Below, one piece after another: positions 1 through 64,000 of a stretch of 64,000 bases of DNA (position 1 is the stretch's first letter; every line of letters starts with the position of its first letter). Source of the DNA: Sphingopyxis sp. MWB1 (GTDB lineage Bacteria > Pseudomonadota > Alphaproteobacteria > Sphingomonadales > Sphingomonadaceae); NCBI RefSeq assembly GCF_000763945.1, contig NZ_JQFJ01000002.1, positions 1,488,001 through 1,552,000 of the forward strand. The letters run 5' to 3'. The translations under genes and the position numbers were made by a program. Below the pieces are notes generated by a model, which saw nothing but the letters and a program-made list of their open reading frames with translations, was not told where the DNA came from and ran no database searches.

Positions 1-329
1 CTGAGCTGATCGCGCAGATAATCGGCGAACAAATCGGGGCGCGTCACCGTGGTTTCAAAAACCCCGGCGCGCTCGAAACGGCCAAAGGAAAGATTATGCC
101 CCCGCTGCCCCTCGCGCGGCTCGCCCGTGGTGACAAGGCGCAGTGCGGGATAATCGAAAAGGCCCGTGGCAGCCGCATCGGCGGGGGGCAAGGTGCCATC
201 GCGCACATAAGCGGCAATGGCTTTTTTGAGATTGCCTACCGATTCGCGAAAGGCGGCCTGCAATTCGTCGATGATGGCGTCGACGCGTGCGTTGATGTCG
301 GAATTTTCTTGTGATGATGTGGATGTCAT
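1..329 (-). CDS. amn: AMP nucleosidase, N-terminal part (cut by window edge)
   Basis: The frame opens at an ATG whose complement is 327-329 and runs off the left end, so about 109 residues are visible. The visible protein has an acidic, helical start followed by a segment reading FDYPALRLVTTGEP and then the stretch ETTVTRPDLFADYLRDQL. Both resemble the N-terminal domain of AMP nucleosidase, which hydrolyses AMP to adenine and ribose 5-phosphate in the cytoplasm. The catalytic phosphorylase-like domain lies outside the window and cannot be checked. It is transcribed away from the peroxiredoxin gene, which is on the same strand upstream. The family call rests on recognition of this N-terminal pattern only. 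Confidence 0.7.
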   Translation of the reverse strand, partial: MTSTSSQENSDINARVDAIIDELQAAFRESVGNLKKAIAAYVRDGTLPPADAAATGLFDYPALRLVTTGEPREGQRGHNLSFGRFERAGVFETTVTRPDLFADYLRDQL

Positions 330-434
330 CGCGACGCTGTTGCACGAAATTATGACAAAAAGAAAGGGGACGGTCGCCCGCCCCCCTCCTTTTACGTCAA
401 GATGGCGCCGGTCGGCGCCTCTCATATGTCGTGC

Positions 435-914
435 TTACAGCTGTTCCAGCATATGATCAGCGCTCGACACCTTGAACTCACCGGGCGCCTCGACATTGAG
501 CTGCTCGACGACGCCGTCGTTGACGACCATCGAGAAACGCTGGCCGCGCTTGCCCATGCCGAATGCCTTGCCATCCATGGTAAGACCAACGGCTTCGGCG
601 AAATCGCCATTGCCGTCAGCAAGCATGGTGATCGCATCGGCATTGGCGCCCTTGCCCCACGCGCCCATGACAAAGGCGTCATTGACCGCGGTGCAGGCAA
701 TTTCGTCGATTCCCTTTGCTTTCAGTGCATCGGCCTTTTCGACGAAGCCCGGCAGATGCTTGGCCGAACAGGTCGGGGTAAAGGCGCCGGGGACCGAAAA
801 AAGCGCAACCTTGCGCCCTTTGAAATAATCGGCGGTGCTCACCTGTTCGGGTCCATTTTCGGTCGCCTTGACCAAAGTCGTTTCAGGCAGCTTGTCTCCG
901 GGTTTGATCGTCAT
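435..914 (-). CDS. Peroxiredoxin, Prx5/AhpE-like thioredoxin-fold peroxidase
   Basis: This 159-residue protein reduces hydrogen peroxide and organic hydroperoxides in the cytoplasm. The peroxidatic site is the PGAFTPTCS motif with Cys49 and the activating Thr46. A second cysteine, Cys74 (I-A-C-T-A-V-N-D), sits where many bacterial Prx5 proteins have one, so resolution may be intramolecular or by glutathione/glutaredoxin. There is no fused glutaredoxin domain. The length is normal for the family and no signal peptide is present. A GGCGCC inverted repeat (404-419) lies just past the stop codon and could help end the transcript, but it has no T tract. Confidence 0.9.
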   Translation of the reverse strand: MTIKPGDKLPETTLVKATENGPEQVSTADYFKGRKVALFSVPGAFTPTCSAKHLPGFVEKADALKAKGIDEIACTAVNDAFVMGAWGKGANADAITMLADGNGDFAEAVGLTMDGKAFGMGKRGQRFSMVVNDGVVEQLNVEAPGEFKVSSADHMLEQL

Positions 915-1171
915 CGCGGCATCCTTTTGCTAGAGGGGATAATGGTGGACGCAGACATTGGGTGAGCAAGGCGCTGAGTCAAGCGGTGGCATGTTGATGG
1001 ACGCCCTTGCCCCGCCTGTGCGAGCAGAAAGAGGCGATTAACCATAAAGCAAGGCTTGGCTGAGTAATTTTGTCCAAGTCGCCGCTTTTCCCTTGCGGCG
1101 AGGCGACGGCGTTGCCACCTTAATTGTGTGGGGCGGCCCTCCCCGGCCGTCCCCCGCAAGGAGAATGACCC

Positions 1172-3523
1172 ATGCCGTCCTTTTCGGAGAGCCTCGAAAA
1201 GACCCTGCACAATGCGCTGAAAGCCGCATCGGAACGTCATCATGAATATGCGACACTGGAACATTTGCTCCACGCGCTGATCGACGACGACCATGCTGCC
1301 GAAGTGATGCGCGCCTGCGGCGTCGCGCTGGTCGACCTGCAATCGGCGGTGGTGCATTATCTCGATACCGAACTCGACAGCCTGCGGGTCGAGGGGCATA
1401 GCGACCCTTCCCCCACCAGCGGATTTCAGCGTGTCGTGCAGCGCGCGATCCTGCACGTCCAGTCCTCGGGCAAGGATGAGGTGACGGGCGCCAACGTGCT
1501 GGTCGCCCTCTTTTCCGAACGCGAATCCTATGCCGTCTATTTCCTGCAGCAGCAGGACCTGACCCGTCTCGATGCCGTCTCCTATCTCAGCCACGGGGTC
1601 GGCAAGGGCGGCAAGCCCGCCGCGCAGGCCGAGGCAGAGGAAAAAGAAGAAACAAAGGACAAGGATGCGGCGAAGAACAAGAAGGAAACCGCGCTCGACC
1701 AGTTCACCGTCAACCTCAACGAAAAAGCGAAGGGCGGGAAAGTCGATCCGCTGATCGGCCGCAACGCCGAGGTGGATCGCACGATCCAGATCCTGTGCCG
1801 TCGCAGCAAGAACAACCCCCTCTATGTCGGTGACCCCGGCGTCGGCAAAACCGCGATTGCCGAGGGGCTGGCGCGCAAGATTATCGAGGGCGAAGTGCCC
1901 GACGTGCTCAAGGAAGCGGTCATTTATTCGCTCGACATGGGCGCGCTGCTCGCGGGCACCCGCTATCGCGGTGATTTTGAGGAACGGCTGAAGCAGGTCG
2001 TCACCGAACTGGAAGGCCTGCCGCACGCCATATTGTTCATCGACGAGATTCACACCGTCATCGGCGCGGGCGCGACGAGCGGCGGGGCGATGGATGCGTC
2101 CAACCTTCTGAAACCCGCGCTGTCGGGCGGCGTCATCCGTTGCATCGGGTCGACGACTTATAAAGAGTTTCGCAATCATTTCGAAAAGGACCGCGCGCTG
2201 CTGCGCCGGTTCCAGAAGATCGACGTGATCGAGCCGAGCCTGGAGGACACCAAGAAAATCCTCGCCGGTCTGCGCGACGCCTTTGAAAAGCATCATAGCG
2301 TCAAATATACTGCGGATGCGATCAACGCCGCGGTCGACCTGTCCGCGCGCTATATCAATGATCGCAAATTGCCTGACAAAGCGATCGACGTGATCGACGA
2401 GGTGGGCGCGATGCAGATGCTCGTCGCCCCGTCGAAGCGGCGCAAGACAATCACCGCCAAGGAGATCGAAGCCGTGATCGCGACCATGGCGCGCATCCCG
2501 CCCAAATCGGTATCGAGCGATGACAAGAAGCTGCTCGAAACGCTGGAAACCGATTTAAAGCGCGTGGTGTTCGGCCAGAACACCGCGATCGAAGTGCTAT
2601 CTTCGGCGATCAAGCTCAGCCGTGCGGGCCTGCGCGATCCCGAAAAGCCGATCGGCAATTATCTGTTCAGCGGGCCGACCGGCGTCGGCAAGACCGAGGT
2701 CGCCAAACAATTGGCGTCAATCATGGGCATTCCGCTCCAGCGCTTTGACATGAGCGAATATATGGAGCGCCATTCGGTGAGCCGCCTGATCGGTGCGCCT
2801 CCGGGCTATGTCGGTTACGACCAGGGCGGACTGCTCACCGATGCGATCGACCAGAATCCGCATTGCGTTCTGCTGCTCGACGAGATTGAAAAGGCGCACC
2901 CGGACCTGTTCAACATCCTGCTGCAGGTGATGGACAATGGCCGCCTGACCGACCACCACGGCAAGACGGTCGATTTCCGCAATGTCATCCTGATCATGAC
3001 GACCAATGCAGGCGCAAGCGACATGGCGCGCGAGTCGATCGGCTTTGGCAATGCGACGCGCGAGGATGTGCAGGAAGAGGCGGTGAAGAAGATGTTCACC
3101 CCCGAATTCCGCAACCGCCTCGATGCTATTGTCCCCTTCGGCTATCTGCCGCCGGAGGTCGTCGCGCGCGTGGTCGACAAGTTCATCCTGGAGCTCGAAC
3201 TCCAGCTTGCCGACCGCAATGTCCATATCCAGCTCGACGAGGCGGCGCGCGAATGGCTGACCGCCAAGGGCTATGACAAGCTTTATGGCGCGCGCCCCAT
3301 GGGCCGGTTGATCCAGGAAAAGATCAAGCAGCCGCTCGCCGAGGAACTGCTTTTCGGCAAGCTCGTCCATGGCGGTGAGGTCAAGGTGAAAATGAAGAAG
3401 GAAGAGGATGCCAAGGTCGGCAATCCGCTCGCCTTTGAAATCACCCCCACCCCGCCCAAGGGCGCCAAGGGCAAAGGCAAGGCCAAAACCCAGGACAGTG
3501 ACACCGAAAAGACGGCGGACTGA
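1172..3523 (+). CDS. clpA: ATP-dependent Clp protease ATP-binding subunit ClpA
   Basis: The 783-residue AAA+ unfoldase feeds proteins to the ClpP peptidase. The order is an N-terminal Clp repeat domain (about 1-145, starting PSFSESLEKTLHNAL), an acidic/lysine-rich linker (about 150-175), AAA module 1 with Walker A GDPGVGKT near residue 215, and AAA module 2 with Walker A GPTGVGKT near 498. The ClpP-docking IGF loop (ESIGFGN) is near residue 623. The C-terminus is a Lys/Pro-rich tail of roughly 30 residues beyond the usual end. The ATG follows a CAAGGAG ribosome site. The adaptor gene clpS, which often precedes clpA in proteobacteria, is not next to it here. Confidence 0.96.
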   Translation: MPSFSESLEKTLHNALKAASERHHEYATLEHLLHALIDDDHAAEVMRACGVALVDLQSAVVHYLDTELDSLRVEGHSDPSPTSGFQRVVQRAILHVQSSGKDEVTGANVLVALFSERESYAVYFLQQQDLTRLDAVSYLSHGVGKGGKPAAQAEAEEKEETKDKDAAKNKKETALDQFTVNLNEKAKGGKVDPLIGRNAEVDRTIQILCRRSKNNPLYVGDPGVGKTAIAEGLARKIIEGEVPDVLKEAVIYSLDMGALLAGTRYRGDFEERLKQVVTELEGLPHAILFIDEIHTVIGAGATSGGAMDASNLLKPALSGGVIRCIGSTTYKEFRNHFEKDRALLRRFQKIDVIEPSLEDTKKILAGLRDAFEKHHSVKYTADAINAAVDLSARYINDRKLPDKAIDVIDEVGAMQMLVAPSKRRKTITAKEIEAVIATMARIPPKSVSSDDKKLLETLETDLKRVVFGQNTAIEVLSSAIKLSRAGLRDPEKPIGNYLFSGPTGVGKTEVAKQLASIMGIPLQRFDMSEYMERHSVSRLIGAPPGYVGYDQGGLLTDAIDQNPHCVLLLDEIEKAHPDLFNILLQVMDNGRLTDHHGKTVDFRNVILIMTTNAGASDMARESIGFGNATREDVQEEAVKKMFTPEFRNRLDAIVPFGYLPPEVVARVVDKFILELELQLADRNVHIQLDEAAREWLTAKGYDKLYGARPMGRLIQEKIKQPLAEELLFGKLVHGGEVKVKMKKEEDAKVGNPLAFEITPTPPKGAKGKGKAKTQDSDTEKTAD

Positions 3524-3529
3524 GCCCAT

Positions 3530-3554
3530 AGCCCCTCCCCAGTGGGGAGGGGCT
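3530..3554 (+). terminator. Perfect 11-bp inverted repeat between clpA and map
   Basis: AGCCCCTCCCC (3530-3540) is followed by a three-base loop and its exact complement (3544-3554). It lies a few bases after the clpA stop. The following bases (TTACTCCCC) are not a T tract, so it may stabilise or attenuate the transcript rather than act as a classical intrinsic terminator. Confidence 0.45.
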
Positions 3555-3597
3555 TACTCCCCTCGCAATCGCCCCCCGTTTCGCCTATATCATTCCC

Positions 3598-4437
3598 ATG
3601 TATAATTATGTCTCCGTAACCGCTGCCGAAGCGGGCGCCCCGACCGCCGTGCGCGACGGCACGATCAAGCTGCATGATGCGGCAGGTTTTGCCGGGATGC
3701 GCAAGGCCGGGCGGCTGTCGGCCGAAATCCTCGACGCGCTTGTTCCCTTTATCCAGCCCGGCGTGACCACCGCCGCCATCGACGCCAAGGTGCGCGAGAT
3801 GATGCTGGCGGGCGGCGGCATCCCCGCAACGCTCGGCTATCGCGGCTTTACCCATAGCTGCTGCACCAGCATCAACCATGTCGTGTGCCACGGCATTCCC
3901 GACGACAAGCCGCTGCGCGATGGCGACATCATCAATGTCGACGTCACCAGCATCATCGACGGCTGGCACGGCGACACCAGCCGCATGTATCTGGTCGGCG
4001 ACGTCGGTATCAAGGCGCGGCGGCTGGTCGAGGTGACGTATGAAAGCCTGATGCTGGGCATCGAACAGGCAAAGCCCGGCAACACCATCGGCGACATTGC
4101 CCATGCGATCCAGCAATATGCCGAAAAGCATCGCTATTCGGTGGTCCGCGACTTTTGCGGCCATGGGCTGGGGCAATTGTTCCACGATGCGCCCGAGGTC
4201 GTCCATGCCGGCCGCCCCGGCACCGGGCCGGAGCTTCGCCCCGGCATGTTCTTCACCATCGAACCGATGATCAACACGGGCAAATATGCGGTCAAGATGC
4301 TCCCCGACGGCTGGACCGCGGTAACCCGCGACCGCTCCTTGTCGGCGCAGTTCGAACATAGCATCGGCATTACCGAAGATGGCTGCGAGATCTTCACCGC
4401 CAGCCCCAAGGGGCTGAACGCGCCGCCTTGGCAGTAA
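3598..4437 (+). CDS. map: Methionine aminopeptidase, type I
   Basis: This cytoplasmic metalloenzyme removes the initiator methionine from new proteins. The 279-residue protein has the pita-bread fold signature and all five expected metal ligands: Asp115 (N-V-D-V-T), Asp126 (H-G-D-T-S), His189 (C-G-H-G-L), Glu222 (T-I-E-P) and Glu253 (Q-F-E-H-S). His98 in VCHGIPD matches the conserved substrate-site histidine. The N-terminus carries about 25 extra residues before the usual start of the domain. A start further downstream is possible, but the ATG at 3598 is the first in frame. It is transcribed in the same direction as clpA, across the 3530-3554 hairpin. Confidence 0.95.
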   Translation: MYNYVSVTAAEAGAPTAVRDGTIKLHDAAGFAGMRKAGRLSAEILDALVPFIQPGVTTAAIDAKVREMMLAGGGIPATLGYRGFTHSCCTSINHVVCHGIPDDKPLRDGDIINVDVTSIIDGWHGDTSRMYLVGDVGIKARRLVEVTYESLMLGIEQAKPGNTIGDIAHAIQQYAEKHRYSVVRDFCGHGLGQLFHDAPEVVHAGRPGTGPELRPGMFFTIEPMINTGKYAVKMLPDGWTAVTRDRSLSAQFEHSIGITEDGCEIFTASPKGLNAPPWQ

Positions 4438-4521
4438 CGGGACACAGCGTCTCCTCAACACTGCCGGGAGCTGCGCTGACCGCTCCCGCCGCCCCTCACC
4501 CATCAAATGCCCATAAATTAG

Positions 4522-5073
<552 letters not shown>

Positions 5074-5145
5074 ACCCCACCCCATAACCAACAGGTTCAA
5101 CGTGGCCGGGACAGCCCGGACGATTACGGAAAGAAGGAAGACAAG

Positions 5146-6558
5146 ATGGCGACCAAGCCCAAGGATATCATCGCGCGGATCAAGGAAAATGACATTGAGT
5201 GGGTCGACCTGCGCTTCACCGATCCCAAGGGCAAATGGCAGCATCTGACCATGTGCGCCGGCGTGATCGACGAAGATTCGCTGGAAGACGGGCTGATGTT
5301 CGACGGTTCGTCGATCGCCGGGTGGAAGGCGATCAACGAAAGCGACATGATCCTGAAGCCCGATCTCGATGCCGTTTATGACGATCCTTTTTCGGCGACG
5401 CCGATGCTCGTCATCTTCTGCGACATTGTCGAACCGTCGACCGGCGAAGGCTATACCCGCGACCCGCGCACCACGGCAAAGCGCGCCGAAGCTTATCTGG
5501 GCACCACCGGCATCGGCGACACCGTCTATGTCGGCCCCGAAGCCGAATTTTTCATGTTCGATGATGTCCGCTTCGAAACCGGCTATAACAAGTCGGGCTT
5601 TGAAATCGACGATATCGAGCTGCCGACCAATACGGGCCGTCGTTATGAAGGCGGCAACCTCGCCCATCGTCCGCGCGCCAAGGGCGGTTATTTCCCCGTC
5701 GCGCCGGTAGACAGCGCCGTCGACATCCGCGCCGAAATGGTCACGACGATGCTGGAACTGGGCCTGCCGTGCGACAAGCATCACCATGAAGTCGCCGCCG
5801 CGCAGCATGAGCTGGGCCTGACATTCGGCACGCTGACCCAGACCGCCGACCGGATGCAGATTTACAAATATGTCGTGCATCAGGTCGCCCATGCCTATGG
5901 CAAGACCGCGACCTTCATGCCCAAGCCGATCAAGGACGACAATGGCAGCGGCATGCACACCCATTTTTCGATCTGGGAAAAGGGCAAGCCCCTGTTCGCG
6001 GGCAATGGTTATGCCGGCCTCAGCGACATGTGCCTCTATTTCATCGGCGGCGTCGTGAAGCATGCCAAAGCCCTGAACGCCTTCACCAACCCGACGACGA
6101 ACAGCTACAAGCGGCTCGTCCCCGGTTTTGAAGCGCCGGTGCTGCTTGCCTATTCGAGCCGCAACCGCTCGGCCTCGTGCCGCATCCCCTATGGCGCGGG
6201 CGCCAAGTCGAAGCGCGTCGAATTCCGCTTCCCCGACGCGATGGCCAACCCTTATCTCTGCTATGCCGCACTGCTGATGGCCGGCCTCGACGGCATTCAG
6301 AACAAGATCCATCCGGGCGACGCGATGGACAAGAATCTCTATGATCTGCCGCCCGAAGAGCTGAAGGAAGTGCCGACCGTTTGCGGTTCGCTGCGCGAAG
6401 CGCTCGACAGCCTGGCGGCCGATTATGACTTCCTGCTGAAAGGCGACGTGTTCACCAAGGACCAGATCGACGCCTATATCGAACTGAAATGGGAAGAGGT
6501 TTATGCCTTTGAGCAAACCCCCAGCCCCGTCGAGTTCGACATGTACTATAGCGCCTGA
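5146..6558 (+). CDS. glnA: Glutamine synthetase, type I
   Basis: This 470-residue enzyme makes glutamine from glutamate, ammonia and ATP and forms dodecamers in the cytoplasm. Diagnostic segments are [10 protein letters not shown] (the N-terminal beta-grasp region), [17 protein letters not shown] (ATP/glutamate site) and the adenylylation site Tyr in [10 protein letters not shown]. The presence of that site indicates control by GlnE adenylylation, which is itself driven by P-II. The length is standard for GSI-beta. It is co-transcribed with glnB and ends at a strong terminator (6583-6618). Confidence 0.97.
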
Positions 6559-6582
6559 TCGTTCGCGATCAGCTTGCGCTTT

Positions 6583-6618
6583 GGGGCGTCCGGTTCGGGG
6601 GGACCGGGCGCCCCTTTT
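6583..6618 (+). terminator. Intrinsic terminator of the glnB-glnA operon
   Basis: A 12-bp stem, GGGGCGTCCGGT (6583-6594) with ACCGGGCGCCCC (6603-6614) and one G-U pair, is followed by TTTT. A small hairpin with a TTCG loop (about 6556-6571) overlaps the glnA stop just before it. Confidence 0.75.
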
Positions 6619-6652
6619 CATGTGGGTAGGATGGTCGCCTCCTTCGCCGCAA

Positions 6653-6897
6653 GGCGGGCGGGGGACCGAAGTTTGCTTCTGCCTCGTCATCCCGGACTTG
6701 ATCCGGGATCCACGACGACGGGGAGCCATGGATCCCGGATCAGGTCCGGGATGACGATGATGGTTTTGCCCTCCGCTCCGATATCGAGCCTTGCTGTCGG
6801 CAGCCCCCTGCCATCGCAAACCACAGAACGGACTTGGGAAGTCGAGCGGTCATGGCGCTGGCCGATGCGGTTTGGTCAAAAATAAACAGTTCAAGCC
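6653..6897. repeat. Direct repeat copy A with internal 27-bp palindrome arms
   Basis: This block matches 7131-7375 along most of its length with small indels. It starts at GGCGGGCG and ends at GGTTTGGTC...TAAACAGTTCAAGCC. Inside it, the arms 6685-6711 and 6730-6756 are inverted complements (26 of 27 positions) around an 18-nt loop that contains ACGACGACG. Arms of the type GTCATCCCGGACTTGATC are, from general knowledge, a very common intergenic REP-like element in alphaproteobacteria. The flanking ~190 bp being duplicated as well is the less common part. Confidence 0.8.
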
Positions 6898-7130
6898 TCG
6901 ATTATTTCAAGCGCGATTGATCGCGCGCGCGGCAGAGGCGATTTCAAAGTTCAGTAAAGTTCAGCCTTGTGCGCACCCCGTTTGCGCCAGCCCGGCGGAT
7001 GGTCCCGCGGGGTTTGGCCCGCACCGGCAAGACTGGGTGGCGAAGAGTGATGGACAGGTTGAAAGAGCCGGGTTGAAAGCTGTTACAAAGGGATGATGTA
7101 GGACAGGCTTTTTTGGGCAGCGAGCGGCAG

Positions 7131-7375
7131 GGCGGGCGTGGACCAAAGTTTGCCGCCTTACCTCGTCATCCCGGACTTGATCCGGGATCTACGACGACGG
7201 TGAGCCATGGATCCCGGATCAAGTCCGGGATGACGATGATGGTTTTGCGCTCCGCCGCGATATCGAGCCTTGCTGTCGGCAGCCCCTGTCATCGCAAACC
7301 ACAGGAGGTATCCGGGAAGCAGAGCGCTCCGGCTTCTCAGCAGGGCGGTTTGGTCGAAAATAAACAATTCAAGCC
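7131..7375. repeat. Direct repeat copy B with internal 27-bp palindrome arms
   Basis: This is the second copy of the 6653-6897 block, 478 bp further on. The inverted arms are 7164-7190 and 7209-7235, with one mismatch at the loop-proximal end. Differences from copy A are scattered substitutions and a divergent stretch around 7310-7345, so the duplication is not recent. Confidence 0.8.
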
Positions 7376-7549
7376 GGGATTGAGGAAAAGGTCATGACGT
7401 CTGCCTCACCGCCTTTTGCGGATCGGATGAGGCGGGGCGGATGGCGCGCATCTGGCACGCCTGCTCAAGGATAATCCCTATCCGGGCTGACCGCTTGCCT
7501 TGAGCGAGCGGCGGCGGCACAAGGGCGGGCGAAGGAGCCTGCTCAAGCC

Positions 7550-8896
7550 ATGACCATGCCGCGCCGCGCCGTCCCTGCCCTCCGCCTGAAAAATCTTGTC
7601 CTTGCCGCTGCTTTTGCCTGTGGCCTTGTCGCGGCGCCGTCCGCCGGGGCGCAGCTTACGCCTGCTGAACAAGTGATGGCCGAAACGGTGACGGCGGAGC
7701 AGGAGCGCAATATCGCGCTGCTCGAAAAGCTGGTGAACCAGAATAGCGGGTCGCTGCATATCGAAGGCGTCGAGAAGGTCGGTGCGATGATGCGCGCCGA
7801 GCTGGAGCCGCTGGGGTTCAAAGTCATCTGGAAACCGATGCGCGAGACGGGGCGCGCAGGCCATCTGATTGCAACGCACAAGGGGCGCGAAGATGGCAAG
7901 CGCCTGTTGTTGATCGGTCATCTCGACACGGTGTTTGAGCCGGACTCGCCCTTTCAGCGCTTTGAGCGGATGGGCGACAAGGCGAAAGGCCCCGGCGTCG
8001 GCGATAACAAGGGCGGGATGACGGTGATCGTCGCCGCGCTGCGCGCAATGCAGGCGGCGGGGACGCTGAAGGACGCCAATATCGAAATTCACCTGACGGG
8101 CGATGAGGAGGATAGCGGCCATCCGCTGGAGGTGGCGCGCGCCGACCTGATCGCGGCGGGCAAGCGCAGCGATGTGGCGCTGGGCTTTGAAGGGCTGGTG
8201 CGCGACGGCGGCGCCGACATGAGCTCGATCGCGCGGCGGAGCTCCGAAAGCTGGCAGGTCACCGCCAGCGGCAAGAGCGGGCATAGTTCGGGCATTTTCA
8301 GCGCCCATGCGGGCGATGGCGCCATTTACGAACTCACCCGGATCCTTCACCGTTTCCGCACCGAATTGCCCGAGCCCAATCTGACCTTCAACGTCGGGCT
8401 GGTCGCCGGGGGGCAGGAGGTTTCGCTCGATGAGGGGAAGATCCGCGCGAGCGCGAGCGGCAAGACCAATATCATCGCAGGCACCGCCATTGCGCGCGGC
8501 GACCTGCGCACTTTGTCGGCCGAGCAGGCGGCGCGGGTAAAGGCGAAAATGGCGGCGATTGTCGCCGATCATGCGCCGGGAACCTCGGCGACCCTCGCCT
8601 TTGACCCCGGCGGCTATCCGGCGATGGCGCCGACCGAGGGCAATCGCGCGCTGCTTACCCGGCTGAATGCCGTGAACCGCGACCTGGGGCTCGCGGAAAT
8701 GGCGCCGCTCGACCCGCTGAAACGCGGCGCGGCGGATATCAGCTTTGTCGCGCCCTTTGTCGACAGCCTCGCGGGGCTGGGCAGCTATTCGACCGGCGAC
8801 CATGGGCCGCAGGAAACGGTCGACCTGCCGAGCATCGAGCGGCAGGCAACCCGCGCCGCGATTTTGATGTCGCGACTGGCGGCGGAGAAACGCTGA
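7550..8896 (+). CDS. Secreted M20-family metallopeptidase (carboxypeptidase G2-like)
   Basis: The 448-residue protein begins with a signal peptide (about residues 1-35, ending ...PSAGAQ), so it is probably periplasmic. The zinc-site motifs of the M20 family follow: GHLDTVFE (His and Asp), GDNKGGM (bridging Asp), and TGDEEDSG (catalytic and metal Glu). A dimerisation-domain region carries SGKSGHSSG. The C-terminal GDHGPQETVDL supplies the last histidine ligand. The sequence is closest in style to glutamate carboxypeptidases that remove C-terminal glutamate from folate-like or peptide substrates, but the substrate cannot be read from the sequence. It stands alone between the repeat region and a convergent SDR gene. 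A second ATG at 7556 is an equally possible start. Confidence 0.85.
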   Translation: MTMPRRAVPALRLKNLVLAAAFACGLVAAPSAGAQLTPAEQVMAETVTAEQERNIALLEKLVNQNSGSLHIEGVEKVGAMMRAELEPLGFKVIWKPMRETGRAGHLIATHKGREDGKRLLLIGHLDTVFEPDSPFQRFERMGDKAKGPGVGDNKGGMTVIVAALRAMQAAGTLKDANIEIHLTGDEEDSGHPLEVARADLIAAGKRSDVALGFEGLVRDGGADMSSIARRSSESWQVTASGKSGHSSGIFSAHAGDGAIYELTRILHRFRTELPEPNLTFNVGLVAGGQEVSLDEGKIRASASGKTNIIAGTAIARGDLRTLSAEQAARVKAKMAAIVADHAPGTSATLAFDPGGYPAMAPTEGNRALLTRLNAVNRDLGLAEMAPLDPLKRGAADISFVAPFVDSLAGLGSYSTGDHGPQETVDLPSIERQATRAAILMSRLAAEKR

Positions 8897-8952
8897 GCGG
8901 GGATGTCTTTTGAAACGGCACCGGCCCGCTCCCCCGCCCGGCGCCGCCAATC

Positions 8953-9729
8953 TTAAAGCGATTGCCCGTCGTCGACGGTAATGACGCTCCCCGTGACCCC
9001 CAGCGAGGCGTCGGAGCAAAGATAAAGCAGCGGCGCGTGCAGATCGGTTGCCGGACGCATGCGGCGGCGCGGGAAGCTGTCGACCATCTTGCGCCCCGCT
9101 TCGCTTTCGAACAGCGCAGCGGTCATTTCGGACTGGAAATAGCCGGGCTGGATGATGTTCACATTGATGCCGCGCCGTGCCCATTCGCGCGCCAGGCTCT
9201 TGCCCAGATGGCGCACCGCCGCCTTGGTCGCGCCATAGACGGAGGTGGCGGGGAACAGCTTGTCGGCGGTGATCGAGCCGATCAGGACAATGCGGCCATG
9301 CTGGCGCTCGCGGCTGCCCGCGGCATCGAGCCGCCGTGCGCCCTCGGTCGCGGTCAGAAAGACACCGCGGATATTGGCGGCGAGCAGCCCGTCGACATCC
9401 TCGACCGAGAGGCCCAGCGCCAGATTTTCGGTGGCGACCCCGGCATTGGCGACGATCGTGTCGACCGTGCCCCATGCCGCCTCCGCCGCGTCAAAGGCGG
9501 CGCGGGTCGATGCGGCATCGGTGACGTCGAGGCTGACCGCCATTGCTTCGCCGCCCGCGGCCTTGATCGCGGCAACCTGCTCGGCGAGCCGGTCCGCGCG
9601 GCGTGCGGCAAGCACCACCTTCGCCCCGGCGGCGGCGAGCGCCCTGGCAAAGCCCGCGCCCAGCCCCGATGACGCCCCGGTGACAAGCGCAATGCGCCCC
9701 GACAAATCGAAAATGGGGTCCTGTGCCAT
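8953..9729 (-). CDS. SDR-family NAD(P)-dependent oxidoreductase
   Basis: This is a 258-residue classical short-chain dehydrogenase. The nucleotide-binding motif is TGASSGLGAG near residue 18, NAG follows (VANAGVA), and the catalytic Ser-Tyr-Lys set is visible as SIT...VYGATKAA. The protein ends VTGSVITVDDGQSL. An R at the end of beta-2 (AARRADRL) suggests NADP preference. The substrate is unknown. The start ATG follows GGGAGAGG, and a perfect 16-bp palindrome 36 bp upstream is a likely operator. It is not part of the alginate transcript, because about 280 bp separate it from kdgK. Confidence 0.85.
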   Translation of the reverse strand: MAQDPIFDLSGRIALVTGASSGLGAGFARALAAAGAKVVLAARRADRLAEQVAAIKAAGGEAMAVSLDVTDAASTRAAFDAAEAAWGTVDTIVANAGVATENLALGLSVEDVDGLLAANIRGVFLTATEGARRLDAAGSRERQHGRIVLIGSITADKLFPATSVYGATKAAVRHLGKSLAREWARRGINVNIIQPGYFQSEMTAALFESEAGRKMVDSFPRRRMRPATDLHAPLLYLCSDASLGVTGSVITVDDGQSL

Positions 9730-9765
9730 ATCATCCTCTCCCTTTTGCGCCCGCCTTGGCGGCTC

Positions 9766-9781
9766 TTGACGTTTACGTCAA
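9766..9781. promoter_or_regulatory. Perfect palindrome upstream of the SDR gene, candidate operator
   Basis: TTGACGT-TT-ACGTCAA lies 36 bp before the SDR start. Palindromes of this ACGT-core type are known as binding sites of TetR- and MerR-family regulators of acyl-CoA and branched-chain amino acid degradation. Which regulator acts here is not known, and none is encoded next to it. Confidence 0.5.
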
Positions 9782-10010
9782 CCTGAGGGCGGCCTTCGAT
9801 GGCGGCGAGGCTTGACTTTGGGCCAGTGTTCTCCTATTGTTCTTTTTGTGCACACACAACCTCATCCCCCGTTGCGGCTGCCGGAGGCGGCGAACGGGGG
9901 ATAAAGGTGGCCCCCTCCCCTCGCCTGAATTTTTCCTATAACCGGGGCGTGATGCGTCCGGTTGGGCGCGACTCGCGCTTGCGGGCGGCGCGGCTCTCGG
10001 CTCGCGCCGG

Positions 10011-11027
10011 TCAGCGCTGGACGTCGAGCGCCTGCTGCGAGGCCTGCGCCACCGCCGCGCGGCCAAAGGGGGCGAAGTCGCCGCGCAGCCCGTGCTTGAG
10101 CCGCGACAGCGCGAGGCCGCGCTGGACGGCGTTCAACCCCTCACCCTGCCACAGACCGTCGATGACCCCGGCGGCAAAGGCGTCGCCCGTGCCCACCCGG
10201 TCGACGATCGGCGCGATGATCGCGGGATCGGTCGTCGCGGAATCGACGCGGCTGTCCATGCGCGCGACAATATGATGCTCGCCCGTGCCGACGATATGGC
10301 GCGCGGTCGAGGCGACATGGTCGAGATTGGGGAAGCGGTCGAGCAGCGCGAGCGCGGCTTCGCGGCGGCGCCCCGTGCCATCGCCCGAAAATTGGCGGCC
10401 CAGCAGGAGGGTCGCGTCGCGGTGGTTGCCGAACAAGAGGCTCGCTTGCTCAATGATCTCGCACAAAATGGCGGCGGGGTCCGAATCCCATTTCTGCCAC
10501 AGGCGGCCGCGCCAATTGCCGTCAAAGGAGATGCCGAGCCCCTGTTCGCGGGCGAAGCGCACGGCGGCGAGCACCGCCTTTGCCGCATCGGGGCCCAGCG
10601 CCGGGGTGACGCCCGAAACATGGAGCCAGTCGGCGCCATCGAACAATTCGGCCCAGTTCCAGTCGGTGGCCGGGGTCGCGGCGAACAGCGTGTCGCTGCG
10701 GTCGTAAATCACCTCGGCGGCCTGTCCCGCACCGCCCGCCAGATGATAATAAAGCCCCATGCGCCCCGCGCCCCGCGCGATGCCCGCGACATCGACGCCG
10801 TGCCGCCGCAGTTCGGACACCGCGGCCTCGCCAATGGCATCGCCCGGCAGCGCGCTGATCATGCGGCTGCGATGCCCCAGCGCGGCGAGCGCAACCGCGA
10901 CATTCGCCTCGGCCCCGCCGACATGCACATCCATTTGCGGCACCTGCAAGGGGAAGCTGCCCGGCGGAACCGCGAGGCGCAGGATCACCTCGCCAAAACA
11001 GACGATATTGCGGCTTTTAACACTCAT
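10011..11027 (-). CDS. kdgK: 2-keto-3-deoxygluconate kinase (PfkB family)
   Basis: The 338-residue PfkB-family sugar kinase should phosphorylate 2-keto-3-deoxygluconate (KDG) to KDPG, the step after DEH reduction in alginate breakdown. It opens with IVCFGEVILRL, has the VGGAEANVAVALAALG substrate-lid region, the SFDGNWRG segment typical of KDG kinases, and the C-terminal anion-hole/catalytic motif DRVGTGDAFAAG. Its start overlaps the stop of the upstream hydratase by four bases (ATGA), so the two are translationally coupled. A KDPG aldolase gene is not in the window. The family call is firm; KDG as substrate is supported mainly by the alginate context. Confidence 0.88.
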   Translation of the reverse strand: MSVKSRNIVCFGEVILRLAVPPGSFPLQVPQMDVHVGGAEANVAVALAALGHRSRMISALPGDAIGEAAVSELRRHGVDVAGIARGAGRMGLYYHLAGGAGQAAEVIYDRSDTLFAATPATDWNWAELFDGADWLHVSGVTPALGPDAAKAVLAAVRFAREQGLGISFDGNWRGRLWQKWDSDPAAILCEIIEQASLLFGNHRDATLLLGRQFSGDGTGRRREAALALLDRFPNLDHVASTARHIVGTGEHHIVARMDSRVDSATTDPAIIAPIVDRVGTGDAFAAGVIDGLWQGEGLNAVQRGLALSRLKHGLRGDFAPFGRAAVAQASQQALDVQR

Positions 11028-11815
11028 GCGATATCTTCACTTTCCGGAACGGCGATACAGTGGATGATGGCCTTGTCGCCGAAACGGGCGGTCGCCGATT
11101 GGCCGGGGTCGATGGGATGGACGCCGGTGATCGCGCCCGCCGAAATCCATTGGCCGGCGGCCAGGCGGATCTCGCCGCGAAAATGCAGCGCCATCAGGAA
11201 ATGCAGCGCACCCCAGGGGCCGTCCAATATGTCGCAGGCGCGGCCCGTTCCGACCACCGCATCGGCGATCCGGGTTTCGACCATTAATTGCTCGCAGCCT
11301 TCAGGCTCTAGTTCGGGGCCGATCAGCAGGCCATTGTTGATGCCGACATCGGCGATAATGCCATAGGGTGCATGGTCATGCACATCGGGCGCGGGCGAGC
11401 TTGCGACTTCAAAACCCGCACAGATGCGGTCGACGCAGCCGCGCGTGTCATCGGGGGTCGCGGGCAGTTCGGGCGGAAGCTTCGCGAGGCGCAGCATCAG
11501 CTCAACCTCAATCGCCGCCGCGCCGCCGACAAAAATATGAGCCTGCCCGGGGGTTTCCCCTGTCAACTGGGCGCTGCGCAGCACGGGTCCGGCCAGCCGG
11601 TCGGTGCCGAGTTGGTCGATCAAGGGGACCGGAATACGCCCGACCTTCCAGCCAAGGACAGGCTGCCCCAGCGCGGCGGTCAGCCGGTGCTGGCACGCAT
11701 AGGCATCGGCCAGTGTGCCGGGCACCGAACCCGGAAAATGGGGCAGCGCCGCCCCGGCGCGTCGTGCGTCAAGAAGGTGAGGCACTGGGTCGCCAGCGCA
11801 TGTCAAAACCGTCAT
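11024..11815 (-). CDS. FAH-fold 2-keto-4-pentenoate hydratase-like protein (MhpD family)
   Basis: This 263-residue protein resembles MhpD/2-oxopent-4-enoate hydratases and 4-oxalocrotonate decarboxylases. Support comes from GWKVGR near residue 57, the acidic metal-binding segment AAIEVELMLRL, GFEVASSPAPD, ADVGINNGLLIGP, and the C-terminal GQWISAGAITGVHPIDPGQ. Such enzymes bind Mg or Mn and add water to, or decarboxylate, unsaturated 2-keto acids. It is coupled by an ATGA overlap to kdgK and follows the GntR gene by 24 bp, so it belongs to alginate or uronate catabolism. Its exact substrate is unclear; an unsaturated keto-uronate derivative is a guess. Confidence 0.72.
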   Translation of the reverse strand: MTVLTCAGDPVPHLLDARRAGAALPHFPGSVPGTLADAYACQHRLTAALGQPVLGWKVGRIPVPLIDQLGTDRLAGPVLRSAQLTGETPGQAHIFVGGAAAIEVELMLRLAKLPPELPATPDDTRGCVDRICAGFEVASSPAPDVHDHAPYGIIADVGINNGLLIGPELEPEGCEQLMVETRIADAVVGTGRACDILDGPWGALHFLMALHFRGEIRLAAGQWISAGAITGVHPIDPGQSATARFGDKAIIHCIAVPESEDIA

Positions 11816-11839
11816 AGTAGCGACCCAGTCTCCCTTGTA

Positions 11840-12586
11840 TCAGCCCAGCTTTGCGCTCAGCATATAACGTTCGCGGCTTTCAGCGGCGCGCTGTTGCAAT
11901 TCGACCAACGCCCGCTGTTCGGTTTCGTCGAGCATCGATTCCAGCAAGCGGTGGAAATGACGCCGCATTGCCAATCGTGCGCCCGCGGCATCGCGGCGCC
12001 GCAAGGCTTCGACCACATCGGCATGTTCGGCCTGACGCGCCTTGCCATCCTTGCGGCAGACCATCGAATGGCTGGAGCGCACGTCGGGCAATTCCATCCG
12101 CATGCGCCACAGGCTGTCGATTACATGGATGATCGCCTTGTTGTTCGATGCCGCCGCAATGGTCATGTGAAATTCGCGGTCGACCGCGCTGATTTCATCC
12201 TCGCTGGCATTTTCGTCCGCCATTGCTTCGAGCAAGGCGTCGAGCTTTTCCAGCGTTTCGAGGGAAATGGTCGGCGCCGCGAGCGCCGCCGCCTCGCCTT
12301 CGAACAGCGAGCGCGCCTCGGTCAGTTCAAAGGCCCCGACATCGGGCAATATGCGGTGATCATAGGGCAATTCAGCGGCGACATACGCGCCGGCGCCGGT
12401 GCGTATGTGAATCCAGCCCATCGCCTGCAGCGCAATCTCTGCCTCCCGGATCGTTACCCGGCTGACCTCAAAGCGTTCCGACAATTCGCGCTCCCCCGGC
12501 AGGCGTGCGCCCGGTGGGAAGGTTCCATCAAGGATCAGCCGACGCAATTCGTCCGCAATTTCCTCGAAAAGACGGCGTTCAGCCAT
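11840..12586 (-). CDS. FadR/GntR-family transcriptional regulator of the alginate locus
   Basis: The 248-residue protein has an N-terminal winged helix-turn-helix (residues about 5-72, with LPGERELSERFEVSRVTIREA) and a C-terminal FCD ligand domain, with metal-ligand-like residues in DREFHMTIAAASNN and RRHFHRLLE. A start at 12586 (MAERRL) fits family length; an upstream ATG would add 25 unrelated residues. It sits inside the alginate locus between the esterase-like gene and the hydratase. Four FadR-like motifs (12631, 16531, 23155, 26406) lie upstream of the receptors, the lyase operon and this gene, so self-regulation and control of the locus are likely. The effector is presumably DEH or KDG. 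That is inference. Confidence 0.85.
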   Translation of the reverse strand: MAERRLFEEIADELRRLILDGTFPPGARLPGERELSERFEVSRVTIREAEIALQAMGWIHIRTGAGAYVAAELPYDHRILPDVGAFELTEARSLFEGEAAALAAPTISLETLEKLDALLEAMADENASEDEISAVDREFHMTIAAASNNKAIIHVIDSLWRMRMELPDVRSSHSMVCRKDGKARQAEHADVVEALRRRDAAGARLAMRRHFHRLLESMLDETEQRALVELQQRAAESRERYMLSAKLG

Positions 12587-12630
12587 GTTCAAGCAACTCC
12601 CCAAAATATCTCGGGAGAGATCATACAATC

Positions 12631-12641
12631 CGGTCTGACAA
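12631..12641. promoter_or_regulatory. Candidate GntR operator upstream of the gntR-type gene
   Basis: CGGTCTGACAA fits the FadR-subfamily pattern TNGTNNNACNA except for its first base. It lies 45 bp before the regulator start and shares GGT...GAC.A with the three other sites of the locus. Confidence 0.45.
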
Positions 12642-12668
12642 TTTTGAAGCCTGTCCGGCAAAAGGCGA

Positions 12669-13577
12669 TTATTTTTTTATGGGGCATGAGATTGCTTCCA
12701 ATAATCCCTGCCCGCACAAAAAGGCGACCGCCCGGCGGGATATATCGGCCCGCCATTCGGGGGAGAAGCGGCCATGGCCGCCGCCCGGCACGCGCACCAT
12801 CTCTGCCGCCACACCCAGCGCATCGAGCCGCTGTTTCAGTGCCACCGACTGATCAAATGGCACCACGGGATCGGCATCGCCATGGACGATGAAGGTCGGC
12901 GGCGCATCGGAGGAGAGCCAGTGCAAGGGAGACATATGGCGTTCGAGCCGGGCCGCATCGGCGCCCTCGCCAATCCAGCGCGCGATCGTCGGGTGCCGCC
13001 CTGCGGCGGCAGGCCGCCACTGGGTAAGATTGGTGGGCCCGTAAAAGTCGATCAGCGCCGCCGCGCGCGGTGCGCCGCGGCATTCGGCGCTGTCGATATC
13101 ATTGTCGGGGGGCAGATAGGCGGCCATGGCGGCGAGATGTCCGCCCGCCGACGTGCCGGTGACGATGATGCGCGCCGGGTCGAAGCCAAAGCGTTCGGCA
13201 TGATCGGCGACCCATTTGAGCGCGCAGCGCGCATCCTGCACCGCCGCCGGCGCCCTGGCCTGCCCGGCCAGCCGATATTGCACCGTCACCAGCCCCATTC
13301 CGGCGTTCAGATAGGGGCGAAATCCGGTCCAGCTTTCGGGCCGCTGTCCCCGCGCCCACCCGCCGCCATGAAAATGGACAAGCACCGGCGCGGGACGCGA
13401 GGCGCCGGACGGGGGTTCATATACATCGAGCCGCAGCGCGATAGCGTCCACGTCGCGATAAACAATATCCCGCGCTTCGGCGCGCGGCGCCTTTGGCTCG
13501 CCCGGCATTGCGGCGGCGCTGGTCGAAACCAGCGCCGCCGCCAAGGCAAGGGGAAGAAGGCGGGCCAAAGGCCGCAT
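12669..13577 (-). CDS. Secreted alpha/beta hydrolase, esterase of the BD-FAE type
   Basis: The 302-residue protein has a signal peptide (about 1-24, ending TSAAAM). It has the HGGG oxyanion-hole motif (VHFHGGGWARG), the nucleophile elbow GTSAGG (Ser about 166), an aspartate in HGDADPVVPF and a histidine in GGGHGRF, a complete catalytic triad. This is the architecture of small periplasmic carbohydrate and feruloyl esterases. It starts 6 bp after the stop of the TonB receptor and so is probably co-transcribed with it. In an alginate locus, removal of O-acetyl groups from bacterial alginate is a reasonable hypothesis. The activity is not shown by sequence alone. Confidence 0.8.
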   Translation of the reverse strand: MRPLARLLPLALAAALVSTSAAAMPGEPKAPRAEARDIVYRDVDAIALRLDVYEPPSGASRPAPVLVHFHGGGWARGQRPESWTGFRPYLNAGMGLVTVQYRLAGQARAPAAVQDARCALKWVADHAERFGFDPARIIVTGTSAGGHLAAMAAYLPPDNDIDSAECRGAPRAAALIDFYGPTNLTQWRPAAAGRHPTIARWIGEGADAARLERHMSPLHWLSSDAPPTFIVHGDADPVVPFDQSVALKQRLDALGVAAEMVRVPGGGHGRFSPEWRADISRRAVAFLCGQGLLEAISCPIKK

Positions 13578-13583
13578 CCGGGG

Positions 13584-16445
13584 TTAGATCCGCGCCCGCA
13601 GACCGATGAAATATTTTGCCCCATAATAATGATATTGGCGCGGGTTGCCGTAAACCGGCATGTAAGTTTCCTTGGGATCGTTGAAGATATTCACCGCCTC
13701 GACCCGCAGCGAAACGCCTTTCATCAGGGCCAGCGACGCGCGCAGATCGACCGTCTCGCTGGGACCCACATAGCGCAGCTGGTTATTGCCGCCGACAAAG
13801 TCCTGATAATAGCTCGACCGGTAGTTATAAATGGCCTGCAGCGACAAGGGGCCGGTTTCATAATAAGCCTGCGCCGACAGCACATGCTTGGAATAGCCCG
13901 ACAAATTCGCCGGCTCGACAATCCCCGGCTCCACGCTGTCCGTGACCGGATTATAGGTATCGCCAAGGCGAATATCCTGGGTCACAAAATTGGAGTCGGC
14001 ATAATTATAGCTGACCTTGGCGCCGAACCCGTCGAGCGGCTTGGGAAGGAAGCTGAAGCGCGTCGCCCCCGTCAGTTCAAGCCCATAGATGCGCGATTTG
14101 TCGGGGCTGTTGCGCGTCTGCGGAACCGGCACCACAACTTCTTCACCGCCGATGTTGAAGCTTTCATCGATGATGACCGGCTCAAAGCCGCCGTTGAACT
14201 GTTTGTAATAGACGGTGGCCGACAGCATGCTGTCCTTGTTCGGATACCATTCAAGCGCGGCATCGGCATTCCACGACATCAACGGTTTCAGACGCGGGCT
14301 GCCCGTGGCGATGATGCCGCCGATCGCATCCTCGATCGTATCGAAATCGCTGCCATCAGCCGGGGTGATGGTGCGGCCTGCCCCCAGCGCGCTGGGCGCG
14401 GGACGCGACATGGCGCGATAGCCCGCCAGGCGGAACTGGACGTCGGGCGCAACTTCGAAAATCGCATTGATGCTGGGCAGAACGCGGGTCGAAGAGCTTT
14501 TGATCGTGACCGTTTCAAATTCGCCCGTCGGGACCAGTTCGATGCCGTCGGTGGTCGTGACGACATCCAGCTCGCTGCGAAGACCATAAGAGGTCACCTG
14601 GGTATTGACGACCCGCACCCCGAAATTGCCGCGCACCGGCATATTGCCAAGGTTCGCATCATATTCGCCCATGATATAGCCCGCGAAAGTGCGTTCCATC
14701 ACATCGCGGTTGGCAATTGCGCGCTTGTCCTCCAGCGGTCCCGGATCGACTGCCCCCACATATTCCTGGAACAAGCAGTCAAGGTCGAAGGTCGCCCAGC
14801 TGTGAATGCCATTGGCATCACCCGCTGCCGACAGAAAATCGCGCTGCGGAAAAGCAAGGTTGCGGCACAGATTGTTAATCCGCCGATCCTCTGACATCGC
14901 CGGATTATAATTTTCTTCCTTGCGGACGTCATAATCGCGGTAAACCAGCTTGGACCAGCGCCCGCCCGCCGAGATGGCGCTGAGGAAGCCGTCGGTTTCG
15001 TAACGGGCATCGGCGCGGCCCGCGAGGATGCGGTTATAGCGGCGGCTCTGATCGCGGCGGAAACGCGCATCGTCCCAGAACAGATCGTGATTGTTGAGGT
15101 CGAACCGCGGATCGATGGTGATCGTCGGGACAAAACTGCCCGGCTGCAGCTCATATTTATAGGGGATGCGCTGGTTGTTGATCGCGGTCCGGACGCCATT
15201 GACGTCAAAGGCGTCGGTCCGCAGCCGCGCATTGCGCTCATCTTCATAACGAATGGTGCGCGAATAGGAGCCATCGAGCGTGAGCGTCAGACGGTCGGTC
15301 GGCGTCCACTCGACCGACAGGCCGCCGCCCAGATATTCTTCAGAACGCGCCAGTTCGATGGTGTTTGATTCAATCGACGAACGCCCGTCAAAGCTGCGAA
15401 GCGCGCCATTTTCATCATAGACGGCATTGGTAATGCCATAACGCCCTTCCGACAGATTGAGGTCGGTGCGGTTTTCGACATAGGTACGATCCGAATATTG
15501 GACGTCCAGATTGACATTGATCCGGTCCGACGGCTGCCACTGGATGGCGCCGAAGATCGCATCGCGGCGGTCCGTCTCGCTGATCTGGCGGAAAGTGTAG
15601 GAATTGGGGGCAAGATAGAAGGGGCGATCTTCCCCATATTGGTCGCGCGTATATTCGGTGCAATTGCCATTGGGGACGATGATATCGGCGCGGCAAGCCG
15701 TCCAGGTCGTCGAAGCGGCAAAGGTTTCTTCGGGATTGTTCGTGTCGTTGCGCTGGACGCCAAGGGCGATGCCGATGGTGTCATTCGCAAATTGGTCGAC
15801 ATAGCTGAGCGTCCCGCGCCAGCCGATCCCGCCCTCGCCGACAATGCGGTTGCCATAGGGATTATATTGCGCCTTGATCTCGCCCTGAATGCGGCGCTTG
15901 CCGAAATCGAGCGGACGCAGCGTGCCAATTTCCACAGTCCCGGCAACGCCGCCTTCGATCAGGCTGGCCTGCTGCGTCTTGTAGATCTTGATATTGTTGA
16001 CCAGTTCCGAGGGGAATTGGTTGAAGTTGACCGAGCGGTCGCCGCTGCCATTCGAAGCTTCACGGCCGTTGAAGGTCGAGTTGCTGAGGAAGGGGCCAAG
16101 GCCGCGCAGCGCGAGCTCCGACGCATCGCCCTTTTCGCGGTGGGTCGTCGCGCCGGTGATCGTCTGGATCGCCTGCCCCACGGACAGCGCGGGCAGGTCA
16201 CCGATATCGTCGGCGGATAGCGCATCGACGATGGCCGTTTCCTGCCGCTTGACGTTGATCGAATCCTGAATCGACGCGCGCACACCGCTGACAACAATCG
16301 CGTCATCATCCTGCGCCGCGGCCTGATCCGCAACATCGCTTTGCGCCATCGCAGGCGCCGATGCGGCGATAGCGACCAATATCCCGGCGCTGCTCAGCAT
16401 GGCCGCCCGCATAGCCCGAACGCGAGCCTGTTCCGATGAACTCAT
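13584..16445 (-). CDS. TonB-dependent outer-membrane receptor, probably for alginate oligomers
   Basis: This is a 953-residue receptor with a signal peptide ending APAMAQ (about residue 35) and the TonB box DDAIVVSG near residue 47. A plug domain follows, with ALSADDIGDLPALSVGQAIQTITG and ALRGLGPFLSNSTFNG. The rest is a long beta-barrel ending in IGLRARI. Cysteine pairs, such as the two in the TACRADI...GNCTEY loop, suggest disulfide-stapled extracellular loops. It heads a probable transcript with the esterase-like gene and lies downstream of the DEH-reductase gene. The ligand is inferred from the neighbouring lyases. Its promoter region (16446-16560) is AT-rich and carries a FadR-like site. 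Confidence 0.9.
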   Translation of the reverse strand: MSSSEQARVRAMRAAMLSSAGILVAIAASAPAMAQSDVADQAAAQDDDAIVVSGVRASIQDSINVKRQETAIVDALSADDIGDLPALSVGQAIQTITGATTHREKGDASELALRGLGPFLSNSTFNGREASNGSGDRSVNFNQFPSELVNNIKIYKTQQASLIEGGVAGTVEIGTLRPLDFGKRRIQGEIKAQYNPYGNRIVGEGGIGWRGTLSYVDQFANDTIGIALGVQRNDTNNPEETFAASTTWTACRADIIVPNGNCTEYTRDQYGEDRPFYLAPNSYTFRQISETDRRDAIFGAIQWQPSDRINVNLDVQYSDRTYVENRTDLNLSEGRYGITNAVYDENGALRSFDGRSSIESNTIELARSEEYLGGGLSVEWTPTDRLTLTLDGSYSRTIRYEDERNARLRTDAFDVNGVRTAINNQRIPYKYELQPGSFVPTITIDPRFDLNNHDLFWDDARFRRDQSRRYNRILAGRADARYETDGFLSAISAGGRWSKLVYRDYDVRKEENYNPAMSEDRRINNLCRNLAFPQRDFLSAAGDANGIHSWATFDLDCLFQEYVGAVDPGPLEDKRAIANRDVMERTFAGYIMGEYDANLGNMPVRGNFGVRVVNTQVTSYGLRSELDVVTTTDGIELVPTGEFETVTIKSSSTRVLPSINAIFEVAPDVQFRLAGYRAMSRPAPSALGAGRTITPADGSDFDTIEDAIGGIIATGSPRLKPLMSWNADAALEWYPNKDSMLSATVYYKQFNGGFEPVIIDESFNIGGEEVVVPVPQTRNSPDKSRIYGLELTGATRFSFLPKPLDGFGAKVSYNYADSNFVTQDIRLGDTYNPVTDSVEPGIVEPANLSGYSKHVLSAQAYYETGPLSLQAIYNYRSSYYQDFVGGNNQLRYVGPSETVDLRASLALMKGVSLRVEAVNIFNDPKETYMPVYGNPRQYHYYGAKYFIGLRARI

Positions 16446-16530
16446 TATCCCTCTCCCTGGCGAGTGATTCTGTTATGACTGGTCTGGTCTTATAATATGA
16501 CCATTATGTCAACCATTATGCATGCGCAAA

Positions 16531-16541
16531 TGGTCATACCA
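16531..16541. promoter_or_regulatory. Candidate GntR operator upstream of the first TonB receptor
   Basis: TGGTCATACCA is an exact match to the FadR-subfamily pattern TNGTNNNACNA and reads TGGTATGACCA on the other strand. It lies 86 bp before the receptor start. Further half-sites (ATGACCAT at 16497-16504, GGTCTGGTC at 16481-16489) are close by. The flanking spacer 16560-16680 holds GC-rich hairpins without T tracts. Confidence 0.55.
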
Positions 16542-16682
16542 CTTTGATATTCGATTAGAGAAATTTTCATTCCATCTCTTGCCGCGCCCCTGAGTGGATC
16601 AGGGACGCGGCGAAGATGACTGATCGGCGCCGCGCCCCCTTTCGAAGAGGGCGCTCTCCTCAGCGCGATCGGTTCCCCCTGA

Positions 16683-17444
16683 TCAGGAGAGGAACAGGCC
16701 CCCGTTAACGTCCAGATTGACCCCGGCGAGGAAGCTGGAGGCTGGCGAGGCGAGGAAGGTGATCACTTCCGCCACTTCGTCCGGATGGCCTTCGCGGCGC
16801 AGCGGCGTGTTGCCGGCAACGGCCGCGCGGCCTTCGGGCTTGGAGAAAATATCGTGGAAGCTGGTGCCGATCAGGCCGGGGCAGACCGCATTGACGCGAA
16901 TGCCCTGTGGGCCCAGTTCCTTGGCCATCGAGCGGGTATAGGTCATCATCGCGCCCTTGGCCGTGGCATAGACCGATGCGCCCGGCCCACCGCCATCGCG
17001 GCCCGCCTGCGACGCGACGTTGATCACCGACGACCCTTCGCCCAGGAAGGGATAGGCCGCCTGCAGCACGAGGAAGGCCGATTTCATGTTCAGCGTCATG
17101 ACATGATCGAAGAACTCTTCGTCCATTTCCGCCAGCGTCTTGCGCGCGACCATGCCGCCCGCGAGATTGACGAGAATGTCGAGACGGCCGCTGAACGCGA
17201 CGCCGACTTCTTCCAGCATCGCCTTGACCGCCGCGCTGTCCGTCACATCGGCCTGCACGAGAAAGGCATCGCCGCCCGCATCCTTGATCGCGGCAAGCGT
17301 TTCCTCGGCAGCTTCGCGACCGCTCTTATAGTTGATCGCGACCCGCGCACCGGCGCGCGCCAGCGCGATCGAGACCGACCGGCCGATATCGCGTCCGCCG
17401 CCGGTTACAAGCGCGGTTTTTCCTTGGAGATTCATTTTACTCAT
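16683..17444 (-). CDS. SDR oxidoreductase, probable DEH reductase of alginate catabolism
   Basis: This is a 253-residue classical SDR with the cofactor motif TGGGRDIGRS, VNLAGG in place of NNAG, catalytic Ser (NVASQAG), Tyr and Lys (VYATAKGA), and the C-terminal GVNLDVNGGLFL. Alginate lyases yield 4-deoxy-L-erythro-5-hexoseulose uronate (DEH), which sphingomonads reduce to KDG with an SDR. Position in the same overlapping operon as PL17, PL6 and the MFS carrier supports that role. The start overlaps the MFS stop by four bases. NADH versus NADPH use is not decided here. 'Glucose/3-oxoacyl dehydrogenase' annotations are the main alternative. Confidence 0.82.
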   Translation of the reverse strand: MSKMNLQGKTALVTGGGRDIGRSVSIALARAGARVAINYKSGREAAEETLAAIKDAGGDAFLVQADVTDSAAVKAMLEEVGVAFSGRLDILVNLAGGMVARKTLAEMDEEFFDHVMTLNMKSAFLVLQAAYPFLGEGSSVINVASQAGRDGGGPGASVYATAKGAMMTYTRSMAKELGPQGIRVNAVCPGLIGTSFHDIFSKPEGRAAVAGNTPLRREGHPDEVAEVITFLASPASSFLAGVNLDVNGGLFLS

Positions 17445-18721
17445 TCCTTATTCTGAGCGTGGGGATGCCCGGTGACGACCGGTTCAACCCGGCCACCAAT
17501 CAGGCGGAAAGCGAGGAAGGACAGCGGCACAATCGCCGCCGAAAGCGCGAAGATCGGCGCGTAGCTGGCCTTGGTAAGCAGCGGGACGAGCCAGGTGGTG
17601 ATGAGCGTCCCCGCGACAGCGGCGGTCCCGCTGATCCCGGCGAGGCTACCGACCGCGCCGCCGCCGAAATAATCGCTGGGCAGCGTCTGGATATTGCCGA
17701 TGGCAGTCTGAAAACCAAAGAGGATGCAGGCAATCAGCAGCACCGCCGACAAGGGATCATCGGCGCGGATCGTCAGCAAAAGCGCGGGCAACATGATCGC
17801 GCAGCCCAGCGCAATCGCCGTCGTGCGCGCCTTGTGGACGCTGCCGCCGCCGCCGATGATGCGCCCCGCGAGCCAGCCGCCGAACAGGCTTCCCATCATC
17901 GCGCCGACAAAGGGCACCCAGGCAAAAAGCCCGATCTGCTTCACGTCAAAGCCGAAGGTTTCAGCCAGATAGATGGGCAGCCACGACACGAACAGCCACC
18001 AGACCGGATCGAGGAAAAAGCGGGCGAGAATGACGCCCCAGCTTTGCCGGTGGCGCAGCAATTCGCCGAGCGGCATGCGGCGCGTTTCACTCTGCCCCGC
18101 CTCGGTACGGCCCGACAGAATATAGGCGCGCTCTTCGGCGCTGATATGCGGGTGGTTTTCGGGATCGGCCTTGTAGAACCAGAGCCATGGCACCAGCCAG
18201 ATAAAGCCGAGAACACCGATCAGCAGAAAGGTGCCGTGCCAGCCGAACTGCACGAAGAGCAGCGCGATCAGCGGCGCCGAAATAATCCCGCCGAGTGATG
18301 CCCCGGCGTTGAAAATACCCTGCGCCAGCGCGCGTTCGCGCGAGGGAAACCAGAGCGCATTGGCCTTGGCCGCGCCCGGCCAGTTTCCGGCCTCGCTGAC
18401 CCCCAGCGTCGCGCGCAACACCATGAGCAAGGGCATGGAACGCACCAGCGCATGCGCCGCGATGGACAGCGACCAGATGACGATCGACACGGTAAAGCCC
18501 ATGCGCGTCCCGATGGCGTCAAAGATACGCCCGAACAGCGACTGGCCGAACGCATAGAAAATCATGAAAATGGTGACGAGAAGGGCATAATCCTCCTTCG
18601 TCGCGCCAATTTCCTTCGACACTTCGGGCCACATTACGGCAAGCGCGTTGCGGTCGATATAATTGATGACGGTGGCCAGGCCGATCAGACCGATGACGCA
18701 CCAACGCAGACGCCCCTTCAT
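17441..18721 (-). CDS. MFS transporter, hexuronate/DEH-type anion:cation symporter
   Basis: This 426-residue inner-membrane carrier has about 12 hydrophobic segments and the ExuT/DgoT-like opening IGLATVINYIDRNALAVMWPEV. The loop 2-3 motif is present as FGRIFDAIGTRMGF. The start at 18721 follows a GGGAG ribosome site and overlaps the PL17 stop by four bases (ATGA). An upstream in-frame ATG would lie inside the lyase. It most likely imports unsaturated uronate monomers (DEH) or short oligomers made in the periplasm. The family usually moves hexuronates or galactonate, so the substrate is inferred from the operon. Confidence 0.88.
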   Translation of the reverse strand: MKGRLRWCVIGLIGLATVINYIDRNALAVMWPEVSKEIGATKEDYALLVTIFMIFYAFGQSLFGRIFDAIGTRMGFTVSIVIWSLSIAAHALVRSMPLLMVLRATLGVSEAGNWPGAAKANALWFPSRERALAQGIFNAGASLGGIISAPLIALLFVQFGWHGTFLLIGVLGFIWLVPWLWFYKADPENHPHISAEERAYILSGRTEAGQSETRRMPLGELLRHRQSWGVILARFFLDPVWWLFVSWLPIYLAETFGFDVKQIGLFAWVPFVGAMMGSLFGGWLAGRIIGGGGSVHKARTTAIALGCAIMLPALLLTIRADDPLSAVLLIACILFGFQTAIGNIQTLPSDYFGGGAVGSLAGISGTAAVAGTLITTWLVPLLTKASYAPIFALSAAIVPLSFLAFRLIGGRVEPVVTGHPHAQNKE

Positions 18722-20895
18722 TTGCGTGTCTCCCTTGGTAATTTGATGCGCGCCACAGGGCCGGTCCATTCAAGGCGGCGCCCCTCCAGCATCACGTTAT
18801 GCCGCGCCGCCGGGGACGCATCATCCGCCACGGCAACCACGAAGCTCTCCCCATTGGCGAGGCTGATTTTCACAAGGTCCGCCGCATCGAGGCGGCGATG
18901 GTCAAAGGCGCGCAGACGCGAACTGCTGGCCACCACGGCCTCGGTCGAGGCGTCATAATCGCCATGCGGTTCAAGCAGGCTGACGAAGCTCGCATTTTTC
19001 TGCCCATCGGCGCGCTGGATCAGCACCGGTTCGCGGCGCAGGTTGAAATCGGGGTCATTGGCGCCGCTTTCGGCGAGGATGAAATTTGTCCCCGCAGGCG
19101 GCCGCATATGATAGCTGTAGAAACGCCGCCCCTTCATCCAGGTAAGGCGCGCGCCATCAGCCTTTTGCCCTTTGCCATCGACCCACAGATGCTGATAGCC
19201 ATTGGCCGTTCCCAGCACCGAGCGCTCAGCCAGATTGCGGGAAAATTCCACGTCGCTGTCGATGATATGGCCGGAAAAATGCAGCGGCAGATCATAACGG
19301 TGCGCGGCGTCGCTGGTGGCGCGCAAGATGTCGAGCGTCAGCGGCTGTGCCAACCCCTCGACCTTGAGGAGGATGAGCGCCCGACGCAGCCCAACGCCGG
19401 GATAGGCGGTGTCGATAGCGGCGATCGAATATTGGAGCGGCGCATCGAGCCCCGCGGCTATCTGCTGCGCGGCATGTTCCTCGCCCTTTTTCCAGTCGCC
19501 GCCGAACTGATCTTGCTCATCGACGACGAGCATATTGTGCGCGACCGTCGCCTTGGCCCAGCTGTCATTTTCGGGCAGATAGCGCCCGCCTGCCTTCGCC
19601 TCGACATTGAGGAAGCGCGCCGCGCCATAATCGGTCACGACCGGGCCGGTTTCGTCATAATAAAGCCAGTTCAGCCGATCGAAATGGCCGTGCCCCATGC
19701 CCTGCACACCATTTTTGGCAACCAGCAGCGGCCCGTCGAAACCGGCATCCCCGCGCAGCAGGATCAAGGCGCCCGACTGGCCGTCGGGACCATCGCTCAA
19801 GGCACGCGAGGCAAAGGGCCAGGGCTGCGCCTTGCCGGCGGCCAGATCGGCGGCAACCGTCTCGCCTTCGGGGGTCAGGACGGTGCGGCCCTGCCATTTT
19901 GCTATCGACAGGAAGGCGGGATCCTGGGTGGCCGCATAAGCGATGGCGACCGCATGATATAATTCCTCGGTCTGCAGGCTCTTTTCGCGGATCGCATCAT
20001 TGAGCGGAATGAAATAACCATCATGGGTGAGGTCGATGGTCGTCCGCACCGCTTTCAGCAAAATGCCGTCGCGATAATCGAAAATCTTTCGCTGCGGGTC
20101 ATGCGCCGCAATGGCGGCGGCAAAGACCACAAAGGGCTGAAGCGCGTACCGCTGATAGTAGGGACCTTCGGCATAATAGCCGTCGGGTGAAAAGAGCAGG
20201 TCAAGCTGACGGAGGAAGCCCGCCTTGCCGCTTTTGTCGAGGCCGAGCAGCGCCTTGTCGACCAGGTCGCGGTCGTTCAGCAGATAGCCCGACAGGCCGA
20301 CGCCCGCCGCCGCCCAGGTCGCATGATTATGGATGCGGTTGATCACCTGCGGCGAGCCATCCGAGAGGAAGCGCGCCATGGGACGGATCAATCCATTGTC
20401 GATATGGTCACGATCTGCCGCCGGGAGCGATGCGCGGATCTGGGCATAGCCCTGCACCGCATTCACCAGAAAAACGCTGTCGTTCAGGCTTTGCCAGAAA
20501 AGACGCCCCGGCACCTGATTGGAGGCGGCAGGATGCGGCCCAAGCCCCGGAAAGAGATCGGCATAGGCCTTAAGCAAGTCGCGCGCATGGTCGCGATAGC
20601 GGACATCGCCGGTCAGGCGGTAAAGCTGGCCCGCCTCAAAGATGATGCGGTAATTTTGCTTGTGCTTTTCATGGGTGAAACCGCCGCCCGGATCCCTGGG
20701 CACCGGCACCTGAATCCCTGCGCGGATCGACGCTTCGACATTGCGCGCGGCGCGCTCCATTTCGGCGGCAAAAAGCGGCGCCTGCTCGCGCGCGCCCGGC
20801 GCGCGCGGCGCGCTATCAGCGGCGATGGCAGCGGCCGGCAGGGCAACGCTGAGCGGCATCCCGCCCGCAAGGACTAGGGCAAGAAGCGGCCTCAT
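18718..20895 (-). CDS. Oligoalginate lyase, polysaccharide lyase family 17
   Basis: The 725-residue protein has a signal peptide (about 1-26). It has an N-terminal alpha/alpha-toroid with NRIHNHATW (Asn190-His191) and YYAEGPYYQRYALQPF (Tyr247/248), and a C-terminal heparinase II/III-like beta-sandwich domain containing NGVQGMGHGHFDRLNWLYY. These are the PL17 catalytic Asn-His and Tyr positions known from Saccharophagus Alg17C. PL17 enzymes cleave oligoalginate exolytically to monomers, with mannuronate preference in many cases. It overlaps the PL6 stop and the MFS start by four bases each, forming a tight PL6-PL17-MFS-SDR operon. A periplasmic location is likely. Confidence 0.92.
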   Translation of the reverse strand: MRPLLALVLAGGMPLSVALPAAAIAADSAPRAPGAREQAPLFAAEMERAARNVEASIRAGIQVPVPRDPGGGFTHEKHKQNYRIIFEAGQLYRLTGDVRYRDHARDLLKAYADLFPGLGPHPAASNQVPGRLFWQSLNDSVFLVNAVQGYAQIRASLPAADRDHIDNGLIRPMARFLSDGSPQVINRIHNHATWAAAGVGLSGYLLNDRDLVDKALLGLDKSGKAGFLRQLDLLFSPDGYYAEGPYYQRYALQPFVVFAAAIAAHDPQRKIFDYRDGILLKAVRTTIDLTHDGYFIPLNDAIREKSLQTEELYHAVAIAYAATQDPAFLSIAKWQGRTVLTPEGETVAADLAAGKAQPWPFASRALSDGPDGQSGALILLRGDAGFDGPLLVAKNGVQGMGHGHFDRLNWLYYDETGPVVTDYGAARFLNVEAKAGGRYLPENDSWAKATVAHNMLVVDEQDQFGGDWKKGEEHAAQQIAAGLDAPLQYSIAAIDTAYPGVGLRRALILLKVEGLAQPLTLDILRATSDAAHRYDLPLHFSGHIIDSDVEFSRNLAERSVLGTANGYQHLWVDGKGQKADGARLTWMKGRRFYSYHMRPPAGTNFILAESGANDPDFNLRREPVLIQRADGQKNASFVSLLEPHGDYDASTEAVVASSSRLRAFDHRRLDAADLVKISLANGESFVVAVADDASPAARHNVMLEGRRLEWTGPVARIKLPRETRK

Positions 20896-23111
20896 GGACG
20901 CCCTTCCACCACATTATCCGCAAGGCGCCCGCGCTTCTCTCCCTTCCAGACAAGTTCAAGGACGCTGGGCGCGGGCGTGTTCACAAAGCGATTGGCGGTG
21001 ATTTTCGTGTCGGGAGTTCCGACGCTGTGGATCACCTCCAGCCTCGCCGAGCGGGTGAAGATATTGCCTGTGATATCGACATGCTGCGCGCCCGAAACGC
21101 GGAGCGAGGGCGCGTCGCCGACGCCGCTTTCGACAACGCGCGAGCCGTGCATCGCAAACCAGGGGCCAAAGGTGCTTTCGTCTGTGCCCTTGCGCAACAG
21201 ATCGGCCACCATCGCGACGCGGTTGAAATCGCTATTTTCAATCTCGAGCCGCTCGACCGGATACCAGCCCTTTGGCTCCTGCTCGCCCGTGCCGTCAACG
21301 ACGATGCCCATGTTCGAAAAATGGCTGTTCGCAAGGCGCATCTGATCGGCGAAGGTCGAAGCCGCCGCGCGGATTCCGGCAAAGGCAGACGCCTTCCCCG
21401 GTCCGGTGACGCGCACCCCGTCGAACAGGAGTTCATAATTGGGGGCGACCCCGGCGGCGACCTTGACCAGCGTTCCGTCCGGGCTGGCGCCGGTCGCATC
21501 GACCGAAAGATTTTTAAGCTGCAAACCGCCGCCGCGCGCGACAAGGGCAAGGCCCTCGCCTTGCAGACGCACGACGGGCGCTGCCCCTTTGCCCCCAGCA
21601 AGCGTGATGCGGTGACGGATGACGAGCGGGGCCGAAAGCTGATGAATGCCCGCGCCCAGGATCAGCGTGTCGCCCGCACTGGTTGCCTGCAGCGCCTCTG
21701 CCAGCTGCTGCGGCTGGACAGCGACGGTCTTGCCGCTGCCAAAGGCGGCTTCCTGCGCGGCGGAACGATACCAGCTTGCCCCAACTTCTTCGCGGCGCAC
21801 CGGCTGAAGGTCGCGCGGGGCGCCCACATCGGCAAGCGCCGGGTCGACCGGATAGAGGAGGCCGTTGGCGGCGCGCTCCAATGCGATGTCGCGATAGGCG
21901 ATGCCGTCGGTGAAGCGCGGCTGCGCCACCGATGCCGCGACATTGCCGGCCATGGCGATCCCCGAAATATCGCCTTCGGCGCGCAGCGGGTCGCGCCCGT
22001 CCATCCCGCTGATCAGATTGCGCTCGAACCGCGTGTCGACAGGGGCCGCCGACCGTTCGGCATCGGCCCCGGCGGCCAAAGTGATCCGCGCGCTGTCGAG
22101 GATGCTATTGCCCTCGATCCGCGCATTGGCGACCTGATGATAGCGGTTGATCACCGAATTGGGGACGCCGTTCATCACGCTGATGGCGCTTTTGAAGGAG
22201 TTGCCAGCCAGACCTTCGAAATAATTGTCGCGCACGACCTGGTCGCGATTGATCACGCGCACGCCGCCGGTGTCGGCTATGCCATCGCCGAGGAAGATGT
22301 TGCGCTCGACCAGATTGCCATTGCCGTGACGCAGGACGAAGGCGCCCTGCGAGCGCAGGACAAGGTTTTCGCGCAAAATATTGCCGCCCGCCTTGACCGA
22401 AACAATCTCGACCTCGCCGCTCGCGCGGTCGAATATATTGCGTTCGATAACAGTCTTGCTGTCGGTCAGCGATTCATCGCTGGTGCCGATGCGAACCGTT
22501 TCCCCGCCATTCGATCCCAGCGGCGGGCGCGGGCCGAAATAATTATGGTCGATGCGGTGGTTGTTGGCCTGCGGCTGCCCCTTGGGACGGATGACCGCCA
22601 GGGTGACACCGGCATTGGTCTTGCCCTCGAAATGCGAATGATCGACGCGGTTATCGCTGCCATAAAGCGCGACCCAGATGTCCTCTGCCCGGCGGTCGGG
22701 GTTGCTGAAACCGTCGATGACAATTTCGGTCAGGCGCGAATGATGCGCGGGTTGCTTCGAATCGCGGCGAAAGGAAATGACTTCGCGCGTGGGGCTGTAG
22801 CCATCGCGAAAAACCAGCCCGCGCACGACCAGATGTTCGCCGCCCAGCCGCAGATTGGACTGGCCGGTCAAAAACACCTTGCCGCTGTTTTGCGCCGCGA
22901 GAGTGATCGGCCTTTTCGCGGTCCCCTTGCCGGTAAACACCGCCTGGAAATCGCGCCATTCGCCATCGGCGAGCAGGATAGCGTCGCCGGGCTGGGCGGC
23001 CTTCACCGCTGCTTTGAATTCGGTGGCATCCTTGACCAGAAGATCACGTGCCTGTGCCGTGCAGGATGCCGACACCATCAGCGTTACCGCCAGAAGCTTT
23101 TGAAATGTCAC
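20892..23111 (-). CDS. Alginate lyase, polysaccharide lyase family 6 (chondroitinase B-like)
   Basis: This is a 739-residue two-domain right-handed beta-helix lyase. The N-terminal domain keeps the PL6 site: Lys240 and Arg261 as base and acid, and Asn201, Glu233 and Glu235 as calcium ligands. These positions are all exactly +20 relative to the published AlyGC residues as I recall them (K220, R241, N181, E213, E215). A second beta-helix domain (about 470-735) follows. The GTG start at 23111 is preceded by GGGGAGCG. The signal peptide ends near AQA-RD; a cysteine at 17 (SASC) leaves a lipoprotein anchor possible but the lipobox is poor. It should start alginate depolymerisation in the periplasm or at the cell surface. 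Confidence 0.92.
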   Translation of the reverse strand: MTFQKLLAVTLMVSASCTAQARDLLVKDATEFKAAVKAAQPGDAILLADGEWRDFQAVFTGKGTAKRPITLAAQNSGKVFLTGQSNLRLGGEHLVVRGLVFRDGYSPTREVISFRRDSKQPAHHSRLTEIVIDGFSNPDRRAEDIWVALYGSDNRVDHSHFEGKTNAGVTLAVIRPKGQPQANNHRIDHNYFGPRPPLGSNGGETVRIGTSDESLTDSKTVIERNIFDRASGEVEIVSVKAGGNILRENLVLRSQGAFVLRHGNGNLVERNIFLGDGIADTGGVRVINRDQVVRDNYFEGLAGNSFKSAISVMNGVPNSVINRYHQVANARIEGNSILDSARITLAAGADAERSAAPVDTRFERNLISGMDGRDPLRAEGDISGIAMAGNVAASVAQPRFTDGIAYRDIALERAANGLLYPVDPALADVGAPRDLQPVRREEVGASWYRSAAQEAAFGSGKTVAVQPQQLAEALQATSAGDTLILGAGIHQLSAPLVIRHRITLAGGKGAAPVVRLQGEGLALVARGGGLQLKNLSVDATGASPDGTLVKVAAGVAPNYELLFDGVRVTGPGKASAFAGIRAAASTFADQMRLANSHFSNMGIVVDGTGEQEPKGWYPVERLEIENSDFNRVAMVADLLRKGTDESTFGPWFAMHGSRVVESGVGDAPSLRVSGAQHVDITGNIFTRSARLEVIHSVGTPDTKITANRFVNTPAPSVLELVWKGEKRGRLADNVVEGRP

Positions 23112-23154
23112 TGCCGCTCCCCACTTATGCTATTTTCATTTTGGCCTACACAAG

Positions 23155-23165
23155 CGGTAGGACAA
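23155..23165. promoter_or_regulatory. Candidate GntR operator upstream of the PL6 lyase operon
   Basis: CGGTAGGACAA lies 44 bp before the PL6 start and shares 9 of 11 bases with the site upstream of the gntR-type gene. It fits TNGTNNNACNA except for the first base. Confidence 0.45.
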
Positions 23166-23336
23166 TATCAATGAATTCTTGCAGACAAAATGACCAGCCT
23201 GAAAATCAGCTTATGCATGGCCTGCGATGAAACGCTGTAGACGAAAGCGCCCGCAGCGGTTCCGGCAGCACAGTCTGGACGGAGACCGGCTGCCGGAGAG
23301 TCTGACGGCGCGCGCGACGGCGCGCCACCGTCAAGG

Positions 23337-26300
23337 TCAGAAGCGAAGTGATGCGCCAAAGGTTATGCGGCGGTCGGGCAGACCTTCGCCGCACAGCAAG
23401 GCGCCGTCATTGACGCAATATTGGGAGATTTTGGATTTGGTCAGATTGACCCCCTCCACCCCGATATTGAGAAAGTCTGTAACATCATAGTTGATGCTGG
23501 CGTTCAGCTGCCCGCGCGCCGAGGTGACGACGGGGAAACCGAAGGTGCTCGAAAGCGTCGCTCCGCCGACGGTGTCGAGGGTGCGGAAGGCGCTGCGCCA
23601 AGTGTAGCGCGCACGCGCCGACAGCCCGTATTTTTCATAATAAAGCGTCACATTATAAGCGTGCTTCGAAAAATCGAGCAGGCCCTGTTTCGCGGTTACG
23701 GGCACGAAATTGGCATTATTATAGATGCCGTTGATCGCGTTGAAGATATCGGTACCGCGCTCTGCCGATTCATTTACAGCTTCGCCGCCACCAAAATCCT
23801 GATAGGTATAGTTGGCGAGGACACCAAAGCCCGAAGCAAAGCCGAGCGTATCTTCAAATTGCGACAGGTCGTATTGAACGGCAACTTCGATGCCCGTCTG
23901 CGTGGTATTGCCCGTATCGTTGATTGTCGACAAAATCGGAACGCACATGCCCGATCCGCCAATGGGCGACAGCTGGTTGCGGAACGCGATGGGGTTATAG
24001 ATCCCCCCGCCTTCACACGGCGGCGTGATGTCGCGATGGCCATTGGCATCGAGCGGAGCATCCTCCAGCTGCGTCACGAACAGATCGGTGCGCTTTTTGT
24101 GGAAGACGCCAACGCTGATCACCGAAGCCGGGGCGAAATACCAGTCGACCGACGCGTCATAGGAAGTGACGGTTTCGGGGCGCAAATTGGGATTGCCAAG
24201 CGAGACAGCGGCATTTTCGCTCGTCACGAATGATACCGAAGTGGAGAGAAGGTCGAAGTCCGGACGATTGATGTCACGGCCCCAGCTTGCTCGCAGCGCC
24301 AGATTGTCGCTGAGATCGGCGACCATATTCACGCGCGGCAATAATTTGCTGTAGCCGCCGCGATTGTTCGTCGGGACGACATTAGCGCCAGAGACCGAAT
24401 AGCCCATGGAATTGAGCCTCGTGTCGAGCCAGCGCAAACCGACATTTCCTCGGATCGGGCCGGTTTCGAAATTGGCCTGACCATAGACGGCGTGCGTTTC
24501 CTCCTTGATCGTGTAAAAGCCTGCCCAATTGGGCTCGGCATCCTTGAGTATGCGATTGCCAGGAGCAGCGGCCAGCGCTTCCCGCAATTTTGCGATGGTT
24601 CCGGCGCGGTCGCTGAAAGCGCGATTGGGGTCGATGACCAGAAAATCCTTGAAAAACAGGTCGCGTCCGTCGCCGTCCCCGAAATTATTCGGACCCGGAA
24701 CGAGCAGGTCAGCGAAATGGGTGCCCCGCGGGCTGTCGTTCAGACTGCTCAGGGTCAGCGTGGTCCCGACATCGTTAAAGCTGTTCACAGCCTTGTTGTA
24801 GCGATAGCCGATATCGAAGGAGGTGAAGAAGGGCGTAAGATCTTCTACATCGAGCGACATGTCGACGCGGAAGGCGTCTTCCTTGTTGCGGCTGCTGTCA
24901 TCTCCGATCACCACCTGCTGCAACACGACATTATTGGGGTCGAGCAATTGATCGACGGTTGGCGCCAGCGGGGAATCGAAATTGATCCCGAAACGCAGTG
25001 ACCCGCCCGACAGATCGTAACGGAAGGGCACCGCATTATCATTGCCCGTAAAGATCGGCGCATTGGGATTGAGGAAGTTTACCGTCGTGCTGAGGTCGGG
25101 GCTGGACGTATTGGCAATCGAGCGCGACGCCTCGACCCGGCCCCAGAAACGACCCGAATTAAATTCAGTGCCCAGCCGGTAAATCTCGCTTGTTGTCAGG
25201 CGCGCGCCGACATCGCTGGAAAAACGCATATTGGGATCGTCGCGATCAAAGGCGAGATCGGGTTCGAGAACGCCGGTCTCGGCCACCTGAATGCTGCCGA
25301 GCTTCACGCCATCGAGCGTCCCGAAATCAACCGTACGGAAGGAGGTGGGGACGCTGCGATTGACGAGCACGCTAACCCCGGAGCCCTGCACGCGCGAGCT
25401 GTCCTGCCGCCGTTCCTGGTCGTTATAGACGGTATCGAAATAGAATTTCAGATTGTCGCTGGGCGCCCATTCGATGGTGCCGGCGAAATTCTTGGTTTCA
25501 TATTCGAAATTTTCCAGTTCCTGATTGAGAAACTGGATGCCGACAAAGTCAAAAGACTGTGCGGCAGGGCGATCAGCGGGACTTTCCGTTTTTCCGTCCC
25601 TGACAACAACCGCGTTTACATTTTCTACCAGGCCGCCGTCGAGGTCGACGCGCGGGCGGAAGGAGGTCGCCTCCTGCTTGGCATAGCTGCCGCTCAGCAC
25701 GATACCGATTTCACCCATGCCGGTGGACCAGCGATTGCCCAGCGTCGCCGAAAAACGCGGCATCACGCTTTTTGACAATTCGCTATATTCGCCCTGGATG
25801 CGCCCGGCGATCAGCGGTTCCTTGAGGTCAAGCGGACGAATGGTGCGAAGGTTGATCGTACCACCCACCGATCCTTCGATTGTCTTGGCTTCGGGCGCCT
25901 TGATCACTTCGACCGAAGAAATGATCGAGGCGCTGACATCTTCAAAGCTGATGCCGCCGCGGCCCGACCCCGACCCGACGGTCGAGACGCCATTGATCTC
26001 GACGCGATTGTCATTGGTGCCGCGAATCTGGACGCCGGTGCCAACGCCGGCCTCACGCGTGATCTGAACCCCGGTGACATTTTCCAGGACCTCGGCGAGA
26101 TTCTGGTCCGGAAGCTTGCCGATGTCCTCGGCCTGAATGACTTCGATCAGACTGTCGGCATTGCGCTTTTCGGAAAGCGCATTTTGAAGCGAACCCCGGA
26201 TGCCCGTCACGACAATGGCGTCGTCCGCAACGGCCTCGGCAGGCCGCTCCTGCGCCAGCCCCGCACCGGGAACCAGCAGGGTCCCCAGGGCGGTGCCCAT

Positions 26301-26366
26301 CAGCAGTTTCGGCAATAGACGAAAATTGGGCGCACCCGAACGGGCGCCGCCGACGCATATCGACAT
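23337..26366 (-). CDS. TonB-dependent outer-membrane receptor, second receptor of the alginate locus
   Basis: The protein is 1009 residues from the ATG at 26366, which follows GGGAGAG; an upstream ATG would add 20 residues. After the signal peptide (ending PGAGLAQ) comes the TonB box DDAIVVTG. A plug domain follows with VIQAEDIGKLPDQNLAEVLENVTGVQITRE, VQIRGTNDNRVEING and GSVGGTINLRTIRPL. The large barrel ends in a terminal Phe (TFGASLRF). Receptors of this size and plug type in sphingomonads usually take up carbohydrates. Its position next to the lyase operon and a FadR-like operator points to alginate. A GC-rich hairpin region (23290-23336) follows its stop. Confidence 0.9.
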   Translation of the reverse strand: MSICVGGARSGAPNFRLLPKLLMGTALGTLLVPGAGLAQERPAEAVADDAIVVTGIRGSLQNALSEKRNADSLIEVIQAEDIGKLPDQNLAEVLENVTGVQITREAGVGTGVQIRGTNDNRVEINGVSTVGSGSGRGGISFEDVSASIISSVEVIKAPEAKTIEGSVGGTINLRTIRPLDLKEPLIAGRIQGEYSELSKSVMPRFSATLGNRWSTGMGEIGIVLSGSYAKQEATSFRPRVDLDGGLVENVNAVVVRDGKTESPADRPAAQSFDFVGIQFLNQELENFEYETKNFAGTIEWAPSDNLKFYFDTVYNDQERRQDSSRVQGSGVSVLVNRSVPTSFRTVDFGTLDGVKLGSIQVAETGVLEPDLAFDRDDPNMRFSSDVGARLTTSEIYRLGTEFNSGRFWGRVEASRSIANTSSPDLSTTVNFLNPNAPIFTGNDNAVPFRYDLSGGSLRFGINFDSPLAPTVDQLLDPNNVVLQQVVIGDDSSRNKEDAFRVDMSLDVEDLTPFFTSFDIGYRYNKAVNSFNDVGTTLTLSSLNDSPRGTHFADLLVPGPNNFGDGDGRDLFFKDFLVIDPNRAFSDRAGTIAKLREALAAAPGNRILKDAEPNWAGFYTIKEETHAVYGQANFETGPIRGNVGLRWLDTRLNSMGYSVSGANVVPTNNRGGYSKLLPRVNMVADLSDNLALRASWGRDINRPDFDLLSTSVSFVTSENAAVSLGNPNLRPETVTSYDASVDWYFAPASVISVGVFHKKRTDLFVTQLEDAPLDANGHRDITPPCEGGGIYNPIAFRNQLSPIGGSGMCVPILSTINDTGNTTQTGIEVAVQYDLSQFEDTLGFASGFGVLANYTYQDFGGGEAVNESAERGTDIFNAINGIYNNANFVPVTAKQGLLDFSKHAYNVTLYYEKYGLSARARYTWRSAFRTLDTVGGATLSSTFGFPVVTSARGQLNASINYDVTDFLNIGVEGVNLTKSKISQYCVNDGALLCGEGLPDRRITFGASLRF

Positions 26367-26405
26367 TCTCACTCTCCCTTGGTTGATTATTTTTGTCAGG
26401 CATAG

Positions 26406-26416
26406 TGGTATGACGA
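26406..26416. promoter_or_regulatory. Candidate GntR operator upstream of the second TonB receptor
   Basis: TGGTATGACGA lies 40 bp before the receptor start, fits TNGTNNNACNA fully, and differs at one base from the site at 16531 read on the other strand. Three more GGTA-containing copies (TTGGTATAG twice, ATGGTACG) follow between 26450 and 26484. Confidence 0.5.
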
Positions 26417-26775
26417 TGATCGTCAAATGAAAATTTCACAAAAGCAAAATTGGTATAGATAATTTGGTATAGGCAAATGGTACGCATCCTTGGATTTGCG
26501 GATACAAGGCAGCTGGGCCTCCTGTCTGCAAGCCCTTTAAAATCCTGGATTTTTTTGACTATTGGGCATGGCCTAGCGCTCGCGATCCCCCGCTTGTGCT
26601 TCTCAGACGACGCGGCATATCGTTATGGAAAGCCACCCGCCTCGCCATTCGGCTCAAGGATCATCCACGGCTCGGCCTGATCGAAAATTACGAATCGCCG
26701 CTACCAACCATCAAAAAAATGCGACAGACAGGAATGGACTGGAAGATTCATATCACCCGTCTTAAACAGCCGCGC
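26417..26775. other. Divergent intergenic region between the TonB receptor and nasT
   Basis: No gene is convincing here. The left part is AT-rich and holds GGTA repeats that may belong to the receptor promoter. The right part has a weak -24/-12-like element, TGGC-N7-TCGC at 26569-26583, one base off in the -12 box, which could drive nasTS. An in-frame upstream extension of nasT (from 26596) has no family support. Confidence 0.4.
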
Positions 26776-27357
26776 ATGCGGATCGCTATTATCGACACCA
26801 GTGCAACGCGCGCGGCGATCATCTGCGAAGGCTTGCGTGAGGCTGGAATCGACGATCTGATCTTGATCGATACGGCGGAACCTCTGCTACGGCAGATTGA
26901 AGAGTCGCGGCCCGAAGTCGTCCTGGTCAATCTGGAAAACCCCAGCCGCGACATGCTCGAAGATTTCTTCGCCATGTCGCGCGCGCTTGCCCGGCCCATT
27001 GCCATGTTCGTTGATCAAAGCGATGCCGAAACAACAAGCGCGGCCATCGACGCCGGGGTTTCAGCCTATGTCATCGACGGCCTTTCAAAACAGCGGATCA
27101 AGCCGGTCATCGACCTTGCCATCCGTCGTTTTCAGGCCTTTTCGCGGCTGCAGCGCGAATTGGAGGAAGCGAAAAGCGCCCTTGCCGACCGCGCCGCGAT
27201 CGACCGAGCCAAAGCGATTGTAATGAAGCGCCGCCAGATCGACGAGCCAGCGGCCTATGCCCTGCTGCGCGGGCAGGCGATGCGAACCAACCGCCGGATC
27301 GCCGATATTGCCGAAGCGATCATCACGAGCGAAGAATTGATGGGGGACCAGCCGTGA
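26776..27357 (+). CDS. nasT: ANTAR-domain response regulator, nitrate antiterminator NasT
   Basis: This is 193 residues from the ATG at 26776, which matches NasT length (an ATG at 26734 is an alternative). The N-terminal receiver-like domain begins RIAIIDTSATRAAIICEGL. The C-terminal coiled segment and ANTAR domain read ADRAAIDRAKAIVMKRR and AYALLRGQAMRTNRRIADIAEAI, the conserved A-x3-R-x8-A-x3-R type pattern. NasT binds RNA hairpins in the leader of nitrate assimilation genes and prevents termination. NasS holds it inactive without nitrate. The gene overlaps nasS by four bases (GTGA). Matching hairpins are present at 28644-28697. Confidence 0.92.
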   Translation: MRIAIIDTSATRAAIICEGLREAGIDDLILIDTAEPLLRQIEESRPEVVLVNLENPSRDMLEDFFAMSRALARPIAMFVDQSDAETTSAAIDAGVSAYVIDGLSKQRIKPVIDLAIRRFQAFSRLQRELEEAKSALADRAAIDRAKAIVMKRRQIDEPAAYALLRGQAMRTNRRIADIAEAIITSEELMGDQP

Positions 27358-28562
27358 GCCGCGAAACTTTCCGTATCGGCTTTCTCCCTCTCGTCGACGC
27401 CGCGCTGCCCATCCTCGCGCGCGAACTCGGCTATGCGGCGGACGAAAACGTCGACATCCAGCTTGTACGGGACATGACGTGGGCGACGGTGCGCGACCGG
27501 CTTCTCTATGGGCACACCGATGCTGCGCATTTGATTGCCCCCCTCGCCATCGCCACCGCATTGGGCCGCGACCGCCCGCCGGTCGATCTGGCCGTCCCCT
27601 TCGTTCTCGGCCTCAATGGCAATGCCGTCACTTTTTCGACCGCGCTAGCAAAGGAAGTCGGCCTGGAGACCACTTTGGGCGACCCGGCGGCGATCGGCGA
27701 AGCGCTACGCACGGTTGCCCTCGCGCGAAAAACGTCGAGGCTGCTCCGCTTCGGCGTCGTTCACCGCTATTCGAGCCATAATTATATGCTTCGCTATTGG
27801 CTCGCGGGCGTGGGGATCCGGCCCGACGAAGATGTCGAGATCATCGTCACCAGCCCGCCCTTCGCCGCCGACGCGCTCGCAGCGGGTGAGGTCGACGGAA
27901 TTTGCGTGGGCGAACCGTGGAACTCGGTCGCTGTTGACCGCGGCGTCGGCCATATCGCGCTTGCCACGGCGCAAATCTGGCGGCGCGGGGTCGAAAAGGT
28001 GCTTGCCATGCGGACCGCGGTCGCCGACGAACGCCGCGATGCCGTACTCGCGCTGATCCGCGCACTCCATAAGGCAGCGGCGCATTTCGTCGATCCCGAT
28101 GCTGCCGAAGACTGCGCCGCGATCCTCGCGCGAAGCGAATATCTCGACGCGCCGAAGGATGCGGTGCTGCGCGCGATCACCGACCATATTCGCATCGTCC
28201 CGGGCGGCGAACCCGTTCATTACCCCGATTTCATGTTCCAGTATCGCGAGGCGGCTAATTTCCCGTGGCGCAGCCAGGCGGCGTGGCTCTATTCGCAGAT
28301 GACGCGGTGGGACGGGCTTTCCTATTCGCCGGGCGATGCCAAGGCGGCGGCGGGCGTGTTCCGGCCGGACCTCTATCGCGCCGCGCTTGCCGGGTCGGGC
28401 GCGCCGCTACCGGGCGCAAGTTCAAAGCTTGAAGGGGGGCTTGAAGGCCCCACGGGTGCGGGGTCGACACAGGGGCGCCTGATGCTCGGCAGCGACCGCT
28501 TTTTCGACGGACGCGCCTTTGATCCTGACGATATTGAAGGCTATCTTGCGGAATTACCGTGA
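27354..28562 (+). CDS. nasS: Nitrate sensor NasS (NrtA/CmpA-like, no signal peptide)
   Basis: This 402-residue protein is of the nitrate/bicarbonate binding-protein type. Typical segments are IGFLPLVDAALPILARELGY, YGHTDAAHLIAPLAIA, GNAVTFSTAL, HNYMLRYWLAG and the GEVDGICVGEPWNSVAV stretch. There is no signal peptide, so it is a cytoplasmic sensor rather than a transport component, and no ABC permease or ATPase follows. It starts with GTG at 27354, overlapping nasT. NasS normally sequesters NasT until nitrate or nitrite binds. The order here is nasT then nasS, the reverse of the more often described nasS-nasT. Confidence 0.9.
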   Translation: MSRETFRIGFLPLVDAALPILARELGYAADENVDIQLVRDMTWATVRDRLLYGHTDAAHLIAPLAIATALGRDRPPVDLAVPFVLGLNGNAVTFSTALAKEVGLETTLGDPAAIGEALRTVALARKTSRLLRFGVVHRYSSHNYMLRYWLAGVGIRPDEDVEIIVTSPPFAADALAAGEVDGICVGEPWNSVAVDRGVGHIALATAQIWRRGVEKVLAMRTAVADERRDAVLALIRALHKAAAHFVDPDAAEDCAAILARSEYLDAPKDAVLRAITDHIRIVPGGEPVHYPDFMFQYREAANFPWRSQAAWLYSQMTRWDGLSYSPGDAKAAAGVFRPDLYRAALAGSGAPLPGASSKLEGGLEGPTGAGSTQGRLMLGSDRFFDGRAFDPDDIEGYLAELP

Positions 28563-28643
28563 CTAAATGCCCGTCTGAAATTTATGCTGCACCTGCGAAA
28601 TAACCGCTTGCGACAAATCCGCGAATCAGGCAGGTTAAGCCCA

Positions 28644-28697
28644 CTCGGCAAGGCTGCCGGGGCAGGATAAGGCGGAAGGGGCTCCAGCGTCGGGGCC
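28644..28697 (+). promoter_or_regulatory. Tandem ANTAR-type RNA hairpins in the nitrate operon leader
   Basis: Two 6-bp hairpins with hexanucleotide loops are visible. P1 pairs 28644-28649 (CTCGGC) with 28656-28661 (GCCGGG, one G-U pair) around loop AAGGCT. P2 pairs 28680-28685 (GGCTCC) with 28692-28697 (GGGGCC, one G-U pair) around loop AGCGTC. Both loops have A at position 1 and G at position 4, the signature of RNA elements bound by ANTAR proteins. They are 18 nt apart and precede an intrinsic terminator that lies before the nitrate transporter gene. NasT, encoded just upstream, is the obvious ligand. Confidence 0.75.
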
Positions 28698-28770
28698 GGT
28701 CCGCAGGCGGACGGGGAGCCTTTTCCCCGATTTCCCACAGGCAATGAAGCCGTCAGGATGCGCCCGCGTG

Positions 28771-28793
28771 GCCGCCGTCCTGGCGGCTTTTTT
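28771..28793 (+). terminator. Leader terminator (attenuator) before the nitrate transporter gene
   Basis: GCCGCC (28771-28776), loop GTCCT, GGCGGC (28782-28787) and six T (28788-28793) form an intrinsic terminator 26 bp before the transporter start. The upstream 28749-28758 (GCCGTCAGGA) can pair over ten positions with 28778-28787, including one G-U pair, competing for the same 3' arm. Read together with the P1/P2 hairpins, this is an attenuator that NasT would overcome when nitrate is present. Confidence 0.75.
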
Positions 28794-28819
28794 ATTGCCC
28801 GTCGCAAAGGGGACGGACG

Positions 28820-30052
28820 ATGGCAGACACGGGTGACAGTGCAACGGGTGGAAAGTCGAGCTTTTGGTCGAGTGGGCATTTGCCGACGCTGATTGCCGCC
28901 TTTCTCTATTTTGATCTCGCCTTCATGGTGTGGGTTGTGCTCGGCCCGCTCGCGCCGCAGATTTCGGAAAGCCTGGGGCTGACCCCCGCGCAAAAGGGGC
29001 TGATGGTGGCGGTTCCCACATTGGCGGGCGCCTTGCTGCGGGTCGTCAACGGCTTGCTCGTCGACCGCATCGGGCCGAAACGGTCGGGCGCGATCAGCCA
29101 GGCGATTGTTATAGCGGGCCTGTTCACCGCCTGGGTCATGGGGGTCAACAGCTTTGAAGGCACGCTGGCACTGGGCGTCATCCTCGGCTTTGCCGGGGCG
29201 AGCTTTGCCATCGCTCTGCCGCTCGCGAGCCGCTGGTATCCGCCCGAACATCAGGGCAAGGCGATGGGCCTCGCCGGTATGGGCAATTCGGGGACCGTGC
29301 TCGCCGCGCTTTTCGCGCCGGGTCTTGCGAAGATTTTCGGCTGGAATGCGGTGCTTGGCCTTGCCTGCATCCCGCTTTCCATCGTCTTTCTCCTCTATCT
29401 CTTCATGGCGAAAGACGCGCCGAACGCGCCCGCGCCCAAGAAGCTGGTCGATTATTTCCAGCCGCTCAAAAGCGCCGACGCCTGGTGGTTGATGGCCTTT
29501 TACGCGGTGACATTCGGGGGCTTTGTCGGCCTTGCCGCGTCGCTGACGATCTATTTCACCGACGAGTTCGGACTGACGCCGGTGCTGGCGGGCTATTGCA
29601 CCGCAGGCTGCGTCTTTGCCGGATCGCTGGTACGTCCCTTGGGCGGCGCGCTCGCCGACCGGATCGGCGGGGTGAAGGCGCTGATGATGGTCTTTGTCGT
29701 CGCCGCGCTCGCGCTCGCCGGGGTGCCGCAGGCGGGTAGCCTGCCCGCAGCGCTCGGCCTGTTCGTGATTGCGATGCTCGCGCTCGGCACCGGAAACGGG
29801 TCGGTGTTCCAGCTCGTCCCGCAGCGTTTTTCGGCGGAAATCGGTGTGATGACGGGCCTTGTCGGCATGGCCGGCGGCGTCGGCGGTTTCTACCTCGCTT
29901 CCTCGCTCGGCTTTGCCAAACAGTGGAGCGGCAGCTTCGCGCCGGGCTTCTACATTTTTGCGGGGCTCGCGGTCGCGGCGCTTGTCGCGCTGATATTCGT
30001 CAAGGGCCAGTGGCGCGCGACCTGGGGCGCCGCCGAAGGCGTGCGGATCTGA
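28820..30052 (+). CDS. Nitrate/nitrite transporter, NarK/NasA-type MFS
   Basis: This 410-residue inner-membrane carrier has about 12 hydrophobic segments. The two nitrate signature regions are present as GFAGASFAIALPLASRWYPP and GTGNGSVFQLVPQRF. The substrate-binding arginines are in LLRVVNGLLVDRIGPKR (helix 2) and SLVRPLGGALADRIGG (helix 8). It is the first gene after the leader terminator, so its expression should depend on NasT antitermination. It is followed after 3 bp by the porin gene. In this assimilation context it imports nitrate. No second NarK copy is fused. Confidence 0.93.
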   Translation: MADTGDSATGGKSSFWSSGHLPTLIAAFLYFDLAFMVWVVLGPLAPQISESLGLTPAQKGLMVAVPTLAGALLRVVNGLLVDRIGPKRSGAISQAIVIAGLFTAWVMGVNSFEGTLALGVILGFAGASFAIALPLASRWYPPEHQGKAMGLAGMGNSGTVLAALFAPGLAKIFGWNAVLGLACIPLSIVFLLYLFMAKDAPNAPAPKKLVDYFQPLKSADAWWLMAFYAVTFGGFVGLAASLTIYFTDEFGLTPVLAGYCTAGCVFAGSLVRPLGGALADRIGGVKALMMVFVVAALALAGVPQAGSLPAALGLFVIAMLALGTGNGSVFQLVPQRFSAEIGVMTGLVGMAGGVGGFYLASSLGFAKQWSGSFAPGFYIFAGLAVAALVALIFVKGQWRATWGAAEGVRI

Positions 30053-30055
30053 TCC

Positions 30056-31258
30056 ATGAACCGCACGCTCATCCTGCTGCTGGCGCTCGCGCCGGCCGGG
30101 GCGGCTCACGCCCAGACTATCGGCCTCACACCGCTCGGCGAAGCGCGGCTGCGCTATGAAAATGTCGATCAGGTCGGCATCGCCGCCGACGCCGACGCGC
30201 TGACCCTGCGCCTTCGCGCCGGGGTCGAGGCGAAGGCCGGGCGCTGGTCGGCGCTGGTCGAGGGCCAGGGGAATATCGCGGTCGTTGACGATTATTTCGA
30301 TGGCCTGCACGGCCCGGCGACCGAGCCGCTGGTCGCCGATCCCCAGAATATCGCCCTCACCCGCGCGCAGCTTCGCTATGCTTCGCCTGGCTTTGCGGTC
30401 ACCGCCGGGCGGCAAAGGCTGGGCTTTGACGATGAACGCTTCGTCGGCGGCGTCGGCTTTCGACAAAATGGCCAAAGCTATGACGCGCTGCGCGCCGAGA
30501 TCATGCCGGTAAAGGGCGTGAAGGCCGATATCGCCTATGCGTGGAGCGTCCGCACCATCTGGGGCATCGACGGCGCGGGGGCCCGGCAGCAAGCGGTGTC
30601 GGGCGACAATGTCTTCGCCAATCTGAGCGCGCAGACGCCCGCCGGGAAGGTCACGGGCTTCGCCTACCTCGTCGATCAGGACGAGGCGGCGGTTCAGGGC
30701 TTTCGCCTGTCGAGCCAAAGCTACGGCGTCCGGCTCGACGGCAGCCAGCCCATCGGCAAGGCGAAGATCGCCTATCAATTCAGCCATGCGCGCCAGTCCG
30801 ACTGGCAGCGCAACCCCAATGATTATTCCGCCGACTATTGGCTCGCCGACGTTGCGCTCGACCTTGGCGGACCGCGCCTGGGCGTCGGCTATGAAATACT
30901 CGGCGCCGATGACGGCGCAGCGCTGACCAGCTTCCAGACCCCGCTTGCGACCGGGTTCAAATTTCAGGGCTGGGCCGACAAATTCCTCGTCACCCCGCCC
31001 GACGGGGTGCGCGACCTCTATGCGACCGCAGGCTGGAGCTGGAAGGCGGTCGGGCCTTTGAAAGCGGTGACGCTGCAGGCCGCCTATCACGACTATCGCA
31101 GCGACCGCGCACACAGCGCCTATGGCGACGAGATCGACCTGCTCGCGAGCGCGAAGCTGGGCAAGCTGACGGGTTCGGCGCGCTACGCCCGCTACCGCGC
31201 CGATGGCTTCGCCACCGACACCGACAAATATTGGCTGCAACTGGACTGGACACTCTGA
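30056..31258 (+). CDS. Outer-membrane beta-barrel protein of the nitrate operon (alginate-export/porin family)
   Basis: The 400-residue protein has a signal peptide (about 1-20, ending AHAQ). The rest is all-beta barrel sequence with alternating hydrophobic residues, ending LQLDWTL. Segments such as EARLRYENVDQ and VTAGRQRLGFDDERFVG resemble the 'alginate export' porin family. It sits between the nitrate transporter and nirB, with its stop overlapping the nirB start (TGATG). The likely job is therefore passage of nitrate or nitrite across the outer membrane, not alginate transport, despite the family name. That role is inferred from position only. Confidence 0.8.
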   Translation: MNRTLILLLALAPAGAAHAQTIGLTPLGEARLRYENVDQVGIAADADALTLRLRAGVEAKAGRWSALVEGQGNIAVVDDYFDGLHGPATEPLVADPQNIALTRAQLRYASPGFAVTAGRQRLGFDDERFVGGVGFRQNGQSYDALRAEIMPVKGVKADIAYAWSVRTIWGIDGAGARQQAVSGDNVFANLSAQTPAGKVTGFAYLVDQDEAAVQGFRLSSQSYGVRLDGSQPIGKAKIAYQFSHARQSDWQRNPNDYSADYWLADVALDLGGPRLGVGYEILGADDGAALTSFQTPLATGFKFQGWADKFLVTPPDGVRDLYATAGWSWKAVGPLKAVTLQAAYHDYRSDRAHSAYGDEIDLLASAKLGKLTGSARYARYRADGFATDTDKYWLQLDWTL

Positions 31259-33735
31259 TGGAACATCGCCCGATCAAGGCGGATAGCGACACGCGCGAGC
31301 ATCTCGTCGTGATCGGCAACGGCATGGCCGGCTGCCGCGCGGTCGAGGAATTGCTGGCGCGCGACCCGGCGCGTTACCGCGTCAAGATCTTCGGCGCCGA
31401 GCCGCGCGTCAATTATAACCGCATCATGCTCTCCCCCGTGCTCGCGGGGGAGAAAAGCTTCGACGATATCGTGATCAACGACGCCGACTGGTATGCGAAG
31501 AACGGCATAGCGCTGATCGCGGGCGACCCGGTGGTCGCCATCGACCGCGCGGCCAAGACGGTGACGACGCGCGGCGGGGTCAGCGAAAGCTATGACAAGC
31601 TGCTCATCGCGACCGGCTCCGACCCGTTCATCATCCCCGTGCCGGGCAAGGATTTGCCCGGCGTCATCGCTTTTCGCGACATGGACGATGTCGCCGCGAT
31701 GCTGGACGCCGCCGAAAAGGGCGGCAGCGCGGTGGTGATCGGCGGGGGCCTGCTGGGCCTCGAAGCCGCGCACGGCCTGTCCTTGCGCGGGATGAAGGTC
31801 ACCGTGCTGCACCTGATGCCGACGCTGATGGAACGCCAGCTCGACGAGGCGGCGGGCTGGCTGCTCAAGCAGGCGCTTGAAGCACGCGGCCAGACGATCC
31901 TGACCGGCGCCGACACCGCCGAAATCGTTGGCGACGGCAGGGTTGAGGGCGTCATTCTGAAGGACGGAACGCTGATCCCCGCCGACCTTGTCGTCATGGC
32001 GGTCGGCATCCGCCCCTCGACTGCGCTCGCGCGCGAGGCGGGGCTCGCGGTCGGGCGCGGCATTCAGGTCGACGACCATATGGTGACGAGCGATCCCGAT
32101 GTGCTCGCCGTCGGCGAATGCGTCGAGCATGACGGGCAGGTATACGGCCTCGTCGCGCCGCTGTGGGACATGTGCCGCAGCCTCGCCGACGGGCTCGTCG
32201 AAAAACCGACCGGCTATCGCGGTTCGGTGACCTCGACCAAGCTCAAGGTGTCGGGCATCGACGTCTTTTCGGCGGGCGATTTTTCGGGCGGCGACGGGTG
32301 CGAGGATATCGTCCTGCGCGACGCGAGCCGCGGCGTCTACAAGCGCGTCATCGTCAAGGACGACCGCATCGTCGGCGCGGTGCTCTATGGCGATACCGCC
32401 GACGGCAATTGGTATTTCGACCTTTTGAAGAAGCAGGAGGATGTGTCCGACCTGCGCGACGTGCTGATCTTTGGCCAGGCCTTCGCCTCCGGGGGTGGGC
32501 AGGCGGACCCTAAGGCGGCCGTTGCGGCGCTTTCCGACGATGCGGAAATATGCGGCTGCAACGGCGTCACCAAGGGCCAGGTCGTCTCGTGCATCGCCAA
32601 GGGCGCGCACAGCCTCGACGCCGTGCGCGGAACTTGCAAGGCATCGGCGAGCTGCGGAAGCTGCACCGGGCTTGTCGAAAATCTGCTCGCACTCACACTG
32701 GGCGACGATGTGCAATCGGGCCCCAAGACGATGTGCAAATGCACAAGCTTCGGCCACGACGATGTGCGCCGCGAAATCGTCGCGCAAGAGATGCGCTCAA
32801 TCCCCGAGGTGATGCAGAAGCTGCACTGGGCGACTCCCGACGGCTGTTCCTCGTGCCGCCCTGCGCTCAACTATTACCTCCTGTGCGCGCTGCCCGGCGA
32901 CTATGTCGACGACCAGCAAAGCCGCTTCGTCAACGAGCGGCTCCACGCCAATATCCAGAAGGACGGCACCTATTCGGTGGTCCCGCGCATGTGGGGCGGG
33001 CTTACCAACCCCACCGAGCTGCGCGCGATTGCCGATGTAGTCGAGAAATACAATGCGCCGATGGTCAAGGTGACCGGCGGCCAGCGGCTCGACATTTTCG
33101 GGATCAGGAAGGAGGATCTGCCCGCGGTGTGGGCCGACCTCAATGCCGCGGGCATGGTGTCGGGCCACGCCTATGGCAAGGCGCTGCGCACGGTAAAGAC
33201 CTGTGTCGGGTCCGAATGGTGCCGCTTTGGCACGCAGGATTCGACCGGGCTCGGCGTCAAGCTCGAGCGGATGAGCTGGGGCAGCTGGATGCCGCACAAG
33301 TTCAAGATCGCCGTATCGGGCTGCCCGCGCAACTGCGCCGAAGCGACGATCAAGGATTTCGGCGTCGTGTGTGTCGACAGCGGTTATGAACTGCACGTCG
33401 GCGGCAATGGCGGCATTCACGTCCGCGCGACCGACCTGCTGTGCAAGGTCGCGACCGAGCAGGAGGCGATGGATTACTGCGCCGCCTTCATCCAGCTTTA
33501 CCGCGAGGAAGCGCGCTATCTGGAACGCACCGCGCCGTGGATCGAGCGCGTCGGGCTCGACCATATCAAGGCGCGCATCGTCGACGACGAGGCGGGCCGC
33601 GAGGCGCTCCGCGCGCGCTTCCTTTATTCGCAAAGCTTCAGCCAGGACGATCCCTGGGCACAGCGCGCCGAGGGCGCCGAGGCCGAACATCATGCGCCGA
33701 TGGCGCGCTTTACCCCGCAAAAGGAAATCGCATGA
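31258..33735 (+). CDS. nirB: Assimilatory nitrite reductase large subunit
   Basis: This 825-residue enzyme reduces nitrite to ammonium with NAD(P)H. The order is an FAD/NAD(P)H oxidoreductase domain (GNGMAGCRAVEEL at about 20; VVIGGGLLGLEAA at about 160) and a BFD-type [2Fe-2S] domain with Cys431/433 (ICGCNGVTKGQV) and Cys near 465-468 (ASCGSC). The ferredoxin-like and siroheme/[4Fe-4S] domains follow, with cluster ligands Cys649, Cys655, Cys689 and Cys693 (TCVGSEWCRFG and SGCPRNCAEA). The ATG at 31258 overlaps the porin stop; an upstream start would run into the porin gene. Its 3' end overlaps nirD by four bases. Confidence 0.96.
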   Translation: MEHRPIKADSDTREHLVVIGNGMAGCRAVEELLARDPARYRVKIFGAEPRVNYNRIMLSPVLAGEKSFDDIVINDADWYAKNGIALIAGDPVVAIDRAAKTVTTRGGVSESYDKLLIATGSDPFIIPVPGKDLPGVIAFRDMDDVAAMLDAAEKGGSAVVIGGGLLGLEAAHGLSLRGMKVTVLHLMPTLMERQLDEAAGWLLKQALEARGQTILTGADTAEIVGDGRVEGVILKDGTLIPADLVVMAVGIRPSTALAREAGLAVGRGIQVDDHMVTSDPDVLAVGECVEHDGQVYGLVAPLWDMCRSLADGLVEKPTGYRGSVTSTKLKVSGIDVFSAGDFSGGDGCEDIVLRDASRGVYKRVIVKDDRIVGAVLYGDTADGNWYFDLLKKQEDVSDLRDVLIFGQAFASGGGQADPKAAVAALSDDAEICGCNGVTKGQVVSCIAKGAHSLDAVRGTCKASASCGSCTGLVENLLALTLGDDVQSGPKTMCKCTSFGHDDVRREIVAQEMRSIPEVMQKLHWATPDGCSSCRPALNYYLLCALPGDYVDDQQSRFVNERLHANIQKDGTYSVVPRMWGGLTNPTELRAIADVVEKYNAPMVKVTGGQRLDIFGIRKEDLPAVWADLNAAGMVSGHAYGKALRTVKTCVGSEWCRFGTQDSTGLGVKLERMSWGSWMPHKFKIAVSGCPRNCAEATIKDFGVVCVDSGYELHVGGNGGIHVRATDLLCKVATEQEAMDYCAAFIQLYREEARYLERTAPWIERVGLDHIKARIVDDEAGREALRARFLYSQSFSQDDPWAQRAEGAEAEHHAPMARFTPQKEIA

Positions 33736-34076
33736 CCAGCACCGCCGAATGGCTCGACATCGGCTGGGTCGACCAGATCCCCGTGCGCGGCAGCCGCACC
33801 GTGCAGGTCGAGGGCGGCGATGATATCGCAGTCTTTCGCACCGCCGAGGGCAAGGTGTTCGCCCTCCTCGACCGCTGCCCGCACAAGCATGGCCGCTTGT
33901 CGCAGGGCATTGTCCACGGCGGCGCGGTCGCCTGCCCCTTGCACAATTGGCGGATCAGCCTGTCGACGGGCGAAGCGCTGGGCGATGACAAGGGCTGTAC
34001 GCCGACCGTGCCGGTCAAGATCGACGGCGGGCGCGTGCTGATTTGCCGCGCGAGCACCTTGAAGGCCGCCGCCTGA
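33732..34076 (+). CDS. nirD: Nitrite reductase small subunit (Rieske-type)
   Basis: The 114-residue protein has a Rieske-like fold with both cluster-type boxes kept: CPHKHGRLSQG and CPLHNWRISL, with two Cys and two His. Many NirD proteins have lost these ligands, so this one may really bind a [2Fe-2S] cluster. It partners NirB in the cytoplasm. It overlaps nirB (ATGA) and nasA (TGATG). The ATG at 33732 gives the normal family length. Confidence 0.93.
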   Translation: MTSTAEWLDIGWVDQIPVRGSRTVQVEGGDDIAVFRTAEGKVFALLDRCPHKHGRLSQGIVHGGAVACPLHNWRISLSTGEALGDDKGCTPTVPVKIDGGRVLICRASTLKAAA

Positions 34077-36673
34077 TGCCCGATGCGGTCCGCACCACCT
34101 GCGCCTATTGCGGCGTCGGCTGCGGCATCCGCGCGACGGTGACGGGCGAGCGGCGCGTCGACATCGCGGGCGACCCCGATCATCCCGCGAACCACGGCCG
34201 CCTCTGTTCCAAAGGCACGCATCTCGGCGAGACGGTCGGCCTCGAAGGCCGCCTGCTCCATCCGATGATCGGCAAGAAGCGCGCGAGCTGGGACAAGGCG
34301 CTCGACCTCGTTGCGAAAAAATTTCGCGACACGATCGCGCGTCACGGCCCGAACAGCGTCGCCTTTTACGTGTCGGGGCAGTTGCTGACGGAGGATTATT
34401 ATGTCGCCAACAAGCTGATGAAGGGCTTCATCGGTTCGGCGAACATCGACACCAATTCGCGGCTGTGCATGTCGAGCGCGGTCGCCGCGCACACGCGCGC
34501 GTTCGGCGAGGATATCGTCCCCGCCACCTATGACGACCTCGACGCCGCCGACCTGATCGTCCTTGTCGGCAGCAACACCGCCTGGTGTCATCCGATCGTC
34601 TATCAGCGCATCCGCGCCCGCTGCGACGCGGGGGCGAAGCTTGTCGTCATCGACCCGCGCCGCACCGAGACCGCCGACGAGGCCGACCTGCATCTGGCGA
34701 TCCGCCCCGGCAGCGACGTCGCGCTGATGAACGGGCTGCTCCGGCATTGCCGCGAGGCGGGCGCAGTCGACGAGGCCTATCTGGCGGCGCATGTCGCGGT
34801 GCCGGAGGATTTCTGGGATCAGCTTGGAGAGGGGAATGACCTGTGGTCGGTCGCACGCACCTGCGACGTGCCCGCCGCCGACCTCAGGCATTTCTATGAC
34901 CTGTTCGCCGCGACGCCGCGCACCGTTACCCTGTTCAGCCAGGGAGTGAACCAGTCGACGAGCGGCACCGATCAAGGCAATGCGATCCTCAACCTGCACC
35001 TTGCGACGGGGCGCATCGGCAAGCCCGGTGCCGCGCCCTTCTCAATCACCGGCCAGCCCAATGCGATGGGCGGACGCGAGGTTGGCGGGCTCGCCTCGAC
35101 GCTTGCCGCGCATATGGACTTCGCGCCCAAAAACCGCGCGCGCGTCGAACGCTTCTGGGCGGCACCTGCCGTCGCGGAAAAGCCGGGGTTGAAGGCGGTC
35201 GACCTGTTTCGCAGCATCGGCGAGGGGCGCGTCAAGGCGCTGTGGGTGATGGCGACCAATCCCGCCGTATCGATGCCCGATGCGGGCCGCGTGCGCGAGG
35301 CGCTCGCCGCCTGCCCCTTCGTCGTCGTCAGCGACGTGATGGAGGAAACCGATACCGGTTCTTTCGCCCACGTCCGGCTGCCCGCCGCCGCTTGGGGCGA
35401 AAAGGACGGCACGGTAACGAACAGCGACCGCACGGTGAGCCGCCAGCGCGCACTCTTTCCCTTGCCCGGCGAGGCGATGCCCGACTGGTGGATCGTCAAG
35501 GAGGTCGCGCGGCGGATGGGGTGGAAAAACGCCTTTGCCTATGATCGGCCCGCCGACATCTGGCGCGAACATTGCCGCCTTTCGACCTATGAGAATGAGG
35601 GCGCACGTTTTTTCGCTCTTCCCGGCGCGGCGCAGGGCGGCAACGCTGCCTATGACGCGATGACACCCTTTCGCTGGGGCGGCGAACGGATGTTTGCCGA
35701 CGGGCGCTATCCGACCGAGGACGGGCGCGCGCGGTTGGTGCCCGTTGCGCAGAAGCCGCTACCCGAACCGCTGGAAAAATGGCCGCTCACGCTCAACACC
35801 GGGCGCTACCGCGACCAATGGCACAGTATGACGCGCACCGGCCTTGCCCCCAAGCTCGCGCGCCACCGCGAGGAGCCGCTGGTCGAGGTGCATCCGGGCG
35901 ATGCTGAGCGGCTCGGTCTTACAGACGGCGGTCTGGCGCGCGTTTCGACGCCGCAGGGCGACAGCATCTTTCGCGTCGCGCTCCACGATGGACAGCGCCC
36001 CGGCGAACTCTTCGTGCCGATCCACTGGACCGACCGCACGTCGAGCGGCGGGCGCACCGGCCTCCTCCCCCGCCCGCTCGTCGATCCGATATCGGGCCAG
36101 CCGGGGTTCAAGCGCACTCCGGCCGCAATCGAGCCGGTCGCGGTGCGCTGGCGCGGTTTCATCCTCTCGACGGGCGAGCTCGCCGAACGCCCCCCGTGCC
36201 TGTGGGCAACGCGTGTCGCCGTGCCGTCGGGGGTGATGTGGGAGGTCGCTGGCAACGACGATCCCAAACGGATCGAGGCGCTTCTTCCCCCCGGACAGCG
36301 CGTCGAAGCGGTCGATGCGGGACGCGGGACGCGCCGCGTTGCAGTGATCGCCAAGGACCGGCTCGCCGCCGCGCTGTTCCTGACCGAAAGCGGCGAACTG
36401 CCGCCGCGTGACTGGCTGATCGCGCAGCTTTCGGCGCCCCAGGTCGCGCCGACTTTGCTCGCAGGCCGCGCGCCGGGCGTGCAGGCCGACCGCGGGCCGA
36501 TTATCTGCGTCTGCTTCGACGTCGGGCTGAAAAGCATCGTCGCGGCGATCCGCGATCAAGGCCTTGCCGATGTCGCGGCGATCGGCGGAGCAATCGGCGC
36601 GGGCACCAACTGCGGATCGTGCCGCCCCGCGCTCGCGCGCATCCTGACCGAGGAGACGAGCAATGCAGCCTGA
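34076..36673 (+). CDS. nasA: Assimilatory nitrate reductase catalytic subunit
   Basis: This 865-residue Mo-bis-MGD enzyme reduces nitrate to nitrite in the cytoplasm. An N-terminal [4Fe-4S] site is visible as Cys9, Cys12, Cys16 and Cys44 (TTCAYCGVGCGI and RLCSKG). The molybdopterin domains follow, with NTNSRLCMSSAV, FSQGVNQSTSGTDQ and a C-terminal guanine-dinucleotide domain (LNTGRYRDQWHSMTRTG). A BFD-like [2Fe-2S] domain sits at the very end (IICVCFDVG near 811 and NCGSCRPAL). No separate NasB flavoprotein or ferredoxin gene is in the operon, so the BFD domain probably receives electrons from a general donor. The last 11 bases overlap the cobA-type gene. Confidence 0.95.
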   Translation: MPDAVRTTCAYCGVGCGIRATVTGERRVDIAGDPDHPANHGRLCSKGTHLGETVGLEGRLLHPMIGKKRASWDKALDLVAKKFRDTIARHGPNSVAFYVSGQLLTEDYYVANKLMKGFIGSANIDTNSRLCMSSAVAAHTRAFGEDIVPATYDDLDAADLIVLVGSNTAWCHPIVYQRIRARCDAGAKLVVIDPRRTETADEADLHLAIRPGSDVALMNGLLRHCREAGAVDEAYLAAHVAVPEDFWDQLGEGNDLWSVARTCDVPAADLRHFYDLFAATPRTVTLFSQGVNQSTSGTDQGNAILNLHLATGRIGKPGAAPFSITGQPNAMGGREVGGLASTLAAHMDFAPKNRARVERFWAAPAVAEKPGLKAVDLFRSIGEGRVKALWVMATNPAVSMPDAGRVREALAACPFVVVSDVMEETDTGSFAHVRLPAAAWGEKDGTVTNSDRTVSRQRALFPLPGEAMPDWWIVKEVARRMGWKNAFAYDRPADIWREHCRLSTYENEGARFFALPGAAQGGNAAYDAMTPFRWGGERMFADGRYPTEDGRARLVPVAQKPLPEPLEKWPLTLNTGRYRDQWHSMTRTGLAPKLARHREEPLVEVHPGDAERLGLTDGGLARVSTPQGDSIFRVALHDGQRPGELFVPIHWTDRTSSGGRTGLLPRPLVDPISGQPGFKRTPAAIEPVAVRWRGFILSTGELAERPPCLWATRVAVPSGVMWEVAGNDDPKRIEALLPPGQRVEAVDAGRGTRRVAVIAKDRLAAALFLTESGELPPRDWLIAQLSAPQVAPTLLAGRAPGVQADRGPIICVCFDVGLKSIVAAIRDQGLADVAAIGGAIGAGTNCGSCRPALARILTEETSNAA

Positions 36674-37442
36674 TGAATTCGCCCCCGGCACCGTCTGGCT
36701 CGTCGGCGCAGGTCCGGGCGATCCCGACCTGCTGACGATGAAGGCGGTGCGGCTGATCGAGGCCGCCGATATCGTCTTTTACGACGCGCTGGTCGGCCCC
36801 GCCATCCTTGACCTCATCCCCGCATCCACGCGCCGGGTGAATGTGGGCAAAAGATCGGGTCGCCATTCGAAGGATCAGAAAAGCATCGACGCGCTGCTGG
36901 TCGAGGCCGCTGCGGCGGGATGCCGCGTCTTGCGGCTGAAAGGCGGAGACCCATCGCTTTTCGGACGCTCGGCAGAGGAGATGGCCGCGCTGAACAAGGC
37001 CGGACACCCCGTTTTCATCTGCCCCGGCATCACCGCCGCCAGCGCCGCCGCAGCCTCGGCAGGTGTCTCGCTCAGCTTGCGCGGCGCCGCGCGCGAGGTG
37101 CGCTTCATCACCGCGCACAGCCGGCGCGGCGCGGCGCTCGACCTTGACTGGGACGATCTCGCGCGCAGCGGAACGACGCTCGCCTTTTACATGGGCCGCG
37201 CGGCTGCGCCGCTTATCGCGAGCAAGCTGATCGCCGCTGGATTGGCGGGCGCAACACCGGTCCTGATCGCTTGCAACATCAGCCTGCCCGGCGAGACGAT
37301 GCTGGCGACCCGGCTCGACCTCCTCGGCCTTGCGGTCAAGTCGGTGGCCGCCGACGCGCCCACTCTTATTCTGGTCGGCGAAGCTGTGCGGCAGGGGGCC
37401 AGCGCCGCCGCCGCGCGGTTCGGCGTTGCGGCGCGCGGCTGA
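36663..37442 (+). CDS. cobA: Uroporphyrinogen-III C-methyltransferase (SUMT)
   Basis: This 259-residue SAM-dependent enzyme methylates uroporphyrinogen III to precorrin-2, the first step to the siroheme needed by NirB. Tetrapyrrole-methylase motifs are present: VGAGPGDPDLLTMKAVRL, YDALV, RLKGGDPSLFGR, VCPGITAA-like ICPGITAASAAA and THSRRG-like TAHSRRG. There is no fused CysG dehydrogenase/ferrochelatase domain, so those steps come from elsewhere. It overlaps nasA by 11 bases and precedes mobA by one base, placing cofactor supply in the nitrate operon. Confidence 0.94.
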   Translation: MQPDEFAPGTVWLVGAGPGDPDLLTMKAVRLIEAADIVFYDALVGPAILDLIPASTRRVNVGKRSGRHSKDQKSIDALLVEAAAAGCRVLRLKGGDPSLFGRSAEEMAALNKAGHPVFICPGITAASAAAASAGVSLSLRGAAREVRFITAHSRRGAALDLDWDDLARSGTTLAFYMGRAAAPLIASKLIAAGLAGATPVLIACNISLPGETMLATRLDLLGLAVKSVAADAPTLILVGEAVRQGASAAAARFGVAARG

Positions 37443-37443
37443 G

Positions 37444-37980
37444 ATGCACAGCGCCTCCATCCTCGGCGCGCTGCTGGCGGGCGGGCAATCGCGGCGCTTT
37501 GGCCGCGACAAGGCGCAGGCGCTGCTGAACGGCCAATATCTGATCGACCATATCATCCATGGCCTTTCCAAAGAGGTGGACGATCTGGTCATTTGTGGCC
37601 GGTCGTGGCGGACCATATACACCATCAACGACCGCATCGGGCCGCAGCAGGGACCGCTGGCGGGGCTGGAAGCCGCGCTTTACCACGCCCGGCAGCGCGG
37701 CTATTCGCACCTTGCCACCGCACCGGTCGATGTCATGCCTTTTCCGGCAGGCATAATTCGCCATCTGGTCGGGCCGCAGCCAGCCGTACTGGCGGATCAA
37801 TTTTTGATCGCTGTATGGCCGACCTCACTCGCCGACAGGCTGAGGCGCCATATGGATGCAGGCGAGCGATCCTTTCACTCCTGGATCACCCATTGCGGCG
37901 CCCGGCGCCTGACCTATCCCGGCCAGCGGATCAATATCAACCGCCCCGATGATTGGCAGCATCTGATGCAAATCGCCTGA
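37444..37980 (+). CDS. mobA: Molybdenum cofactor guanylyltransferase (MobA-like)
   Basis: The 178-residue protein is somewhat shorter than typical MobA (about 190-200). It has the nucleotide-binding start LGALLAGGQSRRFGRDKA and GPQQGPLAGLEAAL. The usual C-D-x-P-F metal site reads APVDVMPFP, which keeps the Asp and Pro-Phe. It would attach GMP to molybdopterin to form the MGD cofactor of NasA. It is the last gene of the nitrate operon, 1 bp after cobA. Being in the operon suggests that cofactor maturation is tuned to nitrate reductase demand. Confidence 0.86.
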   Translation: MHSASILGALLAGGQSRRFGRDKAQALLNGQYLIDHIIHGLSKEVDDLVICGRSWRTIYTINDRIGPQQGPLAGLEAALYHARQRGYSHLATAPVDVMPFPAGIIRHLVGPQPAVLADQFLIAVWPTSLADRLRRHMDAGERSFHSWITHCGARRLTYPGQRININRPDDWQHLMQIA

Positions 37981-38023
37981 CCGGTCCGAAAACCATGTTC
38001 GACATTTTTTCGCTGGGTAAAGC

Positions 38024-38097
38024 TGGATGCCCCGCGAGGATTCGAACCTCGATAGACGGAATCAGAATCCGTAGTCTTACCATTAGACGACGGGGCA
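38024..38097 (-). tRNA. tRNA-Gln (anticodon CUG)
   Basis: Read on the minus strand, the gene starts TGCCCCG and ends CGGGGCA-T-CCA, giving a full 7-bp acceptor stem and an encoded CCA (38024-38026). The anticodon arm is ACGGA-TTCTGAT-TCCGT with anticodon CTG. The T arm has TTCGAAT. The length is 74 nt with CCA. It lies alone between the nitrate operon and the flavoprotein gene. Confidence 0.95.
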
Positions 38098-38257
38098 ATG
38101 CGGGGGGCGCAATATGATTGCGGCGCTGGCCTGTCAAGACCAAGGGGTCGCGCCGCCGCCTCAGATGATCGCTTGCCCTTGCGCCATTCGGCGTTAGCAT
38201 TGCTCCTCAAGCACAAGGCGCCGCGCATGGACGCGAGCGACGGGCAAGGAGAGACGG

Positions 38258-39559
38258 ATGCGTCATGTGGCGATCGTGGGGTCGGGTCCGGCAGGCTATT
38301 ATACCGCAGAGGCGCTGCAAAAGGTTCCGGATGTCGCGGTTGATGTTATCGACCGCCTGCCCGTTCCCTACGGCCTGATCCGCACCGGGGTCGCCCCCGA
38401 TCACCAGTCGATCAAGGCGGTGTCGCGCCGTTATGAAGGGGTGGCGCTGACCGATAATGTCCGTTTTGTCGGCCATGTGTCGATAGGAACCGACGTCAGC
38501 ATCGAGGAGCTTACCCGGCTGTATGATGCGGTGGTGCTCGCCACCGGTGCGCCGCATGATCGCGCGCTGGGGATCGAGGGCGCCGATCGCCCGGGGGTGA
38601 TCGGCAGCGCCGCCTTTGTCGGATGGTATAATGGCCATCCCGATTTTGCCGATCTCGCCCCGCCGCTGGATGCGCCGGGGGTGGTAGTGATCGGCAATGG
38701 CAATGTCGCGCTTGATGTCGCGCGCATCCTTGCCAAGACGCCTGAGGAATTTGCCGGAAGCGATATCGTCGCCCATGCCCGCGAGGCGCTGGCGCAAAGC
38801 GGTGTGCGCCACATCCATATATTGGGACGGCGCGGTCCGCACCAGATTGCGATGACCCCCAAGGAACTGGGCGAGCTGGGCCATCTGGAGCGCGCCAGCC
38901 CGCGCGTCGACCCCGCCGACCTGCCCCCCGAAAGCGATGATGCGATGCTGGAGCCGGGGATGCGCAAATCGGTCACCCATTTACGCGGCTTTGCCGCCAA
39001 TCCTGTCGCCAAGCCGCTGACCATTGATTTCGATTTCTTCGCCATGCCGGTGGCGATCGAGGGCGATGGCAAGGACGGCGCGGTGACACGGGTCATTGTC
39101 GAGAAAACCACGCTCGACGCCGATCTACGCAGCCGGGGGACGGGCGAGACCTATGCGATTGATGCGGGGCTGGTGATCAGCTGCATCGGCTATCAAACCC
39201 CGCCCATCGCCGGGGTCCCCTATGAACATGGCCGCGGGCGCTTTGCCAATGACGAGGGGCGGATATTGCCCGGCCTTTACTGCGTCGGCTGGGCGCGGCG
39301 CGGGCCGACCGGAACCATCGGCACCAACAAGCCCGATGGCGTGCGCATCGCCGAGTTGATTTTGGAGGATATACCCCACAGCCGCGGGCGCGTCGGGCGC
39401 GCCGGACTCGACCGTTTGCTCGCCAGCCGGGGGATCGCCCCCGTCACTTTCCGGGACTGGCGCCGGATCGAAGCCGCAGAGGCACGCGCCGCCATCAATG
39501 GCGCCCCGCGCGAGAAATTTGTCCGTATCGAGGAAATGCTGGCGGCCATCGGCCGGTGA
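38258..39559 (+). CDS. Ferredoxin-NADP reductase, adrenodoxin-reductase/FprA type
   Basis: This is a 433-residue FAD protein. The FAD motif is VGSGPAGYYTAEAL at the N-terminus, then YGLIRTGVAPDHQSIK, which is characteristic of adrenodoxin-reductase and FprA enzymes. The NADP motif is VIGNGNVALDVARIL near 150 and the arginine-containing LGRRGPHQ follows. The C-terminal GWARRGPTGTIGTNKPDG segment completes FAD binding. It moves electrons between NADPH and ferredoxins, for example to P450s or other redox enzymes. No ferredoxin or partner gene is adjacent. It might supply the BFD-type domains of the nearby nitrate enzymes, but nothing in the layout shows that. Confidence 0.9.
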   Translation: MRHVAIVGSGPAGYYTAEALQKVPDVAVDVIDRLPVPYGLIRTGVAPDHQSIKAVSRRYEGVALTDNVRFVGHVSIGTDVSIEELTRLYDAVVLATGAPHDRALGIEGADRPGVIGSAAFVGWYNGHPDFADLAPPLDAPGVVVIGNGNVALDVARILAKTPEEFAGSDIVAHAREALAQSGVRHIHILGRRGPHQIAMTPKELGELGHLERASPRVDPADLPPESDDAMLEPGMRKSVTHLRGFAANPVAKPLTIDFDFFAMPVAIEGDGKDGAVTRVIVEKTTLDADLRSRGTGETYAIDAGLVISCIGYQTPPIAGVPYEHGRGRFANDEGRILPGLYCVGWARRGPTGTIGTNKPDGVRIAELILEDIPHSRGRVGRAGLDRLLASRGIAPVTFRDWRRIEAAEARAAINGAPREKFVRIEEMLAAIGR

Positions 39560-39607
39560 GCGGCGCGGCCTTCCGCTTGCGTGGAAGGGGGAGCGGGCCG
39601 GTGCCGC

Positions 39608-39632
39608 CCTGTTTCCGTTCTAGGGAAACAGG
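39608..39632. terminator. Hairpin between convergent genes
   Basis: CCTGTTTCC (39608-39616) and GGAAACAGG (39624-39632) form a perfect 9-bp stem with a 7-nt loop between the 3' ends of two convergent genes. It has no T tract on either side, so it is a weak or factor-assisted terminator at best. Confidence 0.4.
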
Positions 39633-39650
39633 CCTTGGATAGAACGCCGC

Positions 39651-40910
39651 TTATAAAACCGCAGGGCTTTCCAGCGGCGGCTGCCCCTTTTGGCTCGCGG
39701 CATAGGCTTCGACCGCTTTCAGCACGCGGATCATGTTACGGCTGGAGATTTTCTCCATTTCGGCCTGACTATAGCCGCGCCGCGCCAGTTCGGTGAACAG
39801 CGCGGGATAGCCCGACACATCTTCCATGCCGACCGGCGCCGAACCCATGCCGTCATAATCGCCGCCCAGCCCGATATGATCGACGCCGATGGTCTTTTTC
39901 AGATGGTCGATATGATCGGCCACCTTGGCGACATGGGTGGAGGGCGTGGGGTTTGCCTGATCCCAGGCCTTCAGCGCCGCCGCTGCGCCTTCGGGATTGC
40001 CGAGATATTGCGCGTCGATCCGCGCCTTTTCCGCCGTGCGTTTCAGCCCATGTTCGCGAACCTCTGGATCGAGGAAGGCGGGCAGGAACACCACCATGAC
40101 AATGCCCCCATTGGCCTTGACCGCGGGCAGCACGCTGTCGGGCACATTGCGCGGATGATCGTTAACCGCGCGCACGCCCGAATGGCTGAACATCACCGGT
40201 GCGCGCGATACCGCCAGCGCATCCTTCATCGTCGCTTCGCTGACATGGCTCAAATCGACGATCATGCCGATGCGGTTCATTTCGCGCACCACCTGTTCGC
40301 CAAAGGGGGTCAGCCCGTCATGCTGGGGCGCATCAGTCGCGCTGTCGGCCCAGGGCACATTCTTGCCATGGGTCAGCGTCATGTAACGCACGCCCATGCC
40401 ATGCATTTCGCGCAGCACCGCGAGCGAGGAGCCGATCGAATGCCCCCCCTCGATCCCCAGCATTCCGGCGATCTTGCCCGCCTTCATCTGCCGTTCGAGT
40501 TCGGCGGCGTTTTCGGCCAGCGCAAGATCCTGCGGGTAGCGGGCGACCAGCCGCTTCATCACGTCAATCTGTTCGATCGTCTGCTGAACCGCCACTTGTT
40601 CATTGCTGTTCGAGGGGACATAGACCGACCAGAATTGCGCCCCCACATGACCCTTGCGAAGCCGCTGAAGATCGGTGTGCATCGCAATTTCATCGGCGGT
40701 CGCGGTGCCGGTGGTGTCGTGAAAATCGAACTTGTTGATCATATTGTCCATGCGCCCGCGCAGCGCCCAGGGCACATCATTATGCCCGTCAAACACCGGC
40801 GCGCGGCTGAGCGCAGCCTCGGCGGCCTTTTCAGGCGACGTCTGGGCAGCCGCAGGAGCGGACAAAAGGGCGAAAGCGGCAAGGCCGGCGAGCAAGGTCG
40901 ATCTGGTCAT
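39651..40910 (-). CDS. Secreted membrane-dipeptidase-like protein (peptidase M19)
   Basis: This is 419 residues from the ATG at 40910, with a clear signal peptide ending APAAAQ. M19 zinc-site motifs are present: FDGHNDVPWALR (His and Asp), GIEGGHSIGS (bridging Glu), VDLSHVSE and FSHSGVRAV (His ligands), and GLGGDYDGMG. These enzymes split dipeptides, including D-amino-acid and beta-lactam-like substrates, in the periplasm. An upstream in-frame ATG (40946) would spoil the signal peptide. It is a single-gene unit convergent with the flavoprotein gene. Confidence 0.9.
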   Translation of the reverse strand: MTRSTLLAGLAAFALLSAPAAAQTSPEKAAEAALSRAPVFDGHNDVPWALRGRMDNMINKFDFHDTTGTATADEIAMHTDLQRLRKGHVGAQFWSVYVPSNSNEQVAVQQTIEQIDVMKRLVARYPQDLALAENAAELERQMKAGKIAGMLGIEGGHSIGSSLAVLREMHGMGVRYMTLTHGKNVPWADSATDAPQHDGLTPFGEQVVREMNRIGMIVDLSHVSEATMKDALAVSRAPVMFSHSGVRAVNDHPRNVPDSVLPAVKANGGIVMVVFLPAFLDPEVREHGLKRTAEKARIDAQYLGNPEGAAAALKAWDQANPTPSTHVAKVADHIDHLKKTIGVDHIGLGGDYDGMGSAPVGMEDVSGYPALFTELARRGYSQAEMEKISSRNMIRVLKAVEAYAASQKGQPPLESPAVL

Positions 40911-40987
40911 GGCGCGCGACCCTAAAGGCTTGATCGCGGGGCGCAAGTGCGCGTTGATCTGGATAATCGGCAGGTCGTGCCAAATTT

Positions 40988-41017
40988 TTCACACAAAGAC
41001 ACAAAGGCACGAAGACG
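40988..41017. repeat. Short intergenic 'ACACAAAG' element
   Basis: The stretch contains three close repeats of ACAAAG/GCACGAAG (CACAAAGACACAAAGGCACG). Similar elements are common between genes in sphingomonads and other proteobacteria, from general knowledge. It marks the upstream edge of the AT-rich nuclease gene. Confidence 0.4.
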
Positions 41018-41130
41018 ACCATATTCGCTTACCCCTTTGCGCCGCGCCTGACCTCGCATCTCGCTTGTTGGTCGGAGACGGTGAACGTCCATTTGTTGAC
41101 GGACGCCACAGATTGTAGAAACGTTGCGCA

Positions 41131-42051
41131 ATGAGTGTAGCTCCAGAAATACCGCTAGATATACGAGAATTGCTGCATGACTGCATTCTGAGAATTTTCT
41201 GGCCGAAGCTAAAGATAGTCGAGTTTCTCAGGAGCGCGGGATGCCCAGAACGGCATATCCAAGGCTTCGACTTAGCGCAGACCGCCACGACTCGTCACCA
41301 TATCGTTATGGAAACCTTTTCTCGACTGTCCGCACAACCAGATCGCGGCTTCATCGTTTTTCAAACGATGATTGACCGGCTCTCGAACTGGTCTCATTTT
41401 GATCCCTATTGGTTCGACGATAAGCAGAAGCTCGACCGCCAAGAGGCTGAAGCGTCCATCGCCAAGCTGAAGGGTGCGATCAAGACGCGTAACGCAGAAA
41501 CAGAGAGGCGACGCGACAGTTCTAAAACTGCGCAATCGCGTCGCGCCAAGCAAAGCGACCTCTCCGCCCTCACCTCCGCATTCCAAAAAATGTTTGGGTC
41601 AGGAATGACCCCTCAAGCGCGCGGGAAGCTTTTCGAATTGTTTCTGAAAGAATTATTCACTCGGCAATCGATCAGAATGGGCGACCCCTTTAACATCAAA
41701 GGCGAGCAGATAGACGGAACCTTCAAATTTGAAGGGGAAAACTACATCGTCGAAGCAAAATGGCAGGATCCATCCACGAGTACCGGCGACCTCTACAAAT
41801 TTGCATACAAGGTGGACGGCAAGATGCATGGCAGAGGTGTGTTTATATCCGTCAATGGGTTTTCGAACGACTCCTTGGAAGCCGTGGTCCACGGGAAACA
41901 TATTCAGACGATTTTGATCGATGGTGAAGACATTTCGAACGTTCTCGATGGACGTATTTCGCTAGAAAAAATGCTAGATTTTAAAGTTCGCGCTGCGCAA
42001 ACGCGCGGCGAGATCTATGTTTGCGCAATTAGACAGGCAGCTAAAATATGA
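41131..42051 (+). CDS. Mrr-like restriction endonuclease-fold protein, AT-rich and likely acquired
   Basis: The 306-residue protein has three parts. A helical N-terminal domain (1-90; LDIRELLHDCILRIF...KIVEFLRSAGCP) resembles small adaptor-like domains. A charged coiled-coil linker (95-145) follows. The C-terminal PD-(D/E)xK nuclease domain has Glu169 (GKLFELFLKEL), Asp195 (GEQIDGTF) and the catalytic E-A-K at 208-210 (YIVEAKW), as in Mrr-cat proteins. Base composition is clearly more AT-rich than its neighbours and codon use differs, so transfer is likely. No methylase or partner is adjacent. The stop overlaps the start of the following amidohydrolase gene (ATGA). A defence role is possible but not shown. 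Confidence 0.78.
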   Translation: MSVAPEIPLDIRELLHDCILRIFWPKLKIVEFLRSAGCPERHIQGFDLAQTATTRHHIVMETFSRLSAQPDRGFIVFQTMIDRLSNWSHFDPYWFDDKQKLDRQEAEASIAKLKGAIKTRNAETERRRDSSKTAQSRRAKQSDLSALTSAFQKMFGSGMTPQARGKLFELFLKELFTRQSIRMGDPFNIKGEQIDGTFKFEGENYIVEAKWQDPSTSTGDLYKFAYKVDGKMHGRGVFISVNGFSNDSLEAVVHGKHIQTILIDGEDISNVLDGRISLEKMLDFKVRAAQTRGEIYVCAIRQAAKI

Positions 42052-43274
42052 CGTCGCTTGAACATCTTTCAGCTTGGCCCGCCGAGGCGGAGGCTCTTCT
42101 TGGTGATCTGGTCGATCTGCGGCGCGCGATCCACCGCGAGCCCGAACTCGGCCTGCAAAATCCCAAGACGCTCGCGAAGATCAAGGAGGCGCTCGCGGGG
42201 CTGCCGCTCGAATATCGCGAGGGGCCATCGACGACCGGGCTGGTCGCGATCCTGCGCGGGGGAATGGCCGCAGAGGGGACCAATGGGCGCACCGTGCTGC
42301 TGCGCGGCGATATGGATGCGCTGCCTTTGCTTGAGGATACCGGGCTCGACTTTGCGTCTGAAACGACGGGCGCCATGCATGCCTGCGGCCATGACACGCA
42401 TGTCGCGATGCTCGTCGGCGCGGCAAAGCTGCTGTGCGCTGCGCGCGACCGGCTCGCGGGGACGGTGATGTTCATGTTCCAGCCGGGCGAAGAAGGCCAT
42501 CATGGCGCGCGTTTCATGCTGGAGGACGGGCTGATCGACCCGCTGCCCGACGCGGCCTTTGCGCTGCATATCATGCCCAATGCGCCGCATGGCATTTTTG
42601 CGGGGCGCGCGGGGCCGCTGCTCGCCTCGTCCGACGTGCTGTCGATCAGCGTCAAGGGCGCGGGCGGCCATGCCTCCATGCCGCAGGATGCGATCGATCC
42701 CATTCCGGTCGCCTGCGAAATCGTCTCGGCCATTCAGACGATGGTGACGCGCAAAATCTCGGTCTTTGATCCCGCCGTCATCACCATCGCTAAGATCGTC
42801 GCCGGGACGACCAACAATATCATCCCCGAAACAGCAGAGATGCAGGGGACGATCCGTACCCTGTCGCCCGAACGCCGCGCCATGGTCGCGCGCGAGCTTG
42901 GGCGCCTCGTCCCCGCCATTGCGGAAGCGCATGGCTGCTCAGCTCAAGTGACCATCGAAGAGGGCTTCCCCGTCACCGTCTGCGACACGCGGGCGGTTCA
43001 GTTCGGCCAGGGAGTGGTCGAGGATGTTTTCGGCGAGCAGGCCTGGCTGACGATGGACAATCCGGTGATGGGCGCCGAAGATTTCGCCTATGTGCTGGAA
43101 AAAGTGCCCGGCGCGATGTTCTGGCTAGGCGCCAGCGAAGAAGGCAGCGACTGGCGCAGCTGCTGCGGTCTCCATTCGAACCGCATGGTCCTCGACGAAA
43201 AGGTCATGGCCCGCGGCGCGGCGCTGCACGCCGCGCTGGCGGAGCGCTTTTTGAAGGAAGGATTTGAAGCATGA
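42048..43274 (+). CDS. M20D-family amidohydrolase (hippurate hydrolase-like)
   Basis: This 408-residue cytoplasmic protein is of the amidohydrolase/IAA-amino-acid hydrolase type. Motifs are LRRAIHREPELGLQ, LRGDMDALP (Asp), HACGHDTHVAML (Cys and His ligands), FQPGEEGHHGA (Glu pair) and the C-terminal FCGLHSNR-like CCGLHSNRMVLDE. It removes acyl groups from N-acyl amino acids; the exact substrate is unknown. It overlaps both its neighbours by four bases, the nuclease gene upstream and the small membrane protein downstream. GC content returns to normal here. Confidence 0.9.
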   Translation: MTSLEHLSAWPAEAEALLGDLVDLRRAIHREPELGLQNPKTLAKIKEALAGLPLEYREGPSTTGLVAILRGGMAAEGTNGRTVLLRGDMDALPLLEDTGLDFASETTGAMHACGHDTHVAMLVGAAKLLCAARDRLAGTVMFMFQPGEEGHHGARFMLEDGLIDPLPDAAFALHIMPNAPHGIFAGRAGPLLASSDVLSISVKGAGGHASMPQDAIDPIPVACEIVSAIQTMVTRKISVFDPAVITIAKIVAGTTNNIIPETAEMQGTIRTLSPERRAMVARELGRLVPAIAEAHGCSAQVTIEEGFPVTVCDTRAVQFGQGVVEDVFGEQAWLTMDNPVMGAEDFAYVLEKVPGAMFWLGASEEGSDWRSCCGLHSNRMVLDEKVMARGAALHAALAERFLKEGFEA

Positions 43275-43519
43275 TCAACATCATCGGCGCCATCATCTCG
43301 GGCCTGATCATTGGAGCGCTTGCCCGCTTTTTCTATCCGGGCGCCGTCCACATGGGCCTGTTCGCGACGATCTTTCTCGGCATCTGCGGCTCGCTGCTCG
43401 CGGGGATGGTGACGACGCGCGGCGTGCGCGGCGAATTTCACCGCGCAGGCTGTCTGGCGTCGGTGATCGGCGCGATAGTGCTGATTTTGGTTGGGCGGTT
43501 GCTGGGGGTTGGCGGCTGA
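43271..43519 (+). CDS. GlsB/YeaQ/YmgE-family small membrane protein
   Basis: The 82-residue protein has three hydrophobic segments (INIIGAIISGLIIGALARFFYPG, LFATIFLGICGSLLAGMV, VIGAIVLILVGRLLG). The G-x-L-A-R and G-I-x-G-S-x-x-A patterns are those of the 'transglycosylase-associated' family. The function is not established; members are often stress-induced. The start overlaps the amidohydrolase stop (ATGA). Confidence 0.85.
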   Translation: MINIIGAIISGLIIGALARFFYPGAVHMGLFATIFLGICGSLLAGMVTTRGVRGEFHRAGCLASVIGAIVLILVGRLLGVGG

Positions 43520-43548
43520 CGCCTGTGCGCACCCTTCCTGCACCGCCC

Positions 43549-44331
43549 CTATTCGATCATCGCCTCGACCATGATGTGGGGATAGGAAATAAATTCGCGA
43601 TACAGGCGGTAATGCGCCGTTTCCTCCAGCGTTGTTGGCGCGATCATATGGGGGGTGATCTGCCACAGGTCGGCATCGGGCAGCGCCATCAGGATTGGCG
43701 AATGGGTCGCCATGATGACCTGGCTGTTGTTCGTGCGCTGAATGCGGCGCAGCAATTTTAGATATTCAAACTGCCGCGATGGCGACAGCGCCGATTCGGG
43801 TTCGTCGAAAATATAAATGCCCTGCCGATCCGCGCGCTCCTCAAAAAAGCCGAGGAAGCCTTCGCCATGCGACCATGACAGATAGTCGGGCGGGGCAAAG
43901 CCCGCATCAACCGCCGACTGATCGACATAGCGGGCAAGGGTGAAAAAGGTTTCGGCGCGAAAGAAGAAGCCATAGCCAATCTTTGGCAACCAGGCGGCGC
44001 GCAGTGCATCCGCCAATATGCCGCCGTCGGTCCCCGAAACATTCGACCGGTCGACGGCGCGATGGCCATAGCCGCCGCCGCCTTCGCTGAACCCCGCCAG
44101 CACCGCGATCGCTTCGAGCAGGGTCGATTTTCCCGACCCATTTTCGCCGACCAATATCGTGACCGGCTTGTCGAACCGAAGATCAAATTCCGAGTCGCCA
44201 AACAGCGGGATGTTAAACGGATAGGTTTCGCGGTCGATTGCGGATTTGCCACTGTCAACGGCGGTTTCGGGCATCCAGAGTCGCCGCAAATAAGGCGGCG
44301 GCAACTTGGTCCGCGACCCGTTCCGCGCCAC
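43549..44331 (-). CDS. AAA-family ATPase (COG3910-like predicted ATPase)
   Basis: The 260-residue protein has an ABC/SMC-like ATPase core. Walker A is GENGSGKS near residue 62, Walker B is IYIFDEPESAL and the H-loop is MATHSPIL. The coiled-coil arm of SMC proteins is absent. A GTG at 44331, 3 bp after the nadB stop, is the longest start; an ATG at 44274 is a good alternative. It is probably co-transcribed with nadB. The function is unknown. Proteins of this class appear both as housekeeping and as defence or toxin-associated ATPases. Confidence 0.8.
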   Translation of the reverse strand: MARNGSRTKLPPPYLRRLWMPETAVDSGKSAIDRETYPFNIPLFGDSEFDLRFDKPVTILVGENGSGKSTLLEAIAVLAGFSEGGGGYGHRAVDRSNVSGTDGGILADALRAAWLPKIGYGFFFRAETFFTLARYVDQSAVDAGFAPPDYLSWSHGEGFLGFFEERADRQGIYIFDEPESALSPSRQFEYLKLLRRIQRTNNSQVIMATHSPILMALPDADLWQITPHMIAPTTLEETAHYRLYREFISYPHIMVEAMIE

Positions 44332-44334
44332 CGA

Positions 44335-45912
44335 TCAGGGCACCAGCACGGTATCGACCGCTTCCGCCGCCATGTCGGGATAATCGAGCGTATAGTGTAG
44401 CCCCCGGCTTTCCTTGCGGTGCAGCGCGCTTTTGACGATCAGTTCGGCGCATTGGAGGAGGTTGCGTAGCTCGATCAAATCGGTTGTCACGCGGAAGTGG
44501 CCATAATAATCCTCCACCTCATGCGTCATCATCTGGATGCGGTGCTGCGCGCGTTCCAGCCGCTTGGTGGTGCGGACGATACCGACATAATTCCACATGA
44601 AGCGGCGGATTTCGGTCCAATTCTGCTTGATCACCACTTCCTCGTCGGAGTCGGTGACGCGGCTTTCGTCCCAGGGGCGCACCGGCGGCGGAGTGTCGAG
44701 ATCGTCCCAGCGGGCGATGATATCGCGCGCCGCCGCTTCGCCGAACACGAAACATTCGAGCAGGCTGTTCGACGCCAGCCGGTTCGCGCCATGCAGCCCG
44801 CTTTCGGTGACTTCGCCCGCGGCATAGAGGCCCGGCAGGTCGGTGCGTCCGGCGAGGTCGATCAGCACCCCGCCGCAGGTATAATGCTGCGCGGGCACCA
44901 CCGGGATCGGCTGTTTCGTCATGTCGATGCCCAGCCCCATCAGCTTTTCATAGATGTTGGGGAAATGGCCCGCGACGAAATCGGGGTCCTTGTCGCTGAT
45001 GTCGAGATGGACATAATCAAGGCCAAAGCGCTTGATCTGGTCGTCATTGGCGCGCGCGACGATATCGCGCGGCGCCAGCTCTGCCCGTTCGTCATAATCG
45101 GGCATATAGCGATGCCCGGTTTCGGGATGACGCAAAATGCCGCCTTCGCCGCGTACCGCCTCGGTAATCAGGAAATTTTTGACTTCCAGATTATAAAGAC
45201 AGGTCGGGTGGAACTGCATCATTTCCATATTGGAAACGCGCGCGCCCGCGCGCCACGCCATGGCGATGCCATCGCCGGTTGCTCCTCTGGGAGCGGTAGA
45301 AAATTGATAGACGCGGCCCGCGCCGCCGCTCGCGAGGATCGTCGCGCGGGCGACATGGGCATGGACCTTGCCGCTCGCCTGATCGAGCGCATAGACGCCC
45401 CACACACGCCCTGATCCTGAATAGCGTTCCTCATGCCGTCCGGTGATCAGATCGATGCACGCTTGCCCTGGAAGCAGGGTGATATTCGGGTGCGCCTCTG
45501 CGGTTTTCAGCAGCGCGGCCTGCACCGCCCAGCCGGTCGCATCATCGACATGGACGATGCGGCGGTGCGAATGGCCGCCCTCGCGCGTCAGATGCAGCGC
45601 GCCTTCGTCCATGTTGAAGGGCACGCCCATCTCGACGAGCCGCTCGATCGCCTGGGGCGCATTTTCGATGACAAATTCGACCGTCTCACGCCGGTTAAGC
45701 CCTGCGCCTGCGACCATTGTGTCGTTGATATGATTGTCGAACGTGTCGCCTGCGTCGAGCACGGCGGCAATCCCGCCCTGTGCCCAGGCGGTCGATCCTC
45801 CGGTCAGTTCGCCCTTGGCCAGCACCAGCACGCGGCAATGATCGGCGAGCGCGATGGCCGCGGTAAGACCAGCGGCGCCGGAGCCGATGATGATGATATC
45901 GCTCTCGTTCAT
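44335..45912 (-). CDS. nadB: L-aspartate oxidase
   Basis: The 525-residue flavoenzyme oxidises L-aspartate to iminoaspartate for NAD synthesis. The FAD-binding start is IIIGSGAAGLTAAIAL. Further support is STAWAQGGIAAVLD, LTREGGHSHRRIVH, QFHPTCLY, and the C-terminal ASNSLLECFVFGEAAA with the downstream helical domain. Unlike the usual cluster, nadA and nadC are not next to it. It overlaps no gene upstream, and the AAA ATPase gene follows at once. Confidence 0.95.
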   Translation of the reverse strand: MNESDIIIIGSGAAGLTAAIALADHCRVLVLAKGELTGGSTAWAQGGIAAVLDAGDTFDNHINDTMVAGAGLNRRETVEFVIENAPQAIERLVEMGVPFNMDEGALHLTREGGHSHRRIVHVDDATGWAVQAALLKTAEAHPNITLLPGQACIDLITGRHEERYSGSGRVWGVYALDQASGKVHAHVARATILASGGAGRVYQFSTAPRGATGDGIAMAWRAGARVSNMEMMQFHPTCLYNLEVKNFLITEAVRGEGGILRHPETGHRYMPDYDERAELAPRDIVARANDDQIKRFGLDYVHLDISDKDPDFVAGHFPNIYEKLMGLGIDMTKQPIPVVPAQHYTCGGVLIDLAGRTDLPGLYAAGEVTESGLHGANRLASNSLLECFVFGEAAARDIIARWDDLDTPPPVRPWDESRVTDSDEEVVIKQNWTEIRRFMWNYVGIVRTTKRLERAQHRIQMMTHEVEDYYGHFRVTTDLIELRNLLQCAELIVKSALHRKESRGLHYTLDYPDMAAEAVDTVLVP

Positions 45913-45983
45913 CGTCCCTCTCTTGCATAGAGCGGCGCGACAGGACAGGGGGATTCATGCGTCCCGAAGCAAGGAAATAAACC

Positions 45984-46817
45984 ATGTCGCCCCAATCCGA
46001 ATTTGAACGGCGTGGCCTGCTGGGCGGGCTCATCACCCTCTCTCTCGCCGCCTGCACGGGACAATTGGCGCCCCGGGCCACCGCCCCGCGCGAAGGCTTG
46101 ACGCTCGCAACCTTCAATATCTGGCACGATGCCGGCGGGCAGTGGCCCGCGCGGCTGGATCTGATCGTCACCGCGCTGCGCGCCGCCGATCCCGACGTCA
46201 TCGCCTTGCAGGAAGTTTTGCAGGACGCCAGCAAGGGCCTGCCCAATCAGGCCGAAACCATCGCGGAGCGGCTGGGCTATCCGCATGTCTTTTTCGTGGG
46301 AGCCGAACCCGAAACCGCGTCCAAACGCTATGGCAACGCCATTATCAGCCGCTTGCCGGTGGTGGATGTGGCGCGGCGCAAGCTGGAACCGCTTGACGAT
46401 TATCGTACCGCCATCCGCGTTCGCGTGCAGAAAGAGGGCAAGCCGATCGACGTCGTCGCCACGCATCTGGCCTGGCAGCCGGAGGCGGCGGCGGTGCGCG
46501 CGGCGCAGATCGCCGACCTTCTCCACTGGATTCCGGACGACGGGGTTCCGGCGCTTCTTCTCGGCGACTTCAACGCGCCGCTCGATGATCGCGGGCTTGA
46601 CGCCCTGAGCCCGCGCTTCGTCTCCGCGCTGCCTCCCAAAGCGGTCGCCACGACACTCAACCCGGCGCATGGCCATGAAGCGCGGGTCATTGATCATATT
46701 TTCGTCGAATCGACCGCCTTTGGCATCCGCAAAGCCCATATCATCGGCGACAGGCCGGTGAACGGCCTCTACCCCTCGGATCATTTCGGCGTGGTGGCGC
46801 AGATCAGCCTGCGCTGA
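45984..46817 (+). CDS. Endonuclease/exonuclease/phosphatase-family lipoprotein
   Basis: The 277-residue protein starts with an export signal that has paired arginines (ERRGLLGG) and a lipobox L-A-A-C at Cys24, so it is probably a lipoprotein. The DNase I-like fold is marked by LATFNIWHD, ALQEVLQD (catalytic Glu), GDFNAP (Asp and Asn) and a C-terminal YPSDHFGV (Asp-His). The fold covers nucleases, phosphodiesterases and sphingomyelinases. A phosphodiesterase acting in the envelope is most likely. It is divergent from nadB. Confidence 0.85.
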   Translation: MSPQSEFERRGLLGGLITLSLAACTGQLAPRATAPREGLTLATFNIWHDAGGQWPARLDLIVTALRAADPDVIALQEVLQDASKGLPNQAETIAERLGYPHVFFVGAEPETASKRYGNAIISRLPVVDVARRKLEPLDDYRTAIRVRVQKEGKPIDVVATHLAWQPEAAAVRAAQIADLLHWIPDDGVPALLLGDFNAPLDDRGLDALSPRFVSALPPKAVATTLNPAHGHEARVIDHIFVESTAFGIRKAHIIGDRPVNGLYPSDHFGVVAQISLR

Positions 46818-46829
46818 CCCCACAAAAAC

Positions 46830-47753
46830 CTATCCCGCAGCCGCCCGCGTCAGGTTCAAAAACACATCTTCGAGATCCGCCTCGCGCGTCGACACATCGA
46901 CAATGCCGTGGCCCATGGCATTGACCGCGGCGAGCACCTCGCCCGCATTCACCCGGTCCTTGTTATAATGGATCGCCAGCGCGCGCTCACCGTCGCGCTC
47001 CACCTTGTCAAAGGCGGGATGTGAGGGAAGCTCGGCGACATCGGCGTCGAGGGTCACAACGACCACCTTCTCGCGCGCCATATCGACGAGTTCGCGCGTC
47101 GGCTTGTTCGCGATCAGCCTGCCATGATTGATGATGGCGATGCGGTCGCAAAGTTCTTCGGCCTCTTCGAGATAGTGCGTCGTCAGCACCACGGTCACGC
47201 CGCGATCGTTGAGGCTTTGCACATAGTCCCAAAGCTGCTGGCGAAGTTCGATATCGACCCCGGCGGTCGGCTCATCAAGGACGATGATCGGCGGCGAATG
47301 TACCATCGCCTTGGCAACCAGCAGACGGCGCTTCATCCCGCCCGAAAGCGTCCGCGCATAGGCGTCGCGCTTGTCGCTCAAATGCACAGCGGCGAGCAGT
47401 TCGTCCGAAATCCGCTGCCCCTTGGGCACGCCATAAAGGCCCGCCTGATTCTCCAGCGTTTCAAAGGGCGTGAAAAAAGGGTCGAAGACTATTTCCTGCG
47501 GCACAATGCCAATCGAATATTTGGCGTTGCGCGGATTGGCGTCGATGTCGAAGCCCCAGATGCTGGCATGGCCGCTCGTCTTGTTCACCAGACCGGCGAG
47601 AATATTGATCAGCGTCGACTTTCCCGCGCCATTGGGGCCGAGCAGCCCGAAAATCTGGCCGCGGGGGACGTCGAAACTCACATTGTCGAGCGCTTGCTTG
47701 CCGCCAGCATAGATTTTGGAGACGGCGTCGATGCGGATGGCGGCTTCAGTCAT
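46830..47753 (-). CDS. ABC transporter ATP-binding protein without an adjacent permease
   Basis: This is 307 residues from the ATG at 47753. It has Walker A GPNGAGKS, the signature LSGGMKRRL, Walker B IIVLDEPTAGVD and the H-loop TTHYLEEAE. The sequence resembles DrrA/NodI-type exporters of drugs, polysaccharides or lipids, with a C-terminal extension of about 80 residues. A partner permease normally follows such genes, but here the next gene is convergent and 13 bp away. The permease must be elsewhere or lie upstream in the genome. The substrate is unknown. Confidence 0.88.
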   Translation of the reverse strand: MTEAAIRIDAVSKIYAGGKQALDNVSFDVPRGQIFGLLGPNGAGKSTLINILAGLVNKTSGHASIWGFDIDANPRNAKYSIGIVPQEIVFDPFFTPFETLENQAGLYGVPKGQRISDELLAAVHLSDKRDAYARTLSGGMKRRLLVAKAMVHSPPIIVLDEPTAGVDIELRQQLWDYVQSLNDRGVTVVLTTHYLEEAEELCDRIAIINHGRLIANKPTRELVDMAREKVVVVTLDADVAELPSHPAFDKVERDGERALAIHYNKDRVNAGEVLAAVNAMGHGIVDVSTREADLEDVFLNLTRAAAG

Positions 47754-47866
47754 CGCGCTTCCATAGCCGCCCGCCCCCCCAGGGGAAAGGGGGACGAACG
47801 CATAGTTTGCCTGCAATGCGCAGAGCCGATTGCCGAGGCGCGAGACGCTTGCTATGGGCGCCCCTT

Positions 47867-48070
47867 ATGAACCAGCCTGCGCCCGCCCCCGAAACGATCC
47901 GCACGTCAAAGCTCCGCGTTGCCTGCGATGGCACCGGCGATGGGCTTGTCAATGCCGCGCTCGGCCATCCGCGCGTGTGGCTGGAAATCGACCCCGATGA
48001 CGGCTTTGTCGATTGCGGCTATTGCGACCGCCGCTTCATCGCAATCGGCGGCGTCGCCGACAAAGGCTGA
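47867..48070 (+). CDS. Small CHCC zinc-finger domain protein
   Basis: The 67-residue protein carries the pattern VACDG...GHPRVWLEI...VDCGYCDRRF, giving Cys-His-Cys-Cys zinc ligands as in the NDUFS6-like zinc-finger family common in alphaproteobacteria. It may bind zinc and assist complex I or another respiratory complex; this is known only for mitochondrial relatives. The ATG at 47867 gives the family length. Confidence 0.85.
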   Translation: MNQPAPAPETIRTSKLRVACDGTGDGLVNAALGHPRVWLEIDPDDGFVDCGYCDRRFIAIGGVADKG

Positions 48071-48138
48071 GCGGCCCGCTCGCGCCCCCTCATCCTAAAG
48101 AATTGGCGAAACGCTCTGCCGCGCCTATATCGGCAGGG

Positions 48139-49581
48139 ATGACAAGCCCTACAGACCCCCGCCGCTTTCTCTATCGCGCCGATGCGCTCGACCCCGATCT
48201 TGCGCAGCAACTCGCGCGCGAGGCGCTGGCCAAGGCCGACGATGGCGAGCTTTACCTACAATATAGTGCGACCGAGAGCTTCGGCTTCGACGATGGCCGT
48301 CTGAAAACCGCCGATTATTCGACCGATGCGGGGTTTGGCCTGCGCGCTGTTTCGGGCGAGATGACGGGCTTTGCCCATGCCAGCGACATCAGCGCCGGCG
48401 CGATTCGCCGCGCGGCGGAGACGCTGGCGCTGCTCGATCCCGCAAAGGCGCCGCACAGCCCGCCGCCGCCGCGCACCAACCGCCATCTCTATGACGAAGC
48501 CAATCCGCTCGACCTCGTCCCTTTCAAGAAAAAGGTTGCGCTGTGCGAACAGATTGACGCCGCCGCCCGCGCGCGCGACCCGCGCATTGTGCAGGTGTCG
48601 GTCAGCCTTGCGGGAAGCTGGTCGGTCGTTGAAATCGTCCGCGCCGACGGTTTTCTGGCCACCGATATCCGTCCGCTTGTGCGGCTGAATGTCAGTATCG
48701 TGGTCGAAGAAAATGGCCGCCGCGAATCGGGCTATTTCGGGCTTGGCGGCCGTTATATGTATGACCATCTGTTCGAAGAGACACAGTGGAACCGCGCCAT
48801 CGACGAAGCGCTGGCACAGGCGCTGGTCAATCTGCGCGCGGTCGATGCCCCGGCGGGTGAAATGACCGTGTTGCTCGGCCCCGGCTGGCCCGGCGTTCTG
48901 CTCCACGAAGCCGTCGGCCACGGCCTCGAAGGCGATTTCAACCGCAAGGGCACCAGCGCCTTTTCGGGCCGTATCGGCGAGCGTGTGGCCGCCCCCGGCG
49001 TCACCGTTGTCGATGATGGCGCGATGGCCAGCCCCGTGGGCGGCGGACGGCGCGGGTCGCTGTCGATCGACGATGAAGGCACGCCGACGCGCGAGACGGT
49101 GCTGATCGAGGATGGCATATTGAAAGCCTATATGCAGGACCGGCTCAACGCGCGATTGATGGGGGTCGAGCCCACGGGCAATGGCCGCCGCGAAAGCTTT
49201 GCCCATGCCCCCATGCCGCGGATGACCAACACCTTCATGCGCGGCGGAAACGACGATCCCGCCGAACTGCTGGGCCGCGTCAAGAACGGTATTTTCGCCA
49301 AAAGCTTTGGCGGCGGACAGGTCGATATCGTGTCGGGCAAGTTCGTCTTTTCCTGCACCGAGGCGTATCGGATCGAAAATGGCAAGCTGGGCGACCCGAT
49401 CAAGGGCGCGACGCTGATCGGCGACGGGCCGAGTGTGCTGACCAAGGTTGCCGGCATCGGCAATGACATGGCGATCGACGAAGGCATCGGCATCTGCGGC
49501 AAGGGCGGACAAAGCGTCCCTGCCGGGGTTGGCCAGCCGACGCTGTTGGTGAGCGGGCTGACGGTGGGCGGCACGGCATAG
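48139..49581 (+). CDS. tldD: TldD metalloprotease subunit
   Basis: This is 480 residues from the ATG at 48139. Diagnostic parts are ATESFGFDDGRLK, RAVSGEMTGFAHAS, the catalytic zinc motif HEAVGHGLEGD at His256-His261, and the C-terminal GNDMAIDEGIGICGKGGQSVPAGVGQP. TldD forms a heteromeric protease with PmbA/TldE and cleaves unfolded peptides such as microcin precursors and CcdA. The partner pmbA is not in the window. An upstream in-frame start would overlap the zinc-finger gene without family support. Confidence 0.95.
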   Translation: MTSPTDPRRFLYRADALDPDLAQQLAREALAKADDGELYLQYSATESFGFDDGRLKTADYSTDAGFGLRAVSGEMTGFAHASDISAGAIRRAAETLALLDPAKAPHSPPPPRTNRHLYDEANPLDLVPFKKKVALCEQIDAAARARDPRIVQVSVSLAGSWSVVEIVRADGFLATDIRPLVRLNVSIVVEENGRRESGYFGLGGRYMYDHLFEETQWNRAIDEALAQALVNLRAVDAPAGEMTVLLGPGWPGVLLHEAVGHGLEGDFNRKGTSAFSGRIGERVAAPGVTVVDDGAMASPVGGGRRGSLSIDDEGTPTRETVLIEDGILKAYMQDRLNARLMGVEPTGNGRRESFAHAPMPRMTNTFMRGGNDDPAELLGRVKNGIFAKSFGGGQVDIVSGKFVFSCTEAYRIENGKLGDPIKGATLIGDGPSVLTKVAGIGNDMAIDEGIGICGKGGQSVPAGVGQPTLLVSGLTVGGTA

Positions 49582-49775
49582 CCGACCGCCCCGCTTTACC
49601 GCTTGCTCCCCCGCACGCCCTTCTTGGTCGCAAGGATGGCGGGATCGGTCGCAACCCCCTCCCCTAAAGGCTGCAAGTCTCTCTTTGGCGCTGCGCGCGG
49701 CGGGCCGATGTCCTGCCGCCGCCACCGCGATTCGCGGCAGACCGCGCAGTGCGGTCCTGCAAAGGGAGAATGAAG

Positions 49776-51008
49776 ATGCGCCAGTCCTTGCATTATGCCG
49801 CCGCAACCGCCGCGATTGCGGCGATGCTCGCCACCGTTCCTGTCTTCGCACAGCGCACCAGCGGTCCCAAGCAGCGTTACGAGATGGATGTTGCGACGAT
49901 GTCGGGGATGGGCGCGCCGGGCAGTGGCGGGGCGGCCATGGGCAGTATGGTGGGGATGATGCTGGGCGGACGGGAAAATCCGGTCACGCACATGATGCAG
50001 CTTCGCCTTGGTTCCGGGCAAACCCCCGCAACGCCGCCCGTGAAGGCCGATCATTTTTTCGAACCCCAGGCGAAGCTGGGCGCCTCGCTTCCCCTCTGGT
50101 CGCCCGAACGCAGCCAGCCGGGGACCAGCGACATGCCGTTTGATCCGCCCAAGGGGCGCCTGCTCCTCTATTGGGGATGCGGCGCGAAAGCGGGGCCGGG
50201 GCAACCGGTCGTGATCGACTTTTCCAAGCTGGCGGCGGGACAGACGCCCCCCAATTTGTTCAGCACGGCCGCCCCCCTTATCCGGACCGTGTCAGAGGCG
50301 AACAGCGCCGCCTATGCCGACTGGCCCAATCGCAAATCGGGCAAGGCGATTCCGCGCGGCAGCTCGCTGCTCGGCACGCACCGCATTGCCAGCAATGTGG
50401 GCACCGATATCCGCTTCACCCTCGACCAGGATTATATGCCGGGCCTGCGCGTCTCGACACAGGAACAAGGCGATGGGTCGGTCCTGCTCCGCTGGGATCC
50501 CGTTGCCGCCGCCACCGGCTATGTCGCCTGGACATTCGGCAGCACCGACCGCGGCCAGGGCGACATGATATGGTGGACCAGCAGCAACAGCCGCGAATTT
50601 GGCGGCGGGCTGTGGGACTGGTTGCCGCCCGCCACGGTTGCCAAGCTTGTGGCGCAGAAAATCGTGATGCCGCCTGCACAGACAAGCTGCCAGATTCCCG
50701 CCGAAGTCAAAAAGGCATCGGGCGAGATGATGTTCGGCAATCTCAACGCCTTTGGCCCCGAAGCGCAATTTTCCTATCCGCCCAAGCCCGCGGGCAATGC
50801 ACCCTGGATCATCGACTGGACGGCCAAAGTGCGTTTTCGTTCGGCAGCCACGCTGATGATCGGTGCCGATTTCGGCGGTCTGTCCGGCGGCGGCGATACC
50901 GGCGGCAGCGATAACGCTGACCGCGAGGACGAAAACAGCGCGCCGCGAAAGAAGAAGAAGAAGTGCAAGGGACCGCTGGGCATCCCCCTGCCCGATGCGG
51001 CCTGCTGA
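49776..51008 (+). CDS. Secreted protein of unknown function
   Basis: The 410-residue protein has a signal peptide (MRQSLHYAAATAAIAAMLATVPVFAQ region; the ATG at 49776 has the best-spaced GGGAGA site). The mature part has a Gly/Met-rich stretch (ATMSGMGAPGSGGAAMGSMVGMMLGG) and repeated Ser/Trp-rich segments such as VAWTFGSTDRGQGDMIWWTSSNSREFGGGLWDWL. The tail is basic (RKKKKKCKG) and ends in Cys. I do not recognise a known domain. Two tandem beta-sandwich-like halves are possible. It is followed by another secreted small protein. Confidence 0.75.
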   Translation: MRQSLHYAAATAAIAAMLATVPVFAQRTSGPKQRYEMDVATMSGMGAPGSGGAAMGSMVGMMLGGRENPVTHMMQLRLGSGQTPATPPVKADHFFEPQAKLGASLPLWSPERSQPGTSDMPFDPPKGRLLLYWGCGAKAGPGQPVVIDFSKLAAGQTPPNLFSTAAPLIRTVSEANSAAYADWPNRKSGKAIPRGSSLLGTHRIASNVGTDIRFTLDQDYMPGLRVSTQEQGDGSVLLRWDPVAAATGYVAWTFGSTDRGQGDMIWWTSSNSREFGGGLWDWLPPATVAKLVAQKIVMPPAQTSCQIPAEVKKASGEMMFGNLNAFGPEAQFSYPPKPAGNAPWIIDWTAKVRFRSAATLMIGADFGGLSGGGDTGGSDNADREDENSAPRKKKKKCKGPLGIPLPDAAC

Positions 51009-51084
51009 CGCGAGTCAGCAACGGTTCATCCCGGTTGCCTTATGAAACCCATCAGGGAGGCCATGTTTTATAAGGAGACCTGTC

Positions 51085-51489
51085 ATGCGTCTGCTGATTG
51101 CATCCGCCCTGACCGCACTGGCTCTTGTTGCCGTTCCGGGCGCCGCCAAGGAAAAATTATCGCCCGAAGCACAGCTCGACAAGATGCTCGAAGGCCGTGT
51201 GGCGGGGGAACCGCAAAGTTGCATTCCCCTGTCGGCCACCAACTCGACAATCATCGACGGCACGGCCCTTGTCTATCGCGTGGGCAACACTTTGTGGGTC
51301 AATCGTCCGCGCAGCGGCGCCGAAACCCTCGACGAAGATGATATTTTGGTAACCCGCACCAGCGGCAGCCAACTTTGCAGCCTCGATTCGGTGCAGCTTT
51401 ATGACCGTAGCGGCCATATGTGGCGCGGCTTTGTGTCACTCGACCAATTTGTTCCCTATCGCAAGGCGAAGTCGGCTCAGCTAGACTGA
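51085..51489 (+). CDS. Small secreted protein of unknown function
   Basis: The 134-residue protein has a signal peptide of about 21 residues (ending PGAAK) and two cysteines in the mature part (SCIPLS and QLCSLD) that could form a disulfide. The mature region, with TNSTIIDGTALVYRVGNTLWVNRP, resembles short exported sphingomonad/xanthomonad proteins with no assigned function. The start follows AAGGAGACCTGTC. Confidence 0.75.
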   Translation: MRLLIASALTALALVAVPGAAKEKLSPEAQLDKMLEGRVAGEPQSCIPLSATNSTIIDGTALVYRVGNTLWVNRPRSGAETLDEDDILVTRTSGSQLCSLDSVQLYDRSGHMWRGFVSLDQFVPYRKAKSAQLD

Positions 51490-51494
51490 GCCTT

Positions 51495-52070
51495 ATGACC
51501 GATCCGAACAGCGACCCCGCCGCCCCGCCTGTCGACTGGCCCGCGCAGCTTTTGCGCTTCTGGTTTCAGGATCATGGGCGCGAACATTGGTATGGCGGCG
51601 GGGCCGCCTTCGACGATGCGGTCCGCGATCTCGCGGGCGATTGGCACGCCGCGCTGCGATCGCAGCCTGCCGAGGCCTTTCTGACCGACAGCGACAGGGC
51701 GCTTGCCGCTATCATCCTCTTCGACCAGGTGCCGCGTAACATTTTCCGCGGCCATGCCGATGCCTTTGCCACCGACAGTCTCGCCCGCGCCATCGCGCGC
51801 GGCCTTGTGGCGAAAGGATGGGACGAGGGCTGGGACGATAAGCGGCGCATGTTCGCCTATATCCCCTTTGAGCATAGCGAAGATATTGCCGATCAACGCG
51901 AATCGCTGCGCCTGATGAGCCAGCTTTCGGACCCCGAGGCGTTGGATTATGCGCAAAAGCATTTCGACATTATCGACCGTTTCGGCCGCTTCCCCCATCG
52001 CAACGCCGCCCTCGGCCGCACGAGCCGCCCCGACGAAGCCGCCGCGATAGAAGAGGGCAGCAAATGGTGA
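51495..52070 (+). CDS. DUF924-family protein
   Basis: The 191-residue protein matches the DUF924 pattern: LLRFWFQDHGREHWYGGG at the start, AIILFDQVPRNIFRGHADAFATD in the middle and FAYIPFEHSEDIADQRESL near the end, closing with FPHRNAALGR. It is probably a soluble helical protein; the biochemical role is not known. It lies in a run of small co-directional genes. Confidence 0.88.
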   Translation: MTDPNSDPAAPPVDWPAQLLRFWFQDHGREHWYGGGAAFDDAVRDLAGDWHAALRSQPAEAFLTDSDRALAAIILFDQVPRNIFRGHADAFATDSLARAIARGLVAKGWDEGWDDKRRMFAYIPFEHSEDIADQRESLRLMSQLSDPEALDYAQKHFDIIDRFGRFPHRNAALGRTSRPDEAAAIEEGSKW

Positions 52071-52104
52071 TAGCAGACAAGGACCACCCCGGGCGGAGCG
52101 CGAC

Positions 52105-52671
52105 ATGGCCGAATTCACCGACACGCTGACCGACAAACATATCGCCTTTATCGAGAAACAGCCGATCTTCTTCACCGCCACCGCGGCCGAGCAGGGGCGC
52201 ATCAACCTGTCGCCCAAGGGCTATGGCGACAGTTTCCGGGTGCTGGGGCATGACCGGGTCGCCTATCTCGACCTTGGCGGATCGGGCAATGAAACCCATG
52301 CCCATCTTGCCGCCGATGGCCGCATCACGCTGATGTTCTGCGCCTTTGACCGCAGCGCGCTGATCCTGCGCATCTATGGCCGGGGTCGCCCCGTCTTGCC
52401 GCAGGATGCCGATTGGGAGGATCTCGCGGCCCAATTCACCCTGCTCCCCGGCACGCGCCAGATTTTCCTGATCGACGTGGAAAGCGTGCAGACCAGTTGC
52501 GGCTGGGGCGTGCCGCTGATGCAGCTGAAGCGCGAGCGCGACACGCTGCAAAAATATCATCGCCAAGCCGACCCCGCCCTGTGGGTGGAAAAATTCAGCC
52601 AACGCGACCGCAGCATCGATGGCCTGCCCACCCGCCCCACCGACCGCTTCATTGCAGGCGAGGCTGGCTGA
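52105..52671 (+). CDS. Pyridoxamine 5'-phosphate oxidase-family FMN-binding protein
   Basis: This 188-residue split-barrel protein contains FFTATAAEQGRINLSPKGY, followed by VLGHDRVAYLDLGGSGNETHAHL and ITLMFCAFDRSALILRIYGRG, the usual flavin-binding segments of this group. Members are often FMN- or F420-dependent reductases, or heme-binding. The substrate is unknown. The last base of its stop is the first base of the next gene (TGATG). Confidence 0.85.
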   Translation: MAEFTDTLTDKHIAFIEKQPIFFTATAAEQGRINLSPKGYGDSFRVLGHDRVAYLDLGGSGNETHAHLAADGRITLMFCAFDRSALILRIYGRGRPVLPQDADWEDLAAQFTLLPGTRQIFLIDVESVQTSCGWGVPLMQLKRERDTLQKYHRQADPALWVEKFSQRDRSIDGLPTRPTDRFIAGEAG

Positions 52672-52904
52672 TGGCGCTGGTTGAACTGGTGCGCCTGCCC
52701 AATGGCGCGGAGGCCGAGTTGCTGCGCGGACGCCTCGAAAGCGCGGGCGTCCGTGCGGTGTGCTTCGATGCGGGCATGAATATCGCCGAAAGCGTGGGAC
52801 TGATGATCCCGGTGCGGATCATGGTGCTCGACGAGGATCTGGACGAAGCCCGGCAATTGCTCGCCGAATTTGACGCGCCCGCCAGCGGCGCCCGTCCCGG
52901 CTGA
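52671..52904 (+). CDS. DUF2007-family 'putative signal transducing protein'
   Basis: This is a 77-residue ferredoxin-like-fold protein with VELVRLPNGAEAELLRGRLESAGVRAVCFD and a second half ending VLDEDLDEARQLLAEF, the normal DUF2007 pattern. The family often sits beside other genes and has no proven role. It is coupled by one base to the preceding gene. Confidence 0.85.
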   Translation: MALVELVRLPNGAEAELLRGRLESAGVRAVCFDAGMNIAESVGLMIPVRIMVLDEDLDEARQLLAEFDAPASGARPG

Positions 52905-52918
52905 TCCTTGTCGTTCCG

Positions 52919-53638
52919 ATGATCAAGGTGGTTTCCTATAATATGCGCAAGGGCATCGGCCTCGACCGTCGCCGCGACCCGGCGCGCGTTCTGTCGGTGT
53001 TGGGCGAGCTCGACGCCGATATCGTCGCGCTGCAGGAAGCAGACCGTCGTTTTGGTAACCGCGCCAGCGCCATCCCGCCGCATATGTTCGACGATTATAG
53101 CGACTATGTGCCCGTCCCCCTCACCGACCGGCCGCACAGCATCGGCTGGCACGGCAATGCCTTGCTCGTGCGCCAGGGCGTCGAGGTGGAGGAAAGCCAC
53201 GCGCTCCATCTGCCGACGCTCGAGCCGCGTGGCGCGGTCGCGGCGACCTTGCGCGTGGGCGGTACGCGGCTGCGCGTCGTTGGCATGCATCTGGACATTT
53301 CGGGGCTGCGCCGCCGCCATCAGGCCCGCGCGATCCTCGAACATATCGCCGATGGCGAGGATCTGCCGACCATTTTGATGGGCGATTGCAATGAATGGCG
53401 CGCGGCGGGCGGATGTCTGGCCGATTTCGGCGAGCGTCTTTGTCCGATAGAAACCGGCAACAGTTTTCACAGCCGCCGCCCCATTGCGCGGCTCGATCGC
53501 ATTTTTGCCTCCCCCGAATTGCAACTGGTCGACGCCGGCGTCCACCACAGCCTGCTCGCCGCGCGCGCATCGGACCACCTGCCGATCTGGGCACGCTTTA
53601 CGCAGGACGGAGGAGACAGCCCGGATGACGCTGCCTAA
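52919..53638 (+). CDS. Endonuclease/exonuclease/phosphatase-family protein, cytoplasmic
   Basis: This is a 239-residue DNase I-like fold protein without a signal peptide. Catalytic motifs are VVSYNMRKGIGLD, VALQEADRRFG (Glu), LMGDCNEW (Asp/Asn) and ARASDHLPIW (Asp-His). It differs from the lipoprotein version at 45984-46817 and is not its close duplicate. A phosphodiesterase or nuclease activity is expected; the substrate is unknown. The start is 14 bp after the DUF2007 stop. Confidence 0.87.
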   Translation: MIKVVSYNMRKGIGLDRRRDPARVLSVLGELDADIVALQEADRRFGNRASAIPPHMFDDYSDYVPVPLTDRPHSIGWHGNALLVRQGVEVEESHALHLPTLEPRGAVAATLRVGGTRLRVVGMHLDISGLRRRHQARAILEHIADGEDLPTILMGDCNEWRAAGGCLADFGERLCPIETGNSFHSRRPIARLDRIFASPELQLVDAGVHHSLLAARASDHLPIWARFTQDGGDSPDDAA

Positions 53639-53742
53639 AATATAGGCACGAACGACGCGCGCCTGCCCAAGAATGCGACCGAAACTGTCGCACGGCGCCA
53701 TCAAATCTTCATAAACTGTTAAATTTGCGCCCCCGCGCGAAA

Positions 53743-53758
53743 TGGCACGGCTGTTGCA
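53743..53758 (+). promoter_or_regulatory. Sigma-54 (-24/-12) promoter of glnK-amtB
   Basis: TGGCACG-GCTG-TTGCA is a perfect match to the sigma-54 consensus. The start of transcription would be about 25 nt before the glnK ATG. NtrC-dependent activation under nitrogen limitation is the expected control. Upstream activator sites were not identified. Confidence 0.9.
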
Positions 53759-53769
53759 CCGCAGCATGA

Positions 53770-54132
<363 letters not shown>

Positions 54133-54151
54133 AAAGATGAAGGGGGACAAT

Positions 54152-55507
54152 ATGACATTCGCAAACAAGATTGCGGCAAGCGCGGGGGCTGCCGGCCTGT
54201 CGCTGTTCGCCGCGCTGCCCGCCTGGGCGCAAGAAGCGGCGGCGCCGGTCGCCGAAGCGGCGGAAACCGCCGCCGCGGCCGTTCCCAATCCCGGCAACAA
54301 CGCCTGGATGATGACCGCCACCTTGCTGGTGCTGATGATGATTCTGCCGGGCCTTGCGCTCTTCTATGGCGGTCTCACGCGCACCAAGAATATGCTCTCG
54401 ACAATGACGCAGGTCGGGGCGGCGGCCTGTCTCGCGATGCTGATCTGGGTCACCTATGGCTATGGCCTCGCTTTCGGTCCCGAAGGCAATGCCTTCATCA
54501 GCTGGGGCAAATTCTTCCTCGCCGGGGTCAGCGCCGATTCGACCGCCGCGACCTTCACCGATGAAGTGATCAGCGAATATGTGTTCATCTCTTTCCAGAT
54601 GACCTTTGCCGCCATCACGCTTGCGCTGGTCGTCGGCGCGGTCGTCGAACGCATGAAATTTGCCGCCCTGATGATCTTTGGCATCATCTGGCTGACCATC
54701 GTCTATTTCCCCATCGCCCATATGGTGTGGGCAGGCGGCGGCCTCTTCTTTGAAATGGGCGCGCTCGATTTCGCCGGGGGCACGGTGGTTCACATCAATG
54801 CAGGCGTCTCCGCACTGATCGCCGCGCTGATCCTTGGCAAGCGCATCGGCTATCAAAAGGAAGTGATGGCGCCGCATTCGATGACGCTCACCATGGTCGG
54901 CACCGGCCTGCTCTGGGTGGGCTGGTTCGGGTTCAACGCCGGATCGGCGCTCGAAGCCGATGGCTCGGCGGGCCTCGCCATGATCAACACCTTTGTCGCC
55001 ACCGCCTCTGCCGGTCTCTTCTGGATGGTCGCCGAACGGGTGAGCGGGCACAAGCCTTCGGCGCTCGGCTTTTGCTCGGGCATCATCGCCGGGCTGGTCG
55101 CGGTCACCCCCGCAGCGGGCAATTCGGGGCCCTTTGGCGCCATCCTGCTCGGCGCGATCTCCTCGGTCGTCTGTTTCTATGCGGTGACCAAGATCAAGAC
55201 CAAGCTTGGCTATGACGATGCGCTCGACGCATTCGGCATTCACGGCGTTGGCGGCATCGTCGGCGCGGTCGGCACCGCCTTCACCATGATTCCCGCGCTC
55301 GGCGGTCCCGGCGACGCCGACTATGCGCTGGGTGGCCAGCTCACCACGCAGGTCATCGCGGTGGTCACCACCATCGTCTGGGCGACGGTCGGCACCGCCA
55401 TCGCGGTCTTCATCGCCAAGCTCTTCACCGGGCTGCGCGTCAGCGAAGAGGTGGAGCGCGAAGGCCTCGACCTCGGCGAGCATGGCGAGCGCGCCTACAA
55501 CTACTGA
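54152..55507 (+). CDS. amtB: Ammonium transporter AmtB
   Basis: The 451-residue channel has a cleavable signal peptide (ending LPAWAQ), an Ala-rich stretch, then 11 membrane segments. Key regions are PGNNAWMMTATLLVLMMILPGLALFYGG, the pore His in VVHINAGVSALIAAL, the second pore His in AFGIHGVGGIVGAVG, and the cytoplasmic tail GLRVSEEVEREGLDLGEHGERAYNY that binds P-II proteins. It is co-transcribed with glnK and ends at a strong terminator. Confidence 0.96.
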   Translation: MTFANKIAASAGAAGLSLFAALPAWAQEAAAPVAEAAETAAAAVPNPGNNAWMMTATLLVLMMILPGLALFYGGLTRTKNMLSTMTQVGAAACLAMLIWVTYGYGLAFGPEGNAFISWGKFFLAGVSADSTAATFTDEVISEYVFISFQMTFAAITLALVVGAVVERMKFAALMIFGIIWLTIVYFPIAHMVWAGGGLFFEMGALDFAGGTVVHINAGVSALIAALILGKRIGYQKEVMAPHSMTLTMVGTGLLWVGWFGFNAGSALEADGSAGLAMINTFVATASAGLFWMVAERVSGHKPSALGFCSGIIAGLVAVTPAAGNSGPFGAILLGAISSVVCFYAVTKIKTKLGYDDALDAFGIHGVGGIVGAVGTAFTMIPALGGPGDADYALGGQLTTQVIAVVTTIVWATVGTAIAVFIAKLFTGLRVSEEVEREGLDLGEHGERAYNY

Positions 55508-55592
55508 TTATACGAGACAGGATACCCGCCGCCGCACTCTTCCTCTTTCAACGGGGCGGCGGGGTCCTACCGAGGTTCCTCCTGCGAACCAC

Positions 55593-55623
55593 TGGCCGGG
55601 GTGTCATGCCCCGGCCATTTTTT
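55593..55623 (+). terminator. Intrinsic terminator of glnK-amtB
   Basis: TGGCCGGGG (55593-55601) pairs exactly with CCCCGGCCA (55609-55617) around a 7-nt loop and is followed by six T. Confidence 0.85.
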
Positions 55624-55690
55624 GGTGCAGCGCAGCACGAAAATACCCCTTTTCATCATGGCATTAATATGGCATTCAGCCTGTCAACAG

Positions 55691-55750
55691 TTTCAGGAGG
55701 GGAGAGCCTGAAAGGCTGGGCCGGGACGCAAGTTCCGGCCCTCTTTTTTT
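55691..55750 (+). ncRNA. Candidate small structured RNA ending in a second terminator
   Basis: Past the amtB terminator, TTTCAGG (55691-55697) pairs with CCTGAAA (55707-55713), exposing the purine-rich loop AGGGGAGAG. A 10-bp hairpin with a GCAA tetraloop follows (55718-55741, one G-U pair) and ends in TCTTTTTTT. No open reading frame fits here, and the next gene (VOC, minus strand) is convergent. It could be a small RNA with its own terminator, or simply the 3' end region of the convergent pair. No clear promoter was recognised. The rest of the 55508-55873 gap shows no gene. Confidence 0.4.
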
Positions 55751-55873
55751 GCCCCCCTCTTCAAGGGCGGAAATTTACCCTTATCTTTCAATATATTGCT
55801 GCGGATCGACAGCCGCCACGCGCCGCCGACGGCTGCGCAGGGCGCCCGGCTCGAATCATCGCAAAGTCGCCGG

Positions 55874-56248
55874 TCAATTCGACATTTCCGATTCTGAGAA
55901 CATGAAGCAATTACCATCGGGATCATAAAAGCTGAGTAAGCGAACCATTCCCGGAACATGTTGAATATCGCCATCCTGCCGGACCCCATGGGAATCCAGA
56001 TGCGCCTTGGCCGCAGCAATATCCGCCACCTCGAAAACATTGGTCGCGCCGCCGCCCTGCGGCACCGCTTCGACCTCGCTCAGCCCGATATTCACCCCCG
56101 GCATCGGCGTCGCCAGCTCGCACCATCCCATATCGTCCATCCGATAGAGCGGCTTGCAGCCCATCACCTTTTCATACCAGCCAATGGACGCATCCATATC
56201 GGTGACTCCCAGCGAACAGGTCATTTCCGCCTTCATCTCCAACGCCAT
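55874..56248 (-). CDS. VOC (glyoxalase/bleomycin-resistance) family protein
   Basis: This is 124 residues from the ATG at 56248; this start is preferred because an AAGGGA site lies 6 bp before it. The single betaalphabetabetabeta unit reads TCSLGVTDMDASIGWYEKVMGCKPLYRM ... ATNVFEVADIAAAKAHL ... LSFYDPDGNCFMFSE. Metal-ligand candidates are Glu in CELATP and Glu near the end. Its reaction is unknown. It is divergent from the winged-helix regulator gene, with 86 bp between starts, so the regulator probably controls it. Confidence 0.85.
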   Translation of the reverse strand: MALEMKAEMTCSLGVTDMDASIGWYEKVMGCKPLYRMDDMGWCELATPMPGVNIGLSEVEAVPQGGGATNVFEVADIAAAKAHLDSHGVRQDGDIQHVPGMVRLLSFYDPDGNCFMFSESEMSN

Positions 56249-56334
56249 TTCCATTCCCTTCCCTATCAGCGGAATCGCCGCTGCCCACATCAAGACATTT
56301 GCCTTGACGGTCTGGTTTGTATATTTAGTTGAAT

Positions 56335-56877
56335 ATGTCGTCAATCGTCGCCGACCCACTTCTGCTTCAACTCAGCAGTCACCGCTGGTTGATACCCTTG
56401 CTCGCCGATCTGGCGGCGCGTCGCGGCGCGCGCTTCGTCGAGTTGATCCATCGGCTGGGCATATCGCGCGACAGCCTGACCCGCACCCTGGCCGCCGCCG
56501 CCAATCTGGGGTGGGTGACCCGCAATCCGGGCCATGGCCACCCGCTCCGCCCCGAATATCTGCTGACGGCCGCCGGACAGGCCGCCGCCCTGCGCGCAGC
56601 GAGAATCGCGCATGCCCAAGGAAACATCGGCCTTTCGCTGGGCACCGGCACACGCTGGGGCCTGCCCATCGTCGCGGGCATCGAAAGCGGGGCCGACCGC
56701 TTCAACGCTCTGTCACGCTTGCTCGTGCCGGCGACGCCCCGCGCGCTGTCGCAAGGGCTGGTCGCGCTTGATCGTCAGGGGCTGGTGACGCGCGCGATCC
56801 TCGACCACAGACCGCCGGTCAGCCGCTATGCCTTGACCGACAGCGGCCACGCCCTCGCCGCCGCCTGCACCTTATAG
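56335..56877 (+). CDS. Double winged-helix (HxlR-like) transcriptional regulator
   Basis: The 180-residue protein shows two similar halves. The first (about 10-80) has SSHRWLIPLLADLAARRGARFVELIHRLGISRDSLTRTL; the second (about 100-178) has GTRWGLPIVAGIESGADRFNALSRLLVPATPRALSQGLVAL. Both look like an HxlR/ArsR-type helix-turn-helix preceded by a Trp-containing helix. A fused pair in one chain would act as a monomeric dimer-like binder. It is divergent from the VOC gene; the shared 86-bp region contains TTGACG and TATATT-like boxes. Confidence 0.7.
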   Translation: MSSIVADPLLLQLSSHRWLIPLLADLAARRGARFVELIHRLGISRDSLTRTLAAAANLGWVTRNPGHGHPLRPEYLLTAAGQAAALRAARIAHAQGNIGLSLGTGTRWGLPIVAGIESGADRFNALSRLLVPATPRALSQGLVALDRQGLVTRAILDHRPPVSRYALTDSGHALAAACTL

Positions 56878-56909
56878 GCCGGGGGGCAGCTGCGCCCCGG
56901 AGAGCAGCC

Positions 56910-58496
56910 TCAGGCGATGGCTGCCGCCACAAAATCCGCCGCACGCTCGCCGATCATGATGCTGGGCGCATTGGTATTGCCGCTGACCAGCCGGGGCATA
57001 ATGCTCGCATCGGCGACCCACAGCCCGTCGATGCCACGCAGCTTCAGCGTCGGATCCACCACGGCGTCCGTATCGCTGCCCATGCGGCAGGTACCGACGG
57101 GGTGATAGACGGTGTCCGCCCGGCTGCGGATCAGCGCGTCGAGCGCCGCATCATCGTCCATATCGACCGGATAGCGGTTGCGCCCCGCATAGTCGGACAG
57201 CGGCGGGGTTTCGACGATCCGGTGCATCATCCGCACGCCTGCGCGCAGGCTGTCCATGTCGCGATCATCGGTCAGAAAGCCGGGGTCAATCGCCGGGGCC
57301 GCCGCGGCATCGGGCGCGGCGAGCCGCACCGTCCCGCGGCTTTCGGGGCGCAGCACACAGGCATGACAGGAAAAGCCATGCCCCTTCACCTTGGTGCGGC
57401 CATGATCTTCCAGCATCGCGGGAACGAAATGATATTGAATATCGGGCACGGGCAGATCGGGCCGCGATTTCCAGAAGCCGCCCGCTTCGGCGAAACAGGT
57501 GGTCATGATTCCGGTGCGCCGCATGCGATGTTCGAAAATCGCCTTCACCATGCGCCATGTCCCGCCCAGACTGTTGCCAATAGGATCGGTCGAGCGCGTT
57601 TCCCAGCTCGAAACATAGTCGATATGGTCTTGCAGATCTTCGCCGACGCGGGCGCGGTCCGCCACAACATCGACCCCCATGTTGCGCAGATGCACGGCGG
57701 GCCCGATGCCGGAGAGCATTAATATCTGCGGGCTGCCAAAGGCCCCCGCTGACAGGATGACACCCGCCCGCGCGTGCAGCCTCTCGTGCCCCGCGCCGCG
57801 CCGGATAATGACGCCGGTCGCGCGCCCTTCTTCTACGACGATTTTTTCCACCAGCGCGCCGGTGCGAATATCCAGATTGGGCTTCCCACGCAGCGGCTCG
57901 ACATAGGCGCGCGCCGCCGACCAGCGCTCGCCGCCCTTTTGCGTGACCTGATAGAGGCCAAAGCCTTCATTATCGCGGCGATTGAAATCATCGGTGCGTG
58001 GCAGTTGCAGCGCGGCCGCGCTTTCGACAAAGCGCCGGCTCGTCACATTGGGCCAGCGCTGGTCGACGACACTGAGCGGGCCGTCGCCGCCATGAAATTC
58101 ATCACCGCCGCGCTCATTGCCCTCGCTACGCTTGAAATAGGGGAGGACGTCGGCATAGCTCCACCCCGCCGCCCCCAGCGCCGCCCACTGATCATAGTCA
58201 AAGGCCGTGCCGCGAATATACAGCATGGCGTTGATCGCGCTCGATCCGCCCAGCCCGCGCCCGCGCGGCTGATACCCCCGCCGTCCGTTCAACCCCTTTT
58301 GCGGCACGGTTTCATATTGCCAGTTCGACGCCTTGGGGATGAAGGGCATCAACCCCGGCGTCTTGACGGCCAGAATATCATTATGCCCCCCCGCCTCGAT
58401 CAGGCAGACGCGCCGCCGCCCGTCCGCCGCAAGCCGTCCCGCCGCCGCGCTGCCCGCGCTGCCGCCACCGATGATGATGATATCAAACTGGTCCAA
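56910..58496 (-). CDS. GMC-family oxidoreductase (choline/alcohol dehydrogenase-like)
   Basis: This is a 528-residue FAD enzyme. The FAD fold is [17 protein letters not shown], followed by [18 protein letters not shown]. The catalytic His and Asn are in [12 protein letters not shown] and [19 protein letters not shown]. These enzymes oxidise alcohols; choline, PEG and long-chain alcohols are typical substrates in sphingomonads. The substrate is not decided. No betaine-aldehyde dehydrogenase is adjacent, which argues against a simple choline-to-betaine role. Confidence 0.9.
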
Positions 58497-58640
58497 TGCC
58501 GCTCTCCCACTGCCCCTTCGGGGGTCTGCTTGTCGCTTACATGAATGTCATCAGCGCGCGAAGCAAGGAGAAGATGGCCGCATGACAGCCCTCGCGCGCC
58601 AAGGCGCGACAGGCGGAACGTCGGGAAAAGCGAGAAGAGA

Positions 58641-58699
58641 TGGAGCCGAGCCGGAATCGAACAACTTAAATTTTCTGATTTGATTACAATCGGTTGTTC
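58641..58699 (-). other. tRNA 3'-end-like fragment, possible attachment site
   Basis: Read on the minus strand, 58641-58662 gives GTTCGATTCCGGCTCGGC-TCCA, which has the T-loop and terminal CCA pattern of a tRNA 3' end. No matching 5' part is present and the acceptor is two bases short, so it is not a working tRNA. Beside it, GAACAAC (58659-58665) and GTTGTTC (58693-58699) form a 7-bp inverted repeat. Such fragments are left where an element integrates into a tRNA 3' end. It lies at the border between core genes and the accessory genes on the right. No other gene is seen in the 58497-58801 gap. Confidence 0.35.
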
Positions 58700-58801
58700 T
58701 GTTACACGTGGCATGGGTGCCCCCAATTAGGCCCCGAGAATTCCTTCCTTCAAAGGTAATCGAACCGGCTCCGGGCACGGCGCAGTAATGGATGCGCGAT
58801 C

Positions 58802-59377
58802 CTACTCCCGATGCGCGAGCGCGACTCTACGACACCGTGCGAGTGCGCGTCCGATATGCTTCTCGACGGCCTTGTTGCTCATGCCAAGTTCGTCGGCGAT
58901 ATTCCGATATGTCATGCCACGCAGGCGGTGCATTAGGAATATGCGCCGGGTCTTTCGTGACAGCGGGCGAAGCGCTCGCCGGAAGGCCCTCCGCAATTCC
59001 ATCGCCTCGACGTGCCGTTCCTGCTCGGGCGCCACGGGTGCATCGCAGGTTTCGTCGAACTGACAAGCGGCGCCTCCCTCGCGCATAATCTTACGCGCTC
59101 GCTCAATCAGCAGATTGTGCGCTATCCGCGCCAAATAGGGGCGCGGATATTCCACCCGATCAAACGCGCCGCTGCGAAGCAGACGCGTGAAAGCTTCCTG
59201 CACAAGATCGGACGCGGCATCAGGCCCGATCCTCCTCCGGAAATAATGAAACAACCACACTCGCTCGGCGCGATAGAAGGTCGCGAAATCATTTCCCGAA
59301 CCGGGCGAGGCAAGAGTTTCCTCCCGTATTCGAACGCCGGAAACGTGTTCGCGTACGACAAATGCGCCCGTCACCAT
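58802..59377 (-). CDS. ECF-type RNA polymerase sigma factor, second of a tandem pair
   Basis: The 191-residue protein has region 2 (FRRRIGPDAASDLVQEAFTRLLR and RPYLARIAHNLLIERARK) and region 4 (LSRKTRRIFLMHRLRGMTYRNIADELGMSNKAVEKHIGRAL). The N-terminus carries about 30 extra residues. It overlaps the preceding sigma gene by seven bases. The pair are clear paralogues. The FecI-like region 4 would suit control of a TonB system, but no fecR or TonB receptor follows. No anti-sigma factor is recognised in the operon. Confidence 0.87.
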   Translation of the reverse strand: MVTGAFVVREHVSGVRIREETLASPGSGNDFATFYRAERVWLFHYFRRRIGPDAASDLVQEAFTRLLRSGAFDRVEYPRPYLARIAHNLLIERARKIMREGGAACQFDETCDAPVAPEQERHVEAMELRRAFRRALRPLSRKTRRIFLMHRLRGMTYRNIADELGMSNKAVEKHIGRALARCRRVALAHRE

Positions 59378-59880
59378 TGCGCGGCGACTACAGCGCGGCA
59401 GCGCGCGAGAGCCCGCACCATATGGTAATCGACGGTCGCGATGCTGATGCCCAGGCCCGCCGCGATCTCCTTATAGCTCATGCGCTTCACCCGGCGCATC
59501 ATGAATACGCGCCGGGTCTTCGGCGGCATGGCGCGAATGGTCTGCCGGTAGAGTCGAAACAGGTCGATCGCTTCGATTCGCCGTGTCTGGTCGGCCCGCG
59601 ACGCCGCGTCACGCTCGTCGTCGAAGGGAAAGAAAATCGGCATGTCGTGCCGTTTCCTGCGCGCGCGATCGATCAGTAGGTTGCGGGTAACCCGCGATAG
59701 ATAGGCGGCCGGGTTATCGACGCGACCCAGCGCCTCGCGGCGCAGAAAGCGCGCGAACACCTCTTGCACCAGATCGGGTGCCTCGTCGGAGCCGACCCTG
59801 CGCCGCAGCTTACGCAACAGGCGCCGATACTCGGTGCGATATAGGTCCTCGAAGGCGGCGGTCGAAGCGGGGGCGGTCAT
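59371..59880 (-). CDS. ECF-type RNA polymerase sigma factor, first of a tandem pair
   Basis: The 169-residue protein has region 2 (RRRVGSDEAPDLVQEVFARFLRRE and AAYLSRVTRNLLIDRARR) and region 4 (MPPKTRRVFMMRRVKRMSYKEIAAGLGISIATVDYHMVRAL). It overlaps the upstream nucleotidyltransferase gene by four bases (ATGA) and the downstream sigma gene by seven, so all three are translationally coupled. The regulator and target promoters are unknown. Confidence 0.87.
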   Translation of the reverse strand: MTAPASTAAFEDLYRTEYRRLLRKLRRRVGSDEAPDLVQEVFARFLRREALGRVDNPAAYLSRVTRNLLIDRARRKRHDMPIFFPFDDERDAASRADQTRRIEAIDLFRLYRQTIRAMPPKTRRVFMMRRVKRMSYKEIAAGLGISIATVDYHMVRALARCRAVVAAQW

Positions 59881-60371
59881 AGCCGCGCTCCCTTGCGTTC
59901 GCGCTCGTTGAGCGGCGCATCGCGCGAGGCCCGGTAAAGGGTGATGCCTGCTTCGATCCGGTCGAGGATGAAAGTGTCACCCTCGGCCTTGGCAATGCGA
60001 ATGTCGGCGCGGGAATAGAGTTCGAGGCTGACCGCGCAGCGATCGCCAAGCTCGCTGCCGATGATTTCGCGGGCGCGCCTCCAGCAACATTCCTCTTTGA
60101 AGAGCGGGTGATTGACGACGATCCACAGTTCGTAATCGGAAAAGTTGATCGTCTTTTCGTCTTCGTACCAAGATCGTCGCGCATAGGGGCCGATCAGGAT
60201 GATCCGCCTGATCTGCCCCGGTTCGGGGGCCTGCACCTGATCGGGATCGAAGAAAGCGCGCAGGATGCGCGTGATCCGCTCGATCTCACCCTGCTTGCGG
60301 CGGATGAGATGGTCGACGCGCGTCATCACGACTTCGCGCGCGTAGAAGTCCTTCGGTTTGGGGAGTGTCAT
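59877..60371 (-). CDS. Degenerate nucleotidyltransferase (MNT-like) fold protein
   Basis: This is 164 residues from the ATG at 60371. The segment ILIGPYARRSWYEDEK...INFSDYELWIVVNH aligns with the ILFGSYARGDW...SDYDILVIVS of the MNT domain in the nucleotidyltransferase-HEPN protein at the right end of this window. The substrate Ser of the GS motif is Pro62 here, and the second catalytic Asp is Glu81 (SDYE), so activity is probably lost or changed. The HEPN half is missing. It heads an overlapping operon with two sigma factors, so a sensor or anti-sigma-like role is conceivable. Confidence 0.68.
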   Translation of the reverse strand: MTLPKPKDFYAREVVMTRVDHLIRRKQGEIERITRILRAFFDPDQVQAPEPGQIRRIILIGPYARRSWYEDEKTINFSDYELWIVVNHPLFKEECCWRRAREIIGSELGDRCAVSLELYSRADIRIAKAEGDTFILDRIEAGITLYRASRDAPLNERERKGARL

Positions 60372-60696
60372 TTGCAGCTCGCACAGCGGCGGTCCGCGCC
60401 ATCGTGCGCGGGTGTGCAAGCGGTGTCCGCTGCGCGCCGCCAATGCGGTCTACAGCAACTGCCCGACCCTCGGCCGGACCTGCATGATGCTGGCAGGATA
60501 ATCCTCGGGATGGCCGCCAGTCATTCCATCCCGTGCGCGAGATCATGCCATTTTCTGAACGTTCCGGCAAGCGAGGCGTAAACGATGATGCCCCTCCACG
60601 GTCCGGATGGCGAATATTCACGCTTGCAGGGCAAAACACTTTAAGATAAACACAAAAATGTGCAGTGCAGGAAAAACGTTGAAGGGCTGGAATCGC
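60372..60696. other. Divergent intergenic region in the accessory island
   Basis: No gene was found. The left half is GC-rich like the sigma operon. The right half, from about 60600, is AT-richer, matching the following gene. A Cys-containing short frame around 60415-60500 is too short to support. Confidence 0.4.
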
Positions 60697-61374
60697 ATGG
60701 ACGCTTACGAGCTATTGAAAGCAACGGCCAGCGGGATGATCGTGCGCGACATACCGATGGCATTCTGGTCAGACCTGCGCGCTTTGACGGTCATCGCCTA
60801 TGCAGATGCATTCGCTGAAGTTGACGCAGACAAGACCGTTCTGCCCGACCAAAAGATCGATGACCTTCTGCAGCGTCGGCATTTCAAGATGGAGAAGCTG
60901 ATTGTCGATCTCGCAGTTAGGCATGGTCTTTCGCATTCGATGAGCCTCATCGTTCAGAACAACCGCCGCCATGCCTATGTGTTCAAGGGTGACGTAGCGA
61001 TGACGCAGTCTTACGTTCAGGCTATCGGCATGATGCCGCAGCCAGCGAAATTTCGCGAGCGGCTTGCCAACTCGATGGACTTGCCTCGTCTCGATCTTGG
61101 CGACGAGCCGGACGGCGCGTTTCTGATGCCGACGCTGTATGGGCTAATCGCCCACAATCCGGTAGGACGTCGCTTCCGCGCCGATGAACAAAAGTTGGGC
61201 ATGATCCAGTTTTGCCTTCCTGCTGCGGACTGCCGCGCGTGGGCTGTAGAATTTGCGATAGCCGAAATTTTGGATGCTTACCCTGCAACGCCGAAAAAGG
61301 ACGCTCCGAAGCGGTCCATGCCCTGGAAGACGCCGAAGCGTGATGGCGATACTGGGACGGACGGCAAAAAGTGA
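60697..61374 (+). CDS. Protein of unknown function coupled to the XRE/ImmA-IrrE protein
   Basis: This is 225 residues from the ATG at 60697 (MDAYELLKATASGMIVRDIPM). I recognise no domain. The N-terminal half is helical, and an acidic tail region gives way to a Lys/Asp-rich C-terminus (PKKDAPKRSMPWKTPKRDGDTGTD). Composition is more AT-rich than the chromosomal genes. Its stop overlaps the GTG start of the metallopeptidase gene (GTGA), the usual layout of a toxin-antitoxin or protease-substrate pair. It may be the partner or target of that protein. Confidence 0.7.
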   Translation: MDAYELLKATASGMIVRDIPMAFWSDLRALTVIAYADAFAEVDADKTVLPDQKIDDLLQRRHFKMEKLIVDLAVRHGLSHSMSLIVQNNRRHAYVFKGDVAMTQSYVQAIGMMPQPAKFRERLANSMDLPRLDLGDEPDGAFLMPTLYGLIAHNPVGRRFRADEQKLGMIQFCLPAADCRAWAVEFAIAEILDAYPATPKKDAPKRSMPWKTPKRDGDTGTDGKK

Positions 61375-62558
61375 GTGTAATTGCACAAGGTTTTGTTGGG
61401 GAACGTCTGACCGAAGCGCGAATGGCGCTTGGCATCAGCGCGACGGTGTTTGCCGATTTAGTTGACCTGAGCGTCCAATCCGTATCGAAGTATGAAAATG
61501 GCCGGCAAACGCCAAAGCTAGATGGCGTTCACAAGTTCGCTGCAATTCTCAAGGTTCCTTACGATTACTTCTTTCGCCCAATGGTTACAAAGGATGAAAA
61601 GCCGATTTTTTGGCGCGCGCGCCTGTCAGCGCCGCCGTCCGCACGTGATCGAGCGGAAGTTCGTCTCGAATGGATGAAAGAGGTTGTCGATTATCTTGCG
61701 TCGTATTTCGACCTTCCCGCGCTCCACGTCCCTCGTTTCGATTTCTCCGAAGAGAGTTTCGGTAACTCCGATTTTATAGAGCGCGTGGCTCGCGAGATTA
61801 GGGAGTACTGGGACATTCGGCCTGGCCCAATGCCGGACACCATCGAACAACTCGAAACCAATGGCATACTGGTATCCCGTATCCATGTTCGCGCCGACAA
61901 GCTGGATGCGTTTTCACAATGGTCGGATCGTTTCAATGTGCCATTTGTGATGCTGTCGCGCGACAAGGCCAGCGCCTGCCGCCAGCGGTTCGACGTGCTG
62001 CACGAATTAGTCCACATCGCCTGCCACGCCAATGTCTCGCATAAGCGGTTGAATGATCGAGCCTTCTACAAGGCGATTGAGAAGCAGGCCGATCAAATCG
62101 CATCGGCCATGTTGCTGCCAGAAGCAGAGTTCGTCGGCGAACTCTACGCTCCTTCGCTGGACGGGTTTTTGACCCTGAAGGAACGCTGGGGGGCGTCTGT
62201 TGCCGCCATGATTATGCGCAGCAAGCAGCTCGATCTTATAGATGACGATGATGCGCGGCGCCTCTGGATAAACTACAATCGCCGCGGCTGGCGCAACGGC
62301 GAGCCACTGGATGGAAAACTCGAAAAGGAAGAACCTCACCTAATTCGACGCAGCTTCGAGCTTCTCATGGAAGAAGGTGTGCAATCGGCTTCTCAAATCG
62401 TGAAAGCTCTCCCGTTCCCGACAGCTGACTTGGAAGAGTTGGCGGACCTAGAGCCGGGAGCCCTTTCGGGAGAAACTCAATCTCGCGCTGCACCAATCTT
62501 GAAGGACGAGTTTCGTCAAGATTCCAATGTGGTGAGTATTTTCGGGAGAAAGGGCTAG
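61371..62558 (+). CDS. XRE-family HTH and ImmA/IrrE metallopeptidase fusion protein
   Basis: The 395-residue protein has an N-terminal helix-turn-helix (residues 5-65, ERLTEARMALGISATVFADLVDLSVQSVSKYENGRQTPKL) and a central zinc-peptidase domain with the HExxH motif in DVLHELVHIACH near residue 207. ATP is not needed by this family. The C-terminus has helical repeats. ImmA/IrrE proteins cleave repressors or regulate DNA-damage and phage responses. The fusion to XRE, with an upstream coupled partner of unknown function, resembles phage-defence toxin-antitoxin pairs such as RosmerTA as I recall them. The GTG start overlaps the partner stop. Confidence 0.88.
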   Translation: MSVIAQGFVGERLTEARMALGISATVFADLVDLSVQSVSKYENGRQTPKLDGVHKFAAILKVPYDYFFRPMVTKDEKPIFWRARLSAPPSARDRAEVRLEWMKEVVDYLASYFDLPALHVPRFDFSEESFGNSDFIERVAREIREYWDIRPGPMPDTIEQLETNGILVSRIHVRADKLDAFSQWSDRFNVPFVMLSRDKASACRQRFDVLHELVHIACHANVSHKRLNDRAFYKAIEKQADQIASAMLLPEAEFVGELYAPSLDGFLTLKERWGASVAAMIMRSKQLDLIDDDDARRLWINYNRRGWRNGEPLDGKLEKEEPHLIRRSFELLMEEGVQSASQIVKALPFPTADLEELADLEPGALSGETQSRAAPILKDEFRQDSNVVSIFGRKG

Positions 62559-62566
62559 ACCTACCT

Positions 62567-62784
62567 TCATCGCTTTTCAGCCAGCTTGTGTGAGATCTCT
62601 GCCCACCGCTCTGCCGTTATGTTCTGAGCACGCTTCTTGCCGTGTTTGCTGCCAAGCCGAGCGGCGGTGCTTTTCAGCTCGTTGCGGTCGTCCTCGTCGA
62701 TCTCGCCTGTCGCAATCTTCCGACCATGACAGCAAGGCCGATGGCGTCGCTCGGGTGCTTCTGTCCTTGTGGGCCTTTAGGCAT
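62567..62784 (-). pseudogene. Frameshifted small conserved protein gene ('MPKGPQGQK' family)
   Basis: The start at 62784 reads MPKGPQGQKHPSDAIGLAV, a small protein pattern I know from many alphaproteobacteria, but the frame soon hits a stop. In the next frame the rest of the protein is plain, from KIATGEIDEDDRNELKST to the end AEISHKLAEKR at 62567. A single missing A near 62714-62724 (GGAAG where GGAAAG would restore the frame) explains the break. It overlaps the preceding gene by eight bases (ATGCCTAA). It is either a real mutation, a sequencing slip in an A run, or programmed frameshifting. The function of the family is unknown. Confidence 0.75.
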
Positions 62785-63097
62785 CGCTCTCGCTGTTGTC
62801 ATGTTTCGCCGACTCAAGGGAAGCCAGATAATCATCGCGCCACGGCAAATCATCGAAAGACGGCTCATAGCCTCTTTCACGATATTCCGATTCCGAAAGC
62901 GGCATGTCTGACCCGCCATGAACATCTTGGACTTGCGCGTCCGCTTCCAACGGCGCGGGATTCTTGTATCGATAAATGCCGCGTCGAAGCGTCCTAGGGT
63001 CAACAGTCATACGGCCTCCCATGCTTTCCGCTAAGTATCTAGCTGATGCACGGCCGGATTGAAACCGCAAGCCCTTATAATACTCAAGCATGCGCAT
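62777..63097 (-). CDS. Small protein of unknown function in the HEPN operon
   Basis: This is 106 residues from the ATG at 63097, 16 bp after the nucleotidyltransferase-HEPN stop. It begins MRMLEYYKGLRFQSGRASARYLAES and has an acidic C-terminal half (ESEYRERGYEPSFDDLPWRDDY). I do not recognise a domain. It may be an accessory or antitoxin-like protein of the HEPN gene. The upstream in-frame alternative start (63172) would overlap that gene by 59 bases. Confidence 0.65.
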   Translation of the reverse strand: MRMLEYYKGLRFQSGRASARYLAESMGGRMTVDPRTLRRGIYRYKNPAPLEADAQVQDVHGGSDMPLSESEYRERGYEPSFDDLPWRDDYLASLESAKHDNSESDA

Positions 63098-63113
63098 TAT
63101 CGGCGCAACGTGA

Positions 63114-64000
63114 TTATGTGCGGGCGGCCCTTTCCAGTTCCACGATCTTGTCGGAGCAGACCCGATGCACAACGCGGCTGAGTTCTTCGATGCGCTCCCC
63201 GAGCCAGATCAGTTCCTCTTCGCTGATCCGGTAATGTTTTGAATATCGTGCCTTCGTGTATGCTTCTTTCAGTTTTTGAAACATCGCGCGCTCAGCACGA
63301 TTGGTCTCGGGCCAAACACCGTGCAGCCGACGGTCGAGTCCTTCGGCAAGCGAACGCAGGAAGGCGATATTGTGGTTGTATGGGGTGTAGTAGGTCAGTG
63401 TGAGAAGGAGGCCTGAATATAAGCGTTCGGCTGCCTGGTGCAGTAAGAAGGCGGCTTCCTTGGGACGTTTCTGCTTCGTTAAATCCCGCGACGTATTCAA
63501 CCACACGACCGCTCCGGGGTAGTAATCCTCGAAGTATTCCTTCGCTGCCGCGAGAGCCTGCTTTGGCGTTTTGGGTTTGGGCGTTGCCAGTTCCCGATCA
63601 TCCGCTTCGTAAAGAGCAATCCCGTCTTTCGCGACCTCCATGAAGAAGACGCGGCCATGCGCGAGTCCGTCATTCACCTCATGCAGCGAATGGACGATGA
63701 AGTTGACGGGCGTTGGAAGCGTTTTCTCGATCGTATAGGCCCGGATCAACCGCTCCTCGGCCTTCGCCCAGTAGGCGGCACGATCGGTCAACTCTTTCTG
63801 GCTGACGATGACGAGGATGTCATAGTCGGATTTATACTGGTTCGCCGATGCGGGCGCATCGACCCAATCGCCGCGCGCATAGCTACCGAACAGGATGATT
63901 TTGAGGATGCGGGCGCCCTTTCGCGGGCCGGTCGCATTTTCCGTAGCCGCACCGAATTCGTCGAAGATGATCGCGACGATGCGCTCAAGCTCGCGCTGCT
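63114..64000 (-). CDS. Nucleotidyltransferase-HEPN fusion protein (start outside the window)
   Basis: The frame continues past the right edge; at least 294 residues are visible. The MNT nucleotidyltransferase part shows ILFGSYARGDW and SDYDILVIV, with the catalytic Gly-Ser and Asp-x-Asp kept. The C-terminal HEPN part has AAFLLHQAAERLYSGLLLTL and ends with the ARYSKHYRI region. A shorter frame beginning at a TTG at 63791 is only a fragment of this gene. MNT and HEPN domains, together or as partners, form toxin-antitoxin modules in many bacteria. Here they are fused in one chain and followed by two small genes. Confidence 0.85.
   Translation of the reverse strand, partial: QRELERIVAIIFDEFGAATENATGPRKGARILKIILFGSYARGDWVDAPASANQYKSDYDILVIVSQKELTDRAAYWAKAEERLIRAYTIEKTLPTPVNFIVHSLHEVNDGLAHGRVFFMEVAKDGIALYEADDRELATPKPKTPKQALAAAKEYFEDYYPGAVVWLNTSRDLTKQKRPKEAAFLLHQAAERLYSGLLLTLTYYTPYNHNIAFLRSLAEGLDRRLHGVWPETNRAERAMFQKLKEAYTKARYSKHYRISEEELIWLGERIEELSRVVHRVCSDKIVELERAART

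Follow-up and report, generated by a model that had tools for sequence, protein, structure and literature searches.

The control of ECF sigma factors is usually explained by a partner that acts on the protein, and in FecI-FecR-TonB receptor systems the ECF sigma factor is accompanied by a membrane partner. MNT and HEPN proteins are known from HepT-MntA, a type VII toxin-antitoxin system, in which MNT proteins neutralise HEPN proteins and the characteristic motifs are GSX10DXD in MNT and RX4HXY in HEPN (PMC7641770).

Sequence comparison establishes, at the level of predicted genes and RNA, a mobile module of the Sphingomonadaceae that consists of a fused MNT-HEPN gene and of an operon with a sigma70-like promoter, a structured leader RNA, a translationally coupled gene for an MNT-only protein and one or two FecI-like sigma genes. 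The module resembles HepT-MntA in that a single mobile unit carries both an MNT-fold and a HEPN protein, but its HEPN is fused to an MNT domain of its own, and an ECF sigma factor and an RNA leader are added. The two HepT-MntA motifs were not found: the MNT-only protein reads GPX16DXE, the fused MNT-HEPN protein of locus L044 reads GSX18DXD, and the module HEPN reads RYSKHY or similar (RX3HY). Compared with FecI-FecR systems, the sigma factors of the module are FecI-like and group beside FecR-paired sigmas, and the core of the leader is held in common, but neither FecR nor a receptor lies beside the MNT-sigma operon, and an MNT-only gene precedes the sigma gene.

The window, a stretch of 64,000 nucleotides from Sphingopyxis sp. 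MWB1, carries the following operon.

59877..60371, minus strand: MNT-only protein, 164 aa (MNT homology, AlphaFold model, structural neighbours)
59371..59880, minus strand: ECF sigma factor 1, 169 aa (4-base ATGA overlap with the MNT gene)
58802..59377, minus strand: ECF sigma factor 2, 191 aa (7-base overlap with sigma 1)

Re-inspection found the three ORFs, their order and the 4- and 7-base overlaps as an earlier sequence-only reading had described them. That reading also called two ECF sigma factors, and both proteins score above the Pfam cut-offs for Sigma70_r2 and Sigma70_r4_2 and reach 77.6 and 81.0 bits with the ECF superfamily model TIGR02937 (cut-off 42.9). Both have sigma70 regions 2 and 4 without region 3, which is the domain composition of an ECF sigma factor. 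None of the FecI equivalog models reached its cut-off for either protein. As had been reported, no FecR or TonB receptor accompanies the operon (none by Pfam among nine neighbouring proteins scanned). The own genome, of 3.1 Mb, contains six FecR genes, none of them within 200 kb of either module copy; the second MNT copy is L044. The nearest named locus is L005 of Sphingopyxis terrae, with an MNT protein 93% identical. While the gene layout of the sequence-only reading stands, the leader RNA and the fused MNT-HEPN gene had been overlooked.

The MNT-only protein has no Pfam match above cut-off and no NCBIfam match, and its sequence can be aligned to the MNT part of MNT-HEPN proteins. An AlphaFold model built on an alignment of 33 diverse rows has a pLDDT of 85.7 and was used in place of a model from 18 near-identical rows, which reached just 44.4. 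Minimal nucleotidyltransferases, MNT antitoxins included, are among the best structural neighbours of the model in VIA-align; a Foldseek search against the PDB returned nothing at E<=0.001, the best match (7.3e-3) being an MntA chain. The MNT fold is therefore assigned from VIA-align, homology and model confidence taken together, and agrees with the fold first proposed from the letters. In the active site, GS is changed to GP and DxD to DxE, both invariant in 24/24 relatives, while the third acidic position is D in 17/24 and S in the protein of the window. Since G-P and D-x-E are invariant, the altered site is a signature of the family and does not point to decay. The loss of the catalytic Ser and of one Asp, as first noted, is right in part; a HEPN half is lacking from the MNT-only protein itself, but a fused MNT-HEPN gene lies upstream in 22/24 loci. 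Another variant of the family, an MNT protein of 285-295 aa with a helical C-terminal part, is found in L059, L060, P0222 and P0235; in L059 and L060 its gene is followed by an MNT-only gene with a 4-base overlap.

A protein search with MNT retrieved 539 relatives, of which the best 120 are 77-95% identical. Some MNT match is present in 74 of 298 family genomes, and a copy of at least 60% identity in eleven, the own genome included; the remaining matches are mostly longer MNT-HEPN-like proteins with 30-44% identity. The comparison was made on 24 MNT loci of at least 60% identity, comprising the window, nine contigs (some from MAGs) and 14 further loci including L044; L045, which repeats the window, and L059-L061 (<60%) fall outside this set. 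A full ECF sigma gene lies directly behind MNT in 20/24 loci and a gene for a protein with sigma region 4 only (sigma-4) in three (L012, L055, L056). At L058 no sigma gene lies directly behind MNT, and a sigma-like gene occurs about 0.9 kb upstream. The MNT and sigma genes overlap in the ATGA manner in most of the 24 loci. Because a sigma or sigma-4 gene follows MNT in 23/24 loci and a second full sigma gene is found in just four (the window, L005, L008 and L044), gene order indicates that MNT-sigma is the conserved unit and that the second sigma is optional. Seven further MNT-only loci outside the 24, found via the leader (L143-L147, L228, L229), all have a sigma gene behind MNT. Of the three-gene operon first proposed, the MNT-sigma order is thus widespread and the second sigma is confined to four loci; neither an order unique to the strain nor sigma genes paired with fecR and devoid of MNT, the two outcomes that were to count against it, was encountered for the MNT-linked sigmas. 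Compared with S. terrae, dN/dS is 0.185 for MNT, 0.197 for sigma 1 and 0.205 for sigma 2. With MNT and sigma joined as one query, no fusion protein covering both was found among the best 120 of 167 matches, where the highest coverage is 58%; P0121, which ranks first, joins sigma 1 to a broken sigma 2 and was rejected as an MNT-sigma fusion.

About 230 bases are conserved 5' of MNT and comprise a sigma70-like promoter followed by a leader that extends to the MNT start codon. The features of this region are as follows.

60542..60570, minus strand: sigma70-like promoter (-35 TTGCCG at 60565-60570, 17-nt spacer, -10 CATGAT at 60542-60547)
60372..60535, minus strand: leader RNA of about 165 nt (alignment and fold; inferred 5' end)
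60459..60534, minus strand: leader core common to FecI-type sigma operons (match of 83.6 bits to the covariance model R2 described below; covariation)
60526-60532 with 60507-60513, minus strand: stem P1
from 60516-60520, minus strand: pseudoknot
60461-60479, minus strand: stem P3
60425-60459, minus strand: stem P4
60377-60421, minus strand: stem P5

The loci differ by short insertions that change the reading frame, so the leader is not a conserved coding region. The leader is present in 22/24 loci (21 aligned, plus L051). At L012 the contig ends inside the leader, and L058, the sole locus of the 24 without a sigma-type gene behind MNT, lacks it. The fold of 21 leaders contains 42 pairs. P5 is known from the leaders of MNT operons alone, and no pair in it shows a double change in the 21 sequences. 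The leader shares with riboswitches and other structured leaders a promoter just before it, covarying stems, a pseudoknot and a position before regulated genes, but it has no Rfam match and serves ECF sigma genes. No Rfam 15 family covered the leader in a search of positions 58400-61000 at E<=5, in L005, L006, L007, L044, L047 and L052 at the gathering threshold, or in L144, L153, L161, L165, L166 and L167 at E<=0.5. A NiCo match outside the leader (58907-58988; 23.8 bits against a gathering score of 37) was taken as chance.

The same RNA was found before other sigma genes of the family. A covariance model (R1) built from 21 MNT-operon leaders alone gave 39 matches in 28 of 397 family genomes, and each of the 20 matches outside MNT-only operons is followed by a sigma gene, in many cases with FecR; at one of these 20, L152, it is a lone sigma-4 gene that comes after another ORF. 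A model of the core (R2), made from 18 cores including 10 from R1 sites outside MNT-only operons, matched 80 places at E<=0.03, spread over 58 of the 397 genomes. Every R2 match of at least 33.8 bits (59/59) is upstream of a sigma or sigma-4 gene. These 59 comprise 42 fetched loci, 14 known MNT loci (sigma in 12, sigma-4 in two) and three near-identical copies, all with sigma. All 42 fetched loci have a sigma ORF downstream, which starts within about 190 nt in 36, behind an MNT-only gene in five and 752 nt away in L152; FecR is present in 25, MNT-only in five and neither in 12. Below 33.8 bits, sigma was found in 0/18 of the matches examined, of 21. TonB receptor genes lie downstream in all five leader loci scanned (L149, L153, L160, L161, L166). 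The two MNT operons are the sole R2 matches in the own genome. A later scan of 246 genomes of the order produced 13 matches from previously unseen genomes, 12 of which precede sigma; L237, the one that does not, is also the sole match from outside the family. Errors occur near the threshold, where L240 (31.8 bits) and L239 (33.3) precede sigma and L237 (34.1) does not. L149, L153 and their kin form a clade of leader-bearing sigmas without FecR, with the order sigma, TonB receptor and then an ORF of 617-619 aa, which in L149 has no Pfam match.

Among 57 cores aligned to R2, 86.5% of cells are paired against 33.0-56.0% in slid controls; the alignment was fitted to the model and so favours R2's own structure. 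Double changes number 136, the controls having 29-43, and at least one is present in 17 of 18 pairs. The pseudoknot between CUGGC in the P1 loop and GCCAG pairs in 93.1% of cells with five double changes (alignment A5); some FecI-type leaders have mispairs in it. A -10-like hexamer stands 10-20 nt before the core in 29/32 leaders outside MNT operons against 3/32 in the control window, so the RNA probably starts at P1. In a simple scan, terminator-like hairpins behind the core were detected in just 3/42 loci. Attenuation is hence not generally supported, and control of translation or stability is favoured. Overall, the leader is very probably a real structured RNA.

The evolutionary relationships of the sigma factors were examined with a tree of 66 rows, 59 of them different, in which eight long branches were flagged. 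The 30 MNT-linked sigma rows form one clade (100/99) among FecI-like sigmas, and this clade sits beside leader-bearing sigmas both with and without FecR. By this phylogeny, the sigma and the leader of the module share descent with FecI-type operons. The simplest reading would be a single capture of a FecI-like sigma with its leader, with FecR lost and MNT gained. MNT-HEPN genes also lie directly before leader-sigma-FecR operons in L231 and L239, and in L159, L162 and L163 they stand divergently beside such an operon together with a sigma-4-like ORF. Among 21 other MNT or MNT-HEPN loci, a sigma-4 ORF occurs within 1.5 kb in seven and is adjacent in five. As far as gene neighbourhoods indicate, the link between MNT/HEPN and sigma is wider than the MNT-linked clade.

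We tentatively propose a mechanism in which the leader gates coupled translation and MNT controls sigma, a reading held with somewhat less than even confidence. P5 would cover the bases immediately ahead of the MNT start codon and gate MNT translation, and the ATGA overlap would extend the gating to sigma by translational coupling. MNT, with its altered active site, would be a cytoplasmic partner that restrains or licenses sigma; it would do the job of FecR without a membrane signal and might couple sigma to a nucleotide or to the MNT-HEPN protein and its state. Once free, sigma would switch on genes of the module or the host. This mechanism is suggested by the MNT-sigma order in 23/24 loci with ATGA-type overlap in most, by dN/dS values of 0.19-0.21 for MNT and both sigmas, by a leader found in 22/24 loci and absent from the sigma-less L058, by the covariation of the leader and the position of its strong core matches (59/59, later 12/13) upstream of sigma, by the grouping of MNT-linked sigmas in one clade beside leader-bearing FecI sigmas, and by MNT-HEPN genes adjoining other leader-sigma-FecR operons and sigma-4 ORFs near 7/21 MNT loci. 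Against it stand the lack of an MNT-sigma fusion among the best 120 of 167 matches, the lack of double changes in P5, and L058, which keeps MNT without sigma directly behind.

The remaining genes of the module and its insert were located upstream of the leader.

63114..64000, minus strand: fused MNT-HEPN gene (runs past the window end, with a likely ATG about 31 bases beyond; full ORF in L045)
61371..62558, plus strand: RmrA-like gene with HTH and M78 peptidase domains (PADLOC RmrA 4.7e-113; HTH_3, Peptidase_M78)
60607..61374, plus strand: RmrT-like gene (PADLOC RmrT 3.5e-14)

HEPN and NTP_transf_2 score above the Pfam cut-offs in the three module MNT-HEPN proteins scanned. MNT-HEPN is upstream of MNT on the same strand in 22/24 loci, at less than 240 nt in 13 and at 0.6-8 kb in nine; it was not seen at L012 (contig end) or L058. 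An element CTTGCYAA-N12..18-GAAGAWTC stands directly before the module MNT-HEPN start (e.g. G000:C2:9814-9845). It has 12 exact matches in 9/12 genomes, located by coordinates at the MNT-HEPN starts of modules; none lies elsewhere in the 12 genomes, and it was not seen before the stand-alone MNT-HEPN genes examined. This promoter-like element may be an ordinary sigma70 site. Residues ~171-190 of module MNT-HEPN proteins, at the start of HEPN (e.g. L044:8886-9806), form a hypervariable stretch with a majority fraction of 0.39-0.51 against at least 0.74 in other ten-residue blocks (19 rows), and near-identical versions of it occur in distant loci, as if swapped by recombination.

The proximity of MNT-HEPN allows a different reading, in which the MNT-only protein is an antitoxin-type accessory subunit of MNT-HEPN and does not act on sigma, which would merely activate transcription of the module like the DNA-binding regulators of toxin-antitoxin operons. 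The upstream MNT-HEPN gene in 22/24 loci, its conserved promoter-like element and the neutralisation of HEPN by MNT in HepT-MntA (PMC7641770) all speak for it. We nevertheless regard it as rather unlikely: MNT-only is always accompanied by sigma or sigma-4 where the leader is present, MNT-HEPN can be several kb off or divergent, and HEPN lacks RX4HXY as MNT-only lacks GSX10DXD. The control of sigma by MNT is retained as the preferred reading.

The RmrT-RmrA pair of the window lies on the opposite strand between MNT-HEPN and the leader. At this position L057 carries RmrA, RmrT and a PD-T4-9_A-like gene, L055 a double-GTPase conflict system and L008 a MerR regulator; other inserts gave no family match. 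Since conflict-type genes occur there also in L055 and L057, this slot looks like an insertion hotspot. The link of the module to defence comes from its neighbourhood alone, and phage sensing, which the sequence-only reading had offered as one role, is a guess from the neighbours. The same reading had placed the operon in an accessory island, and mobile surroundings were indeed observed: a gene of a relaxase-helicase cluster, one member of which is MobA_MobL, lies within ~8 kb in 13/28 oriented loci, and genes for ParB, a serine recombinase, a phage integrase and a coupling protein are also found near modules. In PLSDB, 285 plasmid records match MNT, all below 60% identity, and a phage search with MNT gave one weak match. 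On the minus strand, positions 58642-58662 resemble the 3' end of a tRNA and may be what is left of an old att site at the island edge; the sequence was found once in the genome (<=2 mismatches), without the second copy of an att site. These surroundings could mean that the MNT-sigma unit regulates transfer or excision of its carrier element and is unrelated to defence, as the relaxase-helicase, ParB, recombinase, integrase and coupling-protein genes would suggest. However, the carriers vary between loci without a constant set of neighbours, and no PLSDB record has an MNT of at least 60% identity, and we consider this role improbable. That a FecI-type sigma and its leader were captured beside an MNT gene and hitch-hike as a relic without shared function is very unlikely, for although they share descent with FecI-type operons and both FecR and MNT-only are missing from 12/42 fetched leader loci, different genera have kept the junction and the gene order, and dN/dS values of 0.19-0.21 show that MNT and both sigmas are constrained.

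The leader-gated, MNT-controlled sigma may belong to a larger picture, which we put forward more cautiously still: in the Sphingomonadaceae an undescribed class of leader RNA, either a riboswitch or a sigma-bound RNA, would gate the synthesis of ECF sigmas, and the MNT/HEPN module would have captured it, with MNT replacing FecR and an intracellular nucleotide or attack signal reprogramming transcription. In the portion of the open-licence PMC literature covered, no paper was found that describes the pairing of MNT with an ECF sigma, or this leader. Taken singly, the ECF sigma, the MNT protein and the structured leader each belong to a known kind; as far as that portion goes, their combination and the RNA family appear new. 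The RNA is the best supported and most directly testable part. Many sigma operons begin with a conserved RNA that has a core of about 80 nt, and this RNA would provide a point of control that acts ahead of translation. If the proposed mechanism is true, sigma factors would have a new type of partner in the MNT-fold protein that stands in for FecR, and HEPN/MNT conflict modules would be linked to transcription.
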